DNA from: a virus
Virus record (IMG/VR): IMGVR_UViG_3300025889_000088
Coordinates: 30,520 to 94,519 of that record
Strand: one strand, 5' to 3'
Length of the DNA: 64,000 nt
The stretch's first letter is position 1. Each line of letters opens with the position of its first letter. Positions 1 to 64,000 of the stretch are shown here, piece by piece. Both the position numbers and the translations under genes were made by a program. The notes beneath the pieces were generated by a model. The model ran no database searches and was not told where the DNA came from. It saw only the letters and a program-made list of their open reading frames with translations.

Positions 1-545
1 CGCTTATTGAGATTTACCTTCATTACATAATCTTGTTTATGTATATGGAGGTAACGGTAATAAAGCTCATCGTCTGGGAAGTAGATGTAGTTGTCGCCAT
101 AATCTGGGGCAAGAGCATTAGCACATACAAACTTGACGAAGTTAGGGTCTATATCATGTTTATCCGTGAGGTATTCTAATCGTGGGGCAATATGTTCGTC
201 AATCCAATCACCTTCGCTATAGTAAAAAACGAATACCAGTTTTCTTTCTTTTAGCCGCTTGTAACTGGACGGTTCCATCAACTCAAAGTAATCTATAACG
301 GGGTCAAAGAAGTTGATATTGACCATATAGTGACCAACCTCATCATCGTCAAGTTCATCAACCAATGTTTCCTTATGGGGAACAACATCAAGACGTAAGT
401 ATTTTATTAGACGATTTTCTTGTGAGAATGGGAACTTTAGAGCAAGATCATACCATTCTTTAGACTTTGGTTTGAGGGTGGTGTCTTTGACTAGATTTGG
501 GATATATCCGTATTTGTTTTTGAGGTCATAGACAAATTTTATCAT
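1..545 (-). CDS. Glycosyltransferase-like protein, 3' end outside window
   Basis: An open frame runs from an ATG at 545 to the window edge (181 codons seen). The segment LVFVFYYSEGDWIDEH and the residues after it resemble the N-terminal half of the proteins at 16388-17662 and 62272-63528, which carry a GT10-like C-terminal signature. The C-terminal domain that would confirm the family lies outside the window, so the call is an inference. It starts directly after the stop of the gene at 546-920. Confidence 0.6.
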   Translation of the reverse strand, partial: MIKFVYDLKNKYGYIPNLVKDTTLKPKSKEWYDLALKFPFSQENRLIKYLRLDVVPHKETLVDELDDDEVGHYMVNINFFDPVIDYFELMEPSSYKRLKERKLVFVFYYSEGDWIDEHIAPRLEYLTDKHDIDPNFVKFVCANALAPDYGDNYIYFPDDELYYRYLHIHKQDYVMKVNLNK

Positions 546-920
546 TTAGTAGTTCAACTGCACCTTATCAATAGTGCCTTCGGTAAAGCCGGACACTGCA
601 ACCCGCACCCATACAAAGTTGCCTGTGAAATTATATGTTACAGCGGTAGAACCAGCAGATGCATTGGTCATAGTTGTTCCGTCAATATCGAACCAATCTG
701 TTGAGGATGGTGTTGTAGCAAGGGAGCCTTGCATCTTGATTGTGCCTACGAAGTTATTTGGGAAGTAAGCAACTGTATGTAGACCATCCGTGTAACCGTA
801 AAAGCCATCGCCTTTCGTTTTATCTGTTTGGAACGCAGCACTTGACCCGTCATAGTTGACGTTATCGTTAGGTGTGCCTTGTGTGACTGATGGTAATAGT
901 GTTACTGATGTTGACGGCAT
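546..920 (-). CDS. Putative virion protein, 124 aa
   Basis: A Thr/Ser/Gly-rich beta-type protein with no charged coiled coil and no catalytic motif. Segments such as GTIKMQGSLATTP and WVRVAVSGFTEGTIDKVQLNY look like small beta-sandwich tail proteins of T4-like marine phages. Virion location is an inference from composition and from the neighbouring TATAAATA-like box. Confidence 0.6.
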   Translation of the reverse strand: MPSTSVTLLPSVTQGTPNDNVNYDGSSAAFQTDKTKGDGFYGYTDGLHTVAYFPNNFVGTIKMQGSLATTPSSTDWFDIDGTTMTNASAGSTAVTYNFTGNFVWVRVAVSGFTEGTIDKVQLNY

Positions 921-922
921 TT

Positions 923-1087
923 TTATTCCTTAATTAGTTCTACGAGTTTGCTTTCGCCCACTAGTTCTTGGATGACTTCTTCTAGTGAAGCAAGCATGTC
1001 ATCATCAAGAATTCCTGCTGCATCGGCATCATCTTTTAGTAGTTCACTTACTTTGATTACTACCATTTCTTCATTGAGTTTAGCCAT
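923..1087 (-). CDS. Small acidic protein, 54 aa
   Basis: ATG at 1087 with a strong ribosome binding site (AAGGAG, 8-9 bp upstream). The product begins MAKLNEEMVVIKVSELLKDD and is helical and acidic. It sits 2 bp from the virion gene at 546-920 and is probably co-transcribed with it. Function not recognised. Confidence 0.65.
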   Translation of the reverse strand: MAKLNEEMVVIKVSELLKDDADAAGILDDDMLASLEEVIQELVGESKLVELIKE

Positions 1088-1108
1088 TTGATAAATCTCC
1101 TTATAGTA

Positions 1109-1116
1109 TATTTATC
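1109..1116 (-). promoter_or_regulatory. Late-promoter-like box GATAAATA
   Basis: Seven of eight matches to the T4 late box TATAAATA, about 22 bp upstream of the ATG at 1087. It would drive 923-1087 and 546-920. Confidence 0.45.
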
Positions 1117-1281
1117 TTATGGCTTCATAAAGGTATTATAAAAATCTTTCACATTTTCACTACCAAGTTCCTCAATAACCCAATCAGTAAATTCAGTTGG
1201 GGGAACGGATAATGATACTTGATGAACCATTTGGCGAAGAAGTCTTACTTCATCTTCGGTCAGAACGACTGTGTATTCCAT
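1117..1281 (-). CDS. Small protein, 54 aa, function unknown
   Basis: ATG at 1281, stop at 1117-1119. The product begins MEYTVVLTEDEVRLLRQMV and is helical and acidic. It overlaps the end of the gene at 1250-1588 by 32 bp, in the compact style of the rest of the window. Not recognised. Confidence 0.5.
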   Translation of the reverse strand: MEYTVVLTEDEVRLLRQMVHQVSLSVPPTEFTDWVIEELGSENVKDFYNTFMKP

Positions 1282-1588
1282 AGGCTATTATTTCCTCGTT
1301 TATATGACTTCTCTGAAGTCTTCCACTCGCAAACTGTATAGTTACTACATACGACATTGTTTGGTAGTCTTTAGCAATACTAACACGATGTAATCCATAG
1401 TGTTTCGCAATTTGTTCTTCCATAACATGGAACCCTTGTGTTCGTTCCGCTGTTACTATGAGGTCTGGTCTGCTATGAAGGTTTTCCATTATTTCGGACA
1501 TAATCTTTCGCTCGTGGTATTCTTCCATATCGGAAGTGAGCATATCCCAAAAGTCTTTTTGTTCCTCGGTTAGCTGTTTCTTGCCCAT
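1250..1588 (-). CDS. Hypothetical protein, 112 aa, with LTEEQKxFWD N-terminus
   Basis: Begins MGKKQLTEEQKDFWDMLTSD. The first 17 residues match the start of the 47-aa protein at 58919-59062 (SKKLTEEQKEFWDQLT), so the two share an N-terminal module. The rest contains no motif I recognise. Confidence 0.6.
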   Translation of the reverse strand: MGKKQLTEEQKDFWDMLTSDMEEYHERKIMSEIMENLHSRPDLIVTAERTQGFHVMEEQIAKHYGLHRVSIAKDYQTMSYVVTIQFASGRLQRSHINEEIIAYGIHSRSDRR

Positions 1589-1664
1589 TTCTTTATGTAA
1601 TAAAACCTTATCTCATTTAGTAGTTGTAATCCAACTAGACATACAACTATTAGCTCAAATGTTG

Positions 1665-2585
1665 TCATACTGCCATATCCGCTTTAATCGTGTCGTGTGG
1701 ATCATAACCATCCAAACGAATATCATCCATTGTGAATGAGTCGATGTCTTTGATGTCAGGGTTCAACCATAGTGTCGGTAGTGGTCTTGGTTCTCGCTTC
1801 AACTGCTCATTGACCTGATCAAAATGATTGTGATAGATATGAGCATCGCCAAGCGTCAATACCAGTTCGCCTACATCCAGATCGGTTACTTGAGCAATCA
1901 TGTGTGTTAGCAGTGCATACGATGCGATGTTGAACGGCACACCCAAGAACATATCACAACTGCGTTGGAACATATGACAGGATAGTTTGCCATCTGCCAC
2001 ATAAAACTGGAAGATCATATGGCAAGGTGGTAATGCCATCTGGTCAAGCTCGCCGGGATTCCATGCTGTAACAACATGGCGGCGACTATCTGGATCATTC
2101 TTGATACTGTCAATCACATTGGCGATTTGGTCTATGTAATGTGTTCTCCAATCGCCCATCATACACGCCCCTTTTTCATTGGGGTCTTCAAATCCAGTTC
2201 CCTTATAGGCAATATCAAACTTGCCACCGTGGAACTTATGAGTTGCCCAACGCCGCCATTGGACACCGTACACTGCGCCAAGGTCACCTTCAAATTGTGC
2301 TTTGGGTTTCCAGTAGTCAGCATTAGCATTAGCAGTCCAAATGGTCTTGTCTTTACCAAGGATTTCAGCCAAGCGTCTTTCATCGCTGGAACCTTCTAGG
2401 AACCATAGCAACTCGCTCACTACTGCCGACCAAGCCAGACGCTTTGTGGTCATTGCTGGAAAGCCTTGTTGTAAATCAAATCGCATTTGATGTGCGAAGA
2501 TAGAACGTGTTCCAGTACCTGTCCTGTCGCCACGGTCAACGCCAGCGTTCATAATGATTTCAAGTGTCGTTAGGTAGTTTTGCAT
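1665..2585 (-). CDS. thyA: Thymidylate synthase ThyA
   Basis: Converts dUMP to dTMP with methylenetetrahydrofolate. At 306 aa it is slightly longer than E. coli ThyA (264). The N-terminal [11 protein letters not shown] phosphate-binding region, the catalytic cysteine in [12 protein letters not shown], and the [17 protein letters not shown] and GDAHIYHNH segments are all intact. It lies downstream of DHFR, which regenerates the folate it oxidises, so the pair gives the phage its own dTMP supply. Its start overlaps the end of the 2560-2823 gene. Confidence 0.97.
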
Positions 2586-2823
2586 TTTTCAACATCTTTC
2601 GTGTAAAGTCTTTTATTCTTCTTGGTGTTTTATCTGTCCAATGAAACTTATATCTATCAACGATGTTGAAGAATGCCTGAACAGATATTTTGTCTTTGAC
2701 ACCACCCAATGGTGTTTTGGTCATTAGTGTTTCATAAACGCCAGGCTGACAGTTCTGTAATAGAATGTCCTCTACCACTTCAATAGTTAGTTCAGTTTGT
2801 GCCAGTTTAGATTTTGGGTCCAT
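2560..2823 (-). CDS. Hypothetical protein, 87 aa, between DHFR and ThyA
   Basis: I prefer the ATG at 2823 ([20 protein letters not shown]) because it overlaps the DHFR end by only 17 bp; an in-frame extension to 2859 is possible. The C-terminus is basic ([18 protein letters not shown]). It overlaps thyA by 26 bp. Function not recognised. Confidence 0.7.
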
Positions 2824-3334
2824 TATCTCGTTTCCATATCTCAAACTTACATTTACCATGGACTTCTTCTTCGTATGTTAGGTGGAAGTCACCAAGAGCA
2901 AGTCCTAGTTCCGGTAGGAAAGTATCGCCTTCATACTCACCATAAACATTCGTTAGATATATTGTATCAACTATTGGTAGGGCTTGTCTATATATTTCTG
3001 CGCCACCAATGATGAAACATTGGAAACATTGTTTATCGCTATTATCACGCCAGTAAGCATTGAGCTTTGGTAAAAAGTCTGCACCAAGACGACCATACAT
3101 TCCTTCTGATTCCACTGTCCATTCTTTTGGATGACTACGGGAAATAACGTAGTTTTGACGGGATGGCAACGGACGGCTTGGCAATGAGTCCCAAGTCTTC
3201 CTTCCCATAACAACTGCATGGCCTTTGGTGTGCTTACGAAACCACGCCATATCTTCATCGATACGAGGCCAAGGAAGAGCGTTACCGTTTCCGATAACGC
3301 CATTCTCCGCAACCGCCACGATTAGATTGATCAT
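2807..3334 (-). CDS. folA: Dihydrofolate reductase
   Basis: NADPH-dependent reduction of dihydrofolate, feeding ThyA. The 175-aa protein has the classic N-terminus MINLIVAVAENGVIGNGN ALPWP, the MGRKTWDSLP helix after the substrate loop, the NADPH-binding ISRS segment and the IIGGAEIYRQAL motif. The acidic active-site region (RIDEDMAWF) is present. The start overlaps the preceding stop by 4 bp. Confidence 0.96.
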   Translation of the reverse strand: MINLIVAVAENGVIGNGNALPWPRIDEDMAWFRKHTKGHAVVMGRKTWDSLPSRPLPSRQNYVISRSHPKEWTVESEGMYGRLGADFLPKLNAYWRDNSDKQCFQCFIIGGAEIYRQALPIVDTIYLTNVYGEYEGDTFLPELGLALGDFHLTYEEEVHGKCKFEIWKRDNGPKI

Positions 3335-3771
3335 TGAAAGGGGTCAGCCCATCCTACTAGTTCATCTTGTGTATCAGTGTCTTTCCAGATAATAATATTC
3401 ATAATATCTGCTTCAAACTTGGTGCGACTTCGTAGTGCTTCCAATAGACGATCCTGGTCAACTACTTCATAGATTTTCATATTATGCATATCGTGGTCTG
3501 GATTATTGAGGATACGGGATTTCCCCACGTACCAAGTAGCATCCTTTTCACGATAAACCAGCATTGCGTCAGATGGTTCTTCACCAGTGCGATGAAGTTT
3601 TCCTTTACCGCTCAGAACCTTTTTACCTTTACCCTGTTCGGCAGCATCAATGATGGATTGATTCTTTAGCTTTCTATTGATTGTTTCAACATCGTCTTTG
3701 GTGAGTTTCATGTCTTCTTGTTCTGATTCGCTAGGTTTATTGTTACCCTTACCTTTACTAACTTTTACCAT
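3331..3771 (-). CDS. Hypothetical protein, 146 aa
   Basis: Lys/Gly-rich N-terminus (VSKGKGNNKPSESEQED), a basic middle, and a C-terminal half rich in aromatic residues (WYVGKSRILNNPDHDMHNMK). It starts on the last base of the clpP stop region and overlaps folA by 4 bp, so it is part of one operon. Not recognised. Confidence 0.75.
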   Translation of the reverse strand: MVKVSKGKGNNKPSESEQEDMKLTKDDVETINRKLKNQSIIDAAEQGKGKKVLSGKGKLHRTGEEPSDAMLVYREKDATWYVGKSRILNNPDHDMHNMKIYEVVDQDRLLEALRSRTKFEADIMNIIIWKDTDTQDELVGWADPFQ

Positions 3772-4328
3772 CAGTATGTCTCCTTGATTTTATCACAGAT
3801 GTTTAGTTTCTTTGCTTCTTTTGCGTCTAACCATACATCCGTTGCTGGTAGAAGCTTCTCACGGATTTGCTTATCGGATAATCCAGTACATTTCTTATAA
3901 TGGTCAACCATCCGCTTGCTTGTTAGTTCGTATTCTTTTACCACACCGTATAACTCGTGTTCCTTTCCGAATGAACCCCAAGAATACTGATGGGATAGGA
4001 TAGATGTATTTGGCGTAAGAACACGATGCCCTTTCTCGCCAGCAATAAATGTAAGCAACCCACAAGAAGCAATCATACCAACACCAACGGTTCGTACAGG
4101 AATAGATGAACCTTTCATCGTATCAATCAGGGCGAAACATGCATTCACATCACCACCTGGAGAACAGATGATTAGGGTCAGATGTGATTTCTTTTTAGGT
4201 GCTAGGTTTTCATTGATAATCCACTCAACGATTGGTTTGACTGTATCTTGTGAAAACTCACTCATCATAAGATACATGCCTTTTTCACCCATTGGTGGAC
4301 CTTGGTTTTGATTTTCTTGATTGCTCAT
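3771..4328 (-). CDS. clpP: ClpP-like serine protease
   Basis: Peptidase of a Clp-type protease, 185 aa. The catalytic triad can be placed: Ser in GMIASCGLLTF, His in SILSHQYSWG, and Asp in PATDVWLDAKEAKKLNICD. The oxyanion segment SPGGDVNACFALIDTM is conserved. A ClpA-like ATPase lies about 1 kb downstream on the same strand, so the phage may supply both unfoldase and peptidase. Host proteins or phage scaffold fragments are plausible substrates; the target is unknown. Confidence 0.9.
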   Translation of the reverse strand: MSNQENQNQGPPMGEKGMYLMMSEFSQDTVKPIVEWIINENLAPKKKSHLTLIICSPGGDVNACFALIDTMKGSSIPVRTVGVGMIASCGLLTFIAGEKGHRVLTPNTSILSHQYSWGSFGKEHELYGVVKEYELTSKRMVDHYKKCTGLSDKQIREKLLPATDVWLDAKEAKKLNICDKIKETY

Positions 4329-4329
4329 A

Positions 4330-4659
4330 TTATACCTTTTCTACTTTTGGTTTTCTTCCAGGCTTTTTGCCTACTTTGCGTGGTGTACCGTCTTCATTTA
4401 GATTGAACGCTTTAGAAATACGATCCAAGTTCATTCCACCAACATGAGTAATATCTTCATGAGTAAACGAGAAGAAGATATTTGGTTCACGCATATTATA
4501 GCCTTTGAACTTAGATGTATTTACCCCAGTGAGAATCAGTTCCTTAGAAACTCGCACAGGGTCACCACCAATACCACGGGATGTAACAACGGCAGTGACT
4601 TTGGTTTCTTCTTGAATCACGTTTAGTTCAATAAGTTTATTCGCTAATGTTAAGTTCAT
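4330..4659 (-). CDS. Hypothetical protein, 109 aa, basic C-terminus
   Basis: The ATG at 4659 (MNLTLANKLIELNVIQEETK) is preferred, with AGGAC upstream; an ATG at 4677 or an extension to 4713 would also keep frame. It ends in a Lys-rich tail KVGKKPGRKPKVEKV, typical of nucleic-acid contact. Lies between clpP and the 4637-5341 gene. Not recognised. Confidence 0.7.
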   Translation of the reverse strand: MNLTLANKLIELNVIQEETKVTAVVTSRGIGGDPVRVSKELILTGVNTSKFKGYNMREPNIFFSFTHEDITHVGGMNLDRISKAFNLNEDGTPRKVGKKPGRKPKVEKV

Positions 4660-5341
4660 TTTTTGTCCTATATTCATCGATTTTTTTAACAGATTGGGCT
4701 GCATAGAACCCAAGGATGGTCATTTGCTTTTCGTCTTCAACATAAAGATATGGTCGTGAACCATACCAGAAACGCCCTCGCCTGATGGCGTTTTGCCATT
4801 CACCAGTAAACCTAAATGGTTCCTTGCCATCTTTACACTGGCTTTCGAAGTAATCCACAAAATGTTTTACATCATCAATCTCCCTATGGTCAATGAATAC
4901 CTTGAAACGATACTTTTTGAAAGGTAAGTTATTACACACAACAATATTACGCTCTGAATCTTCGGTCAATGGAACAGGGTAATATTCAAGTTCAGTAATA
5001 TACACTGGTTTTGAGCTTACGACTTGGTGCCTATCATTATAGTCTTCCATCTTTCCAAGAAACCGCTGTAAGTCCTCTTCACTCCTAAAGTAAGCGTACA
5101 ACGAATACCACTCATATCTTGTTTTCACATCATCGAACTCAGCAGCAGTACGGCGTATATCTGCCACTATACTGTTGCTTCTATTCCAACGGGGATGATC
5201 CTCGTTTATTCTGATTCTCAGTTTGAATGCATACTTACGCCACCATAGTTTCTTTGCTTCGGTGATAACACATCCATAACTTCTAACAGTATTGATAACA
5301 GCCGTTTTCTCATGAATCGACTGTAATGATTCCTTGTTCAT
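4637..5341 (-). CDS. Hypothetical protein, 234 aa
   Basis: Start taken at ATG 5341 ([15 protein letters not shown]), preceded by GAGG. The protein is rich in aromatic and charged residues (WWRKYAFKLRIRINEDHPRW; FRFTGEWQNAIRRGRFWYGSRPYLY) with no membrane segment. It overlaps the ClpA-like gene end by 32 bp. Family not recognised. Confidence 0.8.
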   Translation of the reverse strand: MNKESLQSIHEKTAVINTVRSYGCVITEAKKLWWRKYAFKLRIRINEDHPRWNRSNSIVADIRRTAAEFDDVKTRYEWYSLYAYFRSEEDLQRFLGKMEDYNDRHQVVSSKPVYITELEYYPVPLTEDSERNIVVCNNLPFKKYRFKVFIDHREIDDVKHFVDYFESQCKDGKEPFRFTGEWQNAIRRGRFWYGSRPYLYVEDEKQMTILGFYAAQSVKKIDEYRTKNELNISE

Positions 5342-7613
5342 CAATAACCTCTTTTTCATTGATTTCCACTGGTAATGGTTTGGTAAACTCAAATACAACT
5401 TCGTTATCCTTATAGTCTACCACAACAATGCTACCCTTGTCAACCTTTTCGAACAGTAGTTTCTTGGACAGGGGAACCTTGATTTCTTGGTCAATGGTAC
5501 GAGCCAATGGACGAGCGCCCATCTTTGGATCGAAACCAGTATCCACAAGATACTCTACTAACGCATCTGTGGTACGGATTTTCATACCACGTTCACGGAG
5601 TAGATCGTTCACATCGTTCATAAACTTGGCAACAATCTTCTTCATAGAAAGTTTGTTCAGTTTACCGAACTTACATACCGCATCTACACGGTTACGGAAC
5701 TCTGGTGCAAAGAAGATTTCATATGCTTTATCATCTTCCCCTTCTTTCTCAAGGGAACCGAACCCAATAGAGTTTTTCTCCATTTCGGCAGAGCCAAGGT
5801 TACTGGTCATAATGATAACACAGTTACGAGCATCGGCACGTTTGCCGTTGGCGGAAGTTACATACCCTTCATCCATCAACTGTAGAAGGACATTCATTAC
5901 GTCAGGGTGTGCTTTCTCAACTTCGTCAAATAGGACAACAGCGTGTGGGTTCTGTTCAATCTGCTTGACCAACAGACCACCACCGATATTACCGTCATCG
6001 TGCCCGACATAGCCAGGAGGGGCACCAATGAAACGGGCTACAGTATGCTTCTCTTGGTATTCACTCATATCAAAGCGTAGCAGTTTCATCGTTAGTTCAC
6101 GGGACAACTGTTTAGCAAGTTCAGTCTTACCAACACCCGTTGGACCCATAAACATAAAGGTGCCGATTGGTTTATCGTGTGCTTTTAGACCAGCCTTGGC
6201 GACAAAGATTTTATCCAAGATGGTATCAACCACATTATCTTGACCGAACACATTGGTTTTGATATTTGGCTCAATATCAGCAAGATTTTCACTCTTTTCC
6301 TTTTCATCCATAGATGATACAGGAACACCAGTGATACGACTTAGTTCTCGTAGGATATCTGCTTTGCGGATAACAAAGTTCTTACGACCAAGTAGGCGTT
6401 GTTTAGCACAGGCACTATCAATAAGGTCAAGTGCCTTATCTGGTAGTTTCTTATCAGTCTGATAACGGACACTATAATCCACCGCAGCGTGAATAGCATC
6501 CTGTTTGATAGCCTTGGCACTATGGAACTTTTTGAAATATCCAGCAAGACCATTCAAGATTTCTTTCGCAACTTCGGGGGATGGTTCATCCACAGTTAGA
6601 CGATAGAAACGGCGCATCAACGCACGGTCTTTCTCAAAACTATTGGAATATTCTTCCCAAGTAGTTGAAGCAATAACCTTCAAGTCACCACGGGAAAGAG
6701 CGGGTTTAATCATATTGGCGAAGTCTGGACCCCCAGCACTACCACCAGCACCCGCGCCACGCATCGTATGTGCTTCGTCAATGAAAAGGATTGCCTTACC
6801 TTTGGCTTCCATAGCCTCAATAACTTCCTTGAGTTTTTCTTCAAACTCACCACGGAACTTTGAACCAGCGACCAGCGAACCAATATCAAGGTTCCATACA
6901 GTCCAACCTTCAAGGTAGTCTGGAACTTCACCTTTATTGATTTTTAGGGCAAGACCTTCGGCAATAGCAGTTTTACCAACGCCAGGGTCACCGACCATTA
7001 GAACATTTGACTTGGTGCGTCGAGCCAAGACTTGAGCAATATCATCAAGTTCTTCTTGGCGACCAATAACAGGGTCAATCTTACCCTTGGTGGCACGGTC
7101 ATTTAGATTGGTACAGTATTCATCAAGGATATCATCTGCTTGTCGGTCGTTCATTTTGCCTTTCCTGGCACCTTTTTTGCCACCGCCTACTTTTTTCTGT
7201 AGGGCATTCACAACTTCTTCTTTGGAGTTTACATATTTCAAAAGGAAATAGCAAGCGTGTGAGTTTGTTTCAGCAAGCATACTTAGATATAGGTCAACAG
7301 CATCCATTTTGGTTCTACCGCTGAATAGAACCTGTGTATAAGCACGATTGAACACACGTTCAAGGGCGTGTGTCTTTTGTGGATTATTTGTAGTAACTTT
7401 GGGGATGTCATCGCGGTTTTGTAGATAAGTTTCAAGTTCTTCCCGTAGTCCATCAATATCTATATCTAGTTCAGTAAGTGCGGCAATGAAATCTTTGTCT
7501 TGAAGAACTCCGTGAAGAAGATGCTCAAGGGTTACATATTGGTGTTTTAGTTTGGATGCTTTGACAAGCGCCTTATCAATAATATTATTGATTTCTGGAC
7601 TTTCTTCAATCAT
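5310..7613 (-). CDS. clpA: ClpA-like AAA+ unfoldase
   Basis: ATP-driven unfoldase of 767 aa, close to E. coli ClpA (758). In order: an N-terminal Clp repeat domain (residues ~1-150, [16 protein letters not shown]), a first AAA+ module with Walker [14 protein letters not shown], and a second with [25 protein letters not shown] and EFRNRVD. No ClpB-type middle coiled coil is visible. The loop after the second ATPase contains IGFG, the position of the IGL/IGF loop by which ClpA docks on ClpP. Together with the nearby clpP this suggests a complete phage ClpAP machine. Confidence 0.93.
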
Positions 7614-8452
7614 GATTTTGCCTTTCTGATGTAGTCTAACTGTTCTGTTGATAGGTCAGTTGGTGTCTTGACGATAATCTGAACTAGAATATCGCCTGTG
7701 TTATTTCTGAAACGAAGACCCTCATTTTTCATTTTGAGGATTGCTCCGTATTGTGTTCCCTCTGGTATCTTGAGTTTTAGATTCTTACCCGATAATGTTT
7801 GAATGATTTTTTCGGTGCCAAGTATAGCATCAATACTGTCTATAGTAATATTAGTTAGAAGGTCAAGTCCTTTCTTGACGAAACTCTCGTTATTCTTGAT
7901 GTTTATTGTAACAAATAAATCGCCTCTTGTCAAGTCTTTATTTACATTGTCGCCAAGACCAGAATACTTGATGGTTTGCCCATTTTCTATGTGGGCTGGA
8001 ATGTTTATCTTTACTAGTTCTCTATCGCCATTACTCATACGCACACTTAAATGCTTCTCAATATCTCCGTCACCCTGTGCTAGTTCTTGTAGGTCTATGG
8101 CAAGGTTGATATTTAGATTATGGTTTCTTGCGTGTCTATGGCGTGTTCTAAATCCACCAGCGTTTTGACGAAACAGTTGTTCTTCCATTTGAGCAAATAT
8201 ATCTTGCATACCCATATGGTCTGAACGGAAATGAAATGAGTTCCCATTCATATCACCAAACGGATTAGGTGTGTCGTATTCTCTGCGTGTTTCTGGGTTT
8301 TTTAGGGTTTCATACGCTTCATTGATTTGTTTGAACTTTTCTTCATCGCCGCCCAAGTCAGGGTGATGCTGTTTAGCCAACTTTTTATATGCTTCTTTGA
8401 TTGTATTATCAGAAGCGTTCTTTTCAACGCCCAGAACTTTGTAATAGTCCAT
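7610..8452 (-). CDS. DnaJ/CbpA-like J-domain co-chaperone
   Basis: Stimulates an Hsp70, presumably the host DnaK. The J domain (MDYYKVLGV to REYD) contains HPD in KQHHPDLGGDEEKF. No zinc-finger cysteines follow, so the layout is that of CbpA or a type II DnaJ, with two C-terminal beta domains. I chose ATG 8452 over 8467 because J proteins normally begin MxDYYxxLGV and because TAAATA lies exactly 5 bp before it. Upstream are a sigma70-like promoter and a GC hairpin. It overlaps the clpA start by 4 bp. Confidence 0.9.
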   Translation of the reverse strand: MDYYKVLGVEKNASDNTIKEAYKKLAKQHHPDLGGDEEKFKQINEAYETLKNPETRREYDTPNPFGDMNGNSFHFRSDHMGMQDIFAQMEEQLFRQNAGGFRTRHRHARNHNLNINLAIDLQELAQGDGDIEKHLSVRMSNGDRELVKINIPAHIENGQTIKYSGLGDNVNKDLTRGDLFVTINIKNNESFVKKGLDLLTNITIDSIDAILGTEKIIQTLSGKNLKLKIPEGTQYGAILKMKNEGLRFRNNTGDILVQIIVKTPTDLSTEQLDYIRKAKS

Positions 8453-8457
8453 ACTAC

Positions 8458-8465
8458 TATTTACC
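8458..8465 (-). promoter_or_regulatory. TAAATA box 5 bp before the dnaJ ATG
   Basis: The minus-strand sequence GGTAAATA is followed by GTAGT and the ATG at 8452; no Shine-Dalgarno sequence is visible. One of seven similar arrangements in the window (8452, 14148, 14161, 17662, 24586, 31802, 52739). Confidence 0.4.
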
Positions 8466-8487
8466 ACATAATATTATTCACAGTAGT

Positions 8488-8516
8488 ATTATAGCATAAA
8501 GTGAAGGGGCTGTAAA
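8488..8516 (-). promoter_or_regulatory. Sigma70-like promoter for dnaJ
   Basis: TTTACA (8511-8516), 17 bp, TATAAT (8488-8493). The -35 element overlaps the loop and one arm of the hairpin at 8504-8523. Confidence 0.6.
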
Positions 8517-8523
8517 GCCCCTT
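8504..8523 (-). terminator. GC-rich hairpin after the spanin gene
   Basis: AAGGGGCT and AGCCCCTT form an 8-bp stem with a 4-base loop, 7 bp beyond the stop of 8530-8766. There is no clear U-run, so termination would be partial. Confidence 0.5.
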
Positions 8524-8529
8524 TATAAG

Positions 8530-8766
8530 TTATTTTTTATTTTCTTCGCAGTTCTTAAACCACAATATATCGTGTTTGACGATTTTCTCGCGGTCTTGCC
8601 GAACCTCTGGGTGTGTTTTTTGTGCTTCCCGCAATGCTTCAATAGACGCATCTGATAGAAGTAATGGTCTTACCCATGCACATCCATCTGATTTCACATC
8701 AGCAATATTTGCTTGAACGCATCCAGACAGAAGGACAACAGCACAAATAGCTAATACTTGTTTCAT
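8530..8766 (-). CDS. Rz1-like outer-membrane lipoprotein (o-spanin candidate)
   Basis: 78 aa with a lipoprotein signal (MKQVLAICAVVLLSGC, lipobox LSGC). The mature part CAWVRPLLLSD...HPEVRQDREKIVKHDILWFKNC has the two outer cysteines and the short helix seen in phage Rz1-type lipoproteins. It follows a candidate inner-membrane spanin with a 4-bp overlap, the usual arrangement of the two-part spanin that fuses inner and outer membranes at lysis. Confidence 0.75.
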   Translation of the reverse strand: MKQVLAICAVVLLSGCVQANIADVKSDGCAWVRPLLLSDASIEALREAQKTHPEVRQDREKIVKHDILWFKNCEENKK

Positions 8767-9032
8767 CCTTCTTTCCTTTCTTTTCTTTCTGCCCTACGTT
8801 TAGCACGAAGCTCCCGCATCTTGGCGTCGAGATCGTCATCGGACATTTCCGAAACCTTTTCTGAAACAACTATAGATTCTTTGGCTTTTTCTGTTTCATC
8901 TTTTAGGGTTTCTTTTGTAACAATGTCGGCACCCTTTTCAATATTGGCAGCATCACGCTTATTGGACTCCCACATTTTGATGAGTCCACCAATAATCTTT
9001 TCAAAAAGAACACCGGCTAGTTTTCCCCACAT
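8763..9032 (-). CDS. Candidate inner-membrane spanin (Rz-like), 89 aa
   Basis: N-terminal hydrophobic/amphipathic segment (LAGVLFEKIIGGLIKMW) followed by a long charged helix ending in RELRAKRRAERKERKEG. Its position between holin and Rz1-like lipoprotein suggests the i-spanin. The membrane segment is weak, so the call depends mainly on context. Confidence 0.55.
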   Translation of the reverse strand: MWGKLAGVLFEKIIGGLIKMWESNKRDAANIEKGADIVTKETLKDETEKAKESIVVSEKVSEMSDDDLDAKMRELRAKRRAERKERKEG

Positions 9033-9034
9033 TG

Positions 9035-9238
9035 TTACTTGTCTTCTGCTTTATCTTTGGCTTTTCCGATGTTTAGGGCAAGCCAATCAACGACTTTATA
9101 AGCCTTGGCTACCCACTTATCATCTGTCGGTGTTGGGGTAACCGCAGCAATAGCTGATGCTGCTGTTACAATGGCAGTTGCCCAAGCTAGATATGTTGCT
9201 AGTGAGTCACCTGTCATTAGTGCGATAATACTTTCCAT
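9035..9238 (-). CDS. Putative holin, 67 aa
   Basis: Small protein with one Ala/Ile-rich membrane segment (YLAWATAIVTAASAIAAV) followed by TPTPTDDKWVAKAYKVVDWL and a Lys/Asp tail. It sits between endolysin and spanin genes and has its own TATAAATA box and AAGGAG. The holin call is an inference from position and topology. Confidence 0.65.
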   Translation of the reverse strand: MESIIALMTGDSLATYLAWATAIVTAASAIAAVTPTPTDDKWVAKAYKVVDWLALNIGKAKDKAEDK

Positions 9239-9272
9239 TTTTCGATATCTCCTTATGGTTTATGTACGTATA

Positions 9273-9280
9273 TATTTATA
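9273..9280 (-). promoter_or_regulatory. T4-like late promoter box TATAAATA
   Basis: Exact TATAAATA 35 bp upstream of the holin ATG, inside the last codons of the endolysin gene, with AAGGAG in front of the ATG. It gives holin and spanins a late promoter of their own. Confidence 0.7.
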
Positions 9281-9851
9281 CGTTTAGCATACGTTGGCGT
9301 AATCTTTCTGCACGGTTTGTGACTTGATTATACCAACGGCTATCTTTCATTTCTGCGGCAGCGGTTTTCCAGTTTCCTTCATTCACCGCCGCTCTAAAGT
9401 TTTTAAACCTTGATAATCTGCGTCTTCCAAGGTTGAAGGACATATTTACTGTAATAAGTCTTACATCTTCTGGTAAGTTCCAAAAATCATCAAATAGTGT
9501 TTCAGCATCTTTTATGGAAATAGATACATCTTCTTCAAATGACGCTTGAACTCTTTGTTTTGATACTTTTGTTCCAACTTTCATACCCCATTCAGGATCG
9601 TGTTCTTTAATCAAATGACCAATCCCAAACGTTTCAAGACCAAGATGATCTAGATAGATTTCGTACTTTACACCTTCGTCACGTTCAAGTTCCTTACGAA
9701 GTTTACCCATGAATGTGTCTTTTTTCTCTACTGTTTCTTCACGTTTCTTTGCTGCTTCTACTTTTCGCTGCGTTTTGGAAATCTTTTTCTGCTTTACTGG
9801 TTCTTCTTTTACTGGTGAAAAAATACTTTTAATCCATCTGAAAAAACTCAT
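9276..9851 (-). CDS. Endolysin, T4-type lysozyme (GH24) with N-terminal extension
   Basis: Cleaves peptidoglycan glycan strands. The catalytic set of T4 lysozyme is visible: Glu in LERDEGVKYEIY, Asp in IYLDHLGLETFGIGHL, and Thr in ETFGIGH. The lysozyme domain begins near residue 50. The first 50 residues (MSFFRWIKSIFSPVKEEPVK, then Lys/Glu-rich) are an extra segment with a short amphipathic start that could tether the enzyme to the membrane. It overlaps the 9848-10474 gene by 4 bp. Confidence 0.9.
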   Translation of the reverse strand: MSFFRWIKSIFSPVKEEPVKQKKISKTQRKVEAAKKREETVEKKDTFMGKLRKELERDEGVKYEIYLDHLGLETFGIGHLIKEHDPEWGMKVGTKVSKQRVQASFEEDVSISIKDAETLFDDFWNLPEDVRLITVNMSFNLGRRRLSRFKNFRAAVNEGNWKTAAAEMKDSRWYNQVTNRAERLRQRMLNV

Positions 9852-10474
9852 CTTTTATCCCTTACTCTGTTCACCTTGTATCCGTCAACAGGTAGACCGG
9901 CTAGTGTTCTAATCTCATATTGACTTTCAGTGATTTCTTTATTTTTTACGGATGGAACAGCACTAGCCATCAATAGACCTTCAAGTTCATCCGCATCTTT
10001 CTTATTTTGATCCTGTAAATCACGATATTTCTTTGGACTTAGAGGAACAATGCGTTTCAAATCTTTTACGGTTAGGGGCCATTCTGGTGTATTACGCTTA
10101 CGGCTGGCACCATACTTGAACTTCCAATCTTTCGTGTTGGTAATGTTCTTCATATCCTTGATGATTTCAAGTAATCTTTCTGGGAAATCTAATCTACGCT
10201 CAAACTCAACAAATACCAAATACCAACTATCTTCATATTCTGATTGACTTGCTTCGGCGTCAAGAACATACTTATAACCTTTCTCAAGAAAACTTTCTAG
10301 GTCTGCTGCTGCTGCGCGATACTTTACCTTGAAAGATACAACGATAATCTGGTCATCATCGCCCATCTTCGCTTGGAACTCGTCAAGATGAACTTCATTG
10401 TGAACTAAATCTCTTAGTTCTTGTTTTTGTAGTCCCTCAAATAGTTGTGGTTTTTTATTGATGAAACTGTACAT
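9848..10474 (-). CDS. Hypothetical protein, 208 aa
   Basis: Mixed alpha/beta protein beginning MYSFINKKPQLFEGLQKQEL, without signal peptide or membrane segment. A conserved-looking stretch is WYLVFVEFERRLDFPERL. Between the 181-aa acidic-tailed gene and the endolysin, sharing start/stop bases with both. A virion role is possible from context only. Confidence 0.75.
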   Translation of the reverse strand: MYSFINKKPQLFEGLQKQELRDLVHNEVHLDEFQAKMGDDDQIIVVSFKVKYRAAAADLESFLEKGYKYVLDAEASQSEYEDSWYLVFVEFERRLDFPERLLEIIKDMKNITNTKDWKFKYGASRKRNTPEWPLTVKDLKRIVPLSPKKYRDLQDQNKKDADELEGLLMASAVPSVKNKEITESQYEIRTLAGLPVDGYKVNRVRDKR

Positions 10475-11019
10475 TATAATCCTAAGTCTAAATCTAGATC
10501 GTCTTCGGCGGCATCTGCTACATCGCCCATTGCAGCACCTTCTTCATCCAAATCCTGTTCCCAAGCTTGGTCAATATCTTCCATGTTGATATTCTTGCCT
10601 TCAATCTCAATAAACCCTTGGCGGATATCGCTAATCAAATCCTTGGGCATACGAATAGTAACCAACCAAATCTTCTTTCGCATTTTCTTAGGTTTCTTGG
10701 TGCCAGGTTCAAAATCCTCTGGTGTCTCCACCTTCACAGGATACGTCATTTCTGTTTGCTGAAAGTGGATTTTGCAGTTATAGTCCAAAAGACGGGTTGC
10801 GCCCTTTGGATCAGGCATCATTTTATAAGGATACATAAACTGGCAAGTAACCCAATACTTCTCAACTTCTGGTCCCTTTACCAACTCACCGTTAATCCAG
10901 TTTTTGAAAGCATACATATCAACATTATCCATTACGCGCTCAAAATCGAGCAATGTGGATAGCATACTGTCTGTCATAAAGATATCTTTGGTGTTTTCAA
11001 TGACGGTTTTGAGTTCCAT
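10474..11019 (-). CDS. Hypothetical protein, 181 aa, acidic C-terminus
   Basis: Begins MELKTVIENTKDIFMTDSML and ends in a strongly acidic tail (AAEDDLDLDLGL) like an interaction motif. The middle has WVTCQFMYPYKMMPDP and IWLVTIRMPKDLISD. A CATAAATA box lies about 22 bp upstream. Function not recognised. Confidence 0.75.
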   Translation of the reverse strand: MELKTVIENTKDIFMTDSMLSTLLDFERVMDNVDMYAFKNWINGELVKGPEVEKYWVTCQFMYPYKMMPDPKGATRLLDYNCKIHFQQTEMTYPVKVETPEDFEPGTKKPKKMRKKIWLVTIRMPKDLISDIRQGFIEIEGKNINMEDIDQAWEQDLDEEGAAMGDVADAAEDDLDLDLGL

Positions 11020-11155
11020 ACATAAATCCTTTGTCTATAGTATTTATGCTCTGAGTATCTTTATGTAGAGAATGAAGGGTGGCTATAGTGTAATATTGAT
11101 TATAGCCACCCCAAAACGTAACCGCCACTGCTAAAAATAGCAGTATTATTCTCAT
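10997..11155 (-). CDS. Small single-span membrane protein coupled to tctC
   Basis: 52 aa, starting with an ATG that overlaps the tctC stop (ATGA). The N-terminus MRIILLFLAVAVTFWGGY is a clear membrane segment or uncleaved signal, followed by a polar tail. It occupies the place where a membrane subunit could be expected, but a true TctB has about four membrane spans, so it cannot simply be called TctB. It overlaps the 10474-11019 gene by 23 bp and contains the perfect inverted repeat at 11077-11111. Confidence 0.55.
   Translation of the reverse strand: MRIILLFLAVAVTFWGGYNQYYTIATLHSLHKDTQSINTIDKGFMYGTQNRH
11041..11048 (-). promoter_or_regulatory. Late-promoter-like box CATAAATA
   Basis: Seven of eight matches to TATAAATA, upstream of the ATG at 11019. 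Confidence 0.45.
11077..11111. repeat. Perfect 11-bp inverted repeat
   Basis: GGGTGGCTATA (11077-11087) and TATAGCCACCC (11101-11111) separated by 13 bp. It forms a stable hairpin in RNA of either strand, but lacks a U-run. Lies inside the small membrane protein frame between tctC and the next gene. Confidence 0.7.
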
Positions 11156-12207
11156 TCAACCAGTTCTGGTTTGTATACGCTGCTCAATCCAAGAGCTTTT
11201 TTGTTGAAATCAATCAATGTTTTCAACGCATCTTCTGTGATAAATGTCATTAGTGTATCACGGTGCTTGTTTCCTTCTTCACCAATAATCCATTCATATT
11301 GTCCAACTTTCTTTTGGATAGCAGCAATACTCTTTGGGTCATTAGCCATATCAGTCAATGCCTGACGTAGTTTCGCTAGATTTGGGTTACCTTTACGTAC
11401 CCACAACGCTTTCTGTAAACCATCGCGGAAAGATTTAACAAGCTTATACGCATCATACAATGAACCAGATGGTTCGGAACCGTATGTTTCTTTAAATAAG
11501 ATTTCCATTTGAAACCCTGGATAGTTAGGATCATCACTATGGGTGCCTGTCGCTGGATTTAGGATACCATGATGAAACCACACTTCACTATCGCCAGTAT
11601 CAATACTTGGCTGTACGTGCTTTTTAAATGCTGCTGGATTTTCCCGTGTGCCATTTAGTTCACCACGCTTATATGCTAGGCGGCGTTGACCACCAGACAT
11701 ACCGTGAACCCAAGTAACATTATCCTTGAAGCATTGGACATATTCAGCAGTTGTTTTTCCACCGCCGCATAATAGTAGTGTCATAGCAATACCTTCTGGA
11801 ACCATACCGGAGCCAGCGGCAAACTTTACTTTCTCGCCTTTCACATATTTTGTCTTATGACCCACAATGATGTTAAGGTTCATTAACCCAACACTATCGT
11901 AGTCAGCATAGTTATAATCTACTTTCTCTTGAAGGAAAGAAACACCATTACCACCATGGGAAACCATGACAGTCTTATCGTCGTGTTGCAGTTCATTGTG
12001 GAACTTATTAAACCCTGGAATGTCTCTTGCTCCAGGAATATGTTTCAATACAATCCTTTCTCCAAGTTTCTTTTCGAGTTCAGCAGCAACAATTTGTGCC
12101 CAAACACTGGTGCCGCCGCCTGGTTTTTGTGGAATGACAAATGTATAATCTGCCAATACGGGTGTAGCGAATAAAGCAATAAATGCTACTAATAGTAATT
12201 TACGCAT
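11152..12207 (-). CDS. tctC: TctC-type periplasmic solute-binding protein (BUG family)
   Basis: Binding component of a tripartite tricarboxylate transporter, 351 aa. A cleavable signal peptide (MRKLLLVAFIALFATPVLA) exports it. The mature start YTFVIPQKPGGGTSVWAQIVA and KHIPGARDIPGFNKF correspond to the conserved phosphate/carboxylate-loop regions of TctC/BUG proteins. It overlaps tctA by 8 bp. The ligand cannot be told from sequence; the family binds citrate, glutamate, terephthalate and others. Confidence 0.88.
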   Translation of the reverse strand: MRKLLLVAFIALFATPVLADYTFVIPQKPGGGTSVWAQIVAAELEKKLGERIVLKHIPGARDIPGFNKFHNELQHDDKTVMVSHGGNGVSFLQEKVDYNYADYDSVGLMNLNIIVGHKTKYVKGEKVKFAAGSGMVPEGIAMTLLLCGGGKTTAEYVQCFKDNVTWVHGMSGGQRRLAYKRGELNGTRENPAAFKKHVQPSIDTGDSEVWFHHGILNPATGTHSDDPNYPGFQMEILFKETYGSEPSGSLYDAYKLVKSFRDGLQKALWVRKGNPNLAKLRQALTDMANDPKSIAAIQKKVGQYEWIIGEEGNKHRDTLMTFITEDALKTLIDFNKKALGLSSVYKPELVE

Positions 12208-13624
12208 AGTTTGTTTTTCCTTTCATAATGCTATAAATGAATGTAATAATAGTCAAAGTAATAAGAGCAATAAAAAGATATCTGTCGCCCAACATATCCC
12301 AGTTATATATGGTGAATAACTGTATGGATAAATTTTCTACTTTGTCTGCTAAGATGAATGCGACCAAGAATGCTGGTCTACTGTATTTATAAGACTTCAT
12401 CGTAAAACCAAGTACACTAAAGATGCCTAATACAACCAAGTCTTCCCAACCACCCGTATATTGCATACTTGCCCAAACAATCATCGCAAGCAATAAGGGG
12501 AAATAATATACATACGGTACAGATGTAATCTTGCATACCAGATTTACGAATAATAACGAAAAGATACCAACAAATAATGTTGCTGTAAGGAAACCAATAC
12601 TCAGACTTTGGAAGAACTTATCATCATACATCAAATCTGGTGATCCAAGATCGAAACCCATATATAAGAATAGTCCCATTAGAACTGCGGCAAATGGTGC
12701 GCCAGGGATACCAAATATAACGGTTGGAAGCATACTGGTTGCTTTCTGTGCGTTGTTGCTACCCTCTGGACCAATCACGCCCTTGATATTACCATTACCA
12801 AACTGTTCATTCTTATTCAACGCAACGGTCTGACCGTATGCCAACCAATCGCTAACTGCCCCGCCAAGTCCAGGTAATAGGCCAACAATCGCACCAATAA
12901 ATCCGCCTCGCAACGATAGCCAACGATTCTGCCATACCGCTCGCATACCTTCTATGCGCTCGCTCCTAACAACATGACTCGTTGCCTGTCGTTTTTTGAA
13001 ACCTTCAATCAACTCTGGTACAGCAAATAATCCAGCAACAACTGGAATAAGTTGGATACCATCTTGTAGATAAAACCATCCAGCCGTAAAACGTGGGTCA
13101 TTTGTAGTCGGGTCAACACCAACCAACCCAACGAATATACCAGCCCCAATCGCTACAATACTTCGGACAGGTTTATCGGTTGACAAAAACCCAACTGTAG
13201 CCAACGCTAGAACAGTAAATGCCCATAGCTCTGGTATACCAAAGAATAGCACAAGTTCGGTATAGTATGGTAAGAATAGGAATACGATGCCGCCCCATAG
13301 CAATCCATTCACCGTTGAGGTTGTTACTGCTGCTGATATGGCATATGATGCTCTACCCTGTTGAGCAAGCGGGAAACCGTCTACCATCGTTGCTGCTGAA
13401 CTGTTAGCACCAGGAATACCAAGTAATATACTTGTGAAGCTATCTGCTGTGGTGGATGCTGCTACCACTGCCATTAGGAATATGACACCAGCATATGGGT
13501 CAGCAATAAACACAGGCAAAACTGCGTATGTTGCTACTAGTCCTGTAGTTGCTCCTGCTGCTGGTATAATACCAATCACCAGCCCATATAGGATGCCAGC
13601 GATTAGTGCTGTTATTTCTATCAT
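12200..13624 (-). CDS. tctA: TctA-type membrane permease
   Basis: Large membrane subunit of a tripartite tricarboxylate transporter, 474 aa with about ten to twelve hydrophobic segments. The family signature near the N-terminus is present (GLVIGIIPAAGATTGLVATY) and repeats in the second half (IGAIVGLLPGLGGAVSDWLAYG). Length is close to the usual ~500 aa, so it looks intact. Its start and the stop of the sulfotransferase-like gene share base 13624. No tctB gene is visible. Confidence 0.92.
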   Translation of the reverse strand: MIEITALIAGILYGLVIGIIPAAGATTGLVATYAVLPVFIADPYAGVIFLMAVVAASTTADSFTSILLGIPGANSSAATMVDGFPLAQQGRASYAISAAVTTSTVNGLLWGGIVFLFLPYYTELVLFFGIPELWAFTVLALATVGFLSTDKPVRSIVAIGAGIFVGLVGVDPTTNDPRFTAGWFYLQDGIQLIPVVAGLFAVPELIEGFKKRQATSHVVRSERIEGMRAVWQNRWLSLRGGFIGAIVGLLPGLGGAVSDWLAYGQTVALNKNEQFGNGNIKGVIGPEGSNNAQKATSMLPTVIFGIPGAPFAAVLMGLFLYMGFDLGSPDLMYDDKFFQSLSIGFLTATLFVGIFSLLFVNLVCKITSVPYVYYFPLLLAMIVWASMQYTGGWEDLVVLGIFSVLGFTMKSYKYSRPAFLVAFILADKVENLSIQLFTIYNWDMLGDRYLFIALITLTIITFIYSIMKGKTNYA

Positions 13625-14148
13625 TATGGTTTATATGTGGCGATACTTATATCGTCCTTATGAGTCCATTGTAACCCAAATCGCTCAACAAAGTCAACTA
13701 TTAGTTTATTTTGTGCCTGGATTTTTTCAATCATAACGTAATCGTCTTCATACCAATCGTAGTTTGGATATGTGATATCCCATCCGCCAGCTTCCTTCCA
13801 CCAGTTATAGCATTTCCTATTATTACGATAAACAACTGTAATCCAATCTTTTGGAAACTTTTCTATAATCTCGTCAAACTTATAACACCATTCGTGGGAT
13901 TTGAGTAAAGGTATTCCGTATCCTTTATATGGACTACAAAGATTATCATAGTCAAGGTCTGCTGGAAACTCCATTCCAGTTCCAAAGTATGCGCCGATAT
14001 GACCACCGAAATCATGATGTGTGTACTTTCTTTCGGGTGTTCTATCTGATATATCTATTGCTGGGTGTTTTTCAATCTCTTGTGCTACACCACTCCACCT
14101 ACTACCGGGGGCACCACAAAAGAATATTTTATCTGGTAATCCTATCAT
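13624..14148 (-). CDS. Sulfotransferase-like protein
   Basis: 174 aa. An N-terminal P-loop-like PAPS-binding motif (KIFFCGAPGSRWSGVAQ) and a later ITVVYRNNRKCYNWWKEAG that fits the 3'-phosphate-binding helix of sulfotransferases. Short for the family, acceptor unknown. It heads the tctA-tctC run. Its ATG follows TATAAATA by 5 bp with no Shine-Dalgarno sequence. Confidence 0.65.
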   Translation of the reverse strand: MIGLPDKIFFCGAPGSRWSGVAQEIEKHPAIDISDRTPERKYTHHDFGGHIGAYFGTGMEFPADLDYDNLCSPYKGYGIPLLKSHEWCYKFDEIIEKFPKDWITVVYRNNRKCYNWWKEAGGWDITYPNYDWYEDDYVMIEKIQAQNKLIVDFVERFGLQWTHKDDISIATYKP

Positions 14149-14155
14149 CTAAATA
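14148..14155 (+). promoter_or_regulatory. Late-like box TCTAAATA before the 14161 ATG
   Basis: Seven of eight matches to TATAAATA, then TTTAT and ATG at 14161. No ribosome binding site. Overlaps the opposite-strand box at 14154-14161, so two divergent promoters share bases. Confidence 0.45.
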
Positions 14156-14161
14156 TTTATA
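14154..14161 (-). promoter_or_regulatory. T4-like late box TATAAATA before the 14148 ATG
   Basis: Exact TATAAATA followed by TTTAG and ATG. A T4-type start site would fall at or next to the start codon, giving a leaderless transcript. Confidence 0.5.
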
Positions 14162-14682
14162 TGCGTACATTACTTAAAGAATATTTCTCCACAACCTGGC
14201 TTGAACGTGATCGATCTTTAGATCAGTATACGTACACTGGATGGGCATTATTGGATAAGATCGGACCACATGAAAATGTGTTGGATGTTGGTTGTGGTAC
14301 AAACCCTTTTAAGCCATATCTTGGTGATCGTGTTTATGGTATCGATATTACAGACGTAGGTGCTGACGAGGTTGTAGCGATTGAAGACTTCTATACCACT
14401 AATAAGTTTGATGTTGCGTTTTGTTTAGGGTCAATAAATTTTGGTAACCAAGATACTATCAATAACCAACTAGATAAAATCGACAAGTGCTTGAACAGTG
14501 GTAGGATTTACTGGCGTTGTAATCCCGGGAGATATGATCACGGAAACGACCACTTCAATAATATAGATGTATTTGATTGGGACGAAGGGAAATTATATAT
14601 GTTCGCTGATATGTACGGATACGAGGTTGCAGATATGCAGAAAGACGGGAATCGTATATATTCGGAATGGATTAAAATATGA
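14161..14682 (+). CDS. SAM-dependent methyltransferase
   Basis: 173 aa class I methyltransferase. Motif I is ENVLDVGCGTNPFKPYL, followed by an acidic residue at the end of beta 2 (VYGIDITD) and the FDVAFCLGSINFG strand. The C-terminal half is short. Acceptor unknown. It overlaps the next gene by 4 bp and probably acts with the neighbouring sulfotransferase-like genes in surface chemistry. Confidence 0.85.
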   Translation: MRTLLKEYFSTTWLERDRSLDQYTYTGWALLDKIGPHENVLDVGCGTNPFKPYLGDRVYGIDITDVGADEVVAIEDFYTTNKFDVAFCLGSINFGNQDTINNQLDKIDKCLNSGRIYWRCNPGRYDHGNDHFNNIDVFDWDEGKLYMFADMYGYEVADMQKDGNRIYSEWIKI

Positions 14683-15548
14683 TTGTACCCATTATATTTC
14701 CAGGAGGATGCCAAGGAACTTTCTTACAGTACATACTTGACACTTACAGTACAATTGGGGTTAATAAAAACAGAGACTTTTTATCTGTTGGTGGTAGCGC
14801 CCATAACTATCAAGGTTCTACTGCAAAGTCCTGTCAGGATTTCGTTACTAGTCACAAGTATGCAGCATCGCCTTTTATTAAGACTCATCCGAAAAGCGAT
14901 CCTAATGATAGCATTGAAGAAAATATAAAACTTCTTTTAGAATATGCAGATAAAGTAGTATACGTGTACCCATTCGCAGAAGATACACATATTATTGTGT
15001 TGAATAACTTATTTTCTAAACTAGACATGACGTTTGAGAGATACCTTAAAAGAAATAACATTGACGTACAAAGTAAGATTTATAATCCATGGGGAATTTC
15101 GTATAGTGTAGAAGTAAATGACATCGACAGGTGGGTGCAGCGTGAATTTTTAAGTCTATATATGTTTGACTCGTTCATTGATGAGATTGAATATCATAAC
15201 AAGGATATCTTTATGAATATGGATGGTGTCGTTTGCATAGACTACTCGTGGGTGTTAAATGACTTTAATAAAGTTATGTCTAGTTTATCCAAAATCGTAA
15301 CATTCAACGATTACGATCACATATGCAACGATTATAACCTAATGCTCGATCACCAAGAACATATTAACAAATATAATATGATACAGAGATATATTAATGG
15401 GGATGGTACATTGGTTAATCCGTCAGTCATTGACGAAGCGTATATACAGCACAATTTGCGAAAGTCTGGATATGAAATTAAATGCGATGGTTTAAACGAG
15501 TTTCCTACCTTGATGAAAGATTTAGTGCCCCTTTTATCCAGTATATAA
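14679..15548 (+). CDS. Sulfotransferase-like P-loop protein, 289 aa
   Basis: Begins MIVPIIFPGGCQGTFLQYIL, a strand followed by a PAPS/nucleotide-type loop in the N-terminal position used by sulfotransferases. A later VVYVYPFAEDTHIIVLNN could be the second phosphate-binding region. The rest is unlike standard sulfotransferases, so the call is tentative. Translationally coupled to the methyltransferase. Confidence 0.5.
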   Translation: MIVPIIFPGGCQGTFLQYILDTYSTIGVNKNRDFLSVGGSAHNYQGSTAKSCQDFVTSHKYAASPFIKTHPKSDPNDSIEENIKLLLEYADKVVYVYPFAEDTHIIVLNNLFSKLDMTFERYLKRNNIDVQSKIYNPWGISYSVEVNDIDRWVQREFLSLYMFDSFIDEIEYHNKDIFMNMDGVVCIDYSWVLNDFNKVMSSLSKIVTFNDYDHICNDYNLMLDHQEHINKYNMIQRYINGDGTLVNPSVIDEAYIQHNLRKSGYEIKCDGLNEFPTLMKDLVPLLSSI

Positions 15549-15551
15549 ATT
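15544..15551 (+). promoter_or_regulatory. Late-promoter-like box TATAAATT before phoH leader
   Basis: Seven of eight matches to TATAAATA; transcription would begin near 15558 and give a leader of about 120 nt containing the hairpin at 15597-15653. Confidence 0.45.
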
Positions 15552-15596
15552 TATAATATACCAACATCTAAAAAAAAGTTTAGAAGTAAATACAAT

Positions 15597-15653
15597 GTGA
15601 GCCGAGGTAGACACGGTTCGCAATAAAAGCATAGAGTGTTTACCTTCGCTCAC
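15597..15653 (+). promoter_or_regulatory. Long hairpin in the phoH 5' leader
   Basis: GTGAGC (15597-15602) pairs with GCTCAC (15648-15653), AGGTA with TACCT and ACAC with GTGT. The stem is about 17 bp with one mismatch and two G-U pairs around a 21-nt loop. It ends 10 bp before the GGAGAAGG ribosome binding site. No U-run follows, so it is a leader structure and not a terminator. Confidence 0.6.
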
Positions 15654-15677
15654 CATATAAAATGGAGAAGGAAACAT

Positions 15678-16406
15678 ATGTCCAGAAAACAACGTGCTAT
15701 GAAGCGTGAAAGAAAAGATAACACAATTCAATTCAACGAATATGTGCAGAGAAAGCAAAATGTTCAACTAATTCCAAGGTCATTAAATCAAGAAGAATAT
15801 ATTGACCACCTACTAAATCCAGAAAAACTTATGGTATTTGCAACAGGCCCAGCGGGTACTGGTAAAACCATGTTGGCCGTTTTGGCAGCACTAAAAGCAT
15901 TCAAACAAGGAGATATAGAAAAGATTATTGTAACACGCCCAGCCGTTGGTGTGGATGATGAAAAACACGGCTTCCTTCCAGGTGACCTAAATGCTAAAAT
16001 GGAACCTTGGACCAAACCTATCTTTGATGTGATGGAAGAATATTATTCACCAAAGACTATTAAGCAATACCTAGAAGAAGGTGTTATTGAGATTTCACCG
16101 CTTGCGTTCATGAGGGGGCGCACGTTCAAGAAAGCCTTCATTATTGCTGATGAAATGCAAAACGCTACACCGAATCAAATGAAGATGCTACTAACCCGTT
16201 TGGGTGAAGGTAGCCAGATGGTTATCACTGGTGATATTAAACAAGCAGACCGCAAAGATAAGGATAATGGTCTTCTAGACTTTAAACAACTATTGGCTAA
16301 GTTCAAGAACAGCGAATACATCGCTCTAACTGAGTTTATCAATCAGGATATTGAACGACACCCAGCAGTCAAAGAAGTACTTGACATTTATGGTGATGTA
16401 GCCTGA
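15678..16406 (+). CDS. phoH: PhoH-like ATPase
   Basis: PhoH-family P-loop ATPase, 242 aa. Walker A is FATGPAGTGKTMLAVLAAL, Walker B AFIIADEMQNATPNQMKMLL, and sensor-like MVITGDIKQAD follows. I start it at ATG 15678 (MSRKQRAMKR) because AGAAGGAAAC lies just upstream; the open frame before it carries the leader hairpin. phoH is widespread in marine phages; its role in infection is not settled. It converges on the 16388-17662 gene with a 19-bp overlap. Confidence 0.93.
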   Translation: MSRKQRAMKRERKDNTIQFNEYVQRKQNVQLIPRSLNQEEYIDHLLNPEKLMVFATGPAGTGKTMLAVLAALKAFKQGDIEKIIVTRPAVGVDDEKHGFLPGDLNAKMEPWTKPIFDVMEEYYSPKTIKQYLEEGVIEISPLAFMRGRTFKKAFIIADEMQNATPNQMKMLLTRLGEGSQMVITGDIKQADRKDKDNGLLDFKQLLAKFKNSEYIALTEFINQDIERHPAVKEVLDIYGDVA

Positions 16407-17662
16407 TAATTATCTTGTAATTGTTCTAGAAACTCTGAAATCATCTTATCTTTATATGATTTCAGAGTTTTGTAATTATGATCTAATACCTCGTTAATAT
16501 CACCACAAGCATCAAACCACAGTTTTCTTTCTGACGGAGATTTTTTAGCAAGTTTTTTTAGTACATAAATGACAAATTCTATTTTCCGATTATCATCATA
16601 ATAATCGTAATCTTCGTTCCACCACTTATCAAATGTTCTAAATCCCATATCACGTAATTTTGCTAAACTGCCATTATCACCAATTATGAAAAATGGTTTC
16701 TTATGTAATATTGCCTTCCATGTCTTTTCCGTGATATAACACACATTACCTTCAAGATGTGTTTCGCACGATATATAGATGAACGTATCATCTAATAGTT
16801 CTTTTTCGGTGTGAATTATTAAATTATTATCAAAAGAATAATGATGATTTACCTTGCCATCTAATTTTAATGGAAGAAGTTTAGTAAATTCAACATCATA
16901 ATCACCGAGCGTTTCTTTTAAACTCACATTTCCATATTCTAATAAATCGTTTTTCCATAATTGATACACCATTTCACTTCTATGTTTCTTTGGTATTCCA
17001 TAATTCAAACAAGAATAGAGTTTTGTTGTTTTTACGTCAATGGGTGAATCAATGGATGGATTATAGTAATTGCACAAGTCACTATATTGGTTAATAAACG
17101 AATCATACATATAAAAGTTAAAATTATTTGATACCCCCATCGTCTTTAGTTTGTGTATATTTTCATTTATCATGGGTTTATATAATGGCGATGCGTAATG
17201 AAAATGTTTTGTTGGTATATTGTATTTGTTCAAATGGCATTCTATTAACCCAATAGGGGTATGTTCATAAAAGTTTCTTACATCATGCCTTGGCACTCCA
17301 ACATAATCTAAATTAAAAATATTAAATTCTTCCAGACCCAATAATACTAATATCTGGATTTCACCTGTTTGTAAGTAAGATATTATGTCTTTATTATCTA
17401 TATAATCCAATATATTGAAGTCAGCATGAAAAGCAATATAAGGATCACGGATTTGAAATATATAAAAAAAAGAATCCTCTGGTGTTTTAGTCAAGGATAG
17501 ATATTCTTGAAATGAAATAATATTTATCAGGTCTTCTATGTATTCATCACCGTGGGCAGAAAACGGATGATAACGATTAGGATTATTGATATATTCAAGC
17601 CATTTCTTCTCTAAGCTATATCCATTTAATTTATCTTTATGTTCACGAATAAAATAAATCAT
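16388..17662 (-). CDS. GT10-like glycosyltransferase family protein
   Basis: 424 aa. The middle has KLYSCLNYGIPKKHRSEMV, and the C-terminal third has CYITEKTWKAILHKKPFFI followed by GSLAKLRDMGFRTFDKWW, the pattern of a fucosyltransferase-like (GT10-type) C-terminal domain. The same signature occurs at 62272-63528 and in the remnant at 20594-20884. Probably modifies phage or host surface glycans; sugar unknown. TAAATA stands 4 bp before its ATG. Confidence 0.65.
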   Translation of the reverse strand: MIYFIREHKDKLNGYSLEKKWLEYINNPNRYHPFSAHGDEYIEDLINIISFQEYLSLTKTPEDSFFYIFQIRDPYIAFHADFNILDYIDNKDIISYLQTGEIQILVLLGLEEFNIFNLDYVGVPRHDVRNFYEHTPIGLIECHLNKYNIPTKHFHYASPLYKPMINENIHKLKTMGVSNNFNFYMYDSFINQYSDLCNYYNPSIDSPIDVKTTKLYSCLNYGIPKKHRSEMVYQLWKNDLLEYGNVSLKETLGDYDVEFTKLLPLKLDGKVNHHYSFDNNLIIHTEKELLDDTFIYISCETHLEGNVCYITEKTWKAILHKKPFFIIGDNGSLAKLRDMGFRTFDKWWNEDYDYYDDNRKIEFVIYVLKKLAKKSPSERKLWFDACGDINEVLDHNYKTLKSYKDKMISEFLEQLQDNYQATSP

Positions 17663-17666
17663 CCAC

Positions 17667-17674
17667 TATTTACC
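17667..17674 (-). promoter_or_regulatory. TAAATA box 4 bp before the 17662 ATG
   Basis: GGTAAATA, GTGG, ATG. The TAA is also the stop codon of the upstream gene, so chance is a stronger alternative here than elsewhere. Confidence 0.3.
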
Positions 17675-18005
17675 AAGAAAGATTGAAGAATGTCAAGTCT
17701 TTCTCTTCCTCAAAGTAGATATTATATGACTTTGATTTGTTATCCGCAATCAATAGAAAATAACCAGTACATCTACTCGCCAGCCAATCTTCAAGATAAT
17801 AATACCTACATTCCGCAATCGCTTGTACGCTTGTGTTACACTCCATTGATAGATTGAATGATTCTTCATCTGGTTCCCAAAATCCTGGCCTATATTTAAG
17901 TTTAATGTCTTTATGGGGAAACTCGCCTTTACACAACTCCCAAACAGTTAGAGTGCGACGATGCCAAGTATCTAAGATGTTACCCTTGACTTTTGATGAT
18001 TTCAT
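17670..18005 (-). CDS. Hypothetical protein, 111 aa
   Basis: Begins MKSSKVKGNILDTWHRRTLT and is rich in aromatic residues (ECRYYYLEDWLASRCTGYF). It overlaps the HAD gene by 26 bp. Not recognised. Confidence 0.65.
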   Translation of the reverse strand: MKSSKVKGNILDTWHRRTLTVWELCKGEFPHKDIKLKYRPGFWEPDEESFNLSMECNTSVQAIAECRYYYLEDWLASRCTGYFLLIADNKSKSYNIYFEEEKDLTFFNLSW

Positions 18006-18570
18006 AGATTTCTTCCCAAGTATCTACTGGATGAATATCATCGTGTGTGAAATCAACTGTATGGCTATGCTTTACCAGAATGGTTTCTAATCCAAGTTCG
18101 TGTCCATCCTTCGCATTATCCACGCTATCCTCAATCCAGAAACGACCAGTATTGCGATACTTCGTCAAGTGATGGATTTTGTTAGGCATATCGCCAGTGA
18201 GTGTAAGTTTATCAACTGCTGGACCGAACAAGTCTTTCAAGTTCTGCCATCGGCGTTCATAGATTTCTGGACTATCCTCAATAGCAGTGATACACTGGAA
18301 GGTATATCCTTCATCATATAACTTTTGGACATACTTTTGACTATCGCGGAATGGGGAAAGATTCCTAATGTATTCTGTGCGGTTGAACTCATGCACAAGT
18401 TCGTGGGCTTCTACACTTGTGAAACCACTTACACGATGCTCAACTTTGTAAATCCCAGGTTGCTCTGGCTCAAGTTCTTTACCATAGGCTTCCTTGAGCC
18501 ATACCTCAAAACTCTCAATCCAGTTTCCAAGAACTCCATCAAAATCTGTTAGTATTCGTTTATCTTTCAT
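17980..18570 (-). CDS. HAD-family phosphatase, 5'-nucleotidase-like
   Basis: 196 aa. HAD motif I is LTDFDGVLGNW (nucleophile Asp and Asp+2). A threonine motif is in FQCITAIEDSPE and the final acidic motif in RFWIEDSVDNAKDG. Layout and size resemble phage and bacterial 5'(3')-deoxyribonucleotidase-type HAD proteins. Substrate is not certain; a nucleotide would fit the dTMP genes nearby. Confidence 0.75.
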   Translation of the reverse strand: MKDKRILTDFDGVLGNWIESFEVWLKEAYGKELEPEQPGIYKVEHRVSGFTSVEAHELVHEFNRTEYIRNLSPFRDSQKYVQKLYDEGYTFQCITAIEDSPEIYERRWQNLKDLFGPAVDKLTLTGDMPNKIHHLTKYRNTGRFWIEDSVDNAKDGHELGLETILVKHSHTVDFTHDDIHPVDTWEEIYEIIKSQG

Positions 18571-18582
18571 ATCTTTCCTTTC

Positions 18583-19413
18583 TTACTCTTCCATCAAATC
18601 CACAACTTTTACATAGTTCAACACAGTTTCTTTGGCGTTGGTGTAGTTGCTTACATCGGTGCGCTTCACCTTACCAGTAACACGGCACTTTTTACCAAAG
18701 GCGGCGGGTTCTTTCTGCGTGAAGAACGAAACCGCATTCTGGTCATTCTCAACCGCATTATATACATAGCAACCAAACTTTTCAATCCACTTGCTATTGG
18801 TGATTTCAATAACCACATCAATCTTCTGACCAACGTTGCCGATATAGTTGCTGACTTTAGCAATCTCACGCTCTGCTTTCTTGCGCTCTTCGGCAGCAAT
18901 GTCATTCAAGTATGCGCTGGGAACACAGGCAGTCAACCCGAAATCACGGGAAATGATTTTACCATCTTCCTTGTTGAACAGTTCATACAGGGCAGACTTG
19001 AAACCGTTATCATCAAGATTACCAGCCAACGCATCAAACATCAGTTTATTGAAGTGCTTGATAATCTTATCGGCTTCGGCACGATGCTCGTCGGTAATCT
19101 CAAAGGCGGGAATGTTGTTCTTTTCGGGATGCCATTTGTTCAGCGTACCCATACCGAAATGTTCTTTGACCAAATCACGATTGCTGAAAACGAACAGTTC
19201 TTCATCGTATTTGAAGTCATAACCTTCGGGAACAGCAACTTTCTCTGTTTCCGAACCAAATACACGGGTGATAACAGGATAGGACGATTTGATATAACCG
19301 TTGGTTTCGGGAGAAACTTGGATATTCAGTTCATTCACAGCAACGGCAACCGCCAGAACTTCACGGAGTTCGTAGGTTTCTTTGTTCATCGGTTGCTTAT
19401 TGAAACGAGCCAT
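18583..19413 (-). CDS. Hypothetical protein, 276 aa, possible C-terminal OB fold
   Basis: Begins MARFNKQPMNKETYELREVL. The C-terminal 100 residues (KIDVVIEITNSKWIEKFGCY; KKCRVTGKVKRTDVSNY) have the strand pattern of an OB-type domain, with the GKVKR motif common in phage and plasmid proteins of unknown role. A strong sigma70-like promoter stands upstream, so early expression is likely. A DNA or RNA contact role is an inference. Confidence 0.75.
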   Translation of the reverse strand: MARFNKQPMNKETYELREVLAVAVAVNELNIQVSPETNGYIKSSYPVITRVFGSETEKVAVPEGYDFKYDEELFVFSNRDLVKEHFGMGTLNKWHPEKNNIPAFEITDEHRAEADKIIKHFNKLMFDALAGNLDDNGFKSALYELFNKEDGKIISRDFGLTACVPSAYLNDIAAEERKKAEREIAKVSNYIGNVGQKIDVVIEITNSKWIEKFGCYVYNAVENDQNAVSFFTQKEPAAFGKKCRVTGKVKRTDVSNYTNAKETVLNYVKVVDLMEE

Positions 19414-19442
19414 TCTGTATCTCCATCATTTGATTATGTCTT

Positions 19443-19470
19443 AGTATAGCACAGATTGGCTATTTGTCAA
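19443..19470 (-). promoter_or_regulatory. Sigma70-like promoter for 18583-19413
   Basis: TTGACA (19465-19470), 16 bp, TATACT (19443-19448). The first three bases of the next gene's stop region overlap it. Nearly the same spacer half (CAATCTGTGC) occurs in the promoter at 19735-19762. Confidence 0.75.
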
Positions 19471-19703
19471 GCGAAAAGTTTGCTGAAACCTTCCCAAATA
19501 ACGTTGTATGCGTTGGCTTCGTATCCCCAGCATTCGAAGAATTCGTCATCGGTAATAATGTCTTGCTTGCAGTGATGGTTCCAGCGATTCTGGAAGCCTT
19601 CCATCCCGGCCAGAAGGTCGCCATTCAGCGACTGACGGGTGATGGTTTCACGCGCATCGTTGAAGTCCATTTCTACACGATAAAAAGACGGGATGCTGAT
19701 CAT
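19467..19703 (-). CDS. Hypothetical protein, 78 aa
   Basis: Begins MISIPSFYRVEMDFNDARET and ends FFECWGYEANAYNVIWEGF. Strong ribosome binding site AAAGGAG and a sigma70-like promoter upstream. Not recognised. Confidence 0.75.
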   Translation of the reverse strand: MISIPSFYRVEMDFNDARETITRQSLNGDLLAGMEGFQNRWNHHCKQDIITDDEFFECWGYEANAYNVIWEGFSKLFA

Positions 19704-19734
19704 TTGGAAACTCCTTTTCTCAACTTACAAATAT

Positions 19735-19762
19735 AGTATAGCACAGATTGGGAGATTGTCAA
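19735..19762 (-). promoter_or_regulatory. Sigma70-like promoter for 19467-19703
   Basis: TTGACA (19757-19762), 16 bp, TATACT (19735-19740). The spacer ends CAATCTGTGC exactly as in the promoter at 19443-19470. Confidence 0.75.
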
Positions 19763-20037
19763 GCACTTTTTTTCAGATTTTCCACGGCATATTTTACCCT
19801 GTCAGGGTAATCTTTTAGAAGTAATGAACCAGCCTCAAGATCGTCCGTGGTGATAAGGTCTTTGTGCCAATGCTCTATGGTATCCCACTTTTCCAACATA
19901 GCCTTCGCCATACCATCAAACATACCATCAGAAAGGATAGGTTCATCTTGTTCGTAATAAGCATACGCCGCCATCAAATACCAAGGAACCATCATATTTG
20001 AATTGGAAATGGCTTCCATGCATTTCTCGTCAAACAT
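19759..20037 (-). CDS. Small protein resembling a ligase Ia segment, 92 aa
   Basis: The stretch YYEQDEPILSDGMFDGMAKA resembles the YYxxDxPxxSDxxYDxL motif of the Ia domain of NAD-dependent DNA ligase. No other ligase part is present. It may be a stand-alone domain of unknown role; the resemblance is short. Confidence 0.7.
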   Translation of the reverse strand: MFDEKCMEAISNSNMMVPWYLMAAYAYYEQDEPILSDGMFDGMAKAMLEKWDTIEHWHKDLITTDDLEAGSLLLKDYPDRVKYAVENLKKSA

Positions 20038-20597
20038 TATTTTTCCTCAAAAAACTTGTCGTATTTTGTGTTTTTTTTCTTTGGAATATCCAACGACTTC
20101 ATAATAATCTGCTTGGGTAAAAAGTTCCAGCAGTAATAACTGGACGAAAATGTGATTTTATCGTTGTCCTTGCCATTAGCCATATGAAACTTCATACGCT
20201 GTTCAAACATCAACAACTGTAAATCCTTATCACGAAATAACTGTTTTGGAGCAGAATCATTTAGCCAAGTATTAGCCATAATCAAAGCAAATGGTTTCTC
20301 AAACGCCAGCGCCCTCTCAAAGAACTTACGCTTATTGGTGAATGGGGGATTAGACACCATCACATCCCAATGTGTCGGTTCATACTCAAAGAAATCTTGC
20401 CCGTTATCAATATGAGAATACGTAACAGGATTTTGTTTTGATATCTGTTTGACAAACTCGCTTTCTGGTTTATCAAACGGACACCACACCATCGCTCCTT
20501 CTGGTATATATTCTAGAATAGGTTTTACTGCGTAATCGGGTGTATAACATTCATCATTATTCCCCGCAGAATATAAAACCTCTTTACTATCAATCAT
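20037..20597 (-). CDS. N6-adenine methyltransferase-like protein
   Basis: 186 aa. Motif IV NPPF is present (WDVMVSNPPFTNKRKFFE), and TPDYAVKPILEYIPEGAMVW occupies the position of the SAM-binding region, though the FxGxG motif is replaced by WCPFDKPES. Such NPPF proteins with altered motif I are common in phages. DNA methylation is possible but not proven, because the SAM site looks degenerate. Confidence 0.65.
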   Translation of the reverse strand: MIDSKEVLYSAGNNDECYTPDYAVKPILEYIPEGAMVWCPFDKPESEFVKQISKQNPVTYSHIDNGQDFFEYEPTHWDVMVSNPPFTNKRKFFERALAFEKPFALIMANTWLNDSAPKQLFRDKDLQLLMFEQRMKFHMANGKDNDKITFSSSYYCWNFLPKQIIMKSLDIPKKKNTKYDKFFEEK

Positions 20598-20884
20598 TCT
20601 AAAATCTCTCGTAATGGATTTATGATTTCTTCTTCGGCACGTTTTACCACCTGTGCCTCGTCATAAAAATGATAATGATTATGTTCCATTTTTTGTATTG
20701 TCAAATCATCGTACTCAATATGGTGAATATTGTCAAGAACTTTCTTCAATCTTTTTTCATCATCAAGTTCATCATCATAACTTTCATCAAATAGATTACT
20801 GTATGTTTCAAACCCTTGTTCTTTTATCCATTTCAAAGAACCTGGTTTATTTACAGTGATAAATGGATGGAAAATCGTAGTGGT
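20594..20884 (-). pseudogene. C-terminal remnant of a GT10-like glycosyltransferase gene
   Basis: The frame from 20884 to the stop at 20594 reads HPFITVNKPGSLKWIKEQGF and then ETYSNLFDESYDDELDD. This matches the C-terminal signature of the genes at 16388-17662 (GSLAKLRDMGFRTFDKWW) and 62272-63528 (GSLAFLKRYGFRTFDQW). An in-frame TGA lies just before, and no upstream domain was found in other frames. A TTG at 20836 could still start an 80-aa protein coupled to the next gene. Confidence 0.6.
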
Positions 20885-20966
20885 TCATATATCTCAAGAA
20901 AAGCTTATCGACGCCTTCCTTGAAAAGATTAGTCCACTTTTTCTTCGGTCTGAATATTCGTATCAC
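20847..20966 (-). CDS. Possible small basic protein, 39 aa
   Basis: GTG start at 20966; product VIRIFRPKKKWTNLFKEGVD and onward to a TAA at 20847. It overlaps the end of 20929-21282 in another frame. It may equally be chance or part of the decayed glycosyltransferase gene. Confidence 0.25.
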   Translation of the reverse strand: MIRIFRPKKKWTNLFKEGVDKLFLRYMNHYDFPSIYHCK

Positions 20967-21282
20967 GATGTTTATTACTTGCTTTCATACCGTCTTCAAT
21001 ATACCTACTATAGTTCTTTTCGTAATATTCATAAAGTGTATTGAAATCCATGCCACCTTCGCCATCATCGGCTTTCCAGTTTTTCATAACCTTTTTATCA
21101 TCAAGGTCAAGAACAACTTGTGCTTCAATCATGTCATTCTTCTTTAGACCTTCACGGAACATAACTCGCTCGTCCCATTGAACATTACGGTCATCATTCA
21201 TCCAACCCTTTAGGTGGGTAGGCGCACCTTTGCGTGGTTTCATAGCGTAATACGCAAGGAAGTATCTATTCTTTTGTTTCAT
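20929..21282 (-). CDS. Hypothetical protein, 117 aa
   Basis: Begins MKQKNRYFLAYYAMKPRKGA; charged and soluble. One base from the clamp-loader gene. Not recognised. Confidence 0.7.
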   Translation of the reverse strand: MKQKNRYFLAYYAMKPRKGAPTHLKGWMNDDRNVQWDERVMFREGLKKNDMIEAQVVLDLDDKKVMKNWKADDGEGGMDFNTLYEYYEKNYSRYIEDGMKASNKHRDTNIQTEEKVD

Positions 21283-21283
21283 T

Positions 21284-22207
21284 TTATCCTCTCAGTCTCA
21301 ATAGTTCAATAACAGTTGCCGCCAGATGAATGTCGGCGTGGGGAATACTCGGTAGATCAACGATTGCCTTGCGAATAATAAGAATAGCATCGTCAATCTG
21401 CTCGTCGGTATCTCCCCATAGTTCCAGATTGTTATACATCCATACGAACATATCATCCATTTCATCTGGACGGGTATTTTCTGAAATCAACTTTCGTGCT
21501 TCCGTGAACTTGTTTGCTTTCAACAGTTCAACGAACTTGATTTTGACTTCGGTTGTGCTTTCGGCAATATCTTGTTGGATAAGTTTACCGCCAATAGTAT
21601 TCTGTTGAACCAAGTTCAACGCTTTGCGAAGACTTGGATATGTTGCCTTCACATATGTATCAAGCATATCAATATCAAAGTCAACCTGTTCAGCAAGCAA
21701 TACTTCGGCAACCTTCGCCGTAAACTCCGTATGGTCTTGCTTCTCAATCTTGAATACTTGGCACCTATCCTGTAGTGCTGGAATAACTTTGTGGATATAG
21801 TTACAGGTAAGAATGAACCTACACGTACCCGCATATGTTTCCATAAGATTACGAAGTGATGGCTGAACAGACTGTGCGTTTAGAAAGTCTGCCTCGTCAA
21901 CGAGAACAATCTTGAACTCACCAAATGGAAGTGTCTGTGTAAAGCCTTCTAGTTTAGCGTAGAACTCGTCAATCTTACGACCTTCTTTGGAACCGTTCAT
22001 TACAAGAACATCAAAAGAATCGATATCCAGTTCGTTGATTAGAACTTTAGCAAGAGTTGTTTTACCAGTGCCAGGAGGACCGTGGAATAATAGGTGTGGA
22101 ATAGACTTGTTTTTAATCCATTCTTCCACTTGTGCTTTCTGGTCTTCGTTATGAAAAACATATTCATCTACCGTTTTCGGACGGTATTTCTCAACCCATA
22201 AACTCAT
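21284..22207 (-). CDS. Sliding-clamp loader ATPase (gp44-like)
   Basis: AAA+ clamp loader of 307 aa, like T4 gp44 and RFC small subunits. Begins MSLWVEKYRPKTVDEYVF, the family hallmark. Walker A is HGPPGTGKTTLAKV, Walker B VLVDEADFLNAQSV, sensor 1 FILTCNYIHK, and the arginine-finger motif reads LQDRCQVF where most members have SRC. It would load the phage sliding clamp onto DNA; the clamp gene is not in the window. Ribosome binding site GAGG. Confidence 0.95.
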   Translation of the reverse strand: MSLWVEKYRPKTVDEYVFHNEDQKAQVEEWIKNKSIPHLLFHGPPGTGKTTLAKVLINELDIDSFDVLVMNGSKEGRKIDEFYAKLEGFTQTLPFGEFKIVLVDEADFLNAQSVQPSLRNLMETYAGTCRFILTCNYIHKVIPALQDRCQVFKIEKQDHTEFTAKVAEVLLAEQVDFDIDMLDTYVKATYPSLRKALNLVQQNTIGGKLIQQDIAESTTEVKIKFVELLKANKFTEARKLISENTRPDEMDDMFVWMYNNLELWGDTDEQIDDAILIIRKAIVDLPSIPHADIHLAATVIELLRLRG

Positions 22208-22230
22208 CTTTACCTCGTATGTTAGGGTTT

Positions 22231-22260
22231 ATTATAACAGTTATTCTTCTTCGTCGTCAA
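22231..22260 (-). promoter_or_regulatory. Sigma70-like promoter for the clamp loader
   Basis: TTGACG (22255-22260), 18 bp, TATAAT (22231-22236), inside the end of the small acidic gene. Confidence 0.6.
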
Positions 22261-22387
22261 TATCTTCTTCGTCGTTTTCGTCATCAACGACTTCATCTTC
22301 AAGATACCAATCGGGCGGTTTCCCATAGCCAACTTCACGAAACCACGAGCGTTCAGAGCCTTTGCGACGAATAATCTTTTTAGCCAT
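22241..22387 (-). CDS. Small protein with acidic tail, 48 aa
   Basis: ATG at 22387 overlaps the stop of the GroES-like gene (TAATG). Basic N-terminus MAKKIIRRKGSERSW and a tail of almost only Asp and Glu (VVDDENDEEDIDDEEE). Could be a DNA-mimic-type or regulatory peptide; no evidence beyond charge. Confidence 0.6.
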   Translation of the reverse strand: MAKKIIRRKGSERSWFREVGYGKPPDWYLEDEVVDDENDEEDIDDEEE

Positions 22388-22758
22388 TAGAAAATCGCCG
22401 TTTGTGAATCCGCTACATAATCATCTTCTGGCTCTTCCCATTGCGTACCAAGAATATCATTGTTATCTGCCCTGCGAAGTTCAACAAGTTCCTTACCGTC
22501 AATCTCATACTTGACTGAACGAGTCCAACGTCCGTGGGCAACCAATACCCACTGTCCTGGCTCAATATCCTTCTGCTCTGGGCCAACGGCATAGACCTTT
22601 GCCCAACGAGGACGAAGACCACGCTCACGCCCATCGTCACCTGGAAGAATAAGTCCAGCTTTTGTCTTACGCTCACCAAAGTTCATTTCATATACCAATA
22701 CATGGTCCTTGATTGGTCGGATTTTTTGACCACGGATAATAGTGTTATTTACAGGCAT
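22387..22758 (-). CDS. GroES/gp31-like co-chaperonin
   Basis: 123 aa. The GroES fold pattern is visible: IRPIKDHVLVYEM at the start, the mobile-loop region KTKAGLILPG, then AKVYAVGPEQKDIEPGQWVL, and a terminal RADNNDILG. T4 gp31 replaces GroES in folding the major capsid protein with GroEL, and this protein probably does the same. The C-terminal tail of about 25 residues is extra. Confidence 0.85.
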   Translation of the reverse strand: MPVNNTIIRGQKIRPIKDHVLVYEMNFGERKTKAGLILPGDDGRERGLRPRWAKVYAVGPEQKDIEPGQWVLVAHGRWTRSVKYEIDGKELVELRRADNNDILGTQWEEPEDDYVADSQTAIF

Positions 22759-23000
22759 TATTCTTCCTCGTCATCTGTATCCACTTGTAAAGCAGATTGT
22801 TTCTTTGGTTGATCACCGTGTAGTTTATTTGCTTCCTTCATAATCTCTGCTCTGGTTTTGATAATATTACCTTTAGCATCAATCTGGTCGCCACGAGCAT
22901 TTACGCTAATATTTCCTACTGCCCGTACCTTTTCGTTCTTTAGAATAAGAGCATCCATATCAAGTGCCCTACCCTGTGCTGTTCTATGTTGTCTCGCCAT
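22758..23000 (-). CDS. Hypothetical protein, 80 aa
   Basis: Begins MARQHRTAQGRALDMDALIL and contains RAVGNISVNARGDQIDAKGN, a pattern familiar in T4-like marine phages but of unknown function. Acidic C-terminus. Overlaps the next gene by 17 bp. Confidence 0.75.
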   Translation of the reverse strand: MARQHRTAQGRALDMDALILKNEKVRAVGNISVNARGDQIDAKGNIIKTRAEIMKEANKLHGDQPKKQSALQVDTDDEEE

Positions 23001-23538
23001 CGCGCAAAAACTCCTTTATTGATAAATCATAGTACATGCTATTTACTTTATGTACTCCTATGAGGTATAGAACATAACTCGCAACACTGCTGCCTCGTCC
23101 TACCCCCCATACTATTTTATGCTCACGCATTGTGTCCACGAAATATTTTAGATAGCATAATAATCCAAACATATCTCGTTCTTGGAAAAGCAATAGTTCT
23201 TCTCCGCATCGCTGTAGTTCCGCATCTGTCTTACATTGACCAAGAACCCAATCGGCAATATCTAATGTTCTATAGTAATCGGGCATTCTCCAAGCTCGTT
23301 GTAATGTCCTATCAACGTAGTTTATAGTTCCAGAAACTTGGAATGGTGTTGATGTATCTAAAACAGGATATTCATCGTAGTTTTTCGATATTGCGTCATG
23401 ATACTTCTGTGCGGCTTCTGTCCCTACATCATCGGCAAGAAACATAAACTTTGAAATATCGACATCTGGGTTCTTATATATTTCTTCCAGAATGTCTTCT
23501 TCTTCGAAATATAGGAAACCTACATCATCTTTCAACAT
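22984..23538 (-). CDS. Fragment-like protein resembling DNA polymerase III alpha
   Basis: 184 aa. The C-terminal part FGLLCYLKYFVDTMREHKI and WGVGRGSSVASYVLYLIGVH matches the start of the DnaE palm domain (VGPGRGSAAGSLVAY in bacterial enzymes), and LSIKEFLR matches FERFLN. It ends before the catalytic aspartates of DnaE, so it should not polymerise DNA alone. The N-terminal half is unrelated or divergent. It may be a stand-alone regulatory or decoy domain. Confidence 0.65.
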   Translation of the reverse strand: MLKDDVGFLYFEEEDILEEIYKNPDVDISKFMFLADDVGTEAAQKYHDAISKNYDEYPVLDTSTPFQVSGTINYVDRTLQRAWRMPDYYRTLDIADWVLGQCKTDAELQRCGEELLLFQERDMFGLLCYLKYFVDTMREHKIVWGVGRGSSVASYVLYLIGVHKVNSMYYDLSIKEFLRDGETT

Positions 23539-23722
23539 TATCGATTACCATCTGCTTTTCTAACTCTCTTCTTAGTGTAGCATATTTGGCTTCTTTCTGT
23601 CTATAAAAATCAACAGCATAAATGTAACCTTTAGCATAGTATTCGTCAAAGTCTGCTACCAGAACCCAAACAACAGGATTTACAAACTCATCACTGTTCT
23701 TTATCATTGGAACTTTTTTCAT
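23525..23722 (-). CDS. Hypothetical protein, 65 aa
   Basis: Begins MKKVPMIKNSDEFVNPVVWV and is rich in Tyr/Phe. It overlaps both neighbours. Not recognised. Confidence 0.65.
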   Translation of the reverse strand: MKKVPMIKNSDEFVNPVVWVLVADFDEYYAKGYIYAVDFYRQKEAKYATLRRELEKQMVIDNVER

Positions 23723-24350
23723 TTGGTTTTCCTTCCACTACTTCTGGTTTAAACTTTTTTATTTGAATAATCTTGCCTTCTTTCTCAACATCACTATCCC
23801 AGCCTAACTCAATATCAGGCCAATCAATCTCTTGTAGATGAAGTTCTCGTTTCCCATCTTTCTCTGTAATGATATCCATCGTAGACATATCAGGTCTTGC
23901 CCACCACGCCTTATGTTTCTCAACAATCTCAGCAGTAATGATAGGTGGATAATCCAATACCGCCGAATCATAAATGTATTCTAAGTCGCCACCAAGATAA
24001 CTACACACAGAAATATAGTCAATGAAAAACCTTTCTTCAAGGATACAAGATAACTTGCTATGTAGAACGATAGCCAATAGTTGGTCGTATGGTTCGTCAG
24101 GTAAGAAAACAACTTTGTTATCAGTTTTTTCTAGTAATGTTTCAAGGATTGGGTTTTCAATACCGCATAGCAAACTCATACCAAGAATGCCTTCCACCAT
24201 AGTTTTTAGGCGTTCAAGGGCAATGTTCTGCTGCATGATATCGGCAGTATTTGGAACAAGATCAACTTTCACTTTATATAGATTTGGTACAATCTCATTC
24301 TCATATACCGCATTAGCCATAAACTCCGACTTCCAAATAATACTCGTCAT
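23691..24350 (-). CDS. Hypothetical protein, 219 aa
   Basis: The ATG at 24350 overlaps the upstream stop (ATGA), supporting that start; a second ATG (MANAVYENE) with GGAG lies 10 codons in. Central segment DYISVCSYLGGDLEYIYD. No family recognised. Confidence 0.75.
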   Translation of the reverse strand: MTSIIWKSEFMANAVYENEIVPNLYKVKVDLVPNTADIMQQNIALERLKTMVEGILGMSLLCGIENPILETLLEKTDNKVVFLPDEPYDQLLAIVLHSKLSCILEERFFIDYISVCSYLGGDLEYIYDSAVLDYPPIITAEIVEKHKAWWARPDMSTMDIITEKDGKRELHLQEIDWPDIELGWDSDVEKEGKIIQIKKFKPEVVEGKPNEKSSNDKEQ

Positions 24351-24586
24351 GAAATGTCGATCTTATCGCTATAAAAGTCTTCGTCACCAAGTTCTTCCAT
24401 TGCTTCTTTCTCACGTTGGATATACCGTCCGTGAAGCTCTCCTTGGTAGTGTTCAATCATCATTTGCACTTGCCCAAGAAGATTATAGTTCCCTCTTGCG
24501 CGAGTTGCTTTTCTGTGTAGTTCGTTAATTTTGTTTACCAGTTCATCGTCTGATAGATTTTTGATATTAGGTGCTAGTGGATGCAT
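24347..24586 (-). CDS. Hypothetical protein, 79 aa
   Basis: Helical protein starting MHPLAPNIKNLSDDELVNKI, with RKATRARGNYNLLGQVQMMI; similar small proteins are common in T4-like phages. The ATG follows TATAAATA by 5 bp. Confidence 0.75.
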   Translation of the reverse strand: MHPLAPNIKNLSDDELVNKINELHRKATRARGNYNLLGQVQMMIEHYQGELHGRYIQREKEAMEELGDEDFYSDKIDIS

Positions 24587-24591
24587 AATAT

Positions 24592-24599
24592 TATTTATA
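24592..24599 (-). promoter_or_regulatory. T4-like late box TATAAATA 5 bp before ATG
   Basis: Exact TATAAATA, then ATATT and the ATG at 24586; no Shine-Dalgarno sequence. Predicts a leaderless late transcript. Confidence 0.5.
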
Positions 24600-24654
24600 A
24601 CACAATTTTTACAGTTGTGCCCTTTCCTTTAATAGGCATTCTATCATATGACTA

Positions 24655-25059
24655 TTACAAGTCACCCTCTTTTCTATTTTCAGACAAGAATGCGTCAAAT
24701 CCGCCGGGATAACGGGCTTCAAGTTTCTCTACATTCATTTTGATAATCTCTTGTGGGTCAGCATCCAGCGCCATACACGCTTGCATCCAATACCATAATA
24801 CATCGCCCAACTCACGCTTCATATGAAAGATTTCATCGTCGTTGAGTGGTTTGCCTTGGAACAATAGTTTCTTTACAATCTCTGTAAACTCACCGCCTTC
24901 GGCTGTAAGTCCCATAGCCGCTGTGGTTAGTCGTGGAATATCAACGGTGCGGTGATTTTGTAGCGAAGCAATACGAGCCATATAAGCATCATTACTCTTA
25001 CTTGGTTCGCTGGTGACTTCATTTACAAAGTTCTTATAATCGTTTAGGTCAATAGACAT
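24655..25059 (-). CDS. mazG: MazG-like nucleotide pyrophosphohydrolase
   Basis: 134 aa, all-alpha NTP-PPase. The metal-binding motif is visible as GLTAEGGEFTEIVKKLLF and HMKRELGDVLWYWMQACM (ExxE followed by ExxD). Hydrolyses (d)NTPs or related nucleotides; in marine phages it has been proposed to alter nucleotide alarmone or dNTP pools. Own sigma70-like promoter and AGGAG site. Confidence 0.88.
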   Translation of the reverse strand: MSIDLNDYKNFVNEVTSEPSKSNDAYMARIASLQNHRTVDIPRLTTAAMGLTAEGGEFTEIVKKLLFQGKPLNDDEIFHMKRELGDVLWYWMQACMALDADPQEIIKMNVEKLEARYPGGFDAFLSENRKEGDL

Positions 25060-25079
25060 TTACAATACTCCTTTCGCCT

Positions 25080-25108
25080 ATTATACAACGAACAGAATAT
25101 CATGTCAA
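25080..25108 (-). promoter_or_regulatory. Sigma70-like promoter for mazG
   Basis: TTGACA (25103-25108), 17 bp, TATAAT (25080-25085). Confidence 0.75.
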
Positions 25109-25109
25109 T

Positions 25110-27005
25110 CTATATTTTTGCTAAACGGATGATATCTTTGAGCATATCGTCTGCGGGTTCTTTTTCTTCACGCATATCGAACTGACGCTCAAATGCGTCA
25201 AGTGCATCAATCATCTTAATAGAACCAGCATTACCAGAAATCTCATTGATAAGTTTATCGTTATCGTTATCATCAATGAGTGGTTTGTCTAAATGACCGT
25301 GTTCACCGAATACTTCATTATAAGAGTAACGGTCTACGTTTTCTTGATATCCCCAACCATGCTCCATAATATCGTAGATATTACCATTTTCGAAATACTC
25401 ATATGCGTATTCATCATCACTGGCGGCTTGGTAAGCGTCAAGTAATAAATGATGATCGTTGAGATACAAGGTTACTTCGTCATTTAGTCCTGTGATTTCG
25501 GCACCGAGATCATATGGATTTAGAGGTGTATAATCTACATACTTCATAATGCGGCGTTCAATGGCTCCACGATAAGTCATACCCTCGTATTCTTCCATAT
25601 CACCTTTGTATTCATCGTCAAGTTGGAACACATGCGCTTTATTAAACGCATCAACCATATACTCCCAATAACGATGGCGTTCACGCTGTAGTTTCCACAA
25701 TGCTCGTTCTGGGTCAGTGCTATCACCTTCGGCAAAAATCTTATCTTGATACCAGTTAGGTAGGCGACGAATAAGTTCCACGAAATACTGGTCATCAAGG
25801 TCTTCTGCCTCAAAGTCAGTTATTTCAGAAATATCTTCGGGGTCATTTAGAATCTTGAATAGTTTATGAACAGGATGATGATACTCAAACTTATCATTAC
25901 AGAATGTCTCAACATCACCGAATGTTTCCAAAACGATTCTGTTCTCTTCTTTCTGCATTTCATATGGCGCAATATTTTTTTCACGCATTTTCTCATATAT
26001 CTTATCAAGATCATCTTGTGTGATATCAGCAAACTCTTTTTCACGAAAACCAGCCAGTGCGCTTTTCAGTTCTGGTTTCTCGTCTTCTAACTCTTCTCTC
26101 TCGTCATCGTCCAAGTCATTCATAGAGAAGTTGTTTTGTGCGAGATAACCACCGCCCTCAATACCTTTGATAGCATCGTGTTTGAGTAGAGCTACAATAT
26201 ATGGATGAAACTCTGACTGTGGTTTCTCGTTGAAACGACCTTTCATTTCTCCAAGTGTTCCATCACTTTGCAGAATGAATGTTAGGTATGGTTGGTAATA
26301 TGTTTTGCCCTTCTGCTGAACTTCTTTACGAAGTGAAAGAACTGTATCATCACTATATGAGCGAGGGGAGTTACCACAATGCCCCATAGCATTACCTTCA
26401 ATGGAGCAAGAAGGTCTGGCTAAATCCCACCACGCAAAGCCATCACCAAAGTCAATGAGTTTTTCTGGCTTGCCCATATGATGATCATCGCTTCTATCGT
26501 ATTGGTCCAATGAGATATTGAACCTGGCGTTTTCTTTCCAGCGTTCCTCAATGGTTTCCATAGCATCTAAAATCTTTTGTGATGGGTTCCATCCAAACTC
26601 TAAGGTATCAATGTTTTCAAGTTCAAGTGACTTGAAGTGTTCAATCTTATTCTTGAACCAGTTGGACAATACCATCTGCTTCGCTACAGAGACAAGCTCG
26701 CCGCCGTCTTCGCCCATCTTATTGGACATTTTTGTTTTTTCTTTATCAAATACCGATTGATATTCTGGAACAGCGCCAGCCAAATGACTTAGAATGAACA
26801 GACGGACGTAGCGCATATACCATAGGATTTGTGCGCTATTTGGTTTGCCGTTTGTTTGGAATGTTTTGTATGCCCAATCAAAGTTTTCTTTGGCGATACC
26901 AAGTGTCTCTACATTTTCCTTTGGGTCCAGAAACTGAAACATCTGCTTGAAATCAGATTTTGGGCTTTCTTGTAGCATGTCCAGTTTATTCAATAGGTCA
27001 CGCAT
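25110..27005 (-). CDS. Large hypothetical protein, 631 aa, PcfJ-like segment
   Basis: The central part (EGNAMGHCGNSPRSYSDDTV, then a LSLRKEV strand and PYLTFILQSDGTLGEMKGR) resembles the PcfJ-like domain found in phages and conjugative elements. The C-terminal half is very acidic and rich in Tyr. It starts MRDLLNKLDMLQESPKSDF, like several T4-like virus proteins that begin with a short amphipathic helix. Role unknown. Confidence 0.75.
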   Translation of the reverse strand: MRDLLNKLDMLQESPKSDFKQMFQFLDPKENVETLGIAKENFDWAYKTFQTNGKPNSAQILWYMRYVRLFILSHLAGAVPEYQSVFDKEKTKMSNKMGEDGGELVSVAKQMVLSNWFKNKIEHFKSLELENIDTLEFGWNPSQKILDAMETIEERWKENARFNISLDQYDRSDDHHMGKPEKLIDFGDGFAWWDLARPSCSIEGNAMGHCGNSPRSYSDDTVLSLRKEVQQKGKTYYQPYLTFILQSDGTLGEMKGRFNEKPQSEFHPYIVALLKHDAIKGIEGGGYLAQNNFSMNDLDDDEREELEDEKPELKSALAGFREKEFADITQDDLDKIYEKMREKNIAPYEMQKEENRIVLETFGDVETFCNDKFEYHHPVHKLFKILNDPEDISEITDFEAEDLDDQYFVELIRRLPNWYQDKIFAEGDSTDPERALWKLQRERHRYWEYMVDAFNKAHVFQLDDEYKGDMEEYEGMTYRGAIERRIMKYVDYTPLNPYDLGAEITGLNDEVTLYLNDHHLLLDAYQAASDDEYAYEYFENGNIYDIMEHGWGYQENVDRYSYNEVFGEHGHLDKPLIDDNDNDKLINEISGNAGSIKMIDALDAFERQFDMREEKEPADDMLKDIIRLAKI

Positions 27006-27299
27006 CTACCACTCCTTGCTTGCTGCTAACTTTGCATACATTGTATGGTCATATGTATTTGCTTGCATACGCTGGGCAAGTTCTTCTACGCTATCCCAAT
27101 CCGGTTCTCTATTCCACTTCGCTGGTGGATTGATACCGTTTACCATATTTGCTAAAAACTTCCAATATGAGTTAGGGTCTTTACGGGCAAGCTCGCTCAC
27201 GAAACCTCTTTCCTCATATGGTTTATGTGCGAAATCCCATACACGATTGGCGAGAGTTTGGAAGTCAATCATTCCTTCGTATAGTTGAGATAAACGCAT
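27006..27299 (-). CDS. Hypothetical protein, 97 aa
   Basis: Begins MRLSQLYEGMIDFQTLANRV; the MRLSQLYEG start is typical of small proteins in marine T4-like phages. It abuts the 631-aa gene directly. Function unknown. Confidence 0.75.
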   Translation of the reverse strand: MRLSQLYEGMIDFQTLANRVWDFAHKPYEERGFVSELARKDPNSYWKFLANMVNGINPPAKWNREPDWDSVEELAQRMQANTYDHTMYAKLAASKEW

Positions 27300-27309
27300 T
27301 ATTCATTCC

Positions 27310-28041
27310 TTAGAATGTGCTAATAGCAACACGTTTCCATACTGCGGTACTTCCGTCATAAGTCCCTGTGCAGATGTAGATGTATGAGGCATCTACCACA
27401 ATCATTCCAGCAACATCGCCAGATTGTCCAGCACTTGTCGCTGGTGTACGTTGATCTAATGAAAGCCCACCACCACGAGTTAGGTCTTGAATGGAGATAA
27501 CTGAACCAGCATCGTGTGTTGTGAACTCAAAGATATATGTACCTGTAGTATCAAAAGTGATGATGTTACTTGCGTAACCCTGAATGCTTCCCGTACCAAC
27601 AGTTACTGCCGCTGGTAGGGTAACGGTATGGGCTGTATTAGTGATATCTACCTCAACTCTAATACGACCTAACTTACCAGATGCTGGGAAGTTGGTGAAA
27701 GCAAGAGTGATAGAACCGCTTGTTGAAACAGTTTGGTATGAACCTTCGCTGTAACTGCAAGTAACTGTACCAGATGTAGAACCTTTTGCTACACGGGTTT
27801 CCGCAAAGTCACGAGTTTCAAAGTCTTTTAGTAGGGCACCACCACCGCTGTTATCAAGTGTTGTTCCAGTTAGTGCGGATTTTAGGATAACTTTACTCTG
27901 TAAGTCTTCAATCTCGGTCTTCGCTTCCGTGAAGTTTGTCTTGATGTTGGTGAAGTTGTCTCTAAAACCCTGGCTATCATTGTCTTGTCCAGCCACTGGA
28001 TATGTGCCGTCAATATTGTTTGGATTCACATTTGAGGTCAT
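27310..28041 (-). CDS. Virion fibre-type protein, 243 aa
   Basis: The N-terminal NIDGTYPVAGQDNDSQGFRD and NFTNIKTNF are a module seen at the start of many marine T4-like tail-fibre or structural proteins. The rest is Thr/Ser/Gly-rich beta structure. It has an exact TATAAATA box and a GGAG site, consistent with late virion expression. Confidence 0.75.
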   Translation of the reverse strand: MTSNVNPNNIDGTYPVAGQDNDSQGFRDNFTNIKTNFTEAKTEIEDLQSKVILKSALTGTTLDNSGGGALLKDFETRDFAETRVAKGSTSGTVTCSYSEGSYQTVSTSGSITLAFTNFPASGKLGRIRVEVDITNTAHTVTLPAAVTVGTGSIQGYASNIITFDTTGTYIFEFTTHDAGSVISIQDLTRGGGLSLDQRTPATSAGQSGDVAGMIVVDASYIYICTGTYDGSTAVWKRVAISTF

Positions 28042-28066
28042 TTATAATATCTCCATTTGTATAATG

Positions 28067-28074
28067 TATTTATA
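28067..28074 (-). promoter_or_regulatory. T4-like late promoter box TATAAATA
   Basis: Exact match 26 bp before the ATG at 28041, with GGAGAT between. A normal leadered late promoter. Confidence 0.7.
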
Positions 28075-28079
28075 CATAT

Positions 28080-30512
28080 TTATCGTTCTATTGTTTCTTG
28101 TGGAAACTTTAGGAATGTGTCTCCATCATCTTTCTCGTCTTTATATAGGAATGAGTTGGCCAAGAATCGTGTTCCATCGCCGTCAAATAGCGTTTGTTCA
28201 TCAATGCCGTCATCCAAATCAAATGTTGTTTCAGATGTTTCGTTCCATTCGTCGTTATCTTTATCGTAGTTTACACTCATATCATAATCCCAGATATATC
28301 GGTCAACGATAAACTCGATTTTCTTCAAATCAATATCTGTTCTACGGTTGATATTGAAAATGATTCTATCGGCATAACCAGGATTTACATAAGCGACAAC
28401 AACGGCTGGGGTAAATCCTAAAATAGTTCCGTCATCTTGTTTGCTACGCATCCATAATGGGAGACTTTCAAGTTCAAGTTGCCCAATTTCATTTAGGAAG
28501 CGTTGATTCATGTTTTTGAATGAGTTTGGATAAAATACGTGTTGATCTGTATCGCCGGCACTTATAGCATCACTATCCCCCGTGAACCCATTTGTATCAT
28601 TTACAAGAACTGGATTTGCCCATTGATTGTTATGATTATTGTAAAAGTCAATACTTATTGAGGTGGACTTCCTTTGTGTATTTTCTTCACGATCAATAAT
28701 TTCAGCGTAAACCACTTCATATTGAACTACACCATTACGAACAGCACGAGCTTTTTTGAGTGGACCAAGAGCAACGCGCTTGTTATAGTGGTTCTTAGCC
28801 ATTGTCGCAATCATCTCAGTCGCAGTACTTGGGTTTAGACCAGTAGTAGCAATAAACCTGATATCTGATTGGATACCATACCAATAATCTGTTTTGCGGT
28901 AGATCGCTTCATTTGGAAAATCATCAGGTGATTGAATGAGGCTTTCCCAGATTTCACGCTGTGAAACTTTTGGATATGCTTTGAACCATAGATTTTCATG
29001 AGGAACGAACTTACCAGGATCAATAGTTATAGTGAACGTTCTAAATGCACTGATATCACCATCAGCATCGTAAGCCTCAACTGTAAATGTGAATATTCTC
29101 TCAAAAGTTGTTTCATTGATGATCAGGCTATTACCATCAAATGTTGTTGTTCCACCATCAAACATAAAGGTTTTGAATGATGGTCTTCCAACAATAAGAC
29201 CATCAGCACTTAGACGCAAACCTTGCGGTATTCTACTTGCTGAACCAGGTTTAAAACGATAGGAAAGGTTTTTACCTAATGTGTTATTAGCCTTGACCGA
29301 TAGTGTGCTGATTTCACCTACACGAATACTTCCCATATCTGCATCAGTAACCCAACTGATAATCTTTCGTATATCACCAACGATAGTCATGGTGAAGAAT
29401 ACCCAATCACTCTTATAATCGTTGTTGTTCTTTTTCAGTACACGGACGGCAAATGTATAATCAGTTTGTGTTGCTGCTTGGTTTGGAATATAACCATATA
29501 GCCATCCTGTATCGGGGTCAATAGTCAAACCAGGCGGCAACTCTAGGTCACCTTGGTCAAATCCATTTATCTCACTATCAAACCCACTATCATTATCAAA
29601 GCCTTCGCTATCACCAACGCCGAAACTGTACTCAATCGGATCACCGTCAAAATCTTTGCCTTCAAACTGGAATGCAAAGTAGTTATCATGTGTAACAATA
29701 CCGATATCACTCGGTTGAGTTAGAAGAACAGGAATACGCAATGCTGTCATATCCGCAGTCAATGGATATCCAGACATATCAGCAGTTAGAATATCTGTAT
29801 CAGCAGTAAATGTATCACCCGCATATACGAATAGTGAATATGTTTCTGCGACAGTTGATTTGCCATCGGTTACAACTACTGTAAATTCATAGTTTTTATT
29901 TACTGATCGTGTTCTGAAATCAAATCCAAACATATCAAATCCATTATCGTCGTTATCAAAACCAGGTGTCCCGCCGATAACTGGAACAGGCTCAATATAA
30001 CCAGATAGTAACCCATCGGAACTTATAGATACACCGTCTGGAACATCGCCGCTTAGAATACTAAATGTTAGTTCATCATCTGGATCATAATCGATGGCAG
30101 ATATTTGGTGGCTAACATAATCGCCATCACGGTATGTCCCTAACAAACCGCCATCTGTAAGAATAATAGGATCGTCCTGACCAACAACCGTTAGTTCAAA
30201 TGTTCGGTCATCAACAATATTATCACTTGATACGGCACGAACAACAAATCGTGAAGTCACATCTTTCCCAACATTAGTTGGAACACCAGCAACGAATGTT
30301 TCGCAACTTGGAAAACCTTCGCATCTCCCATCTCTGGTAAGACGAAGACCTGATGGAAGGGTGCCTGATTGTAAATAAAATGTGATACCAGGGTTTACAG
30401 AACCGGGAACATCCACATCGGGGTCACGGCAAGCAAGTTGGAAGTCATAAAACTCCGCTTCTTGGATTTTACCCAAGTCTCCTGCTGGGGTTAACCATAC
30501 TGGTGCTGCCAT
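28080..30512 (-). CDS. Large tail/baseplate-type protein with Ig-like (He_PIG) repeats, 810 aa
   Basis: Contains several copies of a putative-Ig motif, for example LPSGLRLTRDGRCEGFP, VPDGVSISSDGLLSGYI, LPPGLTIDPDTGWLYGYIP and IPQGLRLSADGLIVGRP, each about 100 residues apart in the first 500 residues. The C-terminal 300 residues differ. Such repeats occur in phage tail and adhesion proteins. Late-type box GATAAATA and GAGG lie upstream. Confidence 0.8.
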   Translation of the reverse strand: MAAPVWLTPAGDLGKIQEAEFYDFQLACRDPDVDVPGSVNPGITFYLQSGTLPSGLRLTRDGRCEGFPSCETFVAGVPTNVGKDVTSRFVVRAVSSDNIVDDRTFELTVVGQDDPIILTDGGLLGTYRDGDYVSHQISAIDYDPDDELTFSILSGDVPDGVSISSDGLLSGYIEPVPVIGGTPGFDNDDNGFDMFGFDFRTRSVNKNYEFTVVVTDGKSTVAETYSLFVYAGDTFTADTDILTADMSGYPLTADMTALRIPVLLTQPSDIGIVTHDNYFAFQFEGKDFDGDPIEYSFGVGDSEGFDNDSGFDSEINGFDQGDLELPPGLTIDPDTGWLYGYIPNQAATQTDYTFAVRVLKKNNNDYKSDWVFFTMTIVGDIRKIISWVTDADMGSIRVGEISTLSVKANNTLGKNLSYRFKPGSASRIPQGLRLSADGLIVGRPSFKTFMFDGGTTTFDGNSLIINETTFERIFTFTVEAYDADGDISAFRTFTITIDPGKFVPHENLWFKAYPKVSQREIWESLIQSPDDFPNEAIYRKTDYWYGIQSDIRFIATTGLNPSTATEMIATMAKNHYNKRVALGPLKKARAVRNGVVQYEVVYAEIIDREENTQRKSTSISIDFYNNHNNQWANPVLVNDTNGFTGDSDAISAGDTDQHVFYPNSFKNMNQRFLNEIGQLELESLPLWMRSKQDDGTILGFTPAVVVAYVNPGYADRIIFNINRRTDIDLKKIEFIVDRYIWDYDMSVNYDKDNDEWNETSETTFDLDDGIDEQTLFDGDGTRFLANSFLYKDEKDDGDTFLKFPQETIER

Positions 30513-30530
30513 AATAATACCTCTTTATGG

Positions 30531-30538
30531 TATTTATC
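30531..30538 (-). promoter_or_regulatory. Late-promoter-like box GATAAATA
   Basis: Seven of eight matches to TATAAATA, 18 bp before the ATG at 30512, overlapping the stop of the upstream gene. Confidence 0.5.
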
Positions 30539-31739
30539 AAGATACGGCGTAGTAAGGAATGACGTATTCTGTACCAGAAACCTCTATTTTTACATACCCA
30601 GAAGGGTTTGCTGGTAATGCTGATGCTCCACCCGCTGAACCAACTGTCGATTGCGAACCACCTGTAATATTTACACGCTCAAAGTGACCTTGGAAAGCGT
30701 AGATGTTTGTCCATTGGTCAGCAGCAGCACCAATGCTCTGTACAGCAGAGTCTGCTAATGGGAGAATGTTACCCGCTACTGTAAGTGATGTTAGAGTACC
30801 GACAGATGTAATCGTTGGCTGTGCAGCAGTGGTTACTGTTCCGGCAGTAGTAGCAGTAGATGCATTACCTGTTAAGGCACCAATAAAGGTAGTTGCGGTG
30901 ATCGTTCCGCCGTTTGTGATATCATTTGAGTTTAGGTCAAGGTTTGCCAGTGTACGCACAACACCCGTTCCTGATGGATCAATCTCAACATCTGAGTTGG
31001 TGTTTAGTGAAACAAGCTTGTTACCGTTTAGACCTAATTCTGTACCGTTGATATCAGATGATGCAGTGATAGCGCCAGATGTAACGGCACCAGATACTGC
31101 TAGGCTTGTCAATGTGCCAACTGACGTAATAGTTGGTTGTGCGGCTGTAGTTACAGTTCCAGCGGTAGTTGCTGTATCCGCATTTCCAGTTACATTACCT
31201 GTTAGGTTACCGACAAATGCTGTTGATGTGATTGATGTGGCACCTGTAACAACGCCAGCGGCAACATTGATTGTACCTTCTAATGTAAGAGTACCAGATG
31301 ACGAAATATCGTCACCGTCGATAGTGATGTTGTCAACAGTTACTGAGGTGAACGCACCTGTTGATGGAGTAGTGGCACCAATGGTGGTATTATTGATAGC
31401 AGTTAGCACCATAGAATCTACGTGCATCTGTGCGGCATAGATGTTAGTCCATTTATCAGTTGGGCTACCTAGATTCTGAATGGCTGAATCGCTTGCTGGT
31501 AAGAAGTTACCGCTTGAAATAACCGTGTTTCCTGTACCATTTGGATCAAAGTTAATGTCGCCGTTGGAGTTGTCAGATGAAATGGTATTACCGGAGAAAG
31601 ATAGGTTGCTGAGACTTGTTCCGCCAAGTTCCGTGTAAACTTCCGTGAAATTATCATTAATTTTGTCAAATGCGTCCCTGAGATTATCCCCAGTACCATC
31701 GTTTGCACTTGCCCCGATATTGATCGTTTGTTTAGCCAT
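30537..31739 (-). CDS. Tail-fibre-type protein with internal repeats, 400 aa
   Basis: Starts MAKQTINIGASANDGTGDNL, followed by RDAFDKINDNFTEVY, a module typical of phage fibre proteins. Two copies of ATTAGTVTTAAQPTITSVGT and a LTSL sequence, and two copies of a SPTDKW/AADQWTNIYA module, show internal duplication. Rich in Thr, Ser, Gly. Probably a distal fibre or adhesin. Confidence 0.8.
   Translation of the reverse strand: MAKQTINIGASANDGTGDNLRDAFDKINDNFTEVYTELGGTSLSNLSFSGNTISSDNSNGDINFDPNGTGNTVISSGNFLPASDSAIQNLGSPTDKWTNIYAAQMHVDSMVLTAINNTTIGATTPSTGAFTSVTVDNITIDGDDISSSGTLTLEGTINVAAGVVTGATSITSTAFVGNLTGNVTGNADTATTAGTVTTAAQPTITSVGTLTSLAVSGAVTSGAITASSDINGTELGLNGNKLVSLNTNSDVEIDPSGTGVVRTLANLDLNSNDITNGGTITATTFIGALTGNASTATTAGTVTTAAQPTITSVGTLTSLTVAGNILPLADSAVQSIGAAADQWTNIYAFQGHFERVNITGGSQSTVGSAGGASALPANPSGYVKIEVSGTEYVIPYYAVS
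30781..31176 (-). repeat. Pair of direct repeats within the fibre gene
   Basis: About 75-90 bp units near 30781-30870 and 31087-31176 encode the same 25-residue segment (GTVTTAAQPTITSVGTLTSL core). The DNA copies have diverged mainly at third codon positions, so protein sequence is under selection. Confidence 0.65.
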
Positions 31740-31760
31740 TCAAGCAACTCCTGTTTTATG

Positions 31761-31768
31761 TATTTATC
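31761..31768 (-). promoter_or_regulatory. Late-promoter-like box GATAAATA
   Basis: Seven of eight matches to TATAAATA, 21 bp before the ATG at 31739, with AGGAG between. Confidence 0.5.
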
Positions 31769-31789
31769 TTCGTGGAAATATTTTTTATT

Positions 31790-31797
31790 GCTAAATA
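31790..31797 (+). promoter_or_regulatory. TAAATA box 4 bp before the htrA ATG
   Basis: GCTAAATA (six of eight), TTAT, then ATG at 31802; no ribosome binding site directly upstream. Confidence 0.35.
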
Positions 31798-31801
31798 TTA
31801 T

Positions 31802-32875
31802 ATGCGTATATTTATTGTACTGGCACTTCTGCTTATTCCCATCGCATCATTCGCTCATTCGAATGAAGAGTTTCTAGACACAGTTGATGTTGTAAGAAAA
31901 TCGATTGTTGTTGTCGAGGTTAGTCAAGAACAACCTACATTGTCTGGAATGACACCAGGATCGCTACTTGATAACTACCTAAAGAAAAACAAGCCTGAGA
32001 AGACAGGTTTAGGTACTGGGTTTATTATAAACGGTAAAGTTCCCTCAAAACACAAGTATATCATAACGAATAACCACGTAATCGACGGAGCAAAGAAAAT
32101 AAAGATTTACTTCGAAGAAGATTCAACCCCTCACATTGCTACTTTAGTAGGTACTGACCCACTCAGTGATATTGCTGTTCTAAAAATCGATGAGAAGGTA
32201 TTGGAGAGCGTAGAACCAATGTCGTGGGGAGATAGTAATAAGTTACGCCCCGGACAAGAAGTTTGGGCTATCGGGCATCCGCAAGGATTAGCTTGGACAG
32301 TCAGTAAGGGTGTTGTAAGTCACAAGAAAAGACGCATTTCCAATGGTTGGCAGACAGTGGTACAAAGCGATGTATCTATCAACCAAGGGAACAGCGGTGG
32401 TCCCTTGATGACAATGGATGGTAAGATTGTCGCTATCAATACATTTATTCTATCCAAGTCTGGCGGAAGTATCGGATTGAGCATGAGTGTTGATAGTGAA
32501 AATGCTCAGTATGTCGTAGCCAAGCTTATTGAGAATGGCAGAATTGATCGCCCTAGAATGGGAACCCATCTTCACTATGATCCCGAAACACAACAGGTGT
32601 CCATTGAGAAAGTTGAAGAAGGTAGTGCAGCGGAAGAAGCTGGGATAGAGCCAAAAGACGTAATCCTAGCAGCAGACGGTAAAGAAATCCATCACGTAAA
32701 TGATCTCTTCGATATCCTTCAATATAAATCACCATACGAAGATATGGATATTACTCTGTTAAGAGAAGGGACAACTATTGAGTTGACCATTACACTTGGT
32801 TTATTAGGGAAGGAAGAAGCTAAAGAGCAGGCAGACGAACTCTCAAATCCGAAAACTGAACCTAAGTCAGATTGA
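31802..32875 (+). CDS. HtrA/DegP-like periplasmic serine protease
   Basis: 357 aa. Signal peptide (MRIFIVLALLLIPIASFAHS), then a trypsin-like domain with His in YIITNNHVIDGA, Asp in DPLSDIAVLKI and Ser in NQGNSGGPLM, then one PDZ domain (residues ~265-335, AGIEPKDVILAADGKEI). One PDZ instead of two suggests a DegS-like layout without an anchor. Start at 31802 because the signal peptide begins there. One of few plus-strand genes; it converges on the Fe-S carrier gene with a 9-bp overlap. Confidence 0.92.
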   Translation: MRIFIVLALLLIPIASFAHSNEEFLDTVDVVRKSIVVVEVSQEQPTLSGMTPGSLLDNYLKKNKPEKTGLGTGFIINGKVPSKHKYIITNNHVIDGAKKIKIYFEEDSTPHIATLVGTDPLSDIAVLKIDEKVLESVEPMSWGDSNKLRPGQEVWAIGHPQGLAWTVSKGVVSHKKRRISNGWQTVVQSDVSINQGNSGGPLMTMDGKIVAINTFILSKSGGSIGLSMSVDSENAQYVVAKLIENGRIDRPRMGTHLHYDPETQQVSIEKVEEGSAAEEAGIEPKDVILAADGKEIHHVNDLFDILQYKSPYEDMDITLLREGTTIELTITLGLLGKEEAKEQADELSNPKTEPKSD

Positions 32876-33190
32876 GAAACTTGTACCGCAACCACAACCA
32901 GATTGCGCCAAAGGATTAGAAAAGTCAAAACGTGAACCCATTAGGTCAGTTTTCCAATCGATTTGAGTGCCAGCAATAGCAAACATACTGGCACCATCAA
33001 CCACGATTTTTACACCGTCAAAGTCCAATACTTCATCATCTTCTTGGACTTCATCCAAAGATATTTCTTTTAGAAGATAGTTGAAACCAGCACACCCGCC
33101 ACCAGATACTCCGAATACAAATGCTTCGTGCCCATAATCTTCCATTAGTTGGGAAAAATGCTTCGTCGCAGATTCAGTCAATGTTATCAT
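32867..33190 (-). CDS. A-type Fe-S cluster carrier (IscA/ErpA-like)
   Basis: 107 aa. Begins MITLTESATKHFSQLM. The three conserved cysteines are in GVSGGGCAGFNY and QSGCGCGTSF, as in IscA, SufA and ErpA. Delivers Fe-S clusters to apoproteins; two radical SAM proteins in this window need such clusters. Intact length. Confidence 0.93.
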   Translation of the reverse strand: MITLTESATKHFSQLMEDYGHEAFVFGVSGGGCAGFNYLLKEISLDEVQEDDEVLDFDGVKIVVDGASMFAIAGTQIDWKTDLMGSRFDFSNPLAQSGCGCGTSFSI

Positions 33191-33711
33191 TATACTCTCC
33201 CGTAAAACTTTGTTTCTTCTTTATTATTTACATCAAACAGATGCCAAGCACAGTTGTCTTTTCCGGTCATTTTAGAATCTTCGATCCACTTGACCCTACC
33301 AATACTCACAATCTTTTTCAACCTCGGCATATATTCTGCGCTCTGTTTGGTATGAACCCAATCAGCATCAAATAACAACCATGTTGGGGCAATATCACTC
33401 AAATGTATAATAAGAGGATGTAAGATTTTTCTGTCCCAAGGGGGATTAGTGATAAACATATCGGCACCACTAGTCCACTGTAAATCGAAAATGTCTAACT
33501 GGTCAACACTTTCGTCCTGTGGTTCTATGTCTATCGCCATCACACATTTATGACCGAAACTTTCTAAGTGTTTCACCAAGCGACTGTCACCAGCACAAGG
33601 TTCAGCAAACTTAGTACCTTCCGTAAGGTGAGGTAGCAAAGGCAAAACTGCATTTACTGGCGTCGGATAATAGTCCCTGGCGATTCTAACGAAATCGCTT
33701 CTCTTACCCAT
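33190..33711 (-). CDS. DNA methyltransferase-like protein with NPPW motif
   Basis: 173 aa. YPTPVNAVLPLLPHL, then a SAM-binding-like FAEPCAGDSRLVKHLESFG and motif IV MFITNPPWDRKILH, in the order of N6-adenine or N4-cytosine methyltransferases. No target-recognition domain. Clearer SAM site than the similar protein at 20037-20597. Target unknown. Confidence 0.78.
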   Translation of the reverse strand: MGKRSDFVRIARDYYPTPVNAVLPLLPHLTEGTKFAEPCAGDSRLVKHLESFGHKCVMAIDIEPQDESVDQLDIFDLQWTSGADMFITNPPWDRKILHPLIIHLSDIAPTWLLFDADWVHTKQSAEYMPRLKKIVSIGRVKWIEDSKMTGKDNCAWHLFDVNNKEETKFYGRV

Positions 33712-33929
33712 TACTTGTACCTGTACGTTATTCTGCCTTTTCCAAGGTCATATGTACTCATTTCGAGCTTGACACGATCACCTTCAACAATCTTAATTTT
33801 GTTGGTTCGTATCTTACCACTAAGGTAAGCTAGAACTTCGTGGTCGTTATCAAGACGAACTTGAAACATACTTTGTGGTAGAACATCGATAACGTCACCA
33901 TCAAATTCTAGCAAACCTTCTTTAGCCAC
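33711..33929 (-). CDS. infA: Translation initiation factor IF-1
   Basis: 72 aa, same length as E. coli IF-1 and alignable throughout without a gap. MAKEGLLEFDGDVIDVLPQS corresponds to [20 protein letters not shown], and then comes MFQVRLDNDHEVLAYLSGK, GDRVKLEMSTYDLGKGRI and TYRYK. It is an OB-fold protein that binds the ribosomal A site during initiation. GTG start at 33929, overlapping the previous stop (TAAGTG), with AAAGGG upstream. Not a usual phage gene; discussed in findings. Confidence 0.95.
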   Translation of the reverse strand: MAKEGLLEFDGDVIDVLPQSMFQVRLDNDHEVLAYLSGKIRTNKIKIVEGDRVKLEMSTYDLGKGRITYRYK

Positions 33930-34097
33930 TTACTGTTTCCCTTTCAATTCCTGATATCTATGTGTTAGAAACTCTTTTACAATCTCTAAGTTTTGACTTT
34001 CAATGTTATCACCCCAAGGTGTATTTGCACTTTTTGTATTCACTCTCTCCAACAACCTCTCGCAACCCGTCATTTCAATGTATTCGATACTGTCCAT
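33930..34097 (-). CDS. Small protein, 55 aa, upstream of infA
   Basis: ATG at 34097 with GGAG; product MDSIEYIEMTGCERLLERVN and on, ending ELKGKQ. Directly abuts infA, so the two are translationally coupled. Not recognised. Confidence 0.65.
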   Translation of the reverse strand: MDSIEYIEMTGCERLLERVNTKSANTPWGDNIESQNLEIVKEFLTHRYQELKGKQ

Positions 34098-34116
34098 TTT
34101 AGTTTCTCCTGCTGGT

Positions 34117-34154
34117 TAAAAGAAAAGGAATGCCAGTACTTCACCGACATTCCT
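34117..34154 (-). terminator. Rho-independent terminator after the DUF2828 gene
   Basis: On the minus strand AGGAATG (34148-34154) pairs with CATTCCT (34126-34132), followed by TTTTCTTTT. The inner loop contains a further GTGAAGTAC segment. About 125 bp beyond the stop at 34279. Confidence 0.65.
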
Positions 34155-34278
34155 CAGTCAAACTTTTGTGTATTGATACTTTTGTTCATCACGACTTTAT
34201 TTAGCATAGTTAGATTACGTAGCCCCCGCCATCGCTCGTATCTCGACAATCGTTAGACTGCCTTTCCCGTGGGTGGAG
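34155..34278 (-). other. Untranslated tail of the DUF2828 transcript
   Basis: About 120 bp between the stop and the terminator with no supportable gene. It is richer in G and C than the surroundings (GAGCGATGGCGGGGGCTACG) and may hold RNA structure. Confidence 0.4.
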
Positions 34279-35724
34279 TTAGTATACGATCCCATCATAT
34301 CTTGGACCGTACAAGGCATCAATCATGATACCCTCTGGTGTGATCTTCTGCGCCTTCAATACGCTTTCAACGATTGAAGGTGAGAAACCACTTACCAGAC
34401 ACACCCCATTCTCATTGTAACTTACTGGTGCCTGATTGCCACGGGCATTCAGATTCCAGAAGACAATAGTTGGTAGTTCGTAGCCAGCCTTCTCAAACTT
34501 GCTACGAGCCTGTGCAAATGCACCGGCATCCATAGTTGGAACAGAGCCACCACGGGCACCCCAACTGTAAGAACTACCAGTTGCTTCATCAAACTGCATA
34601 TCACTTAGGATTAGCAGATACTTTGGCATCTGACTTTGGTCAATGTTGTTGCTAGTAGCAACCTCAAGGATACGGTCAAATGCCGCCAATAGGTTAGTAT
34701 TCATTCCCCAATCGGCACGACGAAGCTGTGTGTACTTCTCGTAGATTGTACCAGTTAGTGACTGTAATACTGGATTGGCACTGAAAGTCATAATCTGGTT
34801 GCGGAATGGACCCTTCTGCTTATCTGCGATATACAGACCAAGTGAAATAGCAACATCCATACAAGTTGTGGATGAACCACCAGCAGAACAAGTCATTGAA
34901 CTACTAACATCTACCATTGGCAGAATAGCATTGTCACCAAGATAGTCTGGCAATGCATCCCACTGTGCGATAGACACATCCAAGTCACCCTTGTTCATAC
35001 CCTTGATTACATCATATGGGTAGATGGCAGACGCATTGATTTTCACAGAACCATCGTTGCGGATTAGACCTTCACGATAGGCACTATAGCCATCTGGATC
35101 GTGACGATTGAACGCATTCTGGTAACGGGATGCTGCCACGCTTGGAACATGACTGTAGTTGATGTTTTCCCAATCCTTGGCACACATCTGTTGTTCCACA
35201 GTCTTTGATAGATTTACCAAAGTCTTACGATACTGCTTTGGTGTCATACCAAAATGGTTACGCATAGCGTGAGCGAGTTTGCCCTTACGAGGCATCCACT
35301 TTGCAGCAAGCCCGTTACCATCATCAAGAGCGTTCTTGATTAGGTCAAATGCTTGTTCACGGATGAAGTCACGTTCAAACACTAGCAAGTCATCCCAACG
35401 ACCATATTCTGGAATCTTTGGTAGAACCTGTAGCAAAGTGTTTGGATGAACCTTCTCCAAGTACTTCAATAGATTACGGAAGGTCTGACGCTCACCGGCA
35501 CCACCACGAATGTCTCGTGCCCACATAAGGCAACGGACAGCGGTTTCACGGTTTTCCTGATAAGCACCTTCATAGAGGTCGGTGATATCTTTACCACGAG
35601 AAGCACCAATAGCGAAAAACAGATCGACGTTCTTATTCAAAGAACTGGAAAGCGTAGGCATACCGTTCTCACCAAGAACTACTTGTTCTGTTGTTTCAAC
35701 TGCTTCTGCGAATGTGTTACTCAT
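34279..35724 (-). CDS. DUF2828-type protein: Ro/TROVE-like helices plus vWA domain
   Basis: 481 aa. The N-terminal half has MWARDIRGGAGERQTFRNLL, like the RGGxGER helix region shared by DUF2828 and Ro60/TROVE proteins. The C-terminal half is a von Willebrand A domain with MIDAS motif LPMVDVSSSMTC (DxSxS), and further MIDAS residues in WGMNTNLLAAFD and LLILSDMQFD. TROVE-vWA proteins bind small RNAs; RNA binding here is an inference. Strong promoter, a leader of about 230 nt and a terminator make it a self-contained transcription unit. Confidence 0.85.
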   Translation of the reverse strand: MSNTFAEAVETTEQVVLGENGMPTLSSSLNKNVDLFFAIGASRGKDITDLYEGAYQENRETAVRCLMWARDIRGGAGERQTFRNLLKYLEKVHPNTLLQVLPKIPEYGRWDDLLVFERDFIREQAFDLIKNALDDGNGLAAKWMPRKGKLAHAMRNHFGMTPKQYRKTLVNLSKTVEQQMCAKDWENINYSHVPSVAASRYQNAFNRHDPDGYSAYREGLIRNDGSVKINASAIYPYDVIKGMNKGDLDVSIAQWDALPDYLGDNAILPMVDVSSSMTCSAGGSSTTCMDVAISLGLYIADKQKGPFRNQIMTFSANPVLQSLTGTIYEKYTQLRRADWGMNTNLLAAFDRILEVATSNNIDQSQMPKYLLILSDMQFDEATGSSYSWGARGGSVPTMDAGAFAQARSKFEKAGYELPTIVFWNLNARGNQAPVSYNENGVCLVSGFSPSIVESVLKAQKITPEGIMIDALYGPRYDGIVY

Positions 35725-35960
35725 ATCTCTTCCCTCTTGTTAAAACCAAAATACTCCCTTCAAGGTTCCCCATTAGTGCGGGAAGCGGTTTCCCTTGAAG
35801 GAGTATAATGGCGGGCTTGTGGCCCTTTCTACGGATGTAAAGTTATTTGCTGCATGCTTCCCCAATAAGACAGGATACTATTCTGCTTTTTCCAATAAAA
35901 GATTCATAATAGTTGCTGTGAGTATCCTAAAACTCGTTGTGTTCATTCATTATGTATGTA
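35725..35960 (-). ncRNA. Structured 5' leader (or leader-derived RNA) of the DUF2828 gene
   Basis: About 230 nt between a strong promoter and the ATG, with no gene of its own. Two stems stand out: a 14-bp stem with one bulged base at 35751-35765/35793-35806, enclosing a 5-bp inner stem; and a perfect 8-bp stem AGGATACT at 35872-35879/35921-35928. GGGC and GCCC pair between them. It could be a cis leader or, since Ro-type proteins sit beside Y RNA genes, a Y-like RNA. Confidence 0.55.
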
Positions 35961-35961
35961 T

Positions 35962-35990
35962 ATTATACTTATCTTTTACTTGATTGTCAA
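35962..35990 (-). promoter_or_regulatory. Strong sigma70-like promoter for the DUF2828 unit
   Basis: TTGACA (35985-35990), 17 bp, TATAAT (35962-35967): a consensus promoter. Confidence 0.8.
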
Positions 35991-36053
35991 CACTTAAATG
36001 CGTCTTTTTTAAAGTTTTTTTAGATGTTTTCCGTGCTGTTCGAGTATAGATGT
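35991..36053 (-). other. AT-rich gap between two promoters
   Basis: No gene is visible. It contains A/T runs (TTTTTTAAAGTTTTTTTAG) that could act as an upstream element for the 35962-35990 promoter. Confidence 0.4.
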
Positions 36054-36083
36054 ATTATATCACCTATTATGTGAGTTAGTCAA
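36054..36083 (-). promoter_or_regulatory. Second sigma70-like promoter upstream of the DUF2828 unit
   Basis: TTGACT (36078-36083), 18 bp, TATAAT (36054-36059), overlapping the last codons of the CCA-adding enzyme gene. Confidence 0.55.
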
Positions 36084-37236
36084 TAGAAAAATCATTAGGG
36101 AAACCAGAATCTTCCCATTTTTTTCGCAAGTCAGCAAGCATCATACCCATTTCTTTCCCAGGCTTTACACCACGGGCAATCAGGTCTTTACCCGTGATAG
36201 GAAACACGGGTGGCTCCCATTTCACAATCATTTTAGCCAACGGTTTGTCTTCGTTGAACAAAGCGATACGGGCAGCATCGTTGATCTTTGTCTTTGGTTT
36301 TGCTGCCAATACTTTCAATGTCGTTTCATCTTTACCAACATCAGCATTATCCAGCACAAAGGTAGCACTATCAGTAATAGTGTTAGACAGTTTCCAACGG
36401 GCTTTGATATCTTCAATCTTCTTGGTTGAACCAACAGAAGCAGCAAGCAAAGTTGCGAAATCATCCGTAACTTTCTTAACTTGTTCTAACTTTTTCAAGT
36501 TAGGCTTGAAACCAATGATATCCAAGATACCAGTTTCATCCATCTTTTCCAACAGGTCAATGGTGTGCTTGCCTTTTAGAATCTTTTCCATTTCCATAGC
36601 AACACGTTCACCGCTAATCTGTTTTAGACCATCAGCAGTGCGCTTGATTGTGTGTAGCGTTTCTTGGTCCCATTTAGGAAACTTCATACGCCCTTGGAAA
36701 CGGAAGAAACGCAGAATACGCAAGAAATCTTCTTCAATACGATTTTGAGCATTACCAACGAAACGGGCTGTTCCACTGTAGAGGTCTTTTTCTCCACCGT
36801 GGAAATCGTGTAGTGTTCCATCCAAGTCCATGAACATAGCGTTGAATGTCAGGTCACGGCGATCAGCATCTTGGCGGAAATCAGTTGTCCATTCTACATC
36901 GGCGTGTCTGCCATCCGTGGCGACATCAATACGCAATGTAGTGATTTCAAACTCTTCCCCTTCGTTACGACCAAGCACAGTGATTGTACCGTGTTCCAAG
37001 CCAGTGTCAATGGTTCTGAAACCAGCAAGGATTTCTTTCATTTCGTCGGGGGTTGCGTCTGTGGCAAGATCAATATCTTTTGGTTCTTTGCCAAGCAGAA
37101 GGTCACGAACAGCACCACCAGCAATCTTGATGTTCTTGCCAGCCGCTTCAAACGCACGAAAGATTTCCTTCAAGTCCGGTGTGACGATTGAAGAAGTATC
37201 TACTTTGCGGGGTTCTGTGACTTCGTTTATTTTCAT
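36076..37236 (-). CDS. cca: CCA-adding tRNA nucleotidyltransferase / poly(A) polymerase family (class II)
   Basis: 386 aa. NTP-binding motif IAGGAVRDLLLGKEPKDIDL with the metal-binding DID, RRDLTFNAMFMDLDG, and IEEDFLRILRFFRFQGR, in the class II order. It adds or repairs the 3' CCA of tRNAs. An N-terminal extension (MKINEVTEPRKVDTSSIVTP) precedes the domain. The sigma70-like -10 lies 6 bp before the ATG, so the mRNA should be leaderless. No tRNA gene was found here. Confidence 0.93.
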   Translation of the reverse strand: MKINEVTEPRKVDTSSIVTPDLKEIFRAFEAAGKNIKIAGGAVRDLLLGKEPKDIDLATDATPDEMKEILAGFRTIDTGLEHGTITVLGRNEGEEFEITTLRIDVATDGRHADVEWTTDFRQDADRRDLTFNAMFMDLDGTLHDFHGGEKDLYSGTARFVGNAQNRIEEDFLRILRFFRFQGRMKFPKWDQETLHTIKRTADGLKQISGERVAMEMEKILKGKHTIDLLEKMDETGILDIIGFKPNLKKLEQVKKVTDDFATLLAASVGSTKKIEDIKARWKLSNTITDSATFVLDNADVGKDETTLKVLAAKPKTKINDAARIALFNEDKPLAKMIVKWEPPVFPITGKDLIARGVKPGKEMGMMLADLRKKWEDSGFPNDFSID

Positions 37237-37242
37237 AATACT

Positions 37243-37270
37243 ATCCTAACATATTTTTAGAATATGTCAA
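37243..37270 (-). promoter_or_regulatory. Sigma70-like promoter abutting the cca ATG
   Basis: TTGACA (37265-37270), 16 bp, TAGGAT (37243-37248), then AGTATT and ATG. No ribosome binding site fits in between. Confidence 0.55.
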
Positions 37271-37275
37271 GGTAT

Positions 37276-37407
37276 TTATGAATGTTTTTTAGGTTGTGTT
37301 GCTTCGGAAATAAGACGAATAACCTGTTCCTCAAGTTCTTTGAGGCGTTCTTTCTCCCTGTATATAGCGTGGAATTCGTCTAATAGTTTTTCTTGTTCCT
37401 GTACCAT
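37276..37407 (-). CDS. Small coiled-coil protein, 43 aa
   Basis: ATG at 37407; MVQEQEKLLDEFHAIYREKE and then a Leu/Glu-rich heptad-like helix ending in QPKKHS. Lies between the terminator at 37452-37479 and cca. Confidence 0.55.
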   Translation of the reverse strand: MVQEQEKLLDEFHAIYREKERLKELEEQVIRLISEATQPKKHS

Positions 37408-37451
37408 ATCGTTATTTAGAAAAAGGGTGGTTTACAAAAGGTTAATAAAAA

Positions 37452-37479
37452 GGGGGTAGAGTTAGCATCCTCTACCCCC
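37452..37479 (-). terminator. Strong Rho-independent terminator after the LPP20-like gene
   Basis: GGGGGTAGAG and CTCTACCCCC form a perfect 10-bp stem with an 8-base loop; on the minus strand it is followed by TTTTTATTAA. Confidence 0.85.
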
Positions 37480-37505
37480 ACACTTTGTAGAAACGATTGT
37501 CTATC

Positions 37506-38162
37506 TTACGCTGACTTATGTTTACCTTTACCAACATGCTTGTCGTTACCGTTGTTACCAGAATCTACACGCTTATCAAGCTGTTCGTCAAGCTTGTCGT
37601 ATAGTTTCTTCTTGTTCTCGTTTTTGGTAGCGTTACGCTCACGCTCCAACTGACGCCGAAGAACCTTGTTGATTTCCTCGTCACCATACTCAAGAAGAAT
37701 GTACGCAACATACGAACCACGGTCAACCTGGATGCTCTTATTAGAGACACGGTAACCATGAACAGGAACACGCTTCACGAAGTTCTGCGTGGCACGTTCC
37801 AGTTCTTCCATCACAACTGGATTATCAACTGAACCCATTTCCGTTGCGAACTCACGGATGATTTCAGAAAGTTCACCCGCAATACGGTCTGCAAGCTGGC
37901 GCTTGGCAGAGAGAGTAGCTTTCGTCAACGCCATATCCAATGACGGTGAACGACCAGAACCGACAGAGAATACAGCGTGGTCACTCTGCGGAACATCGAT
38001 AAACCAATCAGGGATATCGGCTACACGGTCTTCAAGAGCCTCTTGTTTAGCCTCTTGTTGCTTTTGATACAGTTCATACCGAGATTCGGGTGAACCGGGG
38101 TCAGCAGCACAAGCGGCAAGCAAGCCAACAAGGGCAACTGATGCAAGTAGTCTAGTCTTCAT
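37506..38162 (-). CDS. LPP20-like lipoprotein
   Basis: 218 aa from ATG 38162 (GGAAGGTAC upstream). Lipoprotein signal MKTRLLASVALVGLLAACAA. The mature protein (PDWFIDVPQSDHAVFSVGSG; DMALTKATLSAKRQLADRIA) matches the LPP20 family of outer-membrane-associated lipoproteins, of unknown biochemical role. Basic C-terminal tail. An in-frame ATG at 38198 directly follows the promoter -10 by 6 bp and could give a leaderless, longer form. Confidence 0.8.
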   Translation of the reverse strand: MKTRLLASVALVGLLAACAADPGSPESRYELYQKQQEAKQEALEDRVADIPDWFIDVPQSDHAVFSVGSGRSPSLDMALTKATLSAKRQLADRIAGELSEIIREFATEMGSVDNPVVMEELERATQNFVKRVPVHGYRVSNKSIQVDRGSYVAYILLEYGDEEINKVLRRQLERERNATKNENKKKLYDKLDEQLDKRVDSGNNGNDKHVGKGKHKSA

Positions 38163-38204
38163 TTTAGTACCTTCCATTTTAGGTTTTACAAAACTCATAC
38201 ATCT

Positions 38205-38232
38205 ATTATACTATACATTTAATATTTGTCAA
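38205..38232 (-). promoter_or_regulatory. Sigma70-like promoter for the LPP20-like gene
   Basis: TTGACA (38227-38232), 16 bp, TATAAT (38205-38210). Confidence 0.78.
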
Positions 38233-38390
38233 GTGTTTTTTTCGTGTTCGTCAATATATTTTTGCAAAATACTTTTGAACCCTTCGTTCAAAATCATTTG
38301 TTTAACATCGTCCGATACATCAAGTTCAATATTCGCTGAACCATCTTCGTTTTCAACAAAACTAATAACTTTAATCTCTTCTTTGTTCAT
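38229..38390 (-). CDS. Small acidic protein, 53 aa
   Basis: ATG at 38390 (MNKEEIKVISFVENEDGSAN) with GGAGAAAG upstream. Its pattern of SFVENEDGSANIELDVSDD recurs in small proteins of marine T4-like phages. ATGA overlap with the preceding gene. Confidence 0.7.
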   Translation of the reverse strand: MNKEEIKVISFVENEDGSANIELDVSDDVKQMILNEGFKSILQKYIDEHEKNT

Positions 38391-38563
38391 TTTTCTTTCT
38401 CCACTTCTTCCAGTAAGGATTGGACTTCGGTTGATGCCGCACACCACCAATTCATCGTTCTATCAATACAAGGATGGTATGGCTGGATGCCTTCTAAATG
38501 ATAAGCCAAACGGTCCAATGCCATATCAATAGATTTTAGTCGTTTGATTTGATCTTCGGTCAT
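38387..38563 (-). CDS. Small protein, 58 aa
   Basis: ATG at 38563 overlaps the stop of the secreted-protein gene; stop overlaps the next ATG. Begins MTEDQIKRLKSIDMALDRLA, contains MNWWCAAS. Not recognised. Confidence 0.65.
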   Translation of the reverse strand: MTEDQIKRLKSIDMALDRLAYHLEGIQPYHPCIDRTMNWWCAASTEVQSLLEEVEKEK

Positions 38564-39117
38564 CAGAACCTATCCATAATGTTCCAGCGGTCAGGACGCA
38601 TTTCACACGCAATAACCGTATATTGATAAAGACTATCACCTTCTTGGACAGTCTCATAGAACCAACCACAACGCTTGCCCTCATAAGCAAACTCTGGACG
38701 GTTGATAGGAGTCAATCCTTCCAAACCAGTTTTAGGCTTGGCGTCTTCCCCATCGGTACAAACCAATACATCATTGCTTTCTAGTTTCTGTGGATACAGT
38801 TCTTCAAGCAAGATTTTCTTACCAGTATTGAACGCAATAGCACAAGACTTTCCTTCACTCTCGTTATTAGAGAATACATAAGAACCAACGCCACTATGCC
38901 AGTTACCATTCACTTTTGCTTCAAATGTGACGATACATTTCCGTTTATTATCGTTCCACGGAACAGAATCTTTTCGGACATTTTGAACACTTTCAATCTT
39001 ACCTTGCTGGTCAGTAGTGGTATATTGTTTCAATACACACTCTGCTGACGCAACAGAGGACATAAGTGCCGCAACGGTGAATGCCGCAATACTAGTCTTC
39101 ATTTTCCCGTGTTTCAT
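38563..39117 (-). CDS. Secreted protein of unknown function, 184 aa
   Basis: Sec signal peptide (KMKTSIAAFTVAALMSSVASA) with cleavage after ASA. Mature part has six or more cysteines (CVLKQ, KRKCIVTF, SCAIAF, VLVCTDG, GKRCGWFY, VIACEM), so it is probably disulfide-bonded in the periplasm. ATG 39117 is preceded by GAGG. Family not recognised. Confidence 0.7.
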   Translation of the reverse strand: MKHGKMKTSIAAFTVAALMSSVASAECVLKQYTTTDQQGKIESVQNVRKDSVPWNDNKRKCIVTFEAKVNGNWHSGVGSYVFSNNESEGKSCAIAFNTGKKILLEELYPQKLESNDVLVCTDGEDAKPKTGLEGLTPINRPEFAYEGKRCGWFYETVQEGDSLYQYTVIACEMRPDRWNIMDRF

Positions 39118-39556
39118 TATGATCCTCAATCAAGTAACCATATTCTTCTGAATCTGCTTCTTTGATATCAAGTTCGCACTCAATCGTCCATAAACAATCA
39201 CCTTCTAAGAAATCTTCGTTATCAACGAACCAGAAAAGACCGTCTTCTTCCATGCCTTCCTCAAACATTTCGTTGAGTTCTTCTTCACGTTCTTCATCAA
39301 CTTCGGTGAGGATTTCATAACCTTCATAACAACTATCCCAAGTTTCCAACAGATCGTGTGGGTATTCTTCAAGGTCAAAATAATCTGTGGTCTTGGCGGC
39401 TTCGTATTCTTCATCGTTCATCGCAACGACGAAAGTGCCGCCTCGCCACAGGGTTTCTGTGCGAACAGTAACACCAAGACTTTCACTAGTAAATAAGGTG
39501 TATTCGTTTAGGCTTTTCTTATACTTTGGTCCAACTTCATATACTTTTACTGTCAT
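39092..39556 (-). CDS. Acidic hypothetical protein, 154 aa
   Basis: Begins MTVKVYEVGPKYKKSLNEYT; more than a quarter of residues are Asp or Glu in the second half (EVDEEREEELNEMFEEGMEE). Might mimic nucleic acid charge, but no known anti-defence family was recognised. Confidence 0.7.
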   Translation of the reverse strand: MTVKVYEVGPKYKKSLNEYTLFTSESLGVTVRTETLWRGGTFVVAMNDEEYEAAKTTDYFDLEEYPHDLLETWDSCYEGYEILTEVDEEREEELNEMFEEGMEEDGLFWFVDNEDFLEGDCLWTIECELDIKEADSEEYGYLIEDHNETRENED

Positions 39557-39559
39557 TTT

Positions 39560-39787
39560 TCATTCCTTTTCAATAGACTGTAGTAGTGTAACTAAATCAC
39601 CCATAGCGTTTAGGGCAATAATGTCTTTCTCGTTTTCTGCTCGTCCGTATGAACCAAGCACTTGTATGAGCATAACCGCATAGTAAATGGCGTGGTCACC
39701 TTGGATATACACACCAGGTTCTTTGCCATCGGTAGGTCCAGTGATTAGACCATTTGCCGTTTGCTCAATGTCTTTATAAACGGTCAT
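39560..39787 (-). CDS. Hypothetical protein, 75 aa
   Basis: ATG 39787 overlaps the stop of the lipoprotein gene (ATGA). Begins MTVYKDIEQTANGLITGPTD. Not recognised. Confidence 0.65.
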   Translation of the reverse strand: MTVYKDIEQTANGLITGPTDGKEPGVYIQGDHAIYYAVMLIQVLGSYGRAENEKDIIALNAMGDLVTLLQSIEKE

Positions 39788-40101
39788 GGGCAAGTTGTCC
39801 TAAGTTCCCAAATCAATCGTTTAGCAATAGCGTCATATTCACGCTGTTCAATCGCTCGTTGTTGTGTGTATGTACCATTCAACGCACCCATCAATCCACT
39901 AAACAACCCACGAGTATTCATCGCCGCTTTGAGTCGGTCACCAGGCGTAGACATTTGTGTTTTGAGAAAACGGATTTGTGCCTCTTTATTCGCACAATCT
40001 GCTTGCATATATCGTAGGTCATAGATATCCATACGATGCGTTGTCGTTAGACACCCTGATAGCGTCAGGGCAAGAACGGATACTAAAACAATCTTTTTCA
40101 T
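39784..40101 (-). CDS. Lipoprotein, 105 aa
   Basis: Lipoprotein signal MKKIVLVSVLALTLSGCLTT (lipobox LSGC), then a helical mature part with two further cysteines. Function unknown. Promoter and CGGAG site upstream. Confidence 0.75.
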   Translation of the reverse strand: MKKIVLVSVLALTLSGCLTTTHRMDIYDLRYMQADCANKEAQIRFLKTQMSTPGDRLKAAMNTRGLFSGLMGALNGTYTQQRAIEQREYDAIAKRLIWELRTTCP

Positions 40102-40131
40102 CGGTATTCTCCGTTATTACTTAATACAACC

Positions 40132-40159
40132 ATTATACACTATTATCATCTTCTGTCAA
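40132..40159 (-). promoter_or_regulatory. Sigma70-like promoter for the lipoprotein gene
   Basis: TTGACA (40154-40159), 16 bp, TATAAT (40132-40137), inside the C-terminal codons of 40133-40375. Confidence 0.75.
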
Positions 40160-40375
40160 GCGTTTTCTTGCCAAAATGTTAGCAAAAACTCTTTCTGGTG
40201 ATTTTTCTTCCGCTTTCTGTTTCTGGCGTCTTTCTTTTGCGTTTAGCTTATTATACTCATTCATACATTCTTTACAATACGATTGATAATAACCAGTGGC
40301 TTTAATGAAACGAAACTGGTCAATATCTTTTTCTTCCTTACACTTTCCACAAGTTCTTTTTTTCTGCAATGTCAT
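40133..40375 (-). CDS. Zinc-binding small protein, 80 aa
   Basis: Two CxxC pairs (RTCGKCKEEKD and SYCKECMNEYNK) separated by about 20 residues make a zinc ribbon like that at the front of phage HNH proteins, but no HNH motif follows. Basic tail. Overlaps the sulfotransferase gene by 38 bp. Confidence 0.75.
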   Translation of the reverse strand: MTLQKKRTCGKCKEEKDIDQFRFIKATGYYQSYCKECMNEYNKLNAKERRQKQKAEEKSPERVFANILARKRLTEDDNSV

Positions 40376-40931
40376 TATATTTCCTCATTTGTCCATCCGT
40401 AACATCTAACAGTTTTCTACTTGGTACATGACAGATTTTACTTTTCGATGCATTAAGAACTTCATCTGTATACGATGGCTCAATTCCCAATTCACCACAA
40501 ATATTCTCCATAAATTCTCTCTGTCTTCCAGATATATGATTATTATAATCATACACTAAAAGTTTAGAAATATCAATAATTTTACACCATCGCTCCAGTA
40601 TATCGCCATAACAGAGTAACTTTTGGATAATCAGTGTTTCATAAAACTCCGAAAAGTCTTGCTCTGATTCCAGTAACGTATAATAACTTCTGGCTAACTC
40701 TAATGGATCGCGGAATATGAAGATATAGTGCGAGACTAGCGAATCGATACTTCTAGCAACATCGCTATCCATACTCCAATTATTCGTTGAGAAGTCTAGC
40801 ACTGTGTTTGTGAGAGTACCAGAAGTATATAGAGAGTGCGGCTCCTTCTCTCCTTCATATCCTACCCTTTGCGACACGGTATTAAACAACCAGCTACTCG
40901 CGCAACGAGGCATTCCTAAGTATATGATCAT
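40338..40931 (-). CDS. Sulfotransferase
   Basis: 197 aa. PAPS 5'-phosphosulfate loop MIIYLGMPRCASSWLFNTV and 3'-phosphate motif YIFIFRDPLELARSYYTLL are both clear. Transfers sulfate from PAPS to an unknown acceptor, perhaps a surface sugar. Operon with the 152-aa, SGNH-like and radical SAM genes upstream. Confidence 0.85.
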   Translation of the reverse strand: MIIYLGMPRCASSWLFNTVSQRVGYEGEKEPHSLYTSGTLTNTVLDFSTNNWSMDSDVARSIDSLVSHYIFIFRDPLELARSYYTLLESEQDFSEFYETLIIQKLLCYGDILERWCKIIDISKLLVYDYNNHISGRQREFMENICGELGIEPSYTDEVLNASKSKICHVPSRKLLDVTDGQMRKYNDIAEKKNLWKV

Positions 40932-41389
40932 TAGTAAAACATGCTCCTAATAGGCCGTTTTATATTGTACATCAGACTCCCATTAAAAAATAAGTCCGTG
41001 GTACTCTTTAGTGCGGCGTCTATCCATTCACTACCTTCGATGTGCTTTATGTGATCCAGGTATTCCTGATCAGGAATAGCTTGCGGAAGATAATAGTCTT
41101 TATCGAAGCACCAGAAATCATCTATTACCAAACGCTCCACCGTGATCTTATTTTCCAAATAATTCCATCTTGATTGGTACAACTTAGTGTCTCTGCGTGT
41201 GATATACATTGTAGCCGGCTCACTATTAAATCTTATCACTTGCTCAGTATCCATTATTACATACTCTTCATCGAACTCCCCCATATGAATAGATATGGAC
41301 GGATCGGAAGTACTCTTCAACTTTGATATATGTACTTCGAAGTTCACGATATACCTTCCGTATAGTTCTTCTCGCATAATGCATAGCAA
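40931..41389 (-). CDS. Hypothetical protein, 152 aa
   Basis: Start uncertain: ATG 41389 or 41377 (MREELYGRYIVNFEVHISK). Contains ITRRDTKLYQSRWNYLENKI. It overlaps the SGNH-like gene by up to 46 bp. Not recognised; may serve the sulfotransferase. Confidence 0.6.
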   Translation of the reverse strand: MLCIMREELYGRYIVNFEVHISKLKSTSDPSISIHMGEFDEEYVIMDTEQVIRFNSEPATMYITRRDTKLYQSRWNYLENKITVERLVIDDFWCFDKDYYLPQAIPDQEYLDHIKHIEGSEWIDAALKSTTDLFFNGSLMYNIKRPIRSMFY

Positions 41390-42126
41390 CCATCGCGTAA
41401 CTTATCCAAATTCACATTTTTTCTATCGTAGTGATTATCTAGTATAGGAATAATATACTGCTCGTAAAAATCCCATTGCCATCCAATGACAGGGACAAGC
41501 CCATAGTCGTTTGCTTTCTGAAAATGTTTCCATTTAGAATCTTGGTACTGGTTAGCAAGAAACTGGTCAGTGACAAAACTCTTTTTATCAACTTGTTCCC
41601 ATAACGTAGACAACTCTTTCGTCGCAATGATGTACTCGAAATCTATGACATAACTAAAGAACATATATAACGATATGCCTTTTTCCTTTACTACAGATTG
41701 AACGAACAATATACTCTCAAGAAGCTCATAATAACTATTGAACTTGGACGCTAGATTTCTAGTATACCATTCTTTGATACGGTTGTCGTCTGATACAGAA
41801 CTAGGCCAAAACCCTTCACCGGATACAACGTTACCTCGGATATCAACTAAGAAATTGCGTAGGTTATATGTTCTTATTTCATCGGCAATATCTGCCTTCT
41901 CAATATAGAAGTCTTCCTTACCTATTGAAGTCCATGTTACGATACATACATCTACATCTTCGCTATATATTTTATGCAGTAATGTTCTTCCTATTAGTTT
42001 GTTGCCGCCAGCAGGGACACCAACGTTACTGTGATCACAATGGTGTGTCATATTGCAGAATGAAGGCCAAGTTCTCCATAGTTCAAAACTCTCTTGAGAC
42101 ATACCGCACCCACCAGTTACAAGCAT
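41344..42126 (-). CDS. SGNH/GDSL-like hydrolase-type protein, 260 aa
   Basis: Begins MLVTGGCGMSQESFELWRTW, followed by NVGVPAGGNKLIGRTLLHKI and a CIVTWTSIGKEDFY strand, the layout of an SGNH-type protein (nucleophile region, then GGN). The same layout with a clearer C-terminal His region occurs at 59043-59774. Activity is uncertain because the nucleophile Ser is not obvious. Confidence 0.55.
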   Translation of the reverse strand: MLVTGGCGMSQESFELWRTWPSFCNMTHHCDHSNVGVPAGGNKLIGRTLLHKIYSEDVDVCIVTWTSIGKEDFYIEKADIADEIRTYNLRNFLVDIRGNVVSGEGFWPSSVSDDNRIKEWYTRNLASKFNSYYELLESILFVQSVVKEKGISLYMFFSYVIDFEYIIATKELSTLWEQVDKKSFVTDQFLANQYQDSKWKHFQKANDYGLVPVIGWQWDFYEQYIIPILDNHYDRKNVNLDKLRDGCYALCEKNYTEGIS

Positions 42127-42980
42127 TTCTTTCTGCTCCTTACCTGACCGTCAGCATAATGATCGACGTTCTGTATTTTATTTGGGTCATCGCTGCACAT
42201 ACTACATATTTTATTAGGATTACCTACATCATCGGCAAACTCCGCGATATCATCATTCAAACCATACCCCTTATAATCTAAGAAAGGTTGCCAATCATCT
42301 TCTTCGGATTGACCTAATGCACTTAGTGTATCTTCTAAGTTTGCTATCGGACTACATTTGAACAACCTATTCTTGAAAAGAACGGGGTTGCGTGGGTTAC
42401 CGCATATACTGATGCTCTTCTGCAAATCCTTGCTATCCCAAGGATAAATCTTCCCATCCACCGCCTTCATTGGTGTTTTAAATTCACCAAACACCGTGTT
42501 TTTCACAACCACATCTTTATGTTGTAAAGTAAGTAAACTAATTTCATCATTGGGTATTGGTTTCCACTTGTACTTAGATATGCATTTTGTTACGATACCC
42601 TTTAACATATCATATGTGTCGTTCCCACGATAATGATATGAACATTGAAGTGTTGAGTTTCCAACCTCGACCAACAAATCAACATGGTCCTCGCGCAGAT
42701 AGAATATGTTAGTAATAATTTTTATACGCGAAGATGGAAAATACTCTCTTACACCACGCACCCATTTCCCAAAGTCTTTATTCAGAAGGGGTTCACCGCC
42801 GAACAAACAAATAATGTCACAGTCTATAAGCTTGGACCATTCTTTAAGCCACTGCTCACCATCATTGTATGACACTGTTCCTTTTCGGTTATAGTTAGAT
42901 AGAGATATACAGCCGCTGCAAGATAAATTGCAAGAATACTGAATTACCAAATCCAGATATTGAAGTCTATGCTTTTCCAT
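42117..42980 (-). CDS. Radical SAM protein 1
   Basis: 287 aa. Cluster-binding motif CX3CX2C in IQYSCNLSCSGCISLSNY, followed by CLFGGEPLLN (the GGE motif for SAM). C-terminal cysteines (FKCSPIANL; ICSMCSDDP) could hold an auxiliary cluster as in SPASM or twitch domains. Substrate unknown. A second gene of this type is at 51651-52580. Confidence 0.9.
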   Translation of the reverse strand: MEKHRLQYLDLVIQYSCNLSCSGCISLSNYNRKGTVSYNDGEQWLKEWSKLIDCDIICLFGGEPLLNKDFGKWVRGVREYFPSSRIKIITNIFYLREDHVDLLVEVGNSTLQCSYHYRGNDTYDMLKGIVTKCISKYKWKPIPNDEISLLTLQHKDVVVKNTVFGEFKTPMKAVDGKIYPWDSKDLQKSISICGNPRNPVLFKNRLFKCSPIANLEDTLSALGQSEEDDWQPFLDYKGYGLNDDIAEFADDVGNPNKICSMCSDDPNKIQNVDHYADGQVRSRKKCL

Positions 42981-43263
42981 TTTTCATCATATACCAAGTT
43001 CTGTCGGCTTCCAGTTGAAATCCAAGATAATTATCTCTGATAAACCAGAACCCTTTGGTATCCTTTTCATTAGGCATTTTCCAGTCTCTACCAATCTCTA
43101 TACCGTAAGGGCAAATACTGTGTAATGCGGAAAACTCAGAGGTTTTCTTTTCATAATAGTCTTCCAAACTCATTCCCTCTTCACCAAATCTTATAGTTCC
43201 AACTAATCGTTTCTTACACCACTGAAACTGCTTTATATTATCAGGCAGTGAAACTTGGGTCAT
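42967..43263 (-). CDS. Hypothetical protein, 98 aa
   Basis: Begins MTQVSLPDNIKQFQWCKKRL; contains YGIEIGRDWKMPNEKD. Shares a base with the next stop. Not recognised. Confidence 0.7.
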   Translation of the reverse strand: MTQVSLPDNIKQFQWCKKRLVGTIRFGEEGMSLEDYYEKKTSEFSALHSICPYGIEIGRDWKMPNEKDTKGFWFIRDNYLGFQLEADRTWYMMKNGKA

Positions 43264-43868
43264 TAGAATGGGATTTCCTCTACCTTTGCCGCTTCCAGTA
43301 GTTTAGAATAGAAAATCTTAGAGCCTCTATTCCTGTAATCGTCAGTACGAACAAACTTTGATGTCTCTGTAAACTTCACATTGGAAATATCCAAGAACAT
43401 CAAAATCTTATCGTTCTCTGTATCAAAGTTATATCCATCAATCCATTCTTTACAGTTATAGATAAACTCTTTCTTACAACGATTGAACCAACGATCTGCC
43501 GTATAATCAGCAGTAACATTTCCTTCCATTGGTTCGTCAATCTTGGCAACCAAATGATGGTTTAGAGCATCTTGATAAAGTTCTTCCTTCATCGTCGGCG
43601 TAGGACGAACATACCAACAATAGTCAGCAACCAACGCCGTGAATAACCTATGGGTAAATGCTCGTGTTTTTGTAATCACATAGTAATGTTCATTACCCTG
43701 TACATTCAACTTGGTAATCACGGGTTCACTGGTCAAGCCAACCCAAGTCATGGTCTTGGTCCAGATGGGGTCAATAGGGACAAACTTTGAGCGTTTATAG
43801 TCACCGTATTCTTTATCGGTCATTTCAACCATTCGCCGAACACGTTCATCAAATATTGTATGCGTCAT
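43263..43868 (-). CDS. Hypothetical protein, 201 aa
   Basis: Begins MTHTIFDERVRRMVEMTDKE; aromatic-rich with RAFTHRLFTALVADYCWYVR. Coupled to the nucleotidyltransferase-like gene by shared bases. Not recognised. Confidence 0.7.
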   Translation of the reverse strand: MTHTIFDERVRRMVEMTDKEYGDYKRSKFVPIDPIWTKTMTWVGLTSEPVITKLNVQGNEHYYVITKTRAFTHRLFTALVADYCWYVRPTPTMKEELYQDALNHHLVAKIDEPMEGNVTADYTADRWFNRCKKEFIYNCKEWIDGYNFDTENDKILMFLDISNVKFTETSKFVRTDDYRNRGSKIFYSKLLEAAKVEEIPF

Positions 43869-44434
43869 TAGTATCCACTACCATCATTCATAAAGTTATA
43901 GTTCAACTTCTTGTCTTTGGACCATTCCGTTAGTGTTCCTGGCTTTACCTTGTAACCGTACACATAATACTTGACGAAACGTTTTAGAACACTTTCCGAT
44001 TTATAGCCATCAACAATAAGTTCATCATTATTCCAAAGTGGATTACCGTGAACTTCATAGCCATCAGTAATCAACTGTGATTGAGCAAAGTCAAATGTAT
44101 TCAGCACATCTTCGGCAGACTTATGAAAGTCTTTGATGATGACTTGGATATCCACCACAGTTTCAATATTGAAGTTGCCCTTATATGTAATGGCGTTCTT
44201 TGTGGCATAGTGCTGCACATATCCCGCATTATGTAGACGGGCATTTAGGTCACGCTGTTGTTCCTCGGACCTAACATACACATCAACATCACTATTCACT
44301 AACTCGCCTTGTAGCCAGTGGCGCACAGCACCACCAGCAATCCAAGGTCCGTTTCTCATATTTGGACGGATAACGTAAGGCGCATATGCCTGTTCCGTAG
44401 GGACTACAATATCCTCAATCTTTTGGAAATCCAT
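43868..44434 (-). CDS. Nucleotidyltransferase-like protein (pol beta fold)
   Basis: 188 aa. GPWIAGGAVRHWLQGELVNS followed by DVDVYVRS is the GG-x(n)-DxD pattern of the pol beta nucleotidyltransferase fold, as in cca at 36076-37236, but without the tRNA-binding half. Could be a divergent relative of the CCA enzyme head domain. Substrate unknown. Confidence 0.75.
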   Translation of the reverse strand: MDFQKIEDIVVPTEQAYAPYVIRPNMRNGPWIAGGAVRHWLQGELVNSDVDVYVRSEEQQRDLNARLHNAGYVQHYATKNAITYKGNFNIETVVDIQVIIKDFHKSAEDVLNTFDFAQSQLITDGYEVHGNPLWNNDELIVDGYKSESVLKRFVKYYVYGYKVKPGTLTEWSKDKKLNYNFMNDGSGY

Positions 44435-44628
44435 TATTGCCCCAATGAAATCTTATATTCCGTCATTACTTCCTCAACCGCCTTCTCGGCTTGCTCACGA
44501 CTAATAACATATCGTTTGCTCACATTGTTGAGAACAAACTTTACAGCATCCTTGCGATTCAACTGCATGCCGAAAACAGCTTCACCAGCAGCAAAATCTA
44601 GTTCTTGTTCAAAAGTCACTTCACTCAT
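44434..44628 (-). CDS. Small protein, 64 aa
   Basis: Begins MSEVTFEQELDFAAGEAVFG; helical. ATGGAGAAATAAA precedes the ATG and a sigma70-like promoter lies upstream. Not recognised. Confidence 0.7.
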   Translation of the reverse strand: MSEVTFEQELDFAAGEAVFGMQLNRKDAVKFVLNNVSKRYVISREQAEKAVEEVMTEYKISLGQ

Positions 44629-44664
44629 TTTATTTCTCCATATGTTAGAGTGGTTGATACGATT

Positions 44665-44694
44665 ATTATACAGTATTTTAGGTTAGTCTGTCAA
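44665..44694 (-). promoter_or_regulatory. Sigma70-like promoter for the 44434-44628 operon
   Basis: TTGACA (44689-44694), 18 bp, TATAAT (44665-44670). Confidence 0.72.
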
Positions 44695-45018
44695 GCCATA
44701 TTTTAGGGCAAGAAAGGTATAATCTTTACCCCTCGCCAACTGAATGACCATCTTGGGTTTCAAATGGTATAAACTGCCATAATCCCCATCGCCGCCCCGA
44801 TCTTCAATAAATGTGCATGCTTCCCAGTTGATTACCTTCATTTTGTTTTCTTTGCAAAACTTCAAGATATCCTGAGATTCATAGTAATCATCTACTATCA
44901 AGTCGTAGTTTCGGCTTGGGACATATGGCTGTGGCACTGAATACCTTGATGATGGATATTCGTGTTTAGCCGAAGTTTTCTTCGGGTCATAGCCAGAAGC
45001 GTAATGGTTTTTCTTCAT
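44683..45018 (-). CDS. Hypothetical protein, 111 aa
   Basis: Begins MKKNHYASGYDPKKTSAKHE; N-terminal third rich in Tyr, Pro, Ser. Contains CTFIEDRGGDGDYGSLYHL. Overlaps the lipoprotein stop by 4 bp. Not recognised. Confidence 0.65.
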   Translation of the reverse strand: MKKNHYASGYDPKKTSAKHEYPSSRYSVPQPYVPSRNYDLIVDDYYESQDILKFCKENKMKVINWEACTFIEDRGGDGDYGSLYHLKPKMVIQLARGKDYTFLALKYGLTD

Positions 45019-45263
45019 TTATAACGGTTCCTACGGTCACCGTGAATGTCCATTTCCAAGCACTCAAAGGAATAGTTGATTTTACACCGCTGACGAAGTT
45101 TCCACATATGGAAATCCTGTGCCCGTTCTGGTGATTGACCAATAGCAGACCAAGAACGTGGGCGGTTTTCCATTTCTTTGATATAGCGGTAGTTCTCAAC
45201 GAACTCTTTACTGCATCCAGACAATGCAATACCAGCTACTAAGACCAACATTAATTTTTTCAC
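45015..45263 (-). CDS. Lipoprotein, 82 aa
   Basis: GTG start at 45263 with AGGAG 9 bp upstream; signal MKKLMLVLVAGIALSGCSKE (lipobox LSGC; first Met encoded by GTG). The mature part is short and Arg-rich (RPRSWSAIGQSPERAQDF). Possible second o-spanin-like or surface-exclusion lipoprotein; unproven. Confidence 0.7.
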   Translation of the reverse strand: MKKLMLVLVAGIALSGCSKEFVENYRYIKEMENRPRSWSAIGQSPERAQDFHMWKLRQRCKINYSFECLEMDIHGDRRNRYK

Positions 45264-45595
45264 GATACTAACTCCTGTTTGGTTACACGACATTTATTAG
45301 AAAGATCAAACCAAGTCTGTTTTGTTTCATCCAAACAGAAACGAATGGTATCCACAACCATACTACTTGATGGACAATCATACTTCAACACCGATACAAA
45401 CCTATTGAAATCTTCCATCGTTTCAATATTGCGTTCTTCTTGATAGGTTTCAATCATCATAGAATCCGTGTATTTGAAGATTTCTTTTACATCTTCTTCT
45501 ATAATAGGAGCATCAATATAAACATCATCCATAAAGAAGTAATCTACGGAATAGAAAGGTTTCTTGGTTAGATGCTTGGTAAGTTCACCGTTCAT
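45260..45595 (-). CDS. Hypothetical protein, 111 aa
   Basis: Begins MNGELTKHLTKKPFYSVDYF; acidic, ATGA-type overlap at both ends. Not recognised. Confidence 0.65.
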   Translation of the reverse strand: MNGELTKHLTKKPFYSVDYFFMDDVYIDAPIIEEDVKEIFKYTDSMMIETYQEERNIETMEDFNRFVSVLKYDCPSSSMVVDTIRFCLDETKQTWFDLSNKCRVTKQELVS

Positions 45596-45804
45596 TTCAC
45601 TCTATCCTGAAAAGGCTTGGTATTGACGATTACCATATTCTTTTGTGCTAATGGATGTTCGGTTCCATCATAAACACGAATGCGGGAACAACCATCTTTA
45701 CTGTAGATGTGCCCTGCCTTGGATGGGCCTTCATCTGAATGATACCATCCTTCGCCAAGTAGTTCCAAGGCTTCTGGAACAGTGCGCCAATCATCCTTGA
45801 TCAT
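45592..45804 (-). CDS. Hypothetical protein, 70 aa
   Basis: ATG at 45804 overlaps the upstream stop (AAATGA). Begins MIKDDWRTVPEALELLGEGW. Not recognised. Confidence 0.65.
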   Translation of the reverse strand: MIKDDWRTVPEALELLGEGWYHSDEGPSKAGHIYSKDGCSRIRVYDGTEHPLAQKNMVIVNTKPFQDRVK

Positions 45805-46022
45805 TTGTTCCATTCCTTTTTGCATTCACGCCACGCTTCCAAGGAATATTCCCAGGCTTCTTTGGCTTCTTTTTTGCTATCCGCATCGAAAAAATAAGAG
45901 TGTTTCTGTGATGTTCGTACAATAACATTATCACTTTTAGCGTTGATTGAATTGATGTTATCTGGATTGAACGCTGTCGTATTGAAGATCAACAGTCCAG
46001 CTACGCAAGCTATTTTAAGCAT
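45801..46022 (-). CDS. Secreted small protein, 73 aa
   Basis: Signal-peptide-like MLKIACVAGLLIFNTTAFNP, then a polar helical tail with DSKKEAKEAWEYSLEAWREC. GGAGAT before the ATG. Likely periplasmic. Function unknown. Confidence 0.65.
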   Translation of the reverse strand: MLKIACVAGLLIFNTTAFNPDNINSINAKSDNVIVRTSQKHSYFFDADSKKEAKEAWEYSLEAWRECKKEWNK

Positions 46023-46024
46023 TT

Positions 46025-46777
46025 CTAAATCTCCACTGTTGCGTAAAGGTCAAAATCTGGATTTTCCTCAACGCCACTATATCCTCTCGGATTACAAAGA
46101 ACACGGGTGTCACCAACCATATAGTCAAAGGTATTATGAACATGCCCATGAAAAAATAGTGATGGCTTGGTATCCAGTATTAACTCAGACAAGTCACTCG
46201 CATAACCACCATTCATATAAGGGTCATGCTTATACATTTCGTGGATGGAAAGGAATGTCGGTGCCATATGAGTAACGACAACATCGCCTTCTTTCACATT
46301 ATCCAACAAATATTGCTTGGCAACCATATGCTCACGCATTGCATCTTTGGGACCAAACTTATGATACGAACCATTTGGATTATGATAACTGATCTGGCGA
46401 TAATCTTTCATAATGGAACCAACCACACTGACCGTCATTGGACAACCTTTGTTCATATCTGTCCAGAGTGTAGTGCCGTGGAAAGTAACACCATCCAGCG
46501 TAACACTCTCGTTTTGCAGAAAATGAAGGTTTTGGTATTTCGAATAGTTCTCACGAGCAATGCGATCAACCTTATCAATGCGCCGTCCATAGTATTCGTG
46601 ATTGCCGTGAATAACTACAACATTAGGAAAAACATCAGCCTGTTCTTTGATCCAATCATCATAGTTTCGGACGGTAACATCGCCAGGCAGAACAAGCACA
46701 TCTTCCCCATTATATGGGAAATCCATAGTCAAACCTGAAAACTCTAAATGTAAATCTGAGCAGTAACGAATACGCAT
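46025..46777 (-). CDS. Calcineurin-like metallophosphoesterase
   Basis: 250 aa from ATG 46777 (GGAG 6 bp upstream). Metal-binding motifs in order: RYCSDLHLEFSG (DxH), VLVLPGDVTVRN (GD), VVVIHGNHEYYG (GNHE), VVVTHMAPTF, and LFFHGHVHNTFDY (GHxH). Complete active site. Substrate may be a nucleic acid or cyclic nucleotide; size and lack of other domains do not decide. Confidence 0.92.
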   Translation of the reverse strand: MRIRYCSDLHLEFSGLTMDFPYNGEDVLVLPGDVTVRNYDDWIKEQADVFPNVVVIHGNHEYYGRRIDKVDRIARENYSKYQNLHFLQNESVTLDGVTFHGTTLWTDMNKGCPMTVSVVGSIMKDYRQISYHNPNGSYHKFGPKDAMREHMVAKQYLLDNVKEGDVVVTHMAPTFLSIHEMYKHDPYMNGGYASDLSELILDTKPSLFFHGHVHNTFDYMVGDTRVLCNPRGYSGVEENPDFDLYATVEI

Positions 46778-46798
46778 TATATTCTCCATTCTTTATAT

Positions 46799-46826
46799 AG
46801 TATACCACGACCTCAGAGATTGTCAA
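46799..46826 (-). promoter_or_regulatory. Sigma70-like promoter for the phosphoesterase
   Basis: TTGACA (46821-46826), 16 bp, TATACT (46799-46804). Confidence 0.78.
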
Positions 46827-46978
46827 GTGTTTTTGAAATCTTTTTCCAAAATAACTTGGCGGCAATCTTCGTCCCACAGTCCATAAATGGTCTTGTGGCA
46901 ACCACCGCATTGTCCAGTTCCAGCCCGTTCTGGCACTTCTTTGACTACTTCGCGACCACATCTATCACACTTCTTCAA
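46823..46978 (-). CDS. Zinc-ribbon small protein, 51 aa
   Basis: Frame from TTG 46978 (GGAAGA 9 bp upstream) reads KKCDRCGREVVKEVPERAGT and then QCGGCHKTIYGLWDEDC: two CxxC pairs of a zinc ribbon. It overlaps the purS end in another frame. The Cys pattern argues for a real gene. Confidence 0.6.
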   Translation of the reverse strand: MKKCDRCGREVVKEVPERAGTGQCGGCHKTIYGLWDEDCRQVILEKDFKNT

Positions 46979-47177
46979 TGGTGAAATCTTCCATCACAGG
47001 ATTGACAATCTTTTTGGCAATCTCATTGATATCATCATCAGTTTCAATGTAAAAGGTTTTACCGATACGAACATCTTTTACCATCGGGAAACCAAGCCGC
47101 TGTAATGAGTCTGTAACCGACACACCAGCGTTATCTCTGATGCCTTGGCGTAATGTTGTTGTTATTCTATATCTCAT
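46965..47177 (-). CDS. purS: PurS subunit of formylglycinamidine synthase
   Basis: 70 aa. RQGIRDNAGVSVTDSLQRLG, KDVRIGKTFYIETD and NPVMEDFTIEEV match the full length of PurS (GxxVxxALxxLGY, VxxVRxGKxxxI, LxNPVIExYxIE). PurS works with PurL and PurQ in purine synthesis in organisms with split enzymes. Neither partner is in the window, so it may act on the host complex. Confidence 0.88.
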   Translation of the reverse strand: MRYRITTTLRQGIRDNAGVSVTDSLQRLGFPMVKDVRIGKTFYIETDDDINEIAKKIVNPVMEDFTIEEV

Positions 47178-47197
47178 TTTAACCTTCTAAGGGATTA

Positions 47198-48250
47198 TCA
47201 GACTGCGGCTTTGATTTGTCGTTCATAATGTTCCACCAGTTTAGTTGACGCAAGGTTCTTGAACTTTGACTCCACCATTATGTCAGAATATGGAAGGAAT
47301 GTCAAGGCCCAATCGTTTGATGCGTGATTCCACATCATATCACTATGTGCGCGAAGTTTAGCTTTCTTGTAGCCACTTTCCAGTAACTGTTTCATGTCAG
47401 GTAGGACATTTGGATCGTGACCGACAAGCAAATCTTCACGCGATACAGAATAGTGAATGGTAGGACGAACACCACGCCAACTATCAATCACACGCTTGAA
47501 GCGGTCATCGTTGGCTTGGATATATTCTTCGTCACGGATTAGGTGATGGTGAATGTCAAGGACAAGCGCAACATCATTAGCAAGTTCAAGCGATGCGTCA
47601 AGACCCCACGACATTTCATCGTTCTCAATCGTTAGACAGTTACGGGCTTCGGTAGACAAACGCGGTAGGACAGCACGAATACCGTCAGGACCACCGCGAC
47701 CACCGATATGGACATTTACTTTCATATCCATAAACTTTTGACCGTAACCCATCATACGAGCAATATCAATATGATACTCAAACTCGTCAATAGAGTTATT
47801 CACGGTGTCTGGATTGTCTGACGCAAGCACACAAAACTGACCGGGGTGCATGGATACACGCACATCGTGTTCACGCGCAAGGTCACCGATAGCGGCGAGT
47901 GTGCGTTCACAGTATGTTTTTACGTCAGGTTGTTGATAGAAGTATGACCAATCGGGGTGTGTGTACACAGGCATCACTTCGCTGCCGATACGCACCATAC
48001 GTTGGTTTGGGGGGAGTGTCGCAACATACTTGATTAGTAGGCGAACAGAGTTGATGTTGGACTTGGTTAGTTCCCAGAGTCGTTCTTCTGCTCGTCGCTT
48101 GGGTTGCGAACTAAGCCACTTGACGGTGGTTGTGCGCCCGTTGATAGGACGCTCGATATCTTCAAGTAGCTTTTTGGATAGTGTGCGGTCAGGGTGCATA
48201 TACTTACACGCAAAGCCGACACGATGTATGGTTTGGTCAAAATATGTCAT
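47198..48250 (-). CDS. uvsE: UvdE-like UV-damage endonuclease
   Basis: 350 aa TIM-barrel endonuclease of the UVDE family that nicks 5' to UV photoproducts. Visible: RVGFACKYMHP at the start, VSMHPGQFCVLAS, KVNVHIGGRGG, CLTIENDEMSW, VLDIHHHLI, and KLRAHSDMMWNH, supplying the metal-binding His, Glu and Asp residues. The sigma70-like -10 is 7 bp before the ATG, so the transcript should be leaderless. Confidence 0.93.
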   Translation of the reverse strand: MTYFDQTIHRVGFACKYMHPDRTLSKKLLEDIERPINGRTTTVKWLSSQPKRRAEERLWELTKSNINSVRLLIKYVATLPPNQRMVRIGSEVMPVYTHPDWSYFYQQPDVKTYCERTLAAIGDLAREHDVRVSMHPGQFCVLASDNPDTVNNSIDEFEYHIDIARMMGYGQKFMDMKVNVHIGGRGGPDGIRAVLPRLSTEARNCLTIENDEMSWGLDASLELANDVALVLDIHHHLIRDEEYIQANDDRFKRVIDSWRGVRPTIHYSVSREDLLVGHDPNVLPDMKQLLESGYKKAKLRAHSDMMWNHASNDWALTFLPYSDIMVESKFKNLASTKLVEHYERQIKAAV

Positions 48251-48257
48251 GGTTGTT

Positions 48258-48285
48258 ATTATAGCATATTGACAAAGAATGTCAA
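48258..48285 (-). promoter_or_regulatory. Sigma70-like promoter abutting the uvsE ATG
   Basis: TTGACA (48280-48285), 16 bp, TATAAT (48258-48263), then AACAACC and the ATG at 48250. Confidence 0.75.
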
Positions 48286-48288
48286 CAA

Positions 48289-48437
48289 GAAAAAAGGGGC
48301 CGAAGCCCCTTTGTTGTCACTTAGTATTCATGAATATAACTTCAATTGTATTTACATTTCCGTGCCAGTTTGCAATGTCATTATATACAGCCCGAATAGT
48401 AGACGGTGCATACTGTCCCTCGTCCTCGCACGGTTAT
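48289..48437 (-). ncRNA. Candidate structured small RNA, about 150 nt
   Basis: Bounded by an extended -10 promoter and a perfect terminator, with no frame longer than 19 codons. CCGTGC (48428-48433) pairs with GCACGG (48360-48365). Directly inside, CAGTATGCA (48407-48415) pairs with TGCAAACTG (48366-48374) with one mismatch. A 12-nt purine-rich bulge (GAGGACGAGGGA) lies on one side only. A short CCG/CGG stem lies in the apical loop. No tRNA, 6S or tmRNA features seen. Confidence 0.65.
48296..48309 (-). terminator. Rho-independent terminator of the small RNA
   Basis: GGGGC TTCG GCCCC tetraloop hairpin, followed on the minus strand by TTTTTTC and preceded by AAA. Sits directly upstream of the uvsE promoter. 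Confidence 0.88.
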
Positions 48438-48443
48438 TTACAT

Positions 48444-48449
48444 ATTATA
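48444..48449 (-). promoter_or_regulatory. Extended -10 promoter of the small RNA
   Basis: TGTTATAAT (TGnTATAAT); the -35 region (TGAAAT at 17 bp) is weak. Confidence 0.55.
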
Positions 48450-48508
48450 ACACGAAGATTTCTGGAATTTCACTATGATTCGTGTGAATTTTTTATTACA
48501 ATAAAAAA

Positions 48509-48524
48509 GGCTCCCGAAGGAGCC
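48509..48524 (-). terminator. Rho-independent terminator of the ParB-like gene
   Basis: GGCTCC TTCG GGAGCC hairpin, followed on the minus strand by TTTTTTATT, 10 bp beyond the stop of 48534-49613. Confidence 0.88.
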
Positions 48525-48533
48525 TTTCTATGT

Positions 48534-49613
48534 TTAGCTAACATCTAGATGTTTCAATGGAAGCTTATCTTTGATGTGCTTTTCAGCGCCAGTAGTGTAA
48601 AATAGTTTTAGAAGCTCAAGGGCACGTGGAGCAACATAATCGTTATCGCTACTCCCAGAAGCACCTTTGATATTAACCTTCCACAACTTGTTAAAGTTTT
48701 CCTGTGTATACATACCATCAGCACCCATCCTAGTGAGCCAAGCCATGAATGATTTATAGGGGGCACCCTTACGCAAGGCTGGATACGTTACTAGTAGCTT
48801 ACAAATAGCATAGTATAAATCTTGTGTGATTTTACCATTTGGCTGCATATGTGACTTGAATGCTTCGCAAATCATATCACGAGCTAAACGCTGGATTCCC
48901 ATAGAATGGTCAGTGATTTTCTCACCGCCTTCAAGTGCTGCCCGACTAATCTCAGGATTACCGACTTTCTTGTGCGGAACAGGGTGATGGGTTTCACCCT
49001 GGATATACATATCTAGAAAATCTAGAAGGCTGGCAAGACGTAGTGCTTCTTTTTCACCGGCGCGGAAAGCATTGACAAAGATAGTTTCTTTACTTAGTTT
49101 TCGCGCACCTGTAGCCTGTGTTAGATGGAACATTCTGGCGGCATCTTCAACCGTCATATCATGAAAAACCTCACACTGGATAAGTGTGTCTGGATCGTGG
49201 ATAAGCCACGCCATTGCTAGACGGCCTAGACCATCCCAGCATAGATTAGCTTTCCACTCGTCGTTTTCAAAACGAGCAATCTTAGGTGTGCCAAATGCAA
49301 CCTTATCAAGCCCACCTTCCTCTTCGATGCGCTTCCTAGCCCACGAAAGTTTAACCTCTCGCTGAGTTTCCAACGGTTCAATATCCTTCAATGGAATCAT
49401 CATATGTGTGATTTTCGCATCGGCGTTGATCACACCGTATCCATCGGCTTTAAGTTCCTTACGGTGTTTATCTAGACTACCCACCATTAACTCATAAGGG
49501 TTTTCAACCTTTGGTGCTTGATCGCCAACTAAAACTTTCTTTACTGTTGGCTTCTTTTTTCCCGTTTCAGCTACATTGCTCTCTGCGGGAGACTCTTTTG
49601 TTTTTTGACTCAT
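48534..49613 (-). CDS. ParB/sulfiredoxin-fold domain protein
   Basis: 359 aa from ATG 49613 with GGAGG. The segment HMMIPLKDIEPLETQREVKL, then FGTPKIARFENDEW and CWDGLGRLAMAWL follow the ParB N-terminal domain pattern (a DGxxR-like core as DGLGRL). The remaining 200 residues are helical and unrecognised. Phage ParB-like proteins can be nucleases, CTP switches or modifiers. Own promoter and terminator make it a monocistronic unit. Confidence 0.75.
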   Translation of the reverse strand: MSQKTKESPAESNVAETGKKKPTVKKVLVGDQAPKVENPYELMVGSLDKHRKELKADGYGVINADAKITHMMIPLKDIEPLETQREVKLSWARKRIEEEGGLDKVAFGTPKIARFENDEWKANLCWDGLGRLAMAWLIHDPDTLIQCEVFHDMTVEDAARMFHLTQATGARKLSKETIFVNAFRAGEKEALRLASLLDFLDMYIQGETHHPVPHKKVGNPEISRAALEGGEKITDHSMGIQRLARDMICEAFKSHMQPNGKITQDLYYAICKLLVTYPALRKGAPYKSFMAWLTRMGADGMYTQENFNKLWKVNIKGASGSSDNDYVAPRALELLKLFYTTGAEKHIKDKLPLKHLDVS

Positions 49614-49671
49614 TGCATACCTCCATGTATCTATTATGGTCAATAGACCAACTATCGCTGATCGTGATATT

Positions 49672-49701
49672 ATTATATCAAGAGATAATAAGTAATGTCA
49701 A
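49672..49701 (-). promoter_or_regulatory. Sigma70-like promoter for the ParB-like gene
   Basis: TTGACA (49696-49701), 18 bp, TATAAT (49672-49677). Confidence 0.75.
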
Positions 49702-49710
49702 TAAAAAAAA

Positions 49711-49726
49711 GACCCCCGAAGGAGCC
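49711..49726 (-). terminator. Rho-independent terminator after the peroxiredoxin gene
   Basis: Minus strand GGCTCC TTCG GGGGTC with two G-U pairs, followed by TTTTTTTT, 8 bp beyond the stop at 49735. Confidence 0.82.
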
Positions 49727-49734
49727 TTTTTTCT

Positions 49735-50262
49735 TTAAATGTTTTCTAGAACATTCTGCGGTGAACTTTCTCCATATGGGTCAGTCTCGCAGTTATCTTC
49801 AAAGCCAGGTTCTTCAAACCAGTGCATAATAACACCGTCTTCTACAACCATAGCATAACGCCATGAACGATTACCAAAGCCAAGATTACACTTTTCTACA
49901 AGCATACCCATCTTACGAGTAAACTCACCAGAACCATCTGGAATAACCTTTACATTTTGTAATCCACCATCAACTACCTGCTGTGCCCATTTATTCATAA
50001 CAAATGAATCATTTACAGATAGACAATAGATTTCATCAACACCCTTCGCTTTAAAATCACCATATAGTTTCTCAAAGTCTGGTAGTTGATAAGTTGAACA
50101 AGTTGGTGTGAACGCTCCCGGTAGGCTGAATACAACCACTTTCTTACCAGCAAAGATATCATCAGTTGTTACATCTTGCCAGCGGAATGGATTGTCGCCA
50201 CCAATAGATTCATCACGAACTCGTGTCTTGAATGTTACGCTTGGTACTTTTCGATTAATCAT
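49735..50262 (-). CDS. Peroxiredoxin, Prx5 type
   Basis: 175 aa thioredoxin-fold peroxidase. Peroxidatic Cys in the family motif LPGAFTPTCSTYQLPDFE; further CLSVNDSFVMNKWAQ and NRSWRYAMVVEDGV (the catalytic Arg). Reduces hydrogen or alkyl peroxides. It lacks a fused glutaredoxin domain. Expressed after a phasin-like gene and four small genes. Confidence 0.93.
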   Translation of the reverse strand: MINRKVPSVTFKTRVRDESIGGDNPFRWQDVTTDDIFAGKKVVVFSLPGAFTPTCSTYQLPDFEKLYGDFKAKGVDEIYCLSVNDSFVMNKWAQQVVDGGLQNVKVIPDGSGEFTRKMGMLVEKCNLGFGNRSWRYAMVVEDGVIMHWFEEPGFEDNCETDPYGESSPQNVLENI

Positions 50263-50271
50263 GTTCTCTCC

Positions 50272-50460
50272 TTACTTGTTTACTGATTTAGTAAATTTTT
50301 CAGTCATTTCACGAGCCATCTTTAGATTGCCTTCTGAAATGCCATAAAATGTCTTCACAACTGTTTCAGCATTGTCAAAGAAACTCTTCTGTGCAGTTTC
50401 TACATTAGCGGTAACCTGTGTTACATCCCATGCTTTCATCATATCGTCAAATTTCATCAT
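50272..50460 (-). CDS. Phasin-like protein, 62 aa
   Basis: Amphipathic helical protein (QVTANVETAQKSFFDNAETV, FYGISEGNLKMAREMTEKF) with the pattern of phasins, which coat polyhydroxyalkanoate granules, but only about half their usual length. The ATG overlaps the upstream stop. The assignment depends on helix pattern and is moderate. Confidence 0.6.
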   Translation of the reverse strand: MMKFDDMMKAWDVTQVTANVETAQKSFFDNAETVVKTFYGISEGNLKMAREMTEKFTKSVNK

Positions 50461-50570
50461 TTTACTTTCCTTTCATTGCATTCATTACAAATAGTTTTAT
50501 ATGCTTTCCAATATGCAGACATAATTCTATGGTATGCCGCAACTAGTTCTTTACTTTCTTCTCTTGTCAC
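50457..50570 (-). CDS. Small protein, 37 aa (GTG start)
   Basis: GTG at 50570 inside the end of the previous gene; TGA overlaps the phasin ATG. Product VTREESKELVAAYHRIMSAY and a CNEC pair near the end. Supported by tight coupling only. Confidence 0.45.
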   Translation of the reverse strand: MTREESKELVAAYHRIMSAYWKAYKTICNECNERKVK

Positions 50571-50679
50571 CCTTTTTCTCCACTGGTTTGTAGTAATATC
50601 TTACACGGCGCATTGCTGCTTCTGTTTGGGCATTTACAAACTCTTCACTGGTGAAATAATTAAAAATCTTTCTAATCAT
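50551..50679 (-). CDS. Small basic protein, 42 aa
   Basis: ATG at 50679 overlaps the previous TGA (ATGA). MIRKIFNYFTSEEFVNAQTE then a basic tail VEKKGDKRRK. Not recognised. Confidence 0.5.
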   Translation of the reverse strand: MIRKIFNYFTSEEFVNAQTEAAMRRVRYYYKPVEKKGDKRRK

Positions 50680-50807
50680 ACTCTGTGACCTCTTGACCAA
50701 GCCTTCTCACGGCGTTCCAAATCATAAACATCTTTTGCCTTTGACAAATAACGCTCGTAGTCGGTCATCTTGTTTCTGCGGAACAAGCTTGAAAAAAACC
50801 CCAACAC
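50676..50807 (-). CDS. DUF3563-like small protein, 43 aa
   Basis: GTG at 50807 (AAAGGAATG upstream) or ATG at 50768. The C-terminal YERYLSKAKDVYDLERREKA resembles the YLAxAxDxxDLExRxR pattern of DUF3563, short proteins of proteobacteria. Function unknown. Confidence 0.55.
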   Translation of the reverse strand: MLGFFSSLFRRNKMTDYERYLSKAKDVYDLERREKAWSRGHRV

Positions 50808-50968
50808 TATCTCATTCCTTTAACCGAAAATAATGATGTGCTGCTGTATGCACCATAACGTGCGTTGTATTCGTGTGGGTATTCTGCACGTAGATATCTG
50901 CGGAAGTCCGCTTCTGCCATACGCATCTTCTTACCGTCAACGAAAAAGTTCTTCATTCGTGTGAACAT
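50807..50968 (-). CDS. Small basic protein, 53 aa
   Basis: ATG at 50968 with AAGGAG. MFTRMKNFFVDGKKMRMAEA, then FRRYLRAEYPHEYNARYGAY. First gene of a five-gene run of tiny coupled genes leading to phasin and peroxiredoxin. Confidence 0.65.
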   Translation of the reverse strand: MFTRMKNFFVDGKKMRMAEADFRRYLRAEYPHEYNARYGAYSSTSLFSVKGMR

Positions 50969-51003
50969 CGTGTTTCTCCTTGTTTGTGTAAATGTTGTAT
51001 TGT

Positions 51004-51031
51004 ATTATACACTGTATTTAGGCACAGTGTG
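51004..51031 (-). promoter_or_regulatory. Promoter with operator-like inverted repeat
   Basis: -10 TATAAT at 51004-51009. The -35 is poor (TTGCAC at 19 bp). CACTGT and ACAGTG flank an 8-bp centre within 51010-51031, overlapping the spacer, and could bind a regulator. Confidence 0.45.
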
Positions 51032-51088
51032 CAAGTGCAGCATAGGAAATCTTTAGGGTATTATTACATATCTGTATTGCAGTTTATG

Positions 51089-51096
51089 CATAAATA
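51089..51096 (+). promoter_or_regulatory. Late-promoter-like box CATAAATA before the GIY-YIG gene
   Basis: Seven of eight matches to TATAAATA, about 60 bp before the leader hairpins and ATG at 51159. Confidence 0.45.
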
Positions 51097-51101
51097 AAAG
51101 T

Positions 51102-51152
51102 GTAGTCCACGGGAGGGCAATCCCCGACTACTCTATAACTGATAAGGAGTTA
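51102..51152 (+). promoter_or_regulatory. Two leader hairpins, the second covering the ribosome binding site
   Basis: GTAGTC (51102-51107) pairs with GACTAC (51126-51131), with an inner GGGA/TCCC. Then TAACT (51136-51140) pairs with AGTTA (51148-51152) around GATAAGG, so part of the AAGGAG site is paired. This would limit translation of the endonuclease. Confidence 0.5.
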
Positions 51153-51158
51153 CAGCAC

Positions 51159-51620
51159 ATGCATATTTACACAGTTTATAAAATAACAAATAATATCAAC
51201 GACAAAATCTATATTGGGTTTACCAAAAATGGGATCAAGCATCGTATGCGTGGTCACAAACAATCTATGAAACGTAGCAGCAACAAGTTAGCAAGTGCCA
51301 TGAGAGATATAGGATTTGAAAACTTTCATATTGAAGAAATCTACCAAAGCAGTTGCCCCAACGATGCTCTTGCGAAAGAGGCTATTCTCATTGAAGAGCA
51401 TAACTGCATTGAAAACGGCTATAATACATCTAAGGGTGGTTACAAAATACGAGGCAAGCAACGCATCCTAAAAAATCCAAAAGATACACAAGTAGTAAAA
51501 TCAAAAGAAGTACTACTTAAAGAACAATACCAAGACTTACAAGAACAGTTTGGCAAGATGATATGGGATCGTATCGTCAAGGATGTTCAATCTGGTAAGA
51601 TTGAATGGTTCAGTCAATAA
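51159..51620 (+). CDS. GIY-YIG homing endonuclease, free-standing
   Basis: 153 aa. Catalytic module MHIYTVYKITNNINDKIYIG with Arg in KHRMRGHKQSM and Glu in DALAKEAILIEEHN, then NGYNTSKGGYK. A basic C-terminal helix could bind DNA. It lies between genes on the otherwise empty strand, as T4 seg genes do. Possible target: the neighbouring intergenic DNA of endonuclease-free relatives. Confidence 0.92.
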   Translation: MHIYTVYKITNNINDKIYIGFTKNGIKHRMRGHKQSMKRSSNKLASAMRDIGFENFHIEEIYQSSCPNDALAKEAILIEEHNCIENGYNTSKGGYKIRGKQRILKNPKDTQVVKSKEVLLKEQYQDLQEQFGKMIWDRIVKDVQSGKIEWFSQ

Positions 51621-51650
51621 CGATTTCTTCGTAACCTTTTGAGTAGTTAT

Positions 51651-52580
51651 TCAAAGACCTTTATAATATGATGGTTTCTTTAATATATCGGCGTATGGTT
51701 GACCGATTTCCACGGGATTAGCAGGACATTTACCGCACATCCAATGAGCTTTATCTGAATTTTCAGAAAATTCTTGTAGTTCTTCATCGGAACAATCGTA
51801 ATCTAATCCTTGGAAATTATAATACCGTTGCCATTTTGGATGGTCTTGTAAATTATATTTTTCTAACTGTGGTCGTAACATAGCGATAGTAGCACATTTA
51901 TAAAACTTTCCTTCGTATAGGGAAGCACAAGTCATTGATTTATGTGCTTTAAAACTTTTTTCTGGATCATTATCTTCGTATGGCATCATTGTGGGACCGT
52001 AACCTTGATAAGATTTTACCCAATTGATATGATCGCAATATTTTATTCGCAGTGTTACACCAGCAGCACTTTTAAATCTTTCGTGGGATAATCCTAAATT
52101 TGTTCTGGCTTCACTAATTTTTTCCCATTTATCCCAAGCGAAAATAGTTTTTAGTGTATTCTTCCACATACGCTGATACGCAGGGTCTTTAGAATGCTCG
52201 CTAACATAAAGCTTTATATTTGTATCCTGTAACCATTTATATAGATCGGGTAGATGGGGAATTTTAAGACCATTCGTTGATAGTGATTTTTCGGGTTCAG
52301 GAAAATATTGGGCGATACCATAAATCCATTCTTTTAAATCGGGATGCATAGTTGGTTCACCACCAATTAGACTAATATTGCCAGTTCTATTCGTACCCTG
52401 TTCATCAATCATATCTGGAAAATATACTCGTTTACTCCAAATATCCATCCATTGCTCTGCATCTTTCCATCTGGTAAAACCAGGATGATCGTGTTCAATG
52501 TATCTATCACAACCATAACAAGCCAAATTACAGCTTGACGCAATCATAATGCCAGTTGGACGTATTGGGAACTTTTTCAT
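51651..52580 (-). CDS. Radical SAM protein 2
   Basis: 309 aa. CX3CX2C in IASSCNLACYGCDRYIEHDH and the GGE motif in ISLIGGEPTMHPDLK. C-terminal cysteines (TCASLYEGKFYKCATI; WMCGKCPANP) suggest an auxiliary Fe-S cluster. Same general layout as 42117-42980, but the sequences differ well beyond recent duplication. Substrate unknown. AAGGAG and a sigma70-like promoter upstream. Confidence 0.9.
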   Translation of the reverse strand: MKKFPIRPTGIMIASSCNLACYGCDRYIEHDHPGFTRWKDAEQWMDIWSKRVYFPDMIDEQGTNRTGNISLIGGEPTMHPDLKEWIYGIAQYFPEPEKSLSTNGLKIPHLPDLYKWLQDTNIKLYVSEHSKDPAYQRMWKNTLKTIFAWDKWEKISEARTNLGLSHERFKSAAGVTLRIKYCDHINWVKSYQGYGPTMMPYEDNDPEKSFKAHKSMTCASLYEGKFYKCATIAMLRPQLEKYNLQDHPKWQRYYNFQGLDYDCSDEELQEFSENSDKAHWMCGKCPANPVEIGQPYADILKKPSYYKGL

Positions 52581-52600
52581 TTAATCTCCTTATTTTATAC

Positions 52601-52630
52601 ATTATATCATGAATGTGCTAAGAAGATCAA
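52601..52630 (-). promoter_or_regulatory. Sigma70-like promoter for radical SAM protein 2
   Basis: TTGATC (52625-52630), 18 bp, TATAAT (52601-52606). Confidence 0.6.
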
Positions 52631-52726
52631 TCTATACGATGTGGCGTTCCGTATGGTAAAGTGTATTGTACACAAGCGTCACGGTCAATATCGGGGGCAA
52701 GAAAAGCCCCTGCACACTTTTATTTA

Positions 52727-52734
52727 TGTAAATA
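52727..52734 (+). promoter_or_regulatory. TAAATA box 4 bp before the SbmA-like ATG
   Basis: TGTAAATA (seven of eight to TATAAATA), CCTT, then ATG at 52739. No ribosome binding site. A GGGGC/GCCCC hairpin lies about 20 bp further upstream. Confidence 0.42.
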
Positions 52735-52738
52735 CCTT

Positions 52739-53710
52739 ATGTTCAAAGCATTTTTTACCAGCCGTGAATGGGTGTTATGGGCTTGGGGTGGTGCCTTATT
52801 ACTTCTCGCTTCAATCTATTCACAAGTAGAAATCACTGTTATGATAAACAGTTGGTATAGAGATTTCTACAATATCCTACAAGAAGCAACCAAGCATCCT
52901 GTATCCAAGTTTTGGGATGGCATAGAAACATTCCTATATTTGGCTATGCCATATGTTGCAATCGTTTCTGCTACAAACTGGTTCGGCAGAGTATGGATAT
53001 TTCGTTGGCGTGAAGCAATCACGTTCAACTATCTACCACGATGGCAGAAGGTTGAACATGAGATTGAGGGTGCCAGCCAGCGTATACAGGAAGACACACA
53101 CCGTTTAGCAAAGATTTTAGAAAGTTTGGGTATGCAAGTTGTAAAAGCAGTTATGCTTGTTATTGCTTTTATTCCAATCCTTTGGGAATTATCCAACGAC
53201 GTCAGCATTGAACCATTCGCCAGCATTGATGGGTCACTGGTATGGTTAGCGATTGCAGTTAGCATCGGCGGGATTATTATTAGTTGGTTCGTGGGATGGT
53301 TCTTGCCAGGATTGGAATATAATAACCAGAAGGTAGAAGCAGCATTCCGTAAAGAGTTAGTGTATGCGGAAGATGATAAAAATAACTACGGTAAAACAGA
53401 AACAGTTGTAGAGTTATTTACAGGATTACGATTCAACTATCAGCGTTTATTCAATCATTACGGTTATTTTGATTTATGGTCTAATAGTTTAGGACAGTTT
53501 ATGGTAGTTGCCCCATATCTGGTGATGGGTCCAAGTTTGTTTACGGGTGCTATTATGTTGGGCGTTATGGTACAGGTCAGTAACGCATTCCAAAAAGTTT
53601 ATCAATCGTTCAATGTGATTATGGAAAACTGGACGGTGCTTACGGAACTACGATCTATTTGGAAACGTTTGCGAGAGTTTGAGCGTAACTTAGAAGAACA
53701 GGTCAAATAA
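52739..53710 (+). CDS. SbmA/BacA-family peptide transporter
   Basis: 323 aa against about 400 in E. coli SbmA. Several membrane segments and the family core: FRWREAITFNYLPRWQKVEH, EGASQRIQEDTHRLAKILES, LPGLEYNNQKVEAAFRKELV and YAEDDKNNYG, ending with VLTELRSIWKRLREFE. Compared with SbmA the extra N-terminal membrane segments are missing, as expected from the shorter start MFKAFFTSREW. The family imports proline-rich peptides, microcins and bleomycin using the proton gradient. Confidence 0.92.
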   Translation: MFKAFFTSREWVLWAWGGALLLLASIYSQVEITVMINSWYRDFYNILQEATKHPVSKFWDGIETFLYLAMPYVAIVSATNWFGRVWIFRWREAITFNYLPRWQKVEHEIEGASQRIQEDTHRLAKILESLGMQVVKAVMLVIAFIPILWELSNDVSIEPFASIDGSLVWLAIAVSIGGIIISWFVGWFLPGLEYNNQKVEAAFRKELVYAEDDKNNYGKTETVVELFTGLRFNYQRLFNHYGYFDLWSNSLGQFMVVAPYLVMGPSLFTGAIMLGVMVQVSNAFQKVYQSFNVIMENWTVLTELRSIWKRLREFERNLEEQVK

Positions 53711-53866
53711 GAACATTCCGATAAGAAGAACTGGAATGACAATTGACAATGTTGCGTTAGTGGATAACCAAGTGAGTACTTTCTCCTTGTCATCGCTTCG
53801 GTCACTAAACAACCCAATGGTTGAAAGCATAAGTAAAATTCCTAATATGTATTTTGTTTCAATCAT
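53690..53866 (-). CDS. Small membrane protein, two spans, 58 aa
   Basis: MIETKYILGILLMLSTIGLF and LSIVIPVLLIGMFLFDLFF are two membrane segments with a charged link. The sigma70-like -10 is 6 bp before the ATG, so the mRNA should be leaderless. Convergent with the SbmA-like gene (21-bp overlap). Could be an antiholin or superinfection factor; no direct evidence. Confidence 0.65.
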   Translation of the reverse strand: MIETKYILGILLMLSTIGLFSDRSDDKEKVLTWLSTNATLSIVIPVLLIGMFLFDLFF

Positions 53867-53872
53867 ACGTCT

Positions 53873-53900
53873 ATTATACCACACTGTTAGAAATTGTCAA
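53873..53900 (-). promoter_or_regulatory. Sigma70-like promoter abutting the 53866 ATG
   Basis: TTGACA (53895-53900), 16 bp, TATAAT (53873-53878), then AGACGT and ATG. Confidence 0.75.
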
Positions 53901-54168
53901 CCCATTTCAGCATAAAAGCTGTTGCGTCTCTTTGATTCTTGAAATCTATGAACCATTCCGGTAAGCATCCAACTACATGGTGCTTTGTATAGTCTGCTTC
54001 CTGTAGCTTTAGAAATATTTCTATATCACTTTCGGTTTTAATCATTTCGGGTGTGACGTTTTCTGCGTCTACCCAAGATCGACCATAATAATAGTTTGTC
54101 CCAGCGTCTATCCACGCTCTGTATTTTTTATCGCTCTTTTCACTTTGCTTTAATCTTACCTTGATCAT
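53887..54168 (-). CDS. Hypothetical protein, 93 aa
   Basis: Begins MIKVRLKQSEKSDKKYRAWI; ends FKNQRDATAFMLKWVDNF. Overlaps the next gene upstream by 29 bp. Not recognised. Confidence 0.65.
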   Translation of the reverse strand: MIKVRLKQSEKSDKKYRAWIDAGTNYYYGRSWVDAENVTPEMIKTESDIEIFLKLQEADYTKHHVVGCLPEWFIDFKNQRDATAFMLKWVDNF

Positions 54169-54652
54169 TCTGTAGCTTCACAATATTTTCGACTGCCCAA
54201 TCAATCTTTTCGATCTTATCTGCGAACTTGGACATTGCTTGATTATTGACACTCTCAACAATCTTAACGTAGGTAGGATCGCCAATACGAACCTTACCCT
54301 TTACGTTTATCTTCTGTATAATATTTAGGTTGTCTACCGTCAGACTTTTTATTCTTACGCCGTCATCGGTTACTGTGATCTGGTCAGTTGTAGATGTATC
54401 TGTAATGCCACCACTGCTAAAGTTATCAATATGTGTAATATTACATCTATCTTGGTCCAAACTGAAATCACTAAAATCAATAGATGACGAGGGAATACTC
54501 TTTTCTGGGAATGTATAGTCTCGCATATGCTGTTCTACGATTTGACCCATAATCTCATCGACTAGTCTACGAATATCAACTCTTTTCATTTCCGCACGGA
54601 CAGTATTTCTAATCTCGTCTTCGATTATTGCCCGTTTTTCACTATCTTTCAT
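54140..54652 (-). CDS. Hypothetical protein, 170 aa, possible virion part
   Basis: Helical N-terminus (MKDSEKRAIIEDEIRNTVRA), a Ser/Asp-rich centre, then beta-like SLTVDNLNIIQKINVKGKVR and a C-terminal helix. The centre looks like a fibre or hinge protein; evidence is composition only. Confidence 0.65.
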   Translation of the reverse strand: MKDSEKRAIIEDEIRNTVRAEMKRVDIRRLVDEIMGQIVEQHMRDYTFPEKSIPSSSIDFSDFSLDQDRCNITHIDNFSSGGITDTSTTDQITVTDDGVRIKSLTVDNLNIIQKINVKGKVRIGDPTYVKIVESVNNQAMSKFADKIEKIDWAVENIVKLQNDQGKIKAK

Positions 54653-55395
54653 TAGAACTCCGCTGTGATAATATACTGAAAGGCTTTACTAAACCCACTC
54701 TTATATAGGGGTTCTTTGTGGACTGTGTAATCTTTTGCCCCGTTGTCGTATAAGAACTTAGCAAGCTGCTTGAAATATAATGTTCTGCGTTTCTTTGGAC
54801 CGACGACATCAAGATTATGGTTCTCGTCAATGATGTAGGTATAGTTGTTCCAAGCCTGTCTGTCTCCACGATTCCATTTACGGTGGTTGATAACTATTCT
54901 CTCGTTGTCGCCTTGTTTGATGTAGAAAGGCTCATCAAAGAACTTATCATTATGGTTTTGGTTACGGTAATCTCTCACTGTCGTTACGAGGGTCTTTTCA
55001 GTTATGCTTGCAAACGTGGCAATGAGTTCTCGTTGATCTTCATTAGTGTCTGCGTATGTTAGGGCTTGGTCTACTGCCAGAACAAGATCAAACTTTTTAC
55101 CTTGGGATACAAGATCGGCGAGATCATCTTCATAGATCAGGTTACTAAGACCAATACAAGAACCGCAATCCATACAACAGTTCGTAATATGTACATCGTG
55201 TCCGTTCAACGCAAAACCACAGGCTACGAGATTGAACCCATAACTCAAGATAGTTTCGTATTGTTTGTCCGGTAAAGTTTGGACTATTGTTTCGTATTTT
55301 TTCTGAGCTAAACGCTTGAAAGATTCTGGGTCTTTCGCTAAGTGCTGCGTCAATTTATCGTGGTGTTTAGCACCATCGTCTTTATCGCAATTCAT
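54652..55395 (-). CDS. Methyltransferase-like protein, 247 aa
   Basis: The region ETILSYGFNLVACGFALNGH and the later KKFDLVLAVDQALTYADTN follow the strand order of a class I SAM methyltransferase. Motif I is poor, so this is tentative. N-terminal segment helical. AATAAATA about 40 bp upstream. Confidence 0.5.
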   Translation of the reverse strand: MNCDKDDGAKHHDKLTQHLAKDPESFKRLAQKKYETIVQTLPDKQYETILSYGFNLVACGFALNGHDVHITNCCMDCGSCIGLSNLIYEDDLADLVSQGKKFDLVLAVDQALTYADTNEDQRELIATFASITEKTLVTTVRDYRNQNHNDKFFDEPFYIKQGDNERIVINHRKWNRGDRQAWNNYTYIIDENHNLDVVGPKKRRTLYFKQLAKFLYDNGAKDYTVHKEPLYKSGFSKAFQYIITAEF

Positions 55396-55435
55396 TATTT
55401 TTGTTTTTCCTTATGCAATATGTTGTATATATTTA

Positions 55436-56449
55436 TTATTCACGGCATAAATCTAACGTGACGCAGTGTAGTCCTCCCCCTAATGTTCTCGCCATTCTCA
55501 TGGGTGTGGTCAAGCATTCATAACCTTCTTTTTCTAGTTTCTGTCGTAGAAATGGTTGTCCCTGTTCCATCAGTAATAACCCAGGTTCAATGACCAATAA
55601 GTTCATACCAATCCATTTACTCGCATAAGGGTAAGAATCATAATACTGTTTTATCATTTCTCCATCTTCAACGTAGATACGCTTCCAATCTTTGAAAACT
55701 TTTGGATAGTTACTTTCATCAACCCTTGAACCATTTAGTAGAACAACACCTTCTTCAAGTGGAACAATAGTCGAATCAATATGAGCGTAACTATATAAAT
55801 CATCTACAATATGAACTTTATGGTTCGGCAAAACTTGCTGTAGCCATTCCGCACCACGATAGTTCCCAGTTGAACTAACAAGATACAATAAATCTTTCCC
55901 TAATCGGCAAACATTAGCAGCATCAAATATAGGGTATTCTTCTGTAAGAACAGTATGCCCATCTTCTACAAATACTTCATCTTCTAATAAGGTGGGTCTT
56001 GGGGCAGCAATCCATACCGCACCGTCCATCATCGCTTTTCGTTTGATATCTTCATATGCCCTTACTTCATTCTGTCGTGAACGATAAACCATCGGGGTTT
56101 CAATAACAGTATCTCCAACGACTAATAGTAAGTCTCTAGGGCAATAGTTATACATACCATCGGTTTCCCAATCGTAGTTGATACATTCCATATCAAAATC
56201 TAATCGCTGTGGTCTATGAACTTCCACATCATACTTACCCAGTAGCATAATAAGTTGGCGTAAGTCTTGTGTGGCTTGCCTAATAACCTTCTCTGGTAGT
56301 TTTCCTTGCGGTAATGGGGAATATTCCCAGGTGGTTGTTATCGCTTGTAAAGAAAAAACATGGTCAAGGATGGGGAATCGTGCCCCTCTCGCTGAACCAA
56401 CCACGATTGACTTTAGTTTATCCCATTCATTGTTGCTGTTGATAATCAT
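55436..56449 (-). CDS. Glycine amidinotransferase-like protein (AGAT family)
   Basis: 337 aa, pentein fold. YNYCPRDLLLVVGDTVIETP, EYPIFDAANVCRLGKDLLYL, YAHIDSTIVPLEEGVVLLNG and the C-terminal GGGLHCVTLDLCRE match the amidinotransferase family, with Asp, His and catalytic Cys in place. Family members move an amidino group from arginine to glycine, inosamine or lysine-type acceptors. The acceptor cannot be told from sequence. Confidence 0.9.
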   Translation of the reverse strand: MIINSNNEWDKLKSIVVGSARGARFPILDHVFSLQAITTTWEYSPLPQGKLPEKVIRQATQDLRQLIMLLGKYDVEVHRPQRLDFDMECINYDWETDGMYNYCPRDLLLVVGDTVIETPMVYRSRQNEVRAYEDIKRKAMMDGAVWIAAPRPTLLEDEVFVEDGHTVLTEEYPIFDAANVCRLGKDLLYLVSSTGNYRGAEWLQQVLPNHKVHIVDDLYSYAHIDSTIVPLEEGVVLLNGSRVDESNYPKVFKDWKRIYVEDGEMIKQYYDSYPYASKWIGMNLLVIEPGLLLMEQGQPFLRQKLEKEGYECLTTPMRMARTLGGGLHCVTLDLCRE

Positions 56450-56655
56450 TCACCATTCCATTTCCATAGGTTGCCGTTTAGAGACTTTACCGCTTCCATA
56501 TTGTTTTCACATATAGGTTCAGTAGGATGATAATGTTCCGTGGTTATAATAATCTCTAACGCCATTCTACCATAACATCTATCGTGGGCACAGTTGAAAC
56601 ATCCTCTATCTGTGGGCTGTGTAAGAGCATCCCAGAACTCTTCTTTAGAAATCAT
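56446..56655 (-). CDS. Cysteine-rich small protein, 69 aa
   Basis: ATG 56655 (MISKEEFWDALTQPTDRGCF). Cysteines in GCFNCAHDRCYG and later PICENN suggest one metal site. It ends NGNLWKWNGE, a pattern seen in small proteins of marine phages. Overlaps amidinotransferase start by 4 bp. Confidence 0.65.
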   Translation of the reverse strand: MISKEEFWDALTQPTDRGCFNCAHDRCYGRMALEIIITTEHYHPTEPICENNMEAVKSLNGNLWKWNGE

Positions 56656-57280
56656 ATTCCCATCGTCTAATGTCTTCATCACATACTTCCGCTACTCTAT
56701 CACGGGCACTACGATTATACTCTTTATGATAATCATTTGGTCGCTTGGATTTATTCAGTGTATCTCGTTCTACCTTATATCCAAGTAAATCAGAAAGATA
56801 TTCGTCTAATAGTTGTCCATCCTCTAATCTTATCACATCCATATCGTGCCCGTCAATACAATAACTCATACTCTTCTCAAGGGTATTGAGTGGGTTGTCC
56901 GTGTATTTGTATTCTGCTGGATGAATGTATTTGCCGTGTAATATCCAATCAGGGAAACTAAACTTCTCAGTGTATTCCGCTGTTTCCAAATACCAAGCTT
57001 TTAGTTGTGGGTTTTTATTTTCCGTCTTATGCATTTTGCGGAAGCGGGATTTGATATCCCAATACAATGAATGAAAGCGTTCCCAAGGGTTTCTAACAAC
57101 CGTAAAGACACGCTTCTGTGTGATTGGCTTGGGCCAGTATCTTACCTCTATGTGCTTGTAAATACGCATATGTCTGGAATCTACGCTACCAGATACATCA
57201 TTCAATAATGAACGAATACTGGTTCCACCGCATTTCATAATATGGTAGAAACACCAATCTCTCTCGTCGTTTATAACCAT
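56645..57280 (-). CDS. Sulfotransferase, Sulfotransfer_2 type
   Basis: 211 aa from ATG 57280 (TAATG overlap). PAPS loop WCFYHIMKCGGTSIRSLL and 3'-phosphate motif FTVVRNPWERFHSLYWDIK, as in carbohydrate sulfotransferases. Adds sulfate to an unknown glycan or small molecule. Sits between the amidinotransferase and a membrane protein gene. Confidence 0.88.
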   Translation of the reverse strand: MVINDERDWCFYHIMKCGGTSIRSLLNDVSGSVDSRHMRIYKHIEVRYWPKPITQKRVFTVVRNPWERFHSLYWDIKSRFRKMHKTENKNPQLKAWYLETAEYTEKFSFPDWILHGKYIHPAEYKYTDNPLNTLEKSMSYCIDGHDMDVIRLEDGQLLDEYLSDLLGYKVERDTLNKSKRPNDYHKEYNRSARDRVAEVCDEDIRRWEYDF

Positions 57281-57612
57281 TATAAAATCAAACTCATCCA
57301 AGTGTAATCTTTACCACGCATCATCCTAAAGTTGTATCCAATAACGTGATATGTATCATAATGATAGCAGTATTCGTGTAAAGGTTCAATATAGTAATAT
57401 CTTCTTTTTAGTCTATTATCAAAGATGGCTTTGTATTTGCTATATTCCCACGCTGAAACATATACCTTATGCTTATAGATTTTACACATAATATGGTTAT
57501 AAAGTTTGGTTCCCCATTCAGCCGAAAGCCATAACAATATAACCCCTAGAGCGATAGGGAGTAGTATCAAGCATAATAGAATTTCTAATAATCTACCTAT
57601 CCACCCCAGCAT
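57280..57612 (-). CDS. Membrane protein, 110 aa
   Basis: One or two N-terminal membrane segments (LEILLCLILLPIALGVILLW), then a soluble Tyr-rich tail (KRRYYYIEPLHEYCYHYDTY). Overlaps the oxygenase-like gene by 20 bp. Not recognised. Confidence 0.7.
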   Translation of the reverse strand: MLGWIGRLLEILLCLILLPIALGVILLWLSAEWGTKLYNHIMCKIYKHKVYVSAWEYSKYKAIFDNRLKRRYYYIEPLHEYCYHYDTYHVIGYNFRMMRGKDYTWMSLIL

Positions 57613-58117
57613 CAGTCCACCCTGTTATTTGAAGGGTGTACCGTGGGTCAATACCAATATTTGCCGCAGCGTGTTCTGCGTCATTTTTCCACATCACATA
57701 ATCGCCAGCTTTCCAGTTCAATACTTCGCCTTCAATCTCTAAGATGTGACCTTGCTTTCTGTCTTCAAGGAATACGATTGCTCGCCAAATATCTTCACCA
57801 TGCCATAACTCATAAACCTGTTTATAACGGGCATATAAATCTCTATGGTTTGGTAGGATATCGCAAGTTCCCATAACATAATAACTTGCGCCAACATCTT
57901 TCCATTGGTATTTATTGGAAAAGTATTTGGTAATCTCTTTTGTGAAATCTGGTTGCTTCTTGCGAAAGTCTGCCATCTTTCCAACAAAGTTAGCAACCAT
58001 ATAATGTTGCTTTTTCCATTTGGTAATGGATTCTGGGTCATTGAACGATTCTCTTGTATAGTCCAAGTGTTTGTATTCATCGTTCCAAATAACTGGTAGG
58101 TTTCCTTTAGAATACAA
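57593..58117 (-). CDS. 2-oxoglutarate/Fe(II) oxygenase-like protein
   Basis: 174 aa with TTG start at 58117 (GAGGGAG upstream). LPNHRDLYARYKQVYEL supplies HxD, AEHAAANIGIDPRYTLQIT supplies the distal His and Arg, and AIVFLEDRKQGHILEIEGE lies between, the order of double-stranded beta-helix oxygenases such as aspartyl/prolyl hydroxylases. Substrate unknown. Confidence 0.72.
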   Translation of the reverse strand: MYSKGNLPVIWNDEYKHLDYTRESFNDPESITKWKKQHYMVANFVGKMADFRKKQPDFTKEITKYFSNKYQWKDVGASYYVMGTCDILPNHRDLYARYKQVYELWHGEDIWRAIVFLEDRKQGHILEIEGEVLNWKAGDYVMWKNDAEHAAANIGIDPRYTLQITGWTDAGVDR

Positions 58118-58763
58118 TAGTAATCTCCCTCAAATCTGGATAGTAGAATGGTAATGCTTTTCCAATCTCACCATCATGCAATAAACGCATTCCTCTAATA
58201 GTTGTCTCAACACGCATATTATAGTGATACCCAACCTTGAATACGGCTTGATCTACCCACGGATCAAAATCATGAATAGCTCTTCCATCATATGTCATTT
58301 GCTTCAAGTCATTGTACTCTTCAACATCATCAAGTAAGATAGCTCCACCGTTACCGATTTGTAATGGTTTACGATGACCAAAGCTCAAACACATATATGT
58401 GCCTTTTATGTACATATCTTCTTTGAATAACCTAGCGCAATCGTACACTTTATCGTTTACTACGCCACGGATAGGATACATATCATCGCTATCCCAGTTC
58501 AGCAATTCGTAATCTTCTAATGTAATACCTAACTTATGAATCATCATTGGGACACTGAGGTATGTACGATGGGGCAAGACCACGCTTCGCTGGGTAAGAT
58601 CAATCTGGTTTTCTCTTGCCCAGTATCTAATACACAGTTCCATAGCATGCGTACAGCAATCGGTTAGCACAACATAAGGTGCGCCCGTATACTCACTTAT
58701 CATTTTCTCAAAATCTAAGTATGCGTCAAAAGGTTGTTCGTAATCTTCTAATATCTTTACCAT
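58107..58763 (-). CDS. DegT/ArnB-like aminotransferase, short form
   Basis: 218 aa against about 370 for the family. The PLP-lysine region is visible (MCLSFGHRKPLQIGNGGAIL), with VVLTDCCTHAMELCIRYW for cofactor binding and VYDCARLF for the Asp that pairs with the PLP nitrogen. The C-terminal small domain is mostly missing. It may still pair as a dimer, or be a non-catalytic remnant. Nucleotide-sugar amination would fit the dehydrogenase next door. Confidence 0.75.
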   Translation of the reverse strand: MVKILEDYEQPFDAYLDFEKMISEYTGAPYVVLTDCCTHAMELCIRYWARENQIDLTQRSVVLPHRTYLSVPMMIHKLGITLEDYELLNWDSDDMYPIRGVVNDKVYDCARLFKEDMYIKGTYMCLSFGHRKPLQIGNGGAILLDDVEEYNDLKQMTYDGRAIHDFDPWVDQAVFKVGYHYNMRVETTIRGMRLLHDGEIGKALPFYYPDLREITIVF

Positions 58764-58912
58764 GCTAAAACTCCTGGTATTCTAATAACGGAAAATTGAC
58801 CATCACCGTAAAATTGTCGAACTAAAATATCAGCAGCACAATACTTAGATACTCTATCATTCTTCATAAACAGTCGAACAACTTCTCCACGTGCGGGTGG
58901 ATTACTAAACAC
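58757..58912 (-). CDS. Small protein, 51 aa (GTG start)
   Basis: GTG at 58912; VFSNPPARGEVVRLFMKNDR to a TAA at 58757, covering the whole gap between neighbours. Not recognised. Confidence 0.5.
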   Translation of the reverse strand: MFSNPPARGEVVRLFMKNDRVSKYCAADILVRQFYGDGQFSVIRIPGVLAW

Positions 58913-58918
58913 GATATC

Positions 58919-59062
58919 TTACCACTTAGTTACATAGTCAATACTTTCACGCTGTTGAATACCGCTTATGTATATACTTATCTCTGTATCTATATTGTCT
59001 GGATGTTCTGTTGTAAGTTGATCCCAAAACTCTTTCTGTTCCTCAGTTAATTTCTTGGACAA
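58919..59062 (-). CDS. Small LTEEQKxFWD protein, 47 aa (TTG start)
   Basis: TTG at 59062 with ATGGAGAAG upstream. SKKLTEEQKEFWDQLTTEHP matches the N-terminus of the protein at 1250-1588. Upstream codons of the same frame only shadow the SGNH gene. Confidence 0.6.
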   Translation of the reverse strand: MSKKLTEEQKEFWDQLTTEHPDNIDTEISIYISGIQQRESIDYVTKW

Positions 59063-59774
59063 AATACTTCTCCATAATATCTGCTGCTGCTTCGTGTGCT
59101 GGTTCCAATGGATGACCCATAGGTGCCTTCGGAAAATCATTAGCATTTGCCCAATACACAAATCCAGTTGGCCCAAGGTCGTGTGGAAACCATCTAAACT
59201 TATACCAATCAATAGCATCGTAATATGCCTTAGAGTGTGTTGGGTTTTGGAATGCACGATATTCATTCCAGTTTTCAGCCGTAGTAAAGATATACGGAAT
59301 GTTTCTATTATTTAGAAACTCTTGGACCATCAGTATTTCCGCAAGGCTACTATCAGTTTCATTAGCATCACCAACTAACTTATAGTGTGCTTCTACCCAA
59401 TCAGTAACACCAAACTCATGAATACGCTCAATATAGTCTTTACCGAAACATTTAGCAACAGTTTCGTCGCCCAGATTTAGATGAGCGGGTGTTATTGTGT
59501 ACCAAGGACTGTTGCGCTCTTGTGTATCAAACGATAACAGATAGTCGTAACGGGAAAGATAAGACCATTGAACGATTACAAATAAGTCTTCTTCGGCAAG
59601 GGCAGAAACTTCATTGATAACCTTATGAGCAATGTACCTATTACCGACACCAGTATGCCCAGCGTTTACATAAGACATATTGTGCCGACGAGCAAGTTTA
59701 CAAGGCCAAGTTTGTTCTTGGCTTTCCAGTTCCGCGCCTTCAATAAGACTACAACCAGCACCGATTACAATCAT
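59043..59774 (-). CDS. SGNH/GDSL-like esterase-type protein, 243 aa
   Basis: ATG 59774 overlaps the stop of the dehydrogenase C-half. MIVIGAGCSLIEGAELES occupies the nucleophile block, GHTGVGNRYIAHKVINEV the GxN block, and MGHPLEPAHEAAADIM the DxxH-like block. It could deacylate a sugar made by the neighbouring enzymes. Related in layout to 41344-42126. Confidence 0.65.
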   Translation of the reverse strand: MIVIGAGCSLIEGAELESQEQTWPCKLARRHNMSYVNAGHTGVGNRYIAHKVINEVSALAEEDLFVIVQWSYLSRYDYLLSFDTQERNSPWYTITPAHLNLGDETVAKCFGKDYIERIHEFGVTDWVEAHYKLVGDANETDSSLAEILMVQEFLNNRNIPYIFTTAENWNEYRAFQNPTHSKAYYDAIDWYKFRWFPHDLGPTGFVYWANANDFPKAPMGHPLEPAHEAAADIMEKYFVQEIN

Positions 59775-60304
59775 CGGGTCTTTCCGTAATATTTTACCTT
59801 GTGTTGAGTCCAGACTTGTCTCCAAGGATCAACAACGACTGAGTCTTCTGCTCCTTGGTCAAATCTGTCGAGCGGGTGAGCAAGTAGATACACCGCAGGT
59901 GCATCAAGTATTTTATCGTAATGTAGCTCGCCGCCAAGATGCTCAACATAAGAACCCACAAGAATGCTTGAACTTCCATCTTCATATTCCACACCTGGTT
60001 TGTACGATTTACCAAGTATAACAACAGGAAGTTTATATTTCATTAATGCTTCTGCCATATTTTTTGCTTGTTTCTCTCTGGCATTCATAATGGCATCAAA
60101 TAGGTCATAGCCAAGATCAAGGTTATCTGCCATCCATCGTAGGGCAATGTTGTCTCTTGGATGGCAGTTATGGATTACAATACCTGTATCAGCACACAGA
60201 TAAAACTGATCGTCTTTTTCTTCGTGGTTAGGTTCTACTTCAAGATTATACACATCGCCTGTATATTCTTCAACTTGAATATCTACTATCTTTTCCGTTG
60301 CCAT
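59771..60304 (-). CDS. ugd-C: Split-intein C-part fused to C-half of a nucleotide-sugar dehydrogenase
   Basis: 177 aa. Residues 1-46 are a C-intein: EEYTGDVYNLEVEPNHEEK (block F type) ending GIVIHN (block G), followed by the +1 Cys. Residues 47-177 are the C-terminal half of a UDP-glucose dehydrogenase-type enzyme, starting at the catalytic cysteine (CHPRDNIALRW) and containing VVILGKSYKPGVEYEDGSSS. Trans-splicing with the product of 61170-62258 would give an enzyme of about 389 aa, the normal family length. Confidence 0.9.
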   Translation of the reverse strand: MATEKIVDIQVEEYTGDVYNLEVEPNHEEKDDQFYLCADTGIVIHNCHPRDNIALRWMADNLDLGYDLFDAIMNAREKQAKNMAEALMKYKLPVVILGKSYKPGVEYEDGSSSILVGSYVEHLGGELHYDKILDAPAVYLLAHPLDRFDQGAEDSVVVDPWRQVWTQHKVKYYGKTR

Positions 60305-61115
60305 AAATCATTACACCTTTCTTTGTTAACTCGTTTTCTGTTAAAATGAGTATCTTTTCTGTTGATTGTTCTTTAAGTAACTCAAACTTTCGTTTTTGCC
60401 TTGCTAACCAATATGTTGCCTTAACATCAACATATTCATTTGTATCTATTAGATAAAAATCTGGATAATAGTTATGACTTACACCCTCGTCATCAACATA
60501 AGGGATTTTTCCAAAATGCGATTTGAACCTAATGCCATTGTTATCAAGATATTCAGCATATGCCAACTCCCAAGTTCCTTGACATTTATGTATTCTGCCA
60601 TTTTTATCAACATAATCATACCATTTACACTGTGTTGTTTTTTTATCTATATACTTGCCTTCTTCCCACGCTTTCTTCGTTGCGTTTGAATACTTTTGTC
60701 GTTCTTCGGGAGTCATATTTGCTGACCGTGTTTCACTGACTCTCTTTTGCGTATCTGGATTTTTCATAGGATTATTATCTCCTATCATTCTTCCAGTTTC
60801 TTCACAATGTTGTTTCATAGTCACAGACATTTCTTGGCGTTTTTTAGGATCACTCCATACTTTTTTAAGACCTTCTCTCATTTTTTCAATCTTTTCTGGT
60901 CTACTATTGAGTATGGGACGCCAGCAAACATTACAATAATCTTTATCAAATAGTTCCTGTTTTTTCATCTTATTATAATGACCAAGTGTTCTGTTATGTT
61001 TTTCACCACATTCGTCACACTCAATAAGAACCATCTTCTCCTTTATTGTTCGTTTACCAGATAATGACTTTTTACACTTTTCAGTTTTATCTCTCCTGTA
61101 TTCTTCTATAACCAT
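60270..61115 (-). CDS. Homing endonuclease between the split-intein halves (EDxHD/Vsr-like)
   Basis: 281 aa from ATG 61115 (AGGAG, with TATAAATA further upstream). N-terminal zinc-finger-like CDECGEKHN...YCNVC, then NUMOD3-like repeats (DNNPMKNPDTQKRVSETRS), then a nuclease domain: CQGTWELAYAEYLDNNGIRF, YYPDFYLIDTNEYVDVKATY. The E-PDF-DVK order fits the Vsr-like EDxHD homing endonucleases found in other fractured genes. It presumably cuts intact dehydrogenase genes that lack the element. Confidence 0.85.
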   Translation of the reverse strand: MVIEEYRRDKTEKCKKSLSGKRTIKEKMVLIECDECGEKHNRTLGHYNKMKKQELFDKDYCNVCWRPILNSRPEKIEKMREGLKKVWSDPKKRQEMSVTMKQHCEETGRMIGDNNPMKNPDTQKRVSETRSANMTPEERQKYSNATKKAWEEGKYIDKKTTQCKWYDYVDKNGRIHKCQGTWELAYAEYLDNNGIRFKSHFGKIPYVDDEGVSHNYYPDFYLIDTNEYVDVKATYWLARQKRKFELLKEQSTEKILILTENELTKKGVMIYGNGKDSRYSS

Positions 61116-61135
61116 TTTGTATCTCCTGTATAAAG

Positions 61136-61143
61136 TATTTATA
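61136..61143 (-). promoter_or_regulatory. T4-like late promoter box for the endonuclease
   Basis: Exact TATAAATA 20 bp before the ATG at 61115, with AGGAG between. It lies between the N-half stop and the endonuclease gene, so the endonuclease can be expressed separately. Confidence 0.7.
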
Positions 61144-61169
61144 CAAAAAATACATAACAAGCCCCGCTA

Positions 61170-62258
61170 TCACCCAAAAACAAACATTTTATCTGTGTTT
61201 TTTACTTCTTTTGCTGGTATAATGATTCGTTTTCTGTCTCGCTCAATGGGGATAAGATGATCTTCTGTTACGGATATACTCTTTCCGCTACTTGTAGTAA
61301 ATGTGTATAGTTTTCCCGTATATTCTCGTTTAGTTACTTCTGCTATTTTCTTTTGGTCCGTATTGGTTCCTGACCAGTTCATAGAATCAACAATATAGTA
61401 TTCGTTTTCATCAAACTTTTCATAAAGATCGCTTATTGATACTACTTCATCATTTACAGTGACTTTGAAATCAGGTTTTACACAAGCTCCACCATCGCCC
61501 ATACCAGCCTTCATATACATAGGAGACATAATGCGATGCGTCGAATCCGCCAAGGCTTTTGTAACCACATCAACGTCAATATTACCTTGTCGTTCAGCAA
61601 CATCTTGAATCATGTTCACCAGCGACACTTTCGTTGAAATGAATGTATTATAGAAGATTTTGATACATTCACATTCGTCCCAAGTACCAACGATATAGCG
61701 TGGATCATTTTCCATAATCGTCTTATAGAAGTCGATCAGTTCTTTTGCGTCAGTGGTTTCATCACCGTCCTTTGTACCAATCATTACCATTTCTGGATTG
61801 ATCATATCCCAACCCACAGTACCCATAGCAATAAGATATGGATTATAGACGAAACGATGTTTCATTCGTGGCATCAGATCAATAAACTCTCTACGAACTG
61901 TGCCGGGCAGAACGGTTGAAATCAATACAACCAGTGTCGTATTGTTGGCATATCTTTCTACTTCGGTTAGAACTTCTTTTACGATAGAATAGTCAAAGTC
62001 TTTTGGTTCTAAATGCGCCGTCGGGTAACGTCCGTCATATTCTTTTTCGTGCGGTGTTGGAACAGCAATAAATACAATGTCTGGGCAGTTATCATCTTGA
62101 TAACCATAATGAATGAGGTCTTTGATAGAATCTTTCTTTTCTACAAGTCCTGATTCAAAACCAGAAATATCATAACCAGTAACAGTATGACCTTTTTTAG
62201 CAATCTCTTCCGCACAGGGAAGTCCAAGTTTCCCAACACCGATAAACGCAATTCTCAA
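61170..62258 (-). CDS. ugd-N: N-half of a nucleotide-sugar dehydrogenase fused to split-intein N-part
   Basis: 362 aa, TTG start at 62258 with AAGGAG. Residues 1-258 form the NAD-binding and central domains (IAFIGVGKLGLPCAEEIAKK; FIAVPTP; CIKIFYNTFISTKVSLVNMI). They stop exactly before the active-site Cys, at KAGMGDGGA. Residues 259-362 are an N-intein: CVKPDFKVTV (block A), TSSGKSISVTEDHLIPIE (block B, TxxH). UDP-glucose is the likeliest substrate but UDP-GlcNAc/ManNAc types cannot be excluded. Confidence 0.92.
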   Translation of the reverse strand: MRIAFIGVGKLGLPCAEEIAKKGHTVTGYDISGFESGLVEKKDSIKDLIHYGYQDDNCPDIVFIAVPTPHEKEYDGRYPTAHLEPKDFDYSIVKEVLTEVERYANNTTLVVLISTVLPGTVRREFIDLMPRMKHRFVYNPYLIAMGTVGWDMINPEMVMIGTKDGDETTDAKELIDFYKTIMENDPRYIVGTWDECECIKIFYNTFISTKVSLVNMIQDVAERQGNIDVDVVTKALADSTHRIMSPMYMKAGMGDGGACVKPDFKVTVNDEVVSISDLYEKFDENEYYIVDSMNWSGTNTDQKKIAEVTKREYTGKLYTFTTSSGKSISVTEDHLIPIERDRKRIIIPAKEVKNTDKMFVFG

Positions 62259-62259
62259 T

Positions 62260-62268
62260 GGAGTCTCC
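62260..62268. promoter_or_regulatory. Palindromic Shine-Dalgarno shared by two divergent genes
   Basis: GGAGTCTCC reads GGAG on the plus strand (8 bp before ATG 62272) and GGAG on the minus strand (before TTG 62258). The two start codons are 13 bp apart, so no room is left for conventional promoters. Confidence 0.6.
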
Positions 62269-62271
62269 TTT

Positions 62272-63528
62272 ATGTCTTACAATGACGTAACCAATTATAC
62301 CATAGGCGTTATGGAATATCTATATAAAAATGGGTTCACTAACCAAGATGGTATGTATCATTATCCAGACCCAGGTATACCGTATAACGACACAAAGATG
62401 AAAAGTTACCCGTCGCATTTATCGTACTTATCGGAGTTAAGCCCCGCTAGTAAAAAAAATAAAATATTAGAAAATCACACTCATCGTGAAAGATTTATAT
62501 TCGCGGCGAATGAGCCTAACTGCCTGTATAATGACACCTACGCTGTATTAAACGCCATTCATCCAGACTTGTATGCTATTCACAAAAAACCAATGGACAC
62601 AATCGCGTACAAAGTATCCTTGAATGCACTCGTGTCTGATTTTGAAAATAAAGACTTGATAGCCGCAGTAGCGAAAGAATATGATAACTTTAATATCGTC
62701 TTCTTTTTCTTCCAAGGATATTTGGCATACCAATGGTATAGGCAGTATATGCATTACGAACCATTCGATACCTTTTCTTATAAGTTCAACTCAATGTCTC
62801 GCATCATAGATAAAAAACGATCCTACAGACTGTATATCACTAGCAAGTTGGCAGAGTACGATTTATTAGACCAAGGACAAGTGTCCTGTTCATTTAAATG
62901 CCCCGACAGCGAAAACACTATTCACGAAATACTATCAGAAAGATACTGTTTTCTTACCTATCCGCAGCGCGTTCATATTAAAGAGAATATACTAGATGTG
63001 TTACCTCTTCGATTTGATAAGAATGAGTTTGATGTTATACCAAACACTAGCTACGAAATCGACTGGCACACAATGGGCCAATCTTTCCTTCACGTAGTTA
63101 ACGAAACAGTTTACTATGAAAATTTCGTACATCTTACCGAAAAAATATTCAAACCTATCGTATGCCAGCGCCCATTTATTCTTGCTTCGGCGCCGGGGTC
63201 ATTGGCATTCTTAAAGAGATACGGGTTCAGAACCTTCGATCAATGGATCGATGAAAGCTACGATGAAGAACCTGATCATAATGTGCGTCTTGATATGATT
63301 GCGAAAGAAATACGAACATTGTGTTCATATTCTATATCTCAACTTCACGGAATCTACGAAGACATGAAACCTGTACTTGAGCATAATCGCAAGATATTCT
63401 TTGAAAAGTTAGAAGATATTGTTCTGGAAGAATTAGTGGAAAACTGTAGAGACGTTTACGAGAAGTCAGAAAAAATCTTCGGCCCTACCAATCATAGTTC
63501 TGATTATTATCCAGATCATCAGGATTAG
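62272..63528 (+). CDS. GT10-like glycosyltransferase family protein, 418 aa
   Basis: The C-terminal domain has VHLTEKIFKPIVCQRPFIL and GSLAFLKRYGFRTFDQWIDE, the same signature as 16388-17662 and 20594-20884. The N-terminal half is more diverged. Likely transfers a sugar in phage or host surface glycan synthesis, perhaps from the nucleotide sugar made by the divergent dehydrogenase. Converges on 63485-63715 (44-bp overlap). Confidence 0.65.
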   Translation: MSYNDVTNYTIGVMEYLYKNGFTNQDGMYHYPDPGIPYNDTKMKSYPSHLSYLSELSPASKKNKILENHTHRERFIFAANEPNCLYNDTYAVLNAIHPDLYAIHKKPMDTIAYKVSLNALVSDFENKDLIAAVAKEYDNFNIVFFFFQGYLAYQWYRQYMHYEPFDTFSYKFNSMSRIIDKKRSYRLYITSKLAEYDLLDQGQVSCSFKCPDSENTIHEILSERYCFLTYPQRVHIKENILDVLPLRFDKNEFDVIPNTSYEIDWHTMGQSFLHVVNETVYYENFVHLTEKIFKPIVCQRPFILASAPGSLAFLKRYGFRTFDQWIDESYDEEPDHNVRLDMIAKEIRTLCSYSISQLHGIYEDMKPVLEHNRKIFFEKLEDIVLEELVENCRDVYEKSEKIFGPTNHSSDYYPDHQD

Positions 63529-63715
63529 TCTGTTGGTATCCTTGACCACCGTCATCCCACCTTAGAACTTCTTCAGGTTTTTCTTCAGGCTCTTTGCCTT
63601 CTCCCATAACCCAACCCTGTCCTTGGTTATTCGTTGGGGCATCTTCCGAGAAACCTTCGGACTCCAGCCAAGTATCAACAATGTCTCCACCTTGTTCTAA
63701 TCCAAAGACGAACAA
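63485..63715 (-). CDS. Low-complexity acidic protein, up to 76 aa
   Basis: TTG 63715 or ATG 63604 start; rich in Asp, Glu, Gly, Asn and Gln (PEEKPEEVLRWDDGGQGYQQ). No clear ribosome binding site. Could be a virion-type small protein or a chance frame. Confidence 0.35.
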   Translation of the reverse strand: MFVFGLEQGGDIVDTWLESEGFSEDAPTNNQGQGWVMGEGKEPEEKPEEVLRWDDGGQGYQQTNPDDLDNNQNYDW

Positions 63716-63783
63716 TGTTCACACATGAAGAAATTGTTGAACAGGCTGAACGCCTTCAAGAATTTGTTAACAAGAAAGACTAA
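63715..63783 (+). CDS. Possible 22-aa peptide
   Basis: ATG 63715, MFTHEEIVEQAERLQEFVNK and KD, TAA. Weak ribosome binding site. Its stop lies in the late-like box that precedes the terminator at 63817. Low support. Confidence 0.3.
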   Translation: MFTHEEIVEQAERLQEFVNKKD

Positions 63784-63789
63784 TAAATA
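63782..63789 (+). promoter_or_regulatory. Late-promoter-like box AATAAATA
   Basis: Seven of eight matches to TATAAATA on the plus strand, 28 bp before a terminator, with no gene between. Confidence 0.35.
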
Positions 63790-63816
63790 CTGAGGGTCAC
63801 TACTTAATAAGTGCGC

Positions 63817-63838
63817 GAGGGGTCATGGTTAGCCCCTC
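63817..63838 (+). terminator. Rho-independent terminator, plus strand
   Basis: GAGGGG (63817-63822) and CCCCTC (63833-63838) form a 6-bp stem, followed by ATTTTTT. Confidence 0.75.
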
Positions 63839-63863
63839 ATTTTTTATGTGTATTCTAATGATG

Positions 63864-64000
63864 TTATAAAAACATTAATGATGTTGCATCATCAGATACA
63901 GTTGGGGTATAATTTTCTCCGGAAAAAATTAAAATTTCTCCTACATTTTCTCCTACATTTTCTCCTACATTTTCTTCTACTTTACCTTTACCATTACCTT
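63864..64000 (-). CDS. C-terminus of a repeat-bearing protein, 5' part outside window
   Basis: Open frame from the window edge to TAA at 63864, 45 codons. Reads GNGKGKVEENVGENVGENVG, then EILIFSGENYTPTVSDDATS. The Gly/Lys/Glu repeats followed by a short beta-type tail look like the end of a structural or secreted protein. Not recognised. Confidence 0.6.
   Translation of the reverse strand, partial: GNGKGKVEENVGENVGENVGEILIFSGENYTPTVSDDATSLMFL
63930..63979 (-). repeat. 12-bp tandem repeat encoding ENVG
   Basis: Plus-strand unit CTCCTACATTTT occurs three times with a diverged fourth copy (CTTCTAC). In the minus-strand frame it encodes Glu-Asn-Val-Gly, and 12 bp keeps frame, so copy number can change without breaking the gene. 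Confidence 0.8.

Follow-up and report, generated by a model that had tools for sequence, protein, structure and literature searches.

The origin of split inteins is an old open question; they are usually traced to contiguous inteins that an endonuclease gene has interrupted. Dassa et al., in 2009, are said to have described conserved enzyme genes, in a phage setting, that are broken by split inteins whose parts flank a free-standing endonuclease gene: the hosts were reportedly eight types of DNA synthesis and repair enzymes, control elements were said to arrive with the nuclease gene, and a new Vsr-like (EDxHD) nuclease family reportedly occupied about half of the fractured-gene loci. The locus analyzed here has the same layout but differs in its host gene, which encodes a sugar-nucleotide dehydrogenase, and in its T7-endonuclease-I-like nuclease. 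AceL NrdHF, from a phage-like metagenomic contig, is a fractured gene with a 98-aa IN, a 48-aa IC and an intervening GIY-YIG nuclease, but its intein is class 3 and its host is a ribonucleotide reductase gene, whereas the intein considered here is class 1 and sits in a UDP-glucose/GDP-mannose dehydrogenase (UGDH) gene (PMC7891396). In Pseudomonas phage MIJ3 a split intein joins the two halves of PolB, and an HNH endonuclease ORF separates them; host gene, nuclease and intein (Ser1) all differ from those of our locus (PMC6892783).

The insertion site itself is occupied elsewhere. In the Methanocaldococcus genomes that were searched, three UGDH genes (G005, G009 and G014; 895-899 codons) carry inteins at GYGGS^CFHPDE...LIHN^CFPKD, with a LAGLIDADG domain. 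These are of the known intein type that InBase names UDPGD. The residue boundary, directly ahead of the catalytic Cys, is the same as in the phage; the archaeal intein, however, is contiguous (~450 aa, LAGLIDADG) and chromosomal, while the phage intein is split. The first-pass annotation had supposed that the insertion site might be new; the Methanocaldococcus inteins at the identical Cys rule that out. Fractured genes with split inteins and the UGDH insertion site are thus both already known. What looks new is that the fractured gene is a metabolic one and its nuclease T7-endonuclease-I-like, and that a single site shows an allelic series: in the literature searched, which takes in only a minority of subscription journals, we found no fractured UGDH, nor, in titles and abstracts, any homing endonuclease of the T7 endonuclease I type.

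The window (the whole stretch of DNA that was analyzed, 64,000 nucleotides) is 30520-94519 of a 94.5-kb virus record. The phage is of marine type, and T4-like genes for a clamp loader, a baseplate/tail-fibre connector and thymidylate synthase lie in the window. The UGDH locus consists of three minus-strand genes: the N-half (62258-61170, with a TTG start), the endonuclease, and the C-half (60304-59771: a 46-aa segment ending in GIVIHN, then 131 aa beginning CHPRDN...). Its parts are these:

61485..62258, minus strand: N-extein of UGDH, residues 1-258, TTG start, ending ...YMKAGMGDGGA (PF03721, 3e-20; PF00984, 1.2e-13; PHROG 9148, 1.1e-73).
61170..61484, minus strand: split-intein IN, 104 aa, starting CVKPDFK, with block B TEDH, plus stop codon (TIGR01445; fused IN+IC against 2jmz).
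61136..61143, minus strand: TATAAATA, a T4-type late-promoter-like motif ahead of the endonuclease gene (position statistics).
60270..61115, minus strand: endonuclease gene, 846 bp, 281 aa plus stop (T7 endonuclease I profile match, 1m0d/1fzr/2pfj; invariant residues in 12 homologues).
60167..60304, minus strand: split-intein IC, 46 aa, VYNLEVEPNH...GIVIHN (TIGR01443; a near-invariant block in relatives).
59771..60166, minus strand: C-extein of UGDH, 131 aa from the catalytic Cys (CHPRDN...), plus stop codon (PHROG 9148, 1.5e-20, profile 261-374; junction of uninterrupted relatives).

The exteins come to 389 aa (258 + 131), the length estimated at first pass, and abut at position 261-265 of the PHROG 9148 (UDP-glucose dehydrogenase) profile. 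The NAD-binding and central domains score above their Pfam cut-offs (PF03721, PF00984) and the catalytic GG-x-C is present; TIGR03026, run on the separate halves, stays under its full-length cut-off. The 94.5-kb record contains just one UGDH and one intein N-terminus. The fractured layout is confirmed as real: it is neither chance nor a single misassembly, because the order N-half/nuclease/C-half repeats in many independent contigs and uninterrupted relatives span the junction. Close by are genes for a DegT-type aminotransferase, a sulfotransferase-like protein and an Asp/Asn hydroxylase-like protein, a neighbourhood consistent with an island for surface glycans or glycosylation; the UGDH product would be a UDP-uronic acid or a related sugar.

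Virus contigs hold at least 10 further distinct UGDH alleles with the fractured layout, and other states of the same site besides:

Empty: 66 distinct alleles.
Contiguous intein, 351 and 368 aa, with LAGLIDADG_3 domains: L197 and L217.
Contiguous mini-intein, 154 aa, from the family to which the split ones belong: L233.
Split, with T7-like nuclease: the window, L033, L036, L038, L119, L120, L121, L130, L132, L195 and L207.
Split, with a different nuclease bearing a YIY...YIG motif: the L200 group (PHROG 314, 'homing endonuclease', E 5.6e-12).
Split, without a nuclease, the halves just 16-30 nt apart: L204, L212 and L221.

The 66 empty alleles, intact relatives of the kind that the first-pass annotation had proposed looking for, read straight through the junction (GMGDGG[A/S/G]CHPRDN); the insertion is therefore scarless and lies directly ahead of the codon for the catalytic Cys, which doubles as the +1 residue of the intein. 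The L200 nuclease is a putative GIY-YIG enzyme, judging from PHROG 314 and the YIY...YIG motif (there is no match to Pfam GIY-YIG), and in this respect the allele resembles AceL NrdHF. Among the alleles lacking a nuclease, L221 alone stands out. Its leader ahead of the ATG, AAGAGAATTAGGAATTAAATT, is identical at 18/21 positions to the last 21 nt of T7-like nuclease genes and translates as RELGIKL-stop, as at the end of the nuclease protein; among 317 control leaders just one more matches at that level, and that one itself resembles the tail of the L120 nuclease gene. We take L221 to be an allele whose nuclease gene has been deleted with its 3' end left behind, the tail probably having been retained because the C-half gene has its ribosome-binding site there. 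The L212 gap is at most suggestive in this comparison, and that of L204 (30 nt) resembles nuclease-gene tails no more closely than ordinary leaders do. Most alleles with a nuclease gene have its stop codon overlapping the start codon of the C-half (ATGA); in the window, where the stop common to most relatives has been lost and the gene is ~10 codons longer, the overlap is 35 bp. Since the C-half gene begins inside the 3' end of the nuclease gene, deletion of the nuclease would be constrained, and this may stabilize the element.

How, then, would such an element work? The reading that very probably holds is that of a mobile split-intein/endonuclease cassette whose host-gene halves trans-splice to an active UGDH. 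The proposed steps are: 1) The cassette, IN - homing endonuclease gene - IC, sits exactly ahead of the catalytic Cys codon, and the N-half and C-half genes would be separately translated. 2) IN and IC would associate into one Hint domain and undergo class-1 trans-splicing (Cys1, block-B Thr/His, terminal His-Asn, +1 Cys). 3) The spliced product would be a normal 389-aa UGDH, with the intein's +1 Cys as its nucleophile. 4) The endonuclease, probably made late from its own promoter, would recognize the uninterrupted junction and cut cassette-free UGDH alleles of co-infecting phages. 5) Double-strand-break repair would copy the whole cassette into the cut allele.

Late production of the endonuclease is suggested by the box noticed at first pass: TATAAATA (61143-61136, minus strand) does lie ~20 nt ahead of the endonuclease ATG. 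ATAAATA stands 12-40 nt ahead of six minus-strand genes in the window, where chance would give 0.5, the highest pre-gene count among 21 7-mers of the same composition; its raw count in the window shows no excess over chance, so that it is only the pre-gene position that is enriched. These position statistics are consistent with T4-type late expression of the endonuclease from a promoter of its own. A terminator hairpin 3' of the N-half gene is plausible-looking in L195 and L207; in the window it is weak, and we make no claim for it.

The case for mobility comes from comparing the alleles. In the extein tree, split and empty alleles are interspersed, with 7 changes on the best tree and at least four empty/split changes forced by well-supported branches. 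L035 and L120 are 52% identical in their exteins, 82% in the intein and 74% in the nuclease; for L130 and L207 the corresponding figures are 86%, 54% and 49%. By its extein, L035 groups with L038/L040/L121 and empty alleles (95/87); the nuclease and intein data reject the grouping of L035 with L038/L040/L121 (AU p 5e-6 and 3e-4). Forcing the window and L033 together with L119/L195 in the intein tree had no decisive outcome, nor had pairing L035 with L120 in a reduced extein tree. Most telling is the pair L130 and L132: nucleotide identity is ~70% in both exteins and ~92% in the cassette, with the step at the intein borders; dS, at 2.2-3.1 in the exteins, falls to 0.24-0.50 across IN, nuclease and IC; and pairwise dN/dS in these three parts is 0.04-0.08. 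This is the expected trace of recent homing by an apparently active element. The homing footprint comes from relatives rather than from the window allele, because the latter has no close donor. As read from the sequences, the cassette has moved horizontally as a unit, its history uncoupled from that of the host gene.

What is the nuclease? The protein comprises a zinc-finger-like N terminus (CxxC...CxxC), a basic linker and a T7-endonuclease-I-like PD-(D/E)XK domain. A profile of four, and then of twelve, homologues was run against all PDB chains, and T7 endonuclease I was the sole significant match (1m0d/1fzr/2pfj; E 1e-6 to 1e-8, hmmsearch; 7.6e-8 and 1.2e-6 against 1m0d). E183, D219, D230 and K232 (active site PD-x10-DxK) are invariant in 12/12 homologues, and so are C33, C36, C61 and C64 of the finger-like region. 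The alignment to T7 endonuclease I spans D219/D230/K232; E183 lies just ahead of the aligned stretch and was paired by eye. These four residues correspond to E20/D55/E65/K67 of T7 endonuclease I. Pfam Phage_endo_I gives sub-threshold scores in three homologues; Pfam has no name for the zinc-finger region and finds no NUMOD motif in the nuclease. Because the AlphaFold models are poor (pLDDT 50 for the N-half, 68.5 for the nuclease) and Foldseek with the nuclease model yields no meaningful match, the fold assignments of both intein and nuclease are taken from sequence profiles. On that footing the endonuclease core is of the T7 endonuclease I type, with nuclease activity predicted.

T7 endonuclease I shares the nuclease core and catalytic residues but is a 149-aa resolvase that lacks a zinc-finger-like DNA-binding N terminus and lies outside any intein. 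That its core matches a Holliday-junction resolvase, and that distant relatives stand alone in other phages, could mean that the nuclease is a resident T7 endonuclease I-like phage resolvase that drifted into the locus and has no homing role. This is very unlikely: the position between IN and IC is fixed in many alleles, the nuclease moves with the intein, it has the added, predicted DNA-binding region, and a relative of it adjoins a different UGDH gene (L136).

Are the two flanking segments really an intein? IN scores 45.4 bits against TIGR01445 (intein_Nterm; cut-off 24.5) and the C-half 22.4 bits against TIGR01443 (intein_Cterm; cut-off 15.6), so that the first-pass proposal of a nucleotide-sugar dehydrogenase fractured by a two-part intein, with an endonuclease gene in the middle, came through profile searches of both intein parts as well as inspection of the layout. 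Pfam Intein_splicing (PF14890), applied per half, gives 31.1 and 12.3, under its gathering score of 35.8; the fused 150-aa IN+IC matches the solved KlbA intein of M. jannaschii (MJ0781, 2jmz; E 5.5e-11). The residues of a class 1 intein are present (Cys259 at position 1, block-B TEDH, terminal ...VIHN, +1 Cys), and the splicing residues are kept in all relatives examined. No known isolated phage has a match that extends into the window intein. By its curated-model matches on two separate polypeptides this is a naturally split class 1 intein, for which trans-splicing is predicted. One could still suppose a gene in pieces without splicing, its halves assembling non-covalently into active dehydrogenase and the flanking segments being inert tails, as the Aeh1 NrdA gene, split by a homing endonuclease, stays functional as two peptides (PMC3653736). 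Inert tails, however, are hard to reconcile with intein scores above cut-off in both, with the keeping of every splicing residue, with pairwise dN/dS of 0.04-0.26 in IN and IC, with a split at the catalytic Cys itself, or with a contiguous mini-intein (L233) in the same family, and we consider this very improbable. Decay of the element--a dead intein or endonuclease, and a dehydrogenase pseudogene--could account for the lost stop and extra codons of the window endonuclease gene, but has just as little to recommend it, all frames being open, the catalytic residues of dehydrogenase, intein and nuclease intact, and purifying selection evident (extein dN/dS 0.08, window against L033). That the nuclease is an EDxHD/Vsr-like homing endonuclease, as the first-pass annotation had it and as that family's reported share of fractured-gene loci might lead one to expect, is scarcely credible: the PDB-wide search turns up neither a Vsr nor an I-Bth0305I chain at E values up to 10, and the T7 endonuclease I match with its invariant PD...DxK site in 12 sequences rules the assignment out.

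For the mobile cassette, then, the arrangement, the motifs, the exact junction and the purifying selection can be read directly from the DNA; splicing and cleavage are what they would imply. The fractured-gene arrangement extends to a metabolic gene, a family of natural Cys+1 split inteins is offered for protein ligation, and a T7-endonuclease-I-like class of homing endonucleases is suggested. Since a single site in one family of virus genes holds natural alleles for almost all stages, the order of events becomes directly testable. On balance it seems probable that this one site displays the full series of an intein homing cycle and that its T7-endonuclease-I-like enzymes are an unrecognized class of homing endonuclease. 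If so, invasion of a mini-intein by a free-standing nuclease gene is one way for a split intein to arise, and the split form can outlast the nuclease.

The window nuclease gene has lost, at 60270-60304 on the minus strand, the ATGA stop common to most of its relatives, and extends there about 10 codons inside the gene for the UGDH C-half. Elsewhere the window contains:

upstream of 11019, 28041, 30512, 31739, 37236 and 55395, minus strand: ATAAATA motifs before genes
47198-48250, 51651-52580 and 56645-57301, minus strand: UvdE UV-endonuclease, radical-SAM and sulfotransferase-like genes
52661-53710, plus strand: SbmA/BacA-like peptide transporter, 349 aa (PF05992, E 2.8e-113)

The placement of the motifs resembles that of T4-type late promoters, the genes downstream including one for a tail-fibre connector, among others. 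The UvdE, radical-SAM and sulfotransferase-like genes share one phage region; the transporter gene, also in this phage record, lies on the strand opposite that of most genes.

In virus contigs L121/L122 (2824-4956, plus strand) an additional, contiguous intein of about 350 aa lies inside the UGDH N-half (junctions KVFYN^CYSDD...QGN^TFIS); this UGDH gene thus has two inteins, one of them split. In L136 (265-1477, plus strand) the 3' portion of a different UGDH gene is followed by a stand-alone T7-like homing nuclease relative. This relative ends in DWEEMKGRAV, similar to the C-terminal DWLNLKGRAV of UGDH, and may be a homing insertion without an intein.

At the same UGDH split-intein site, L200 (1647-2531, plus strand) carries a nuclease of differing type (YIY...YIG motif, PHROG 314), with close copies in L201, L203, L222, L225 and L229. 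This difference in type at one site is evidence that nucleases are swapped between cassettes.
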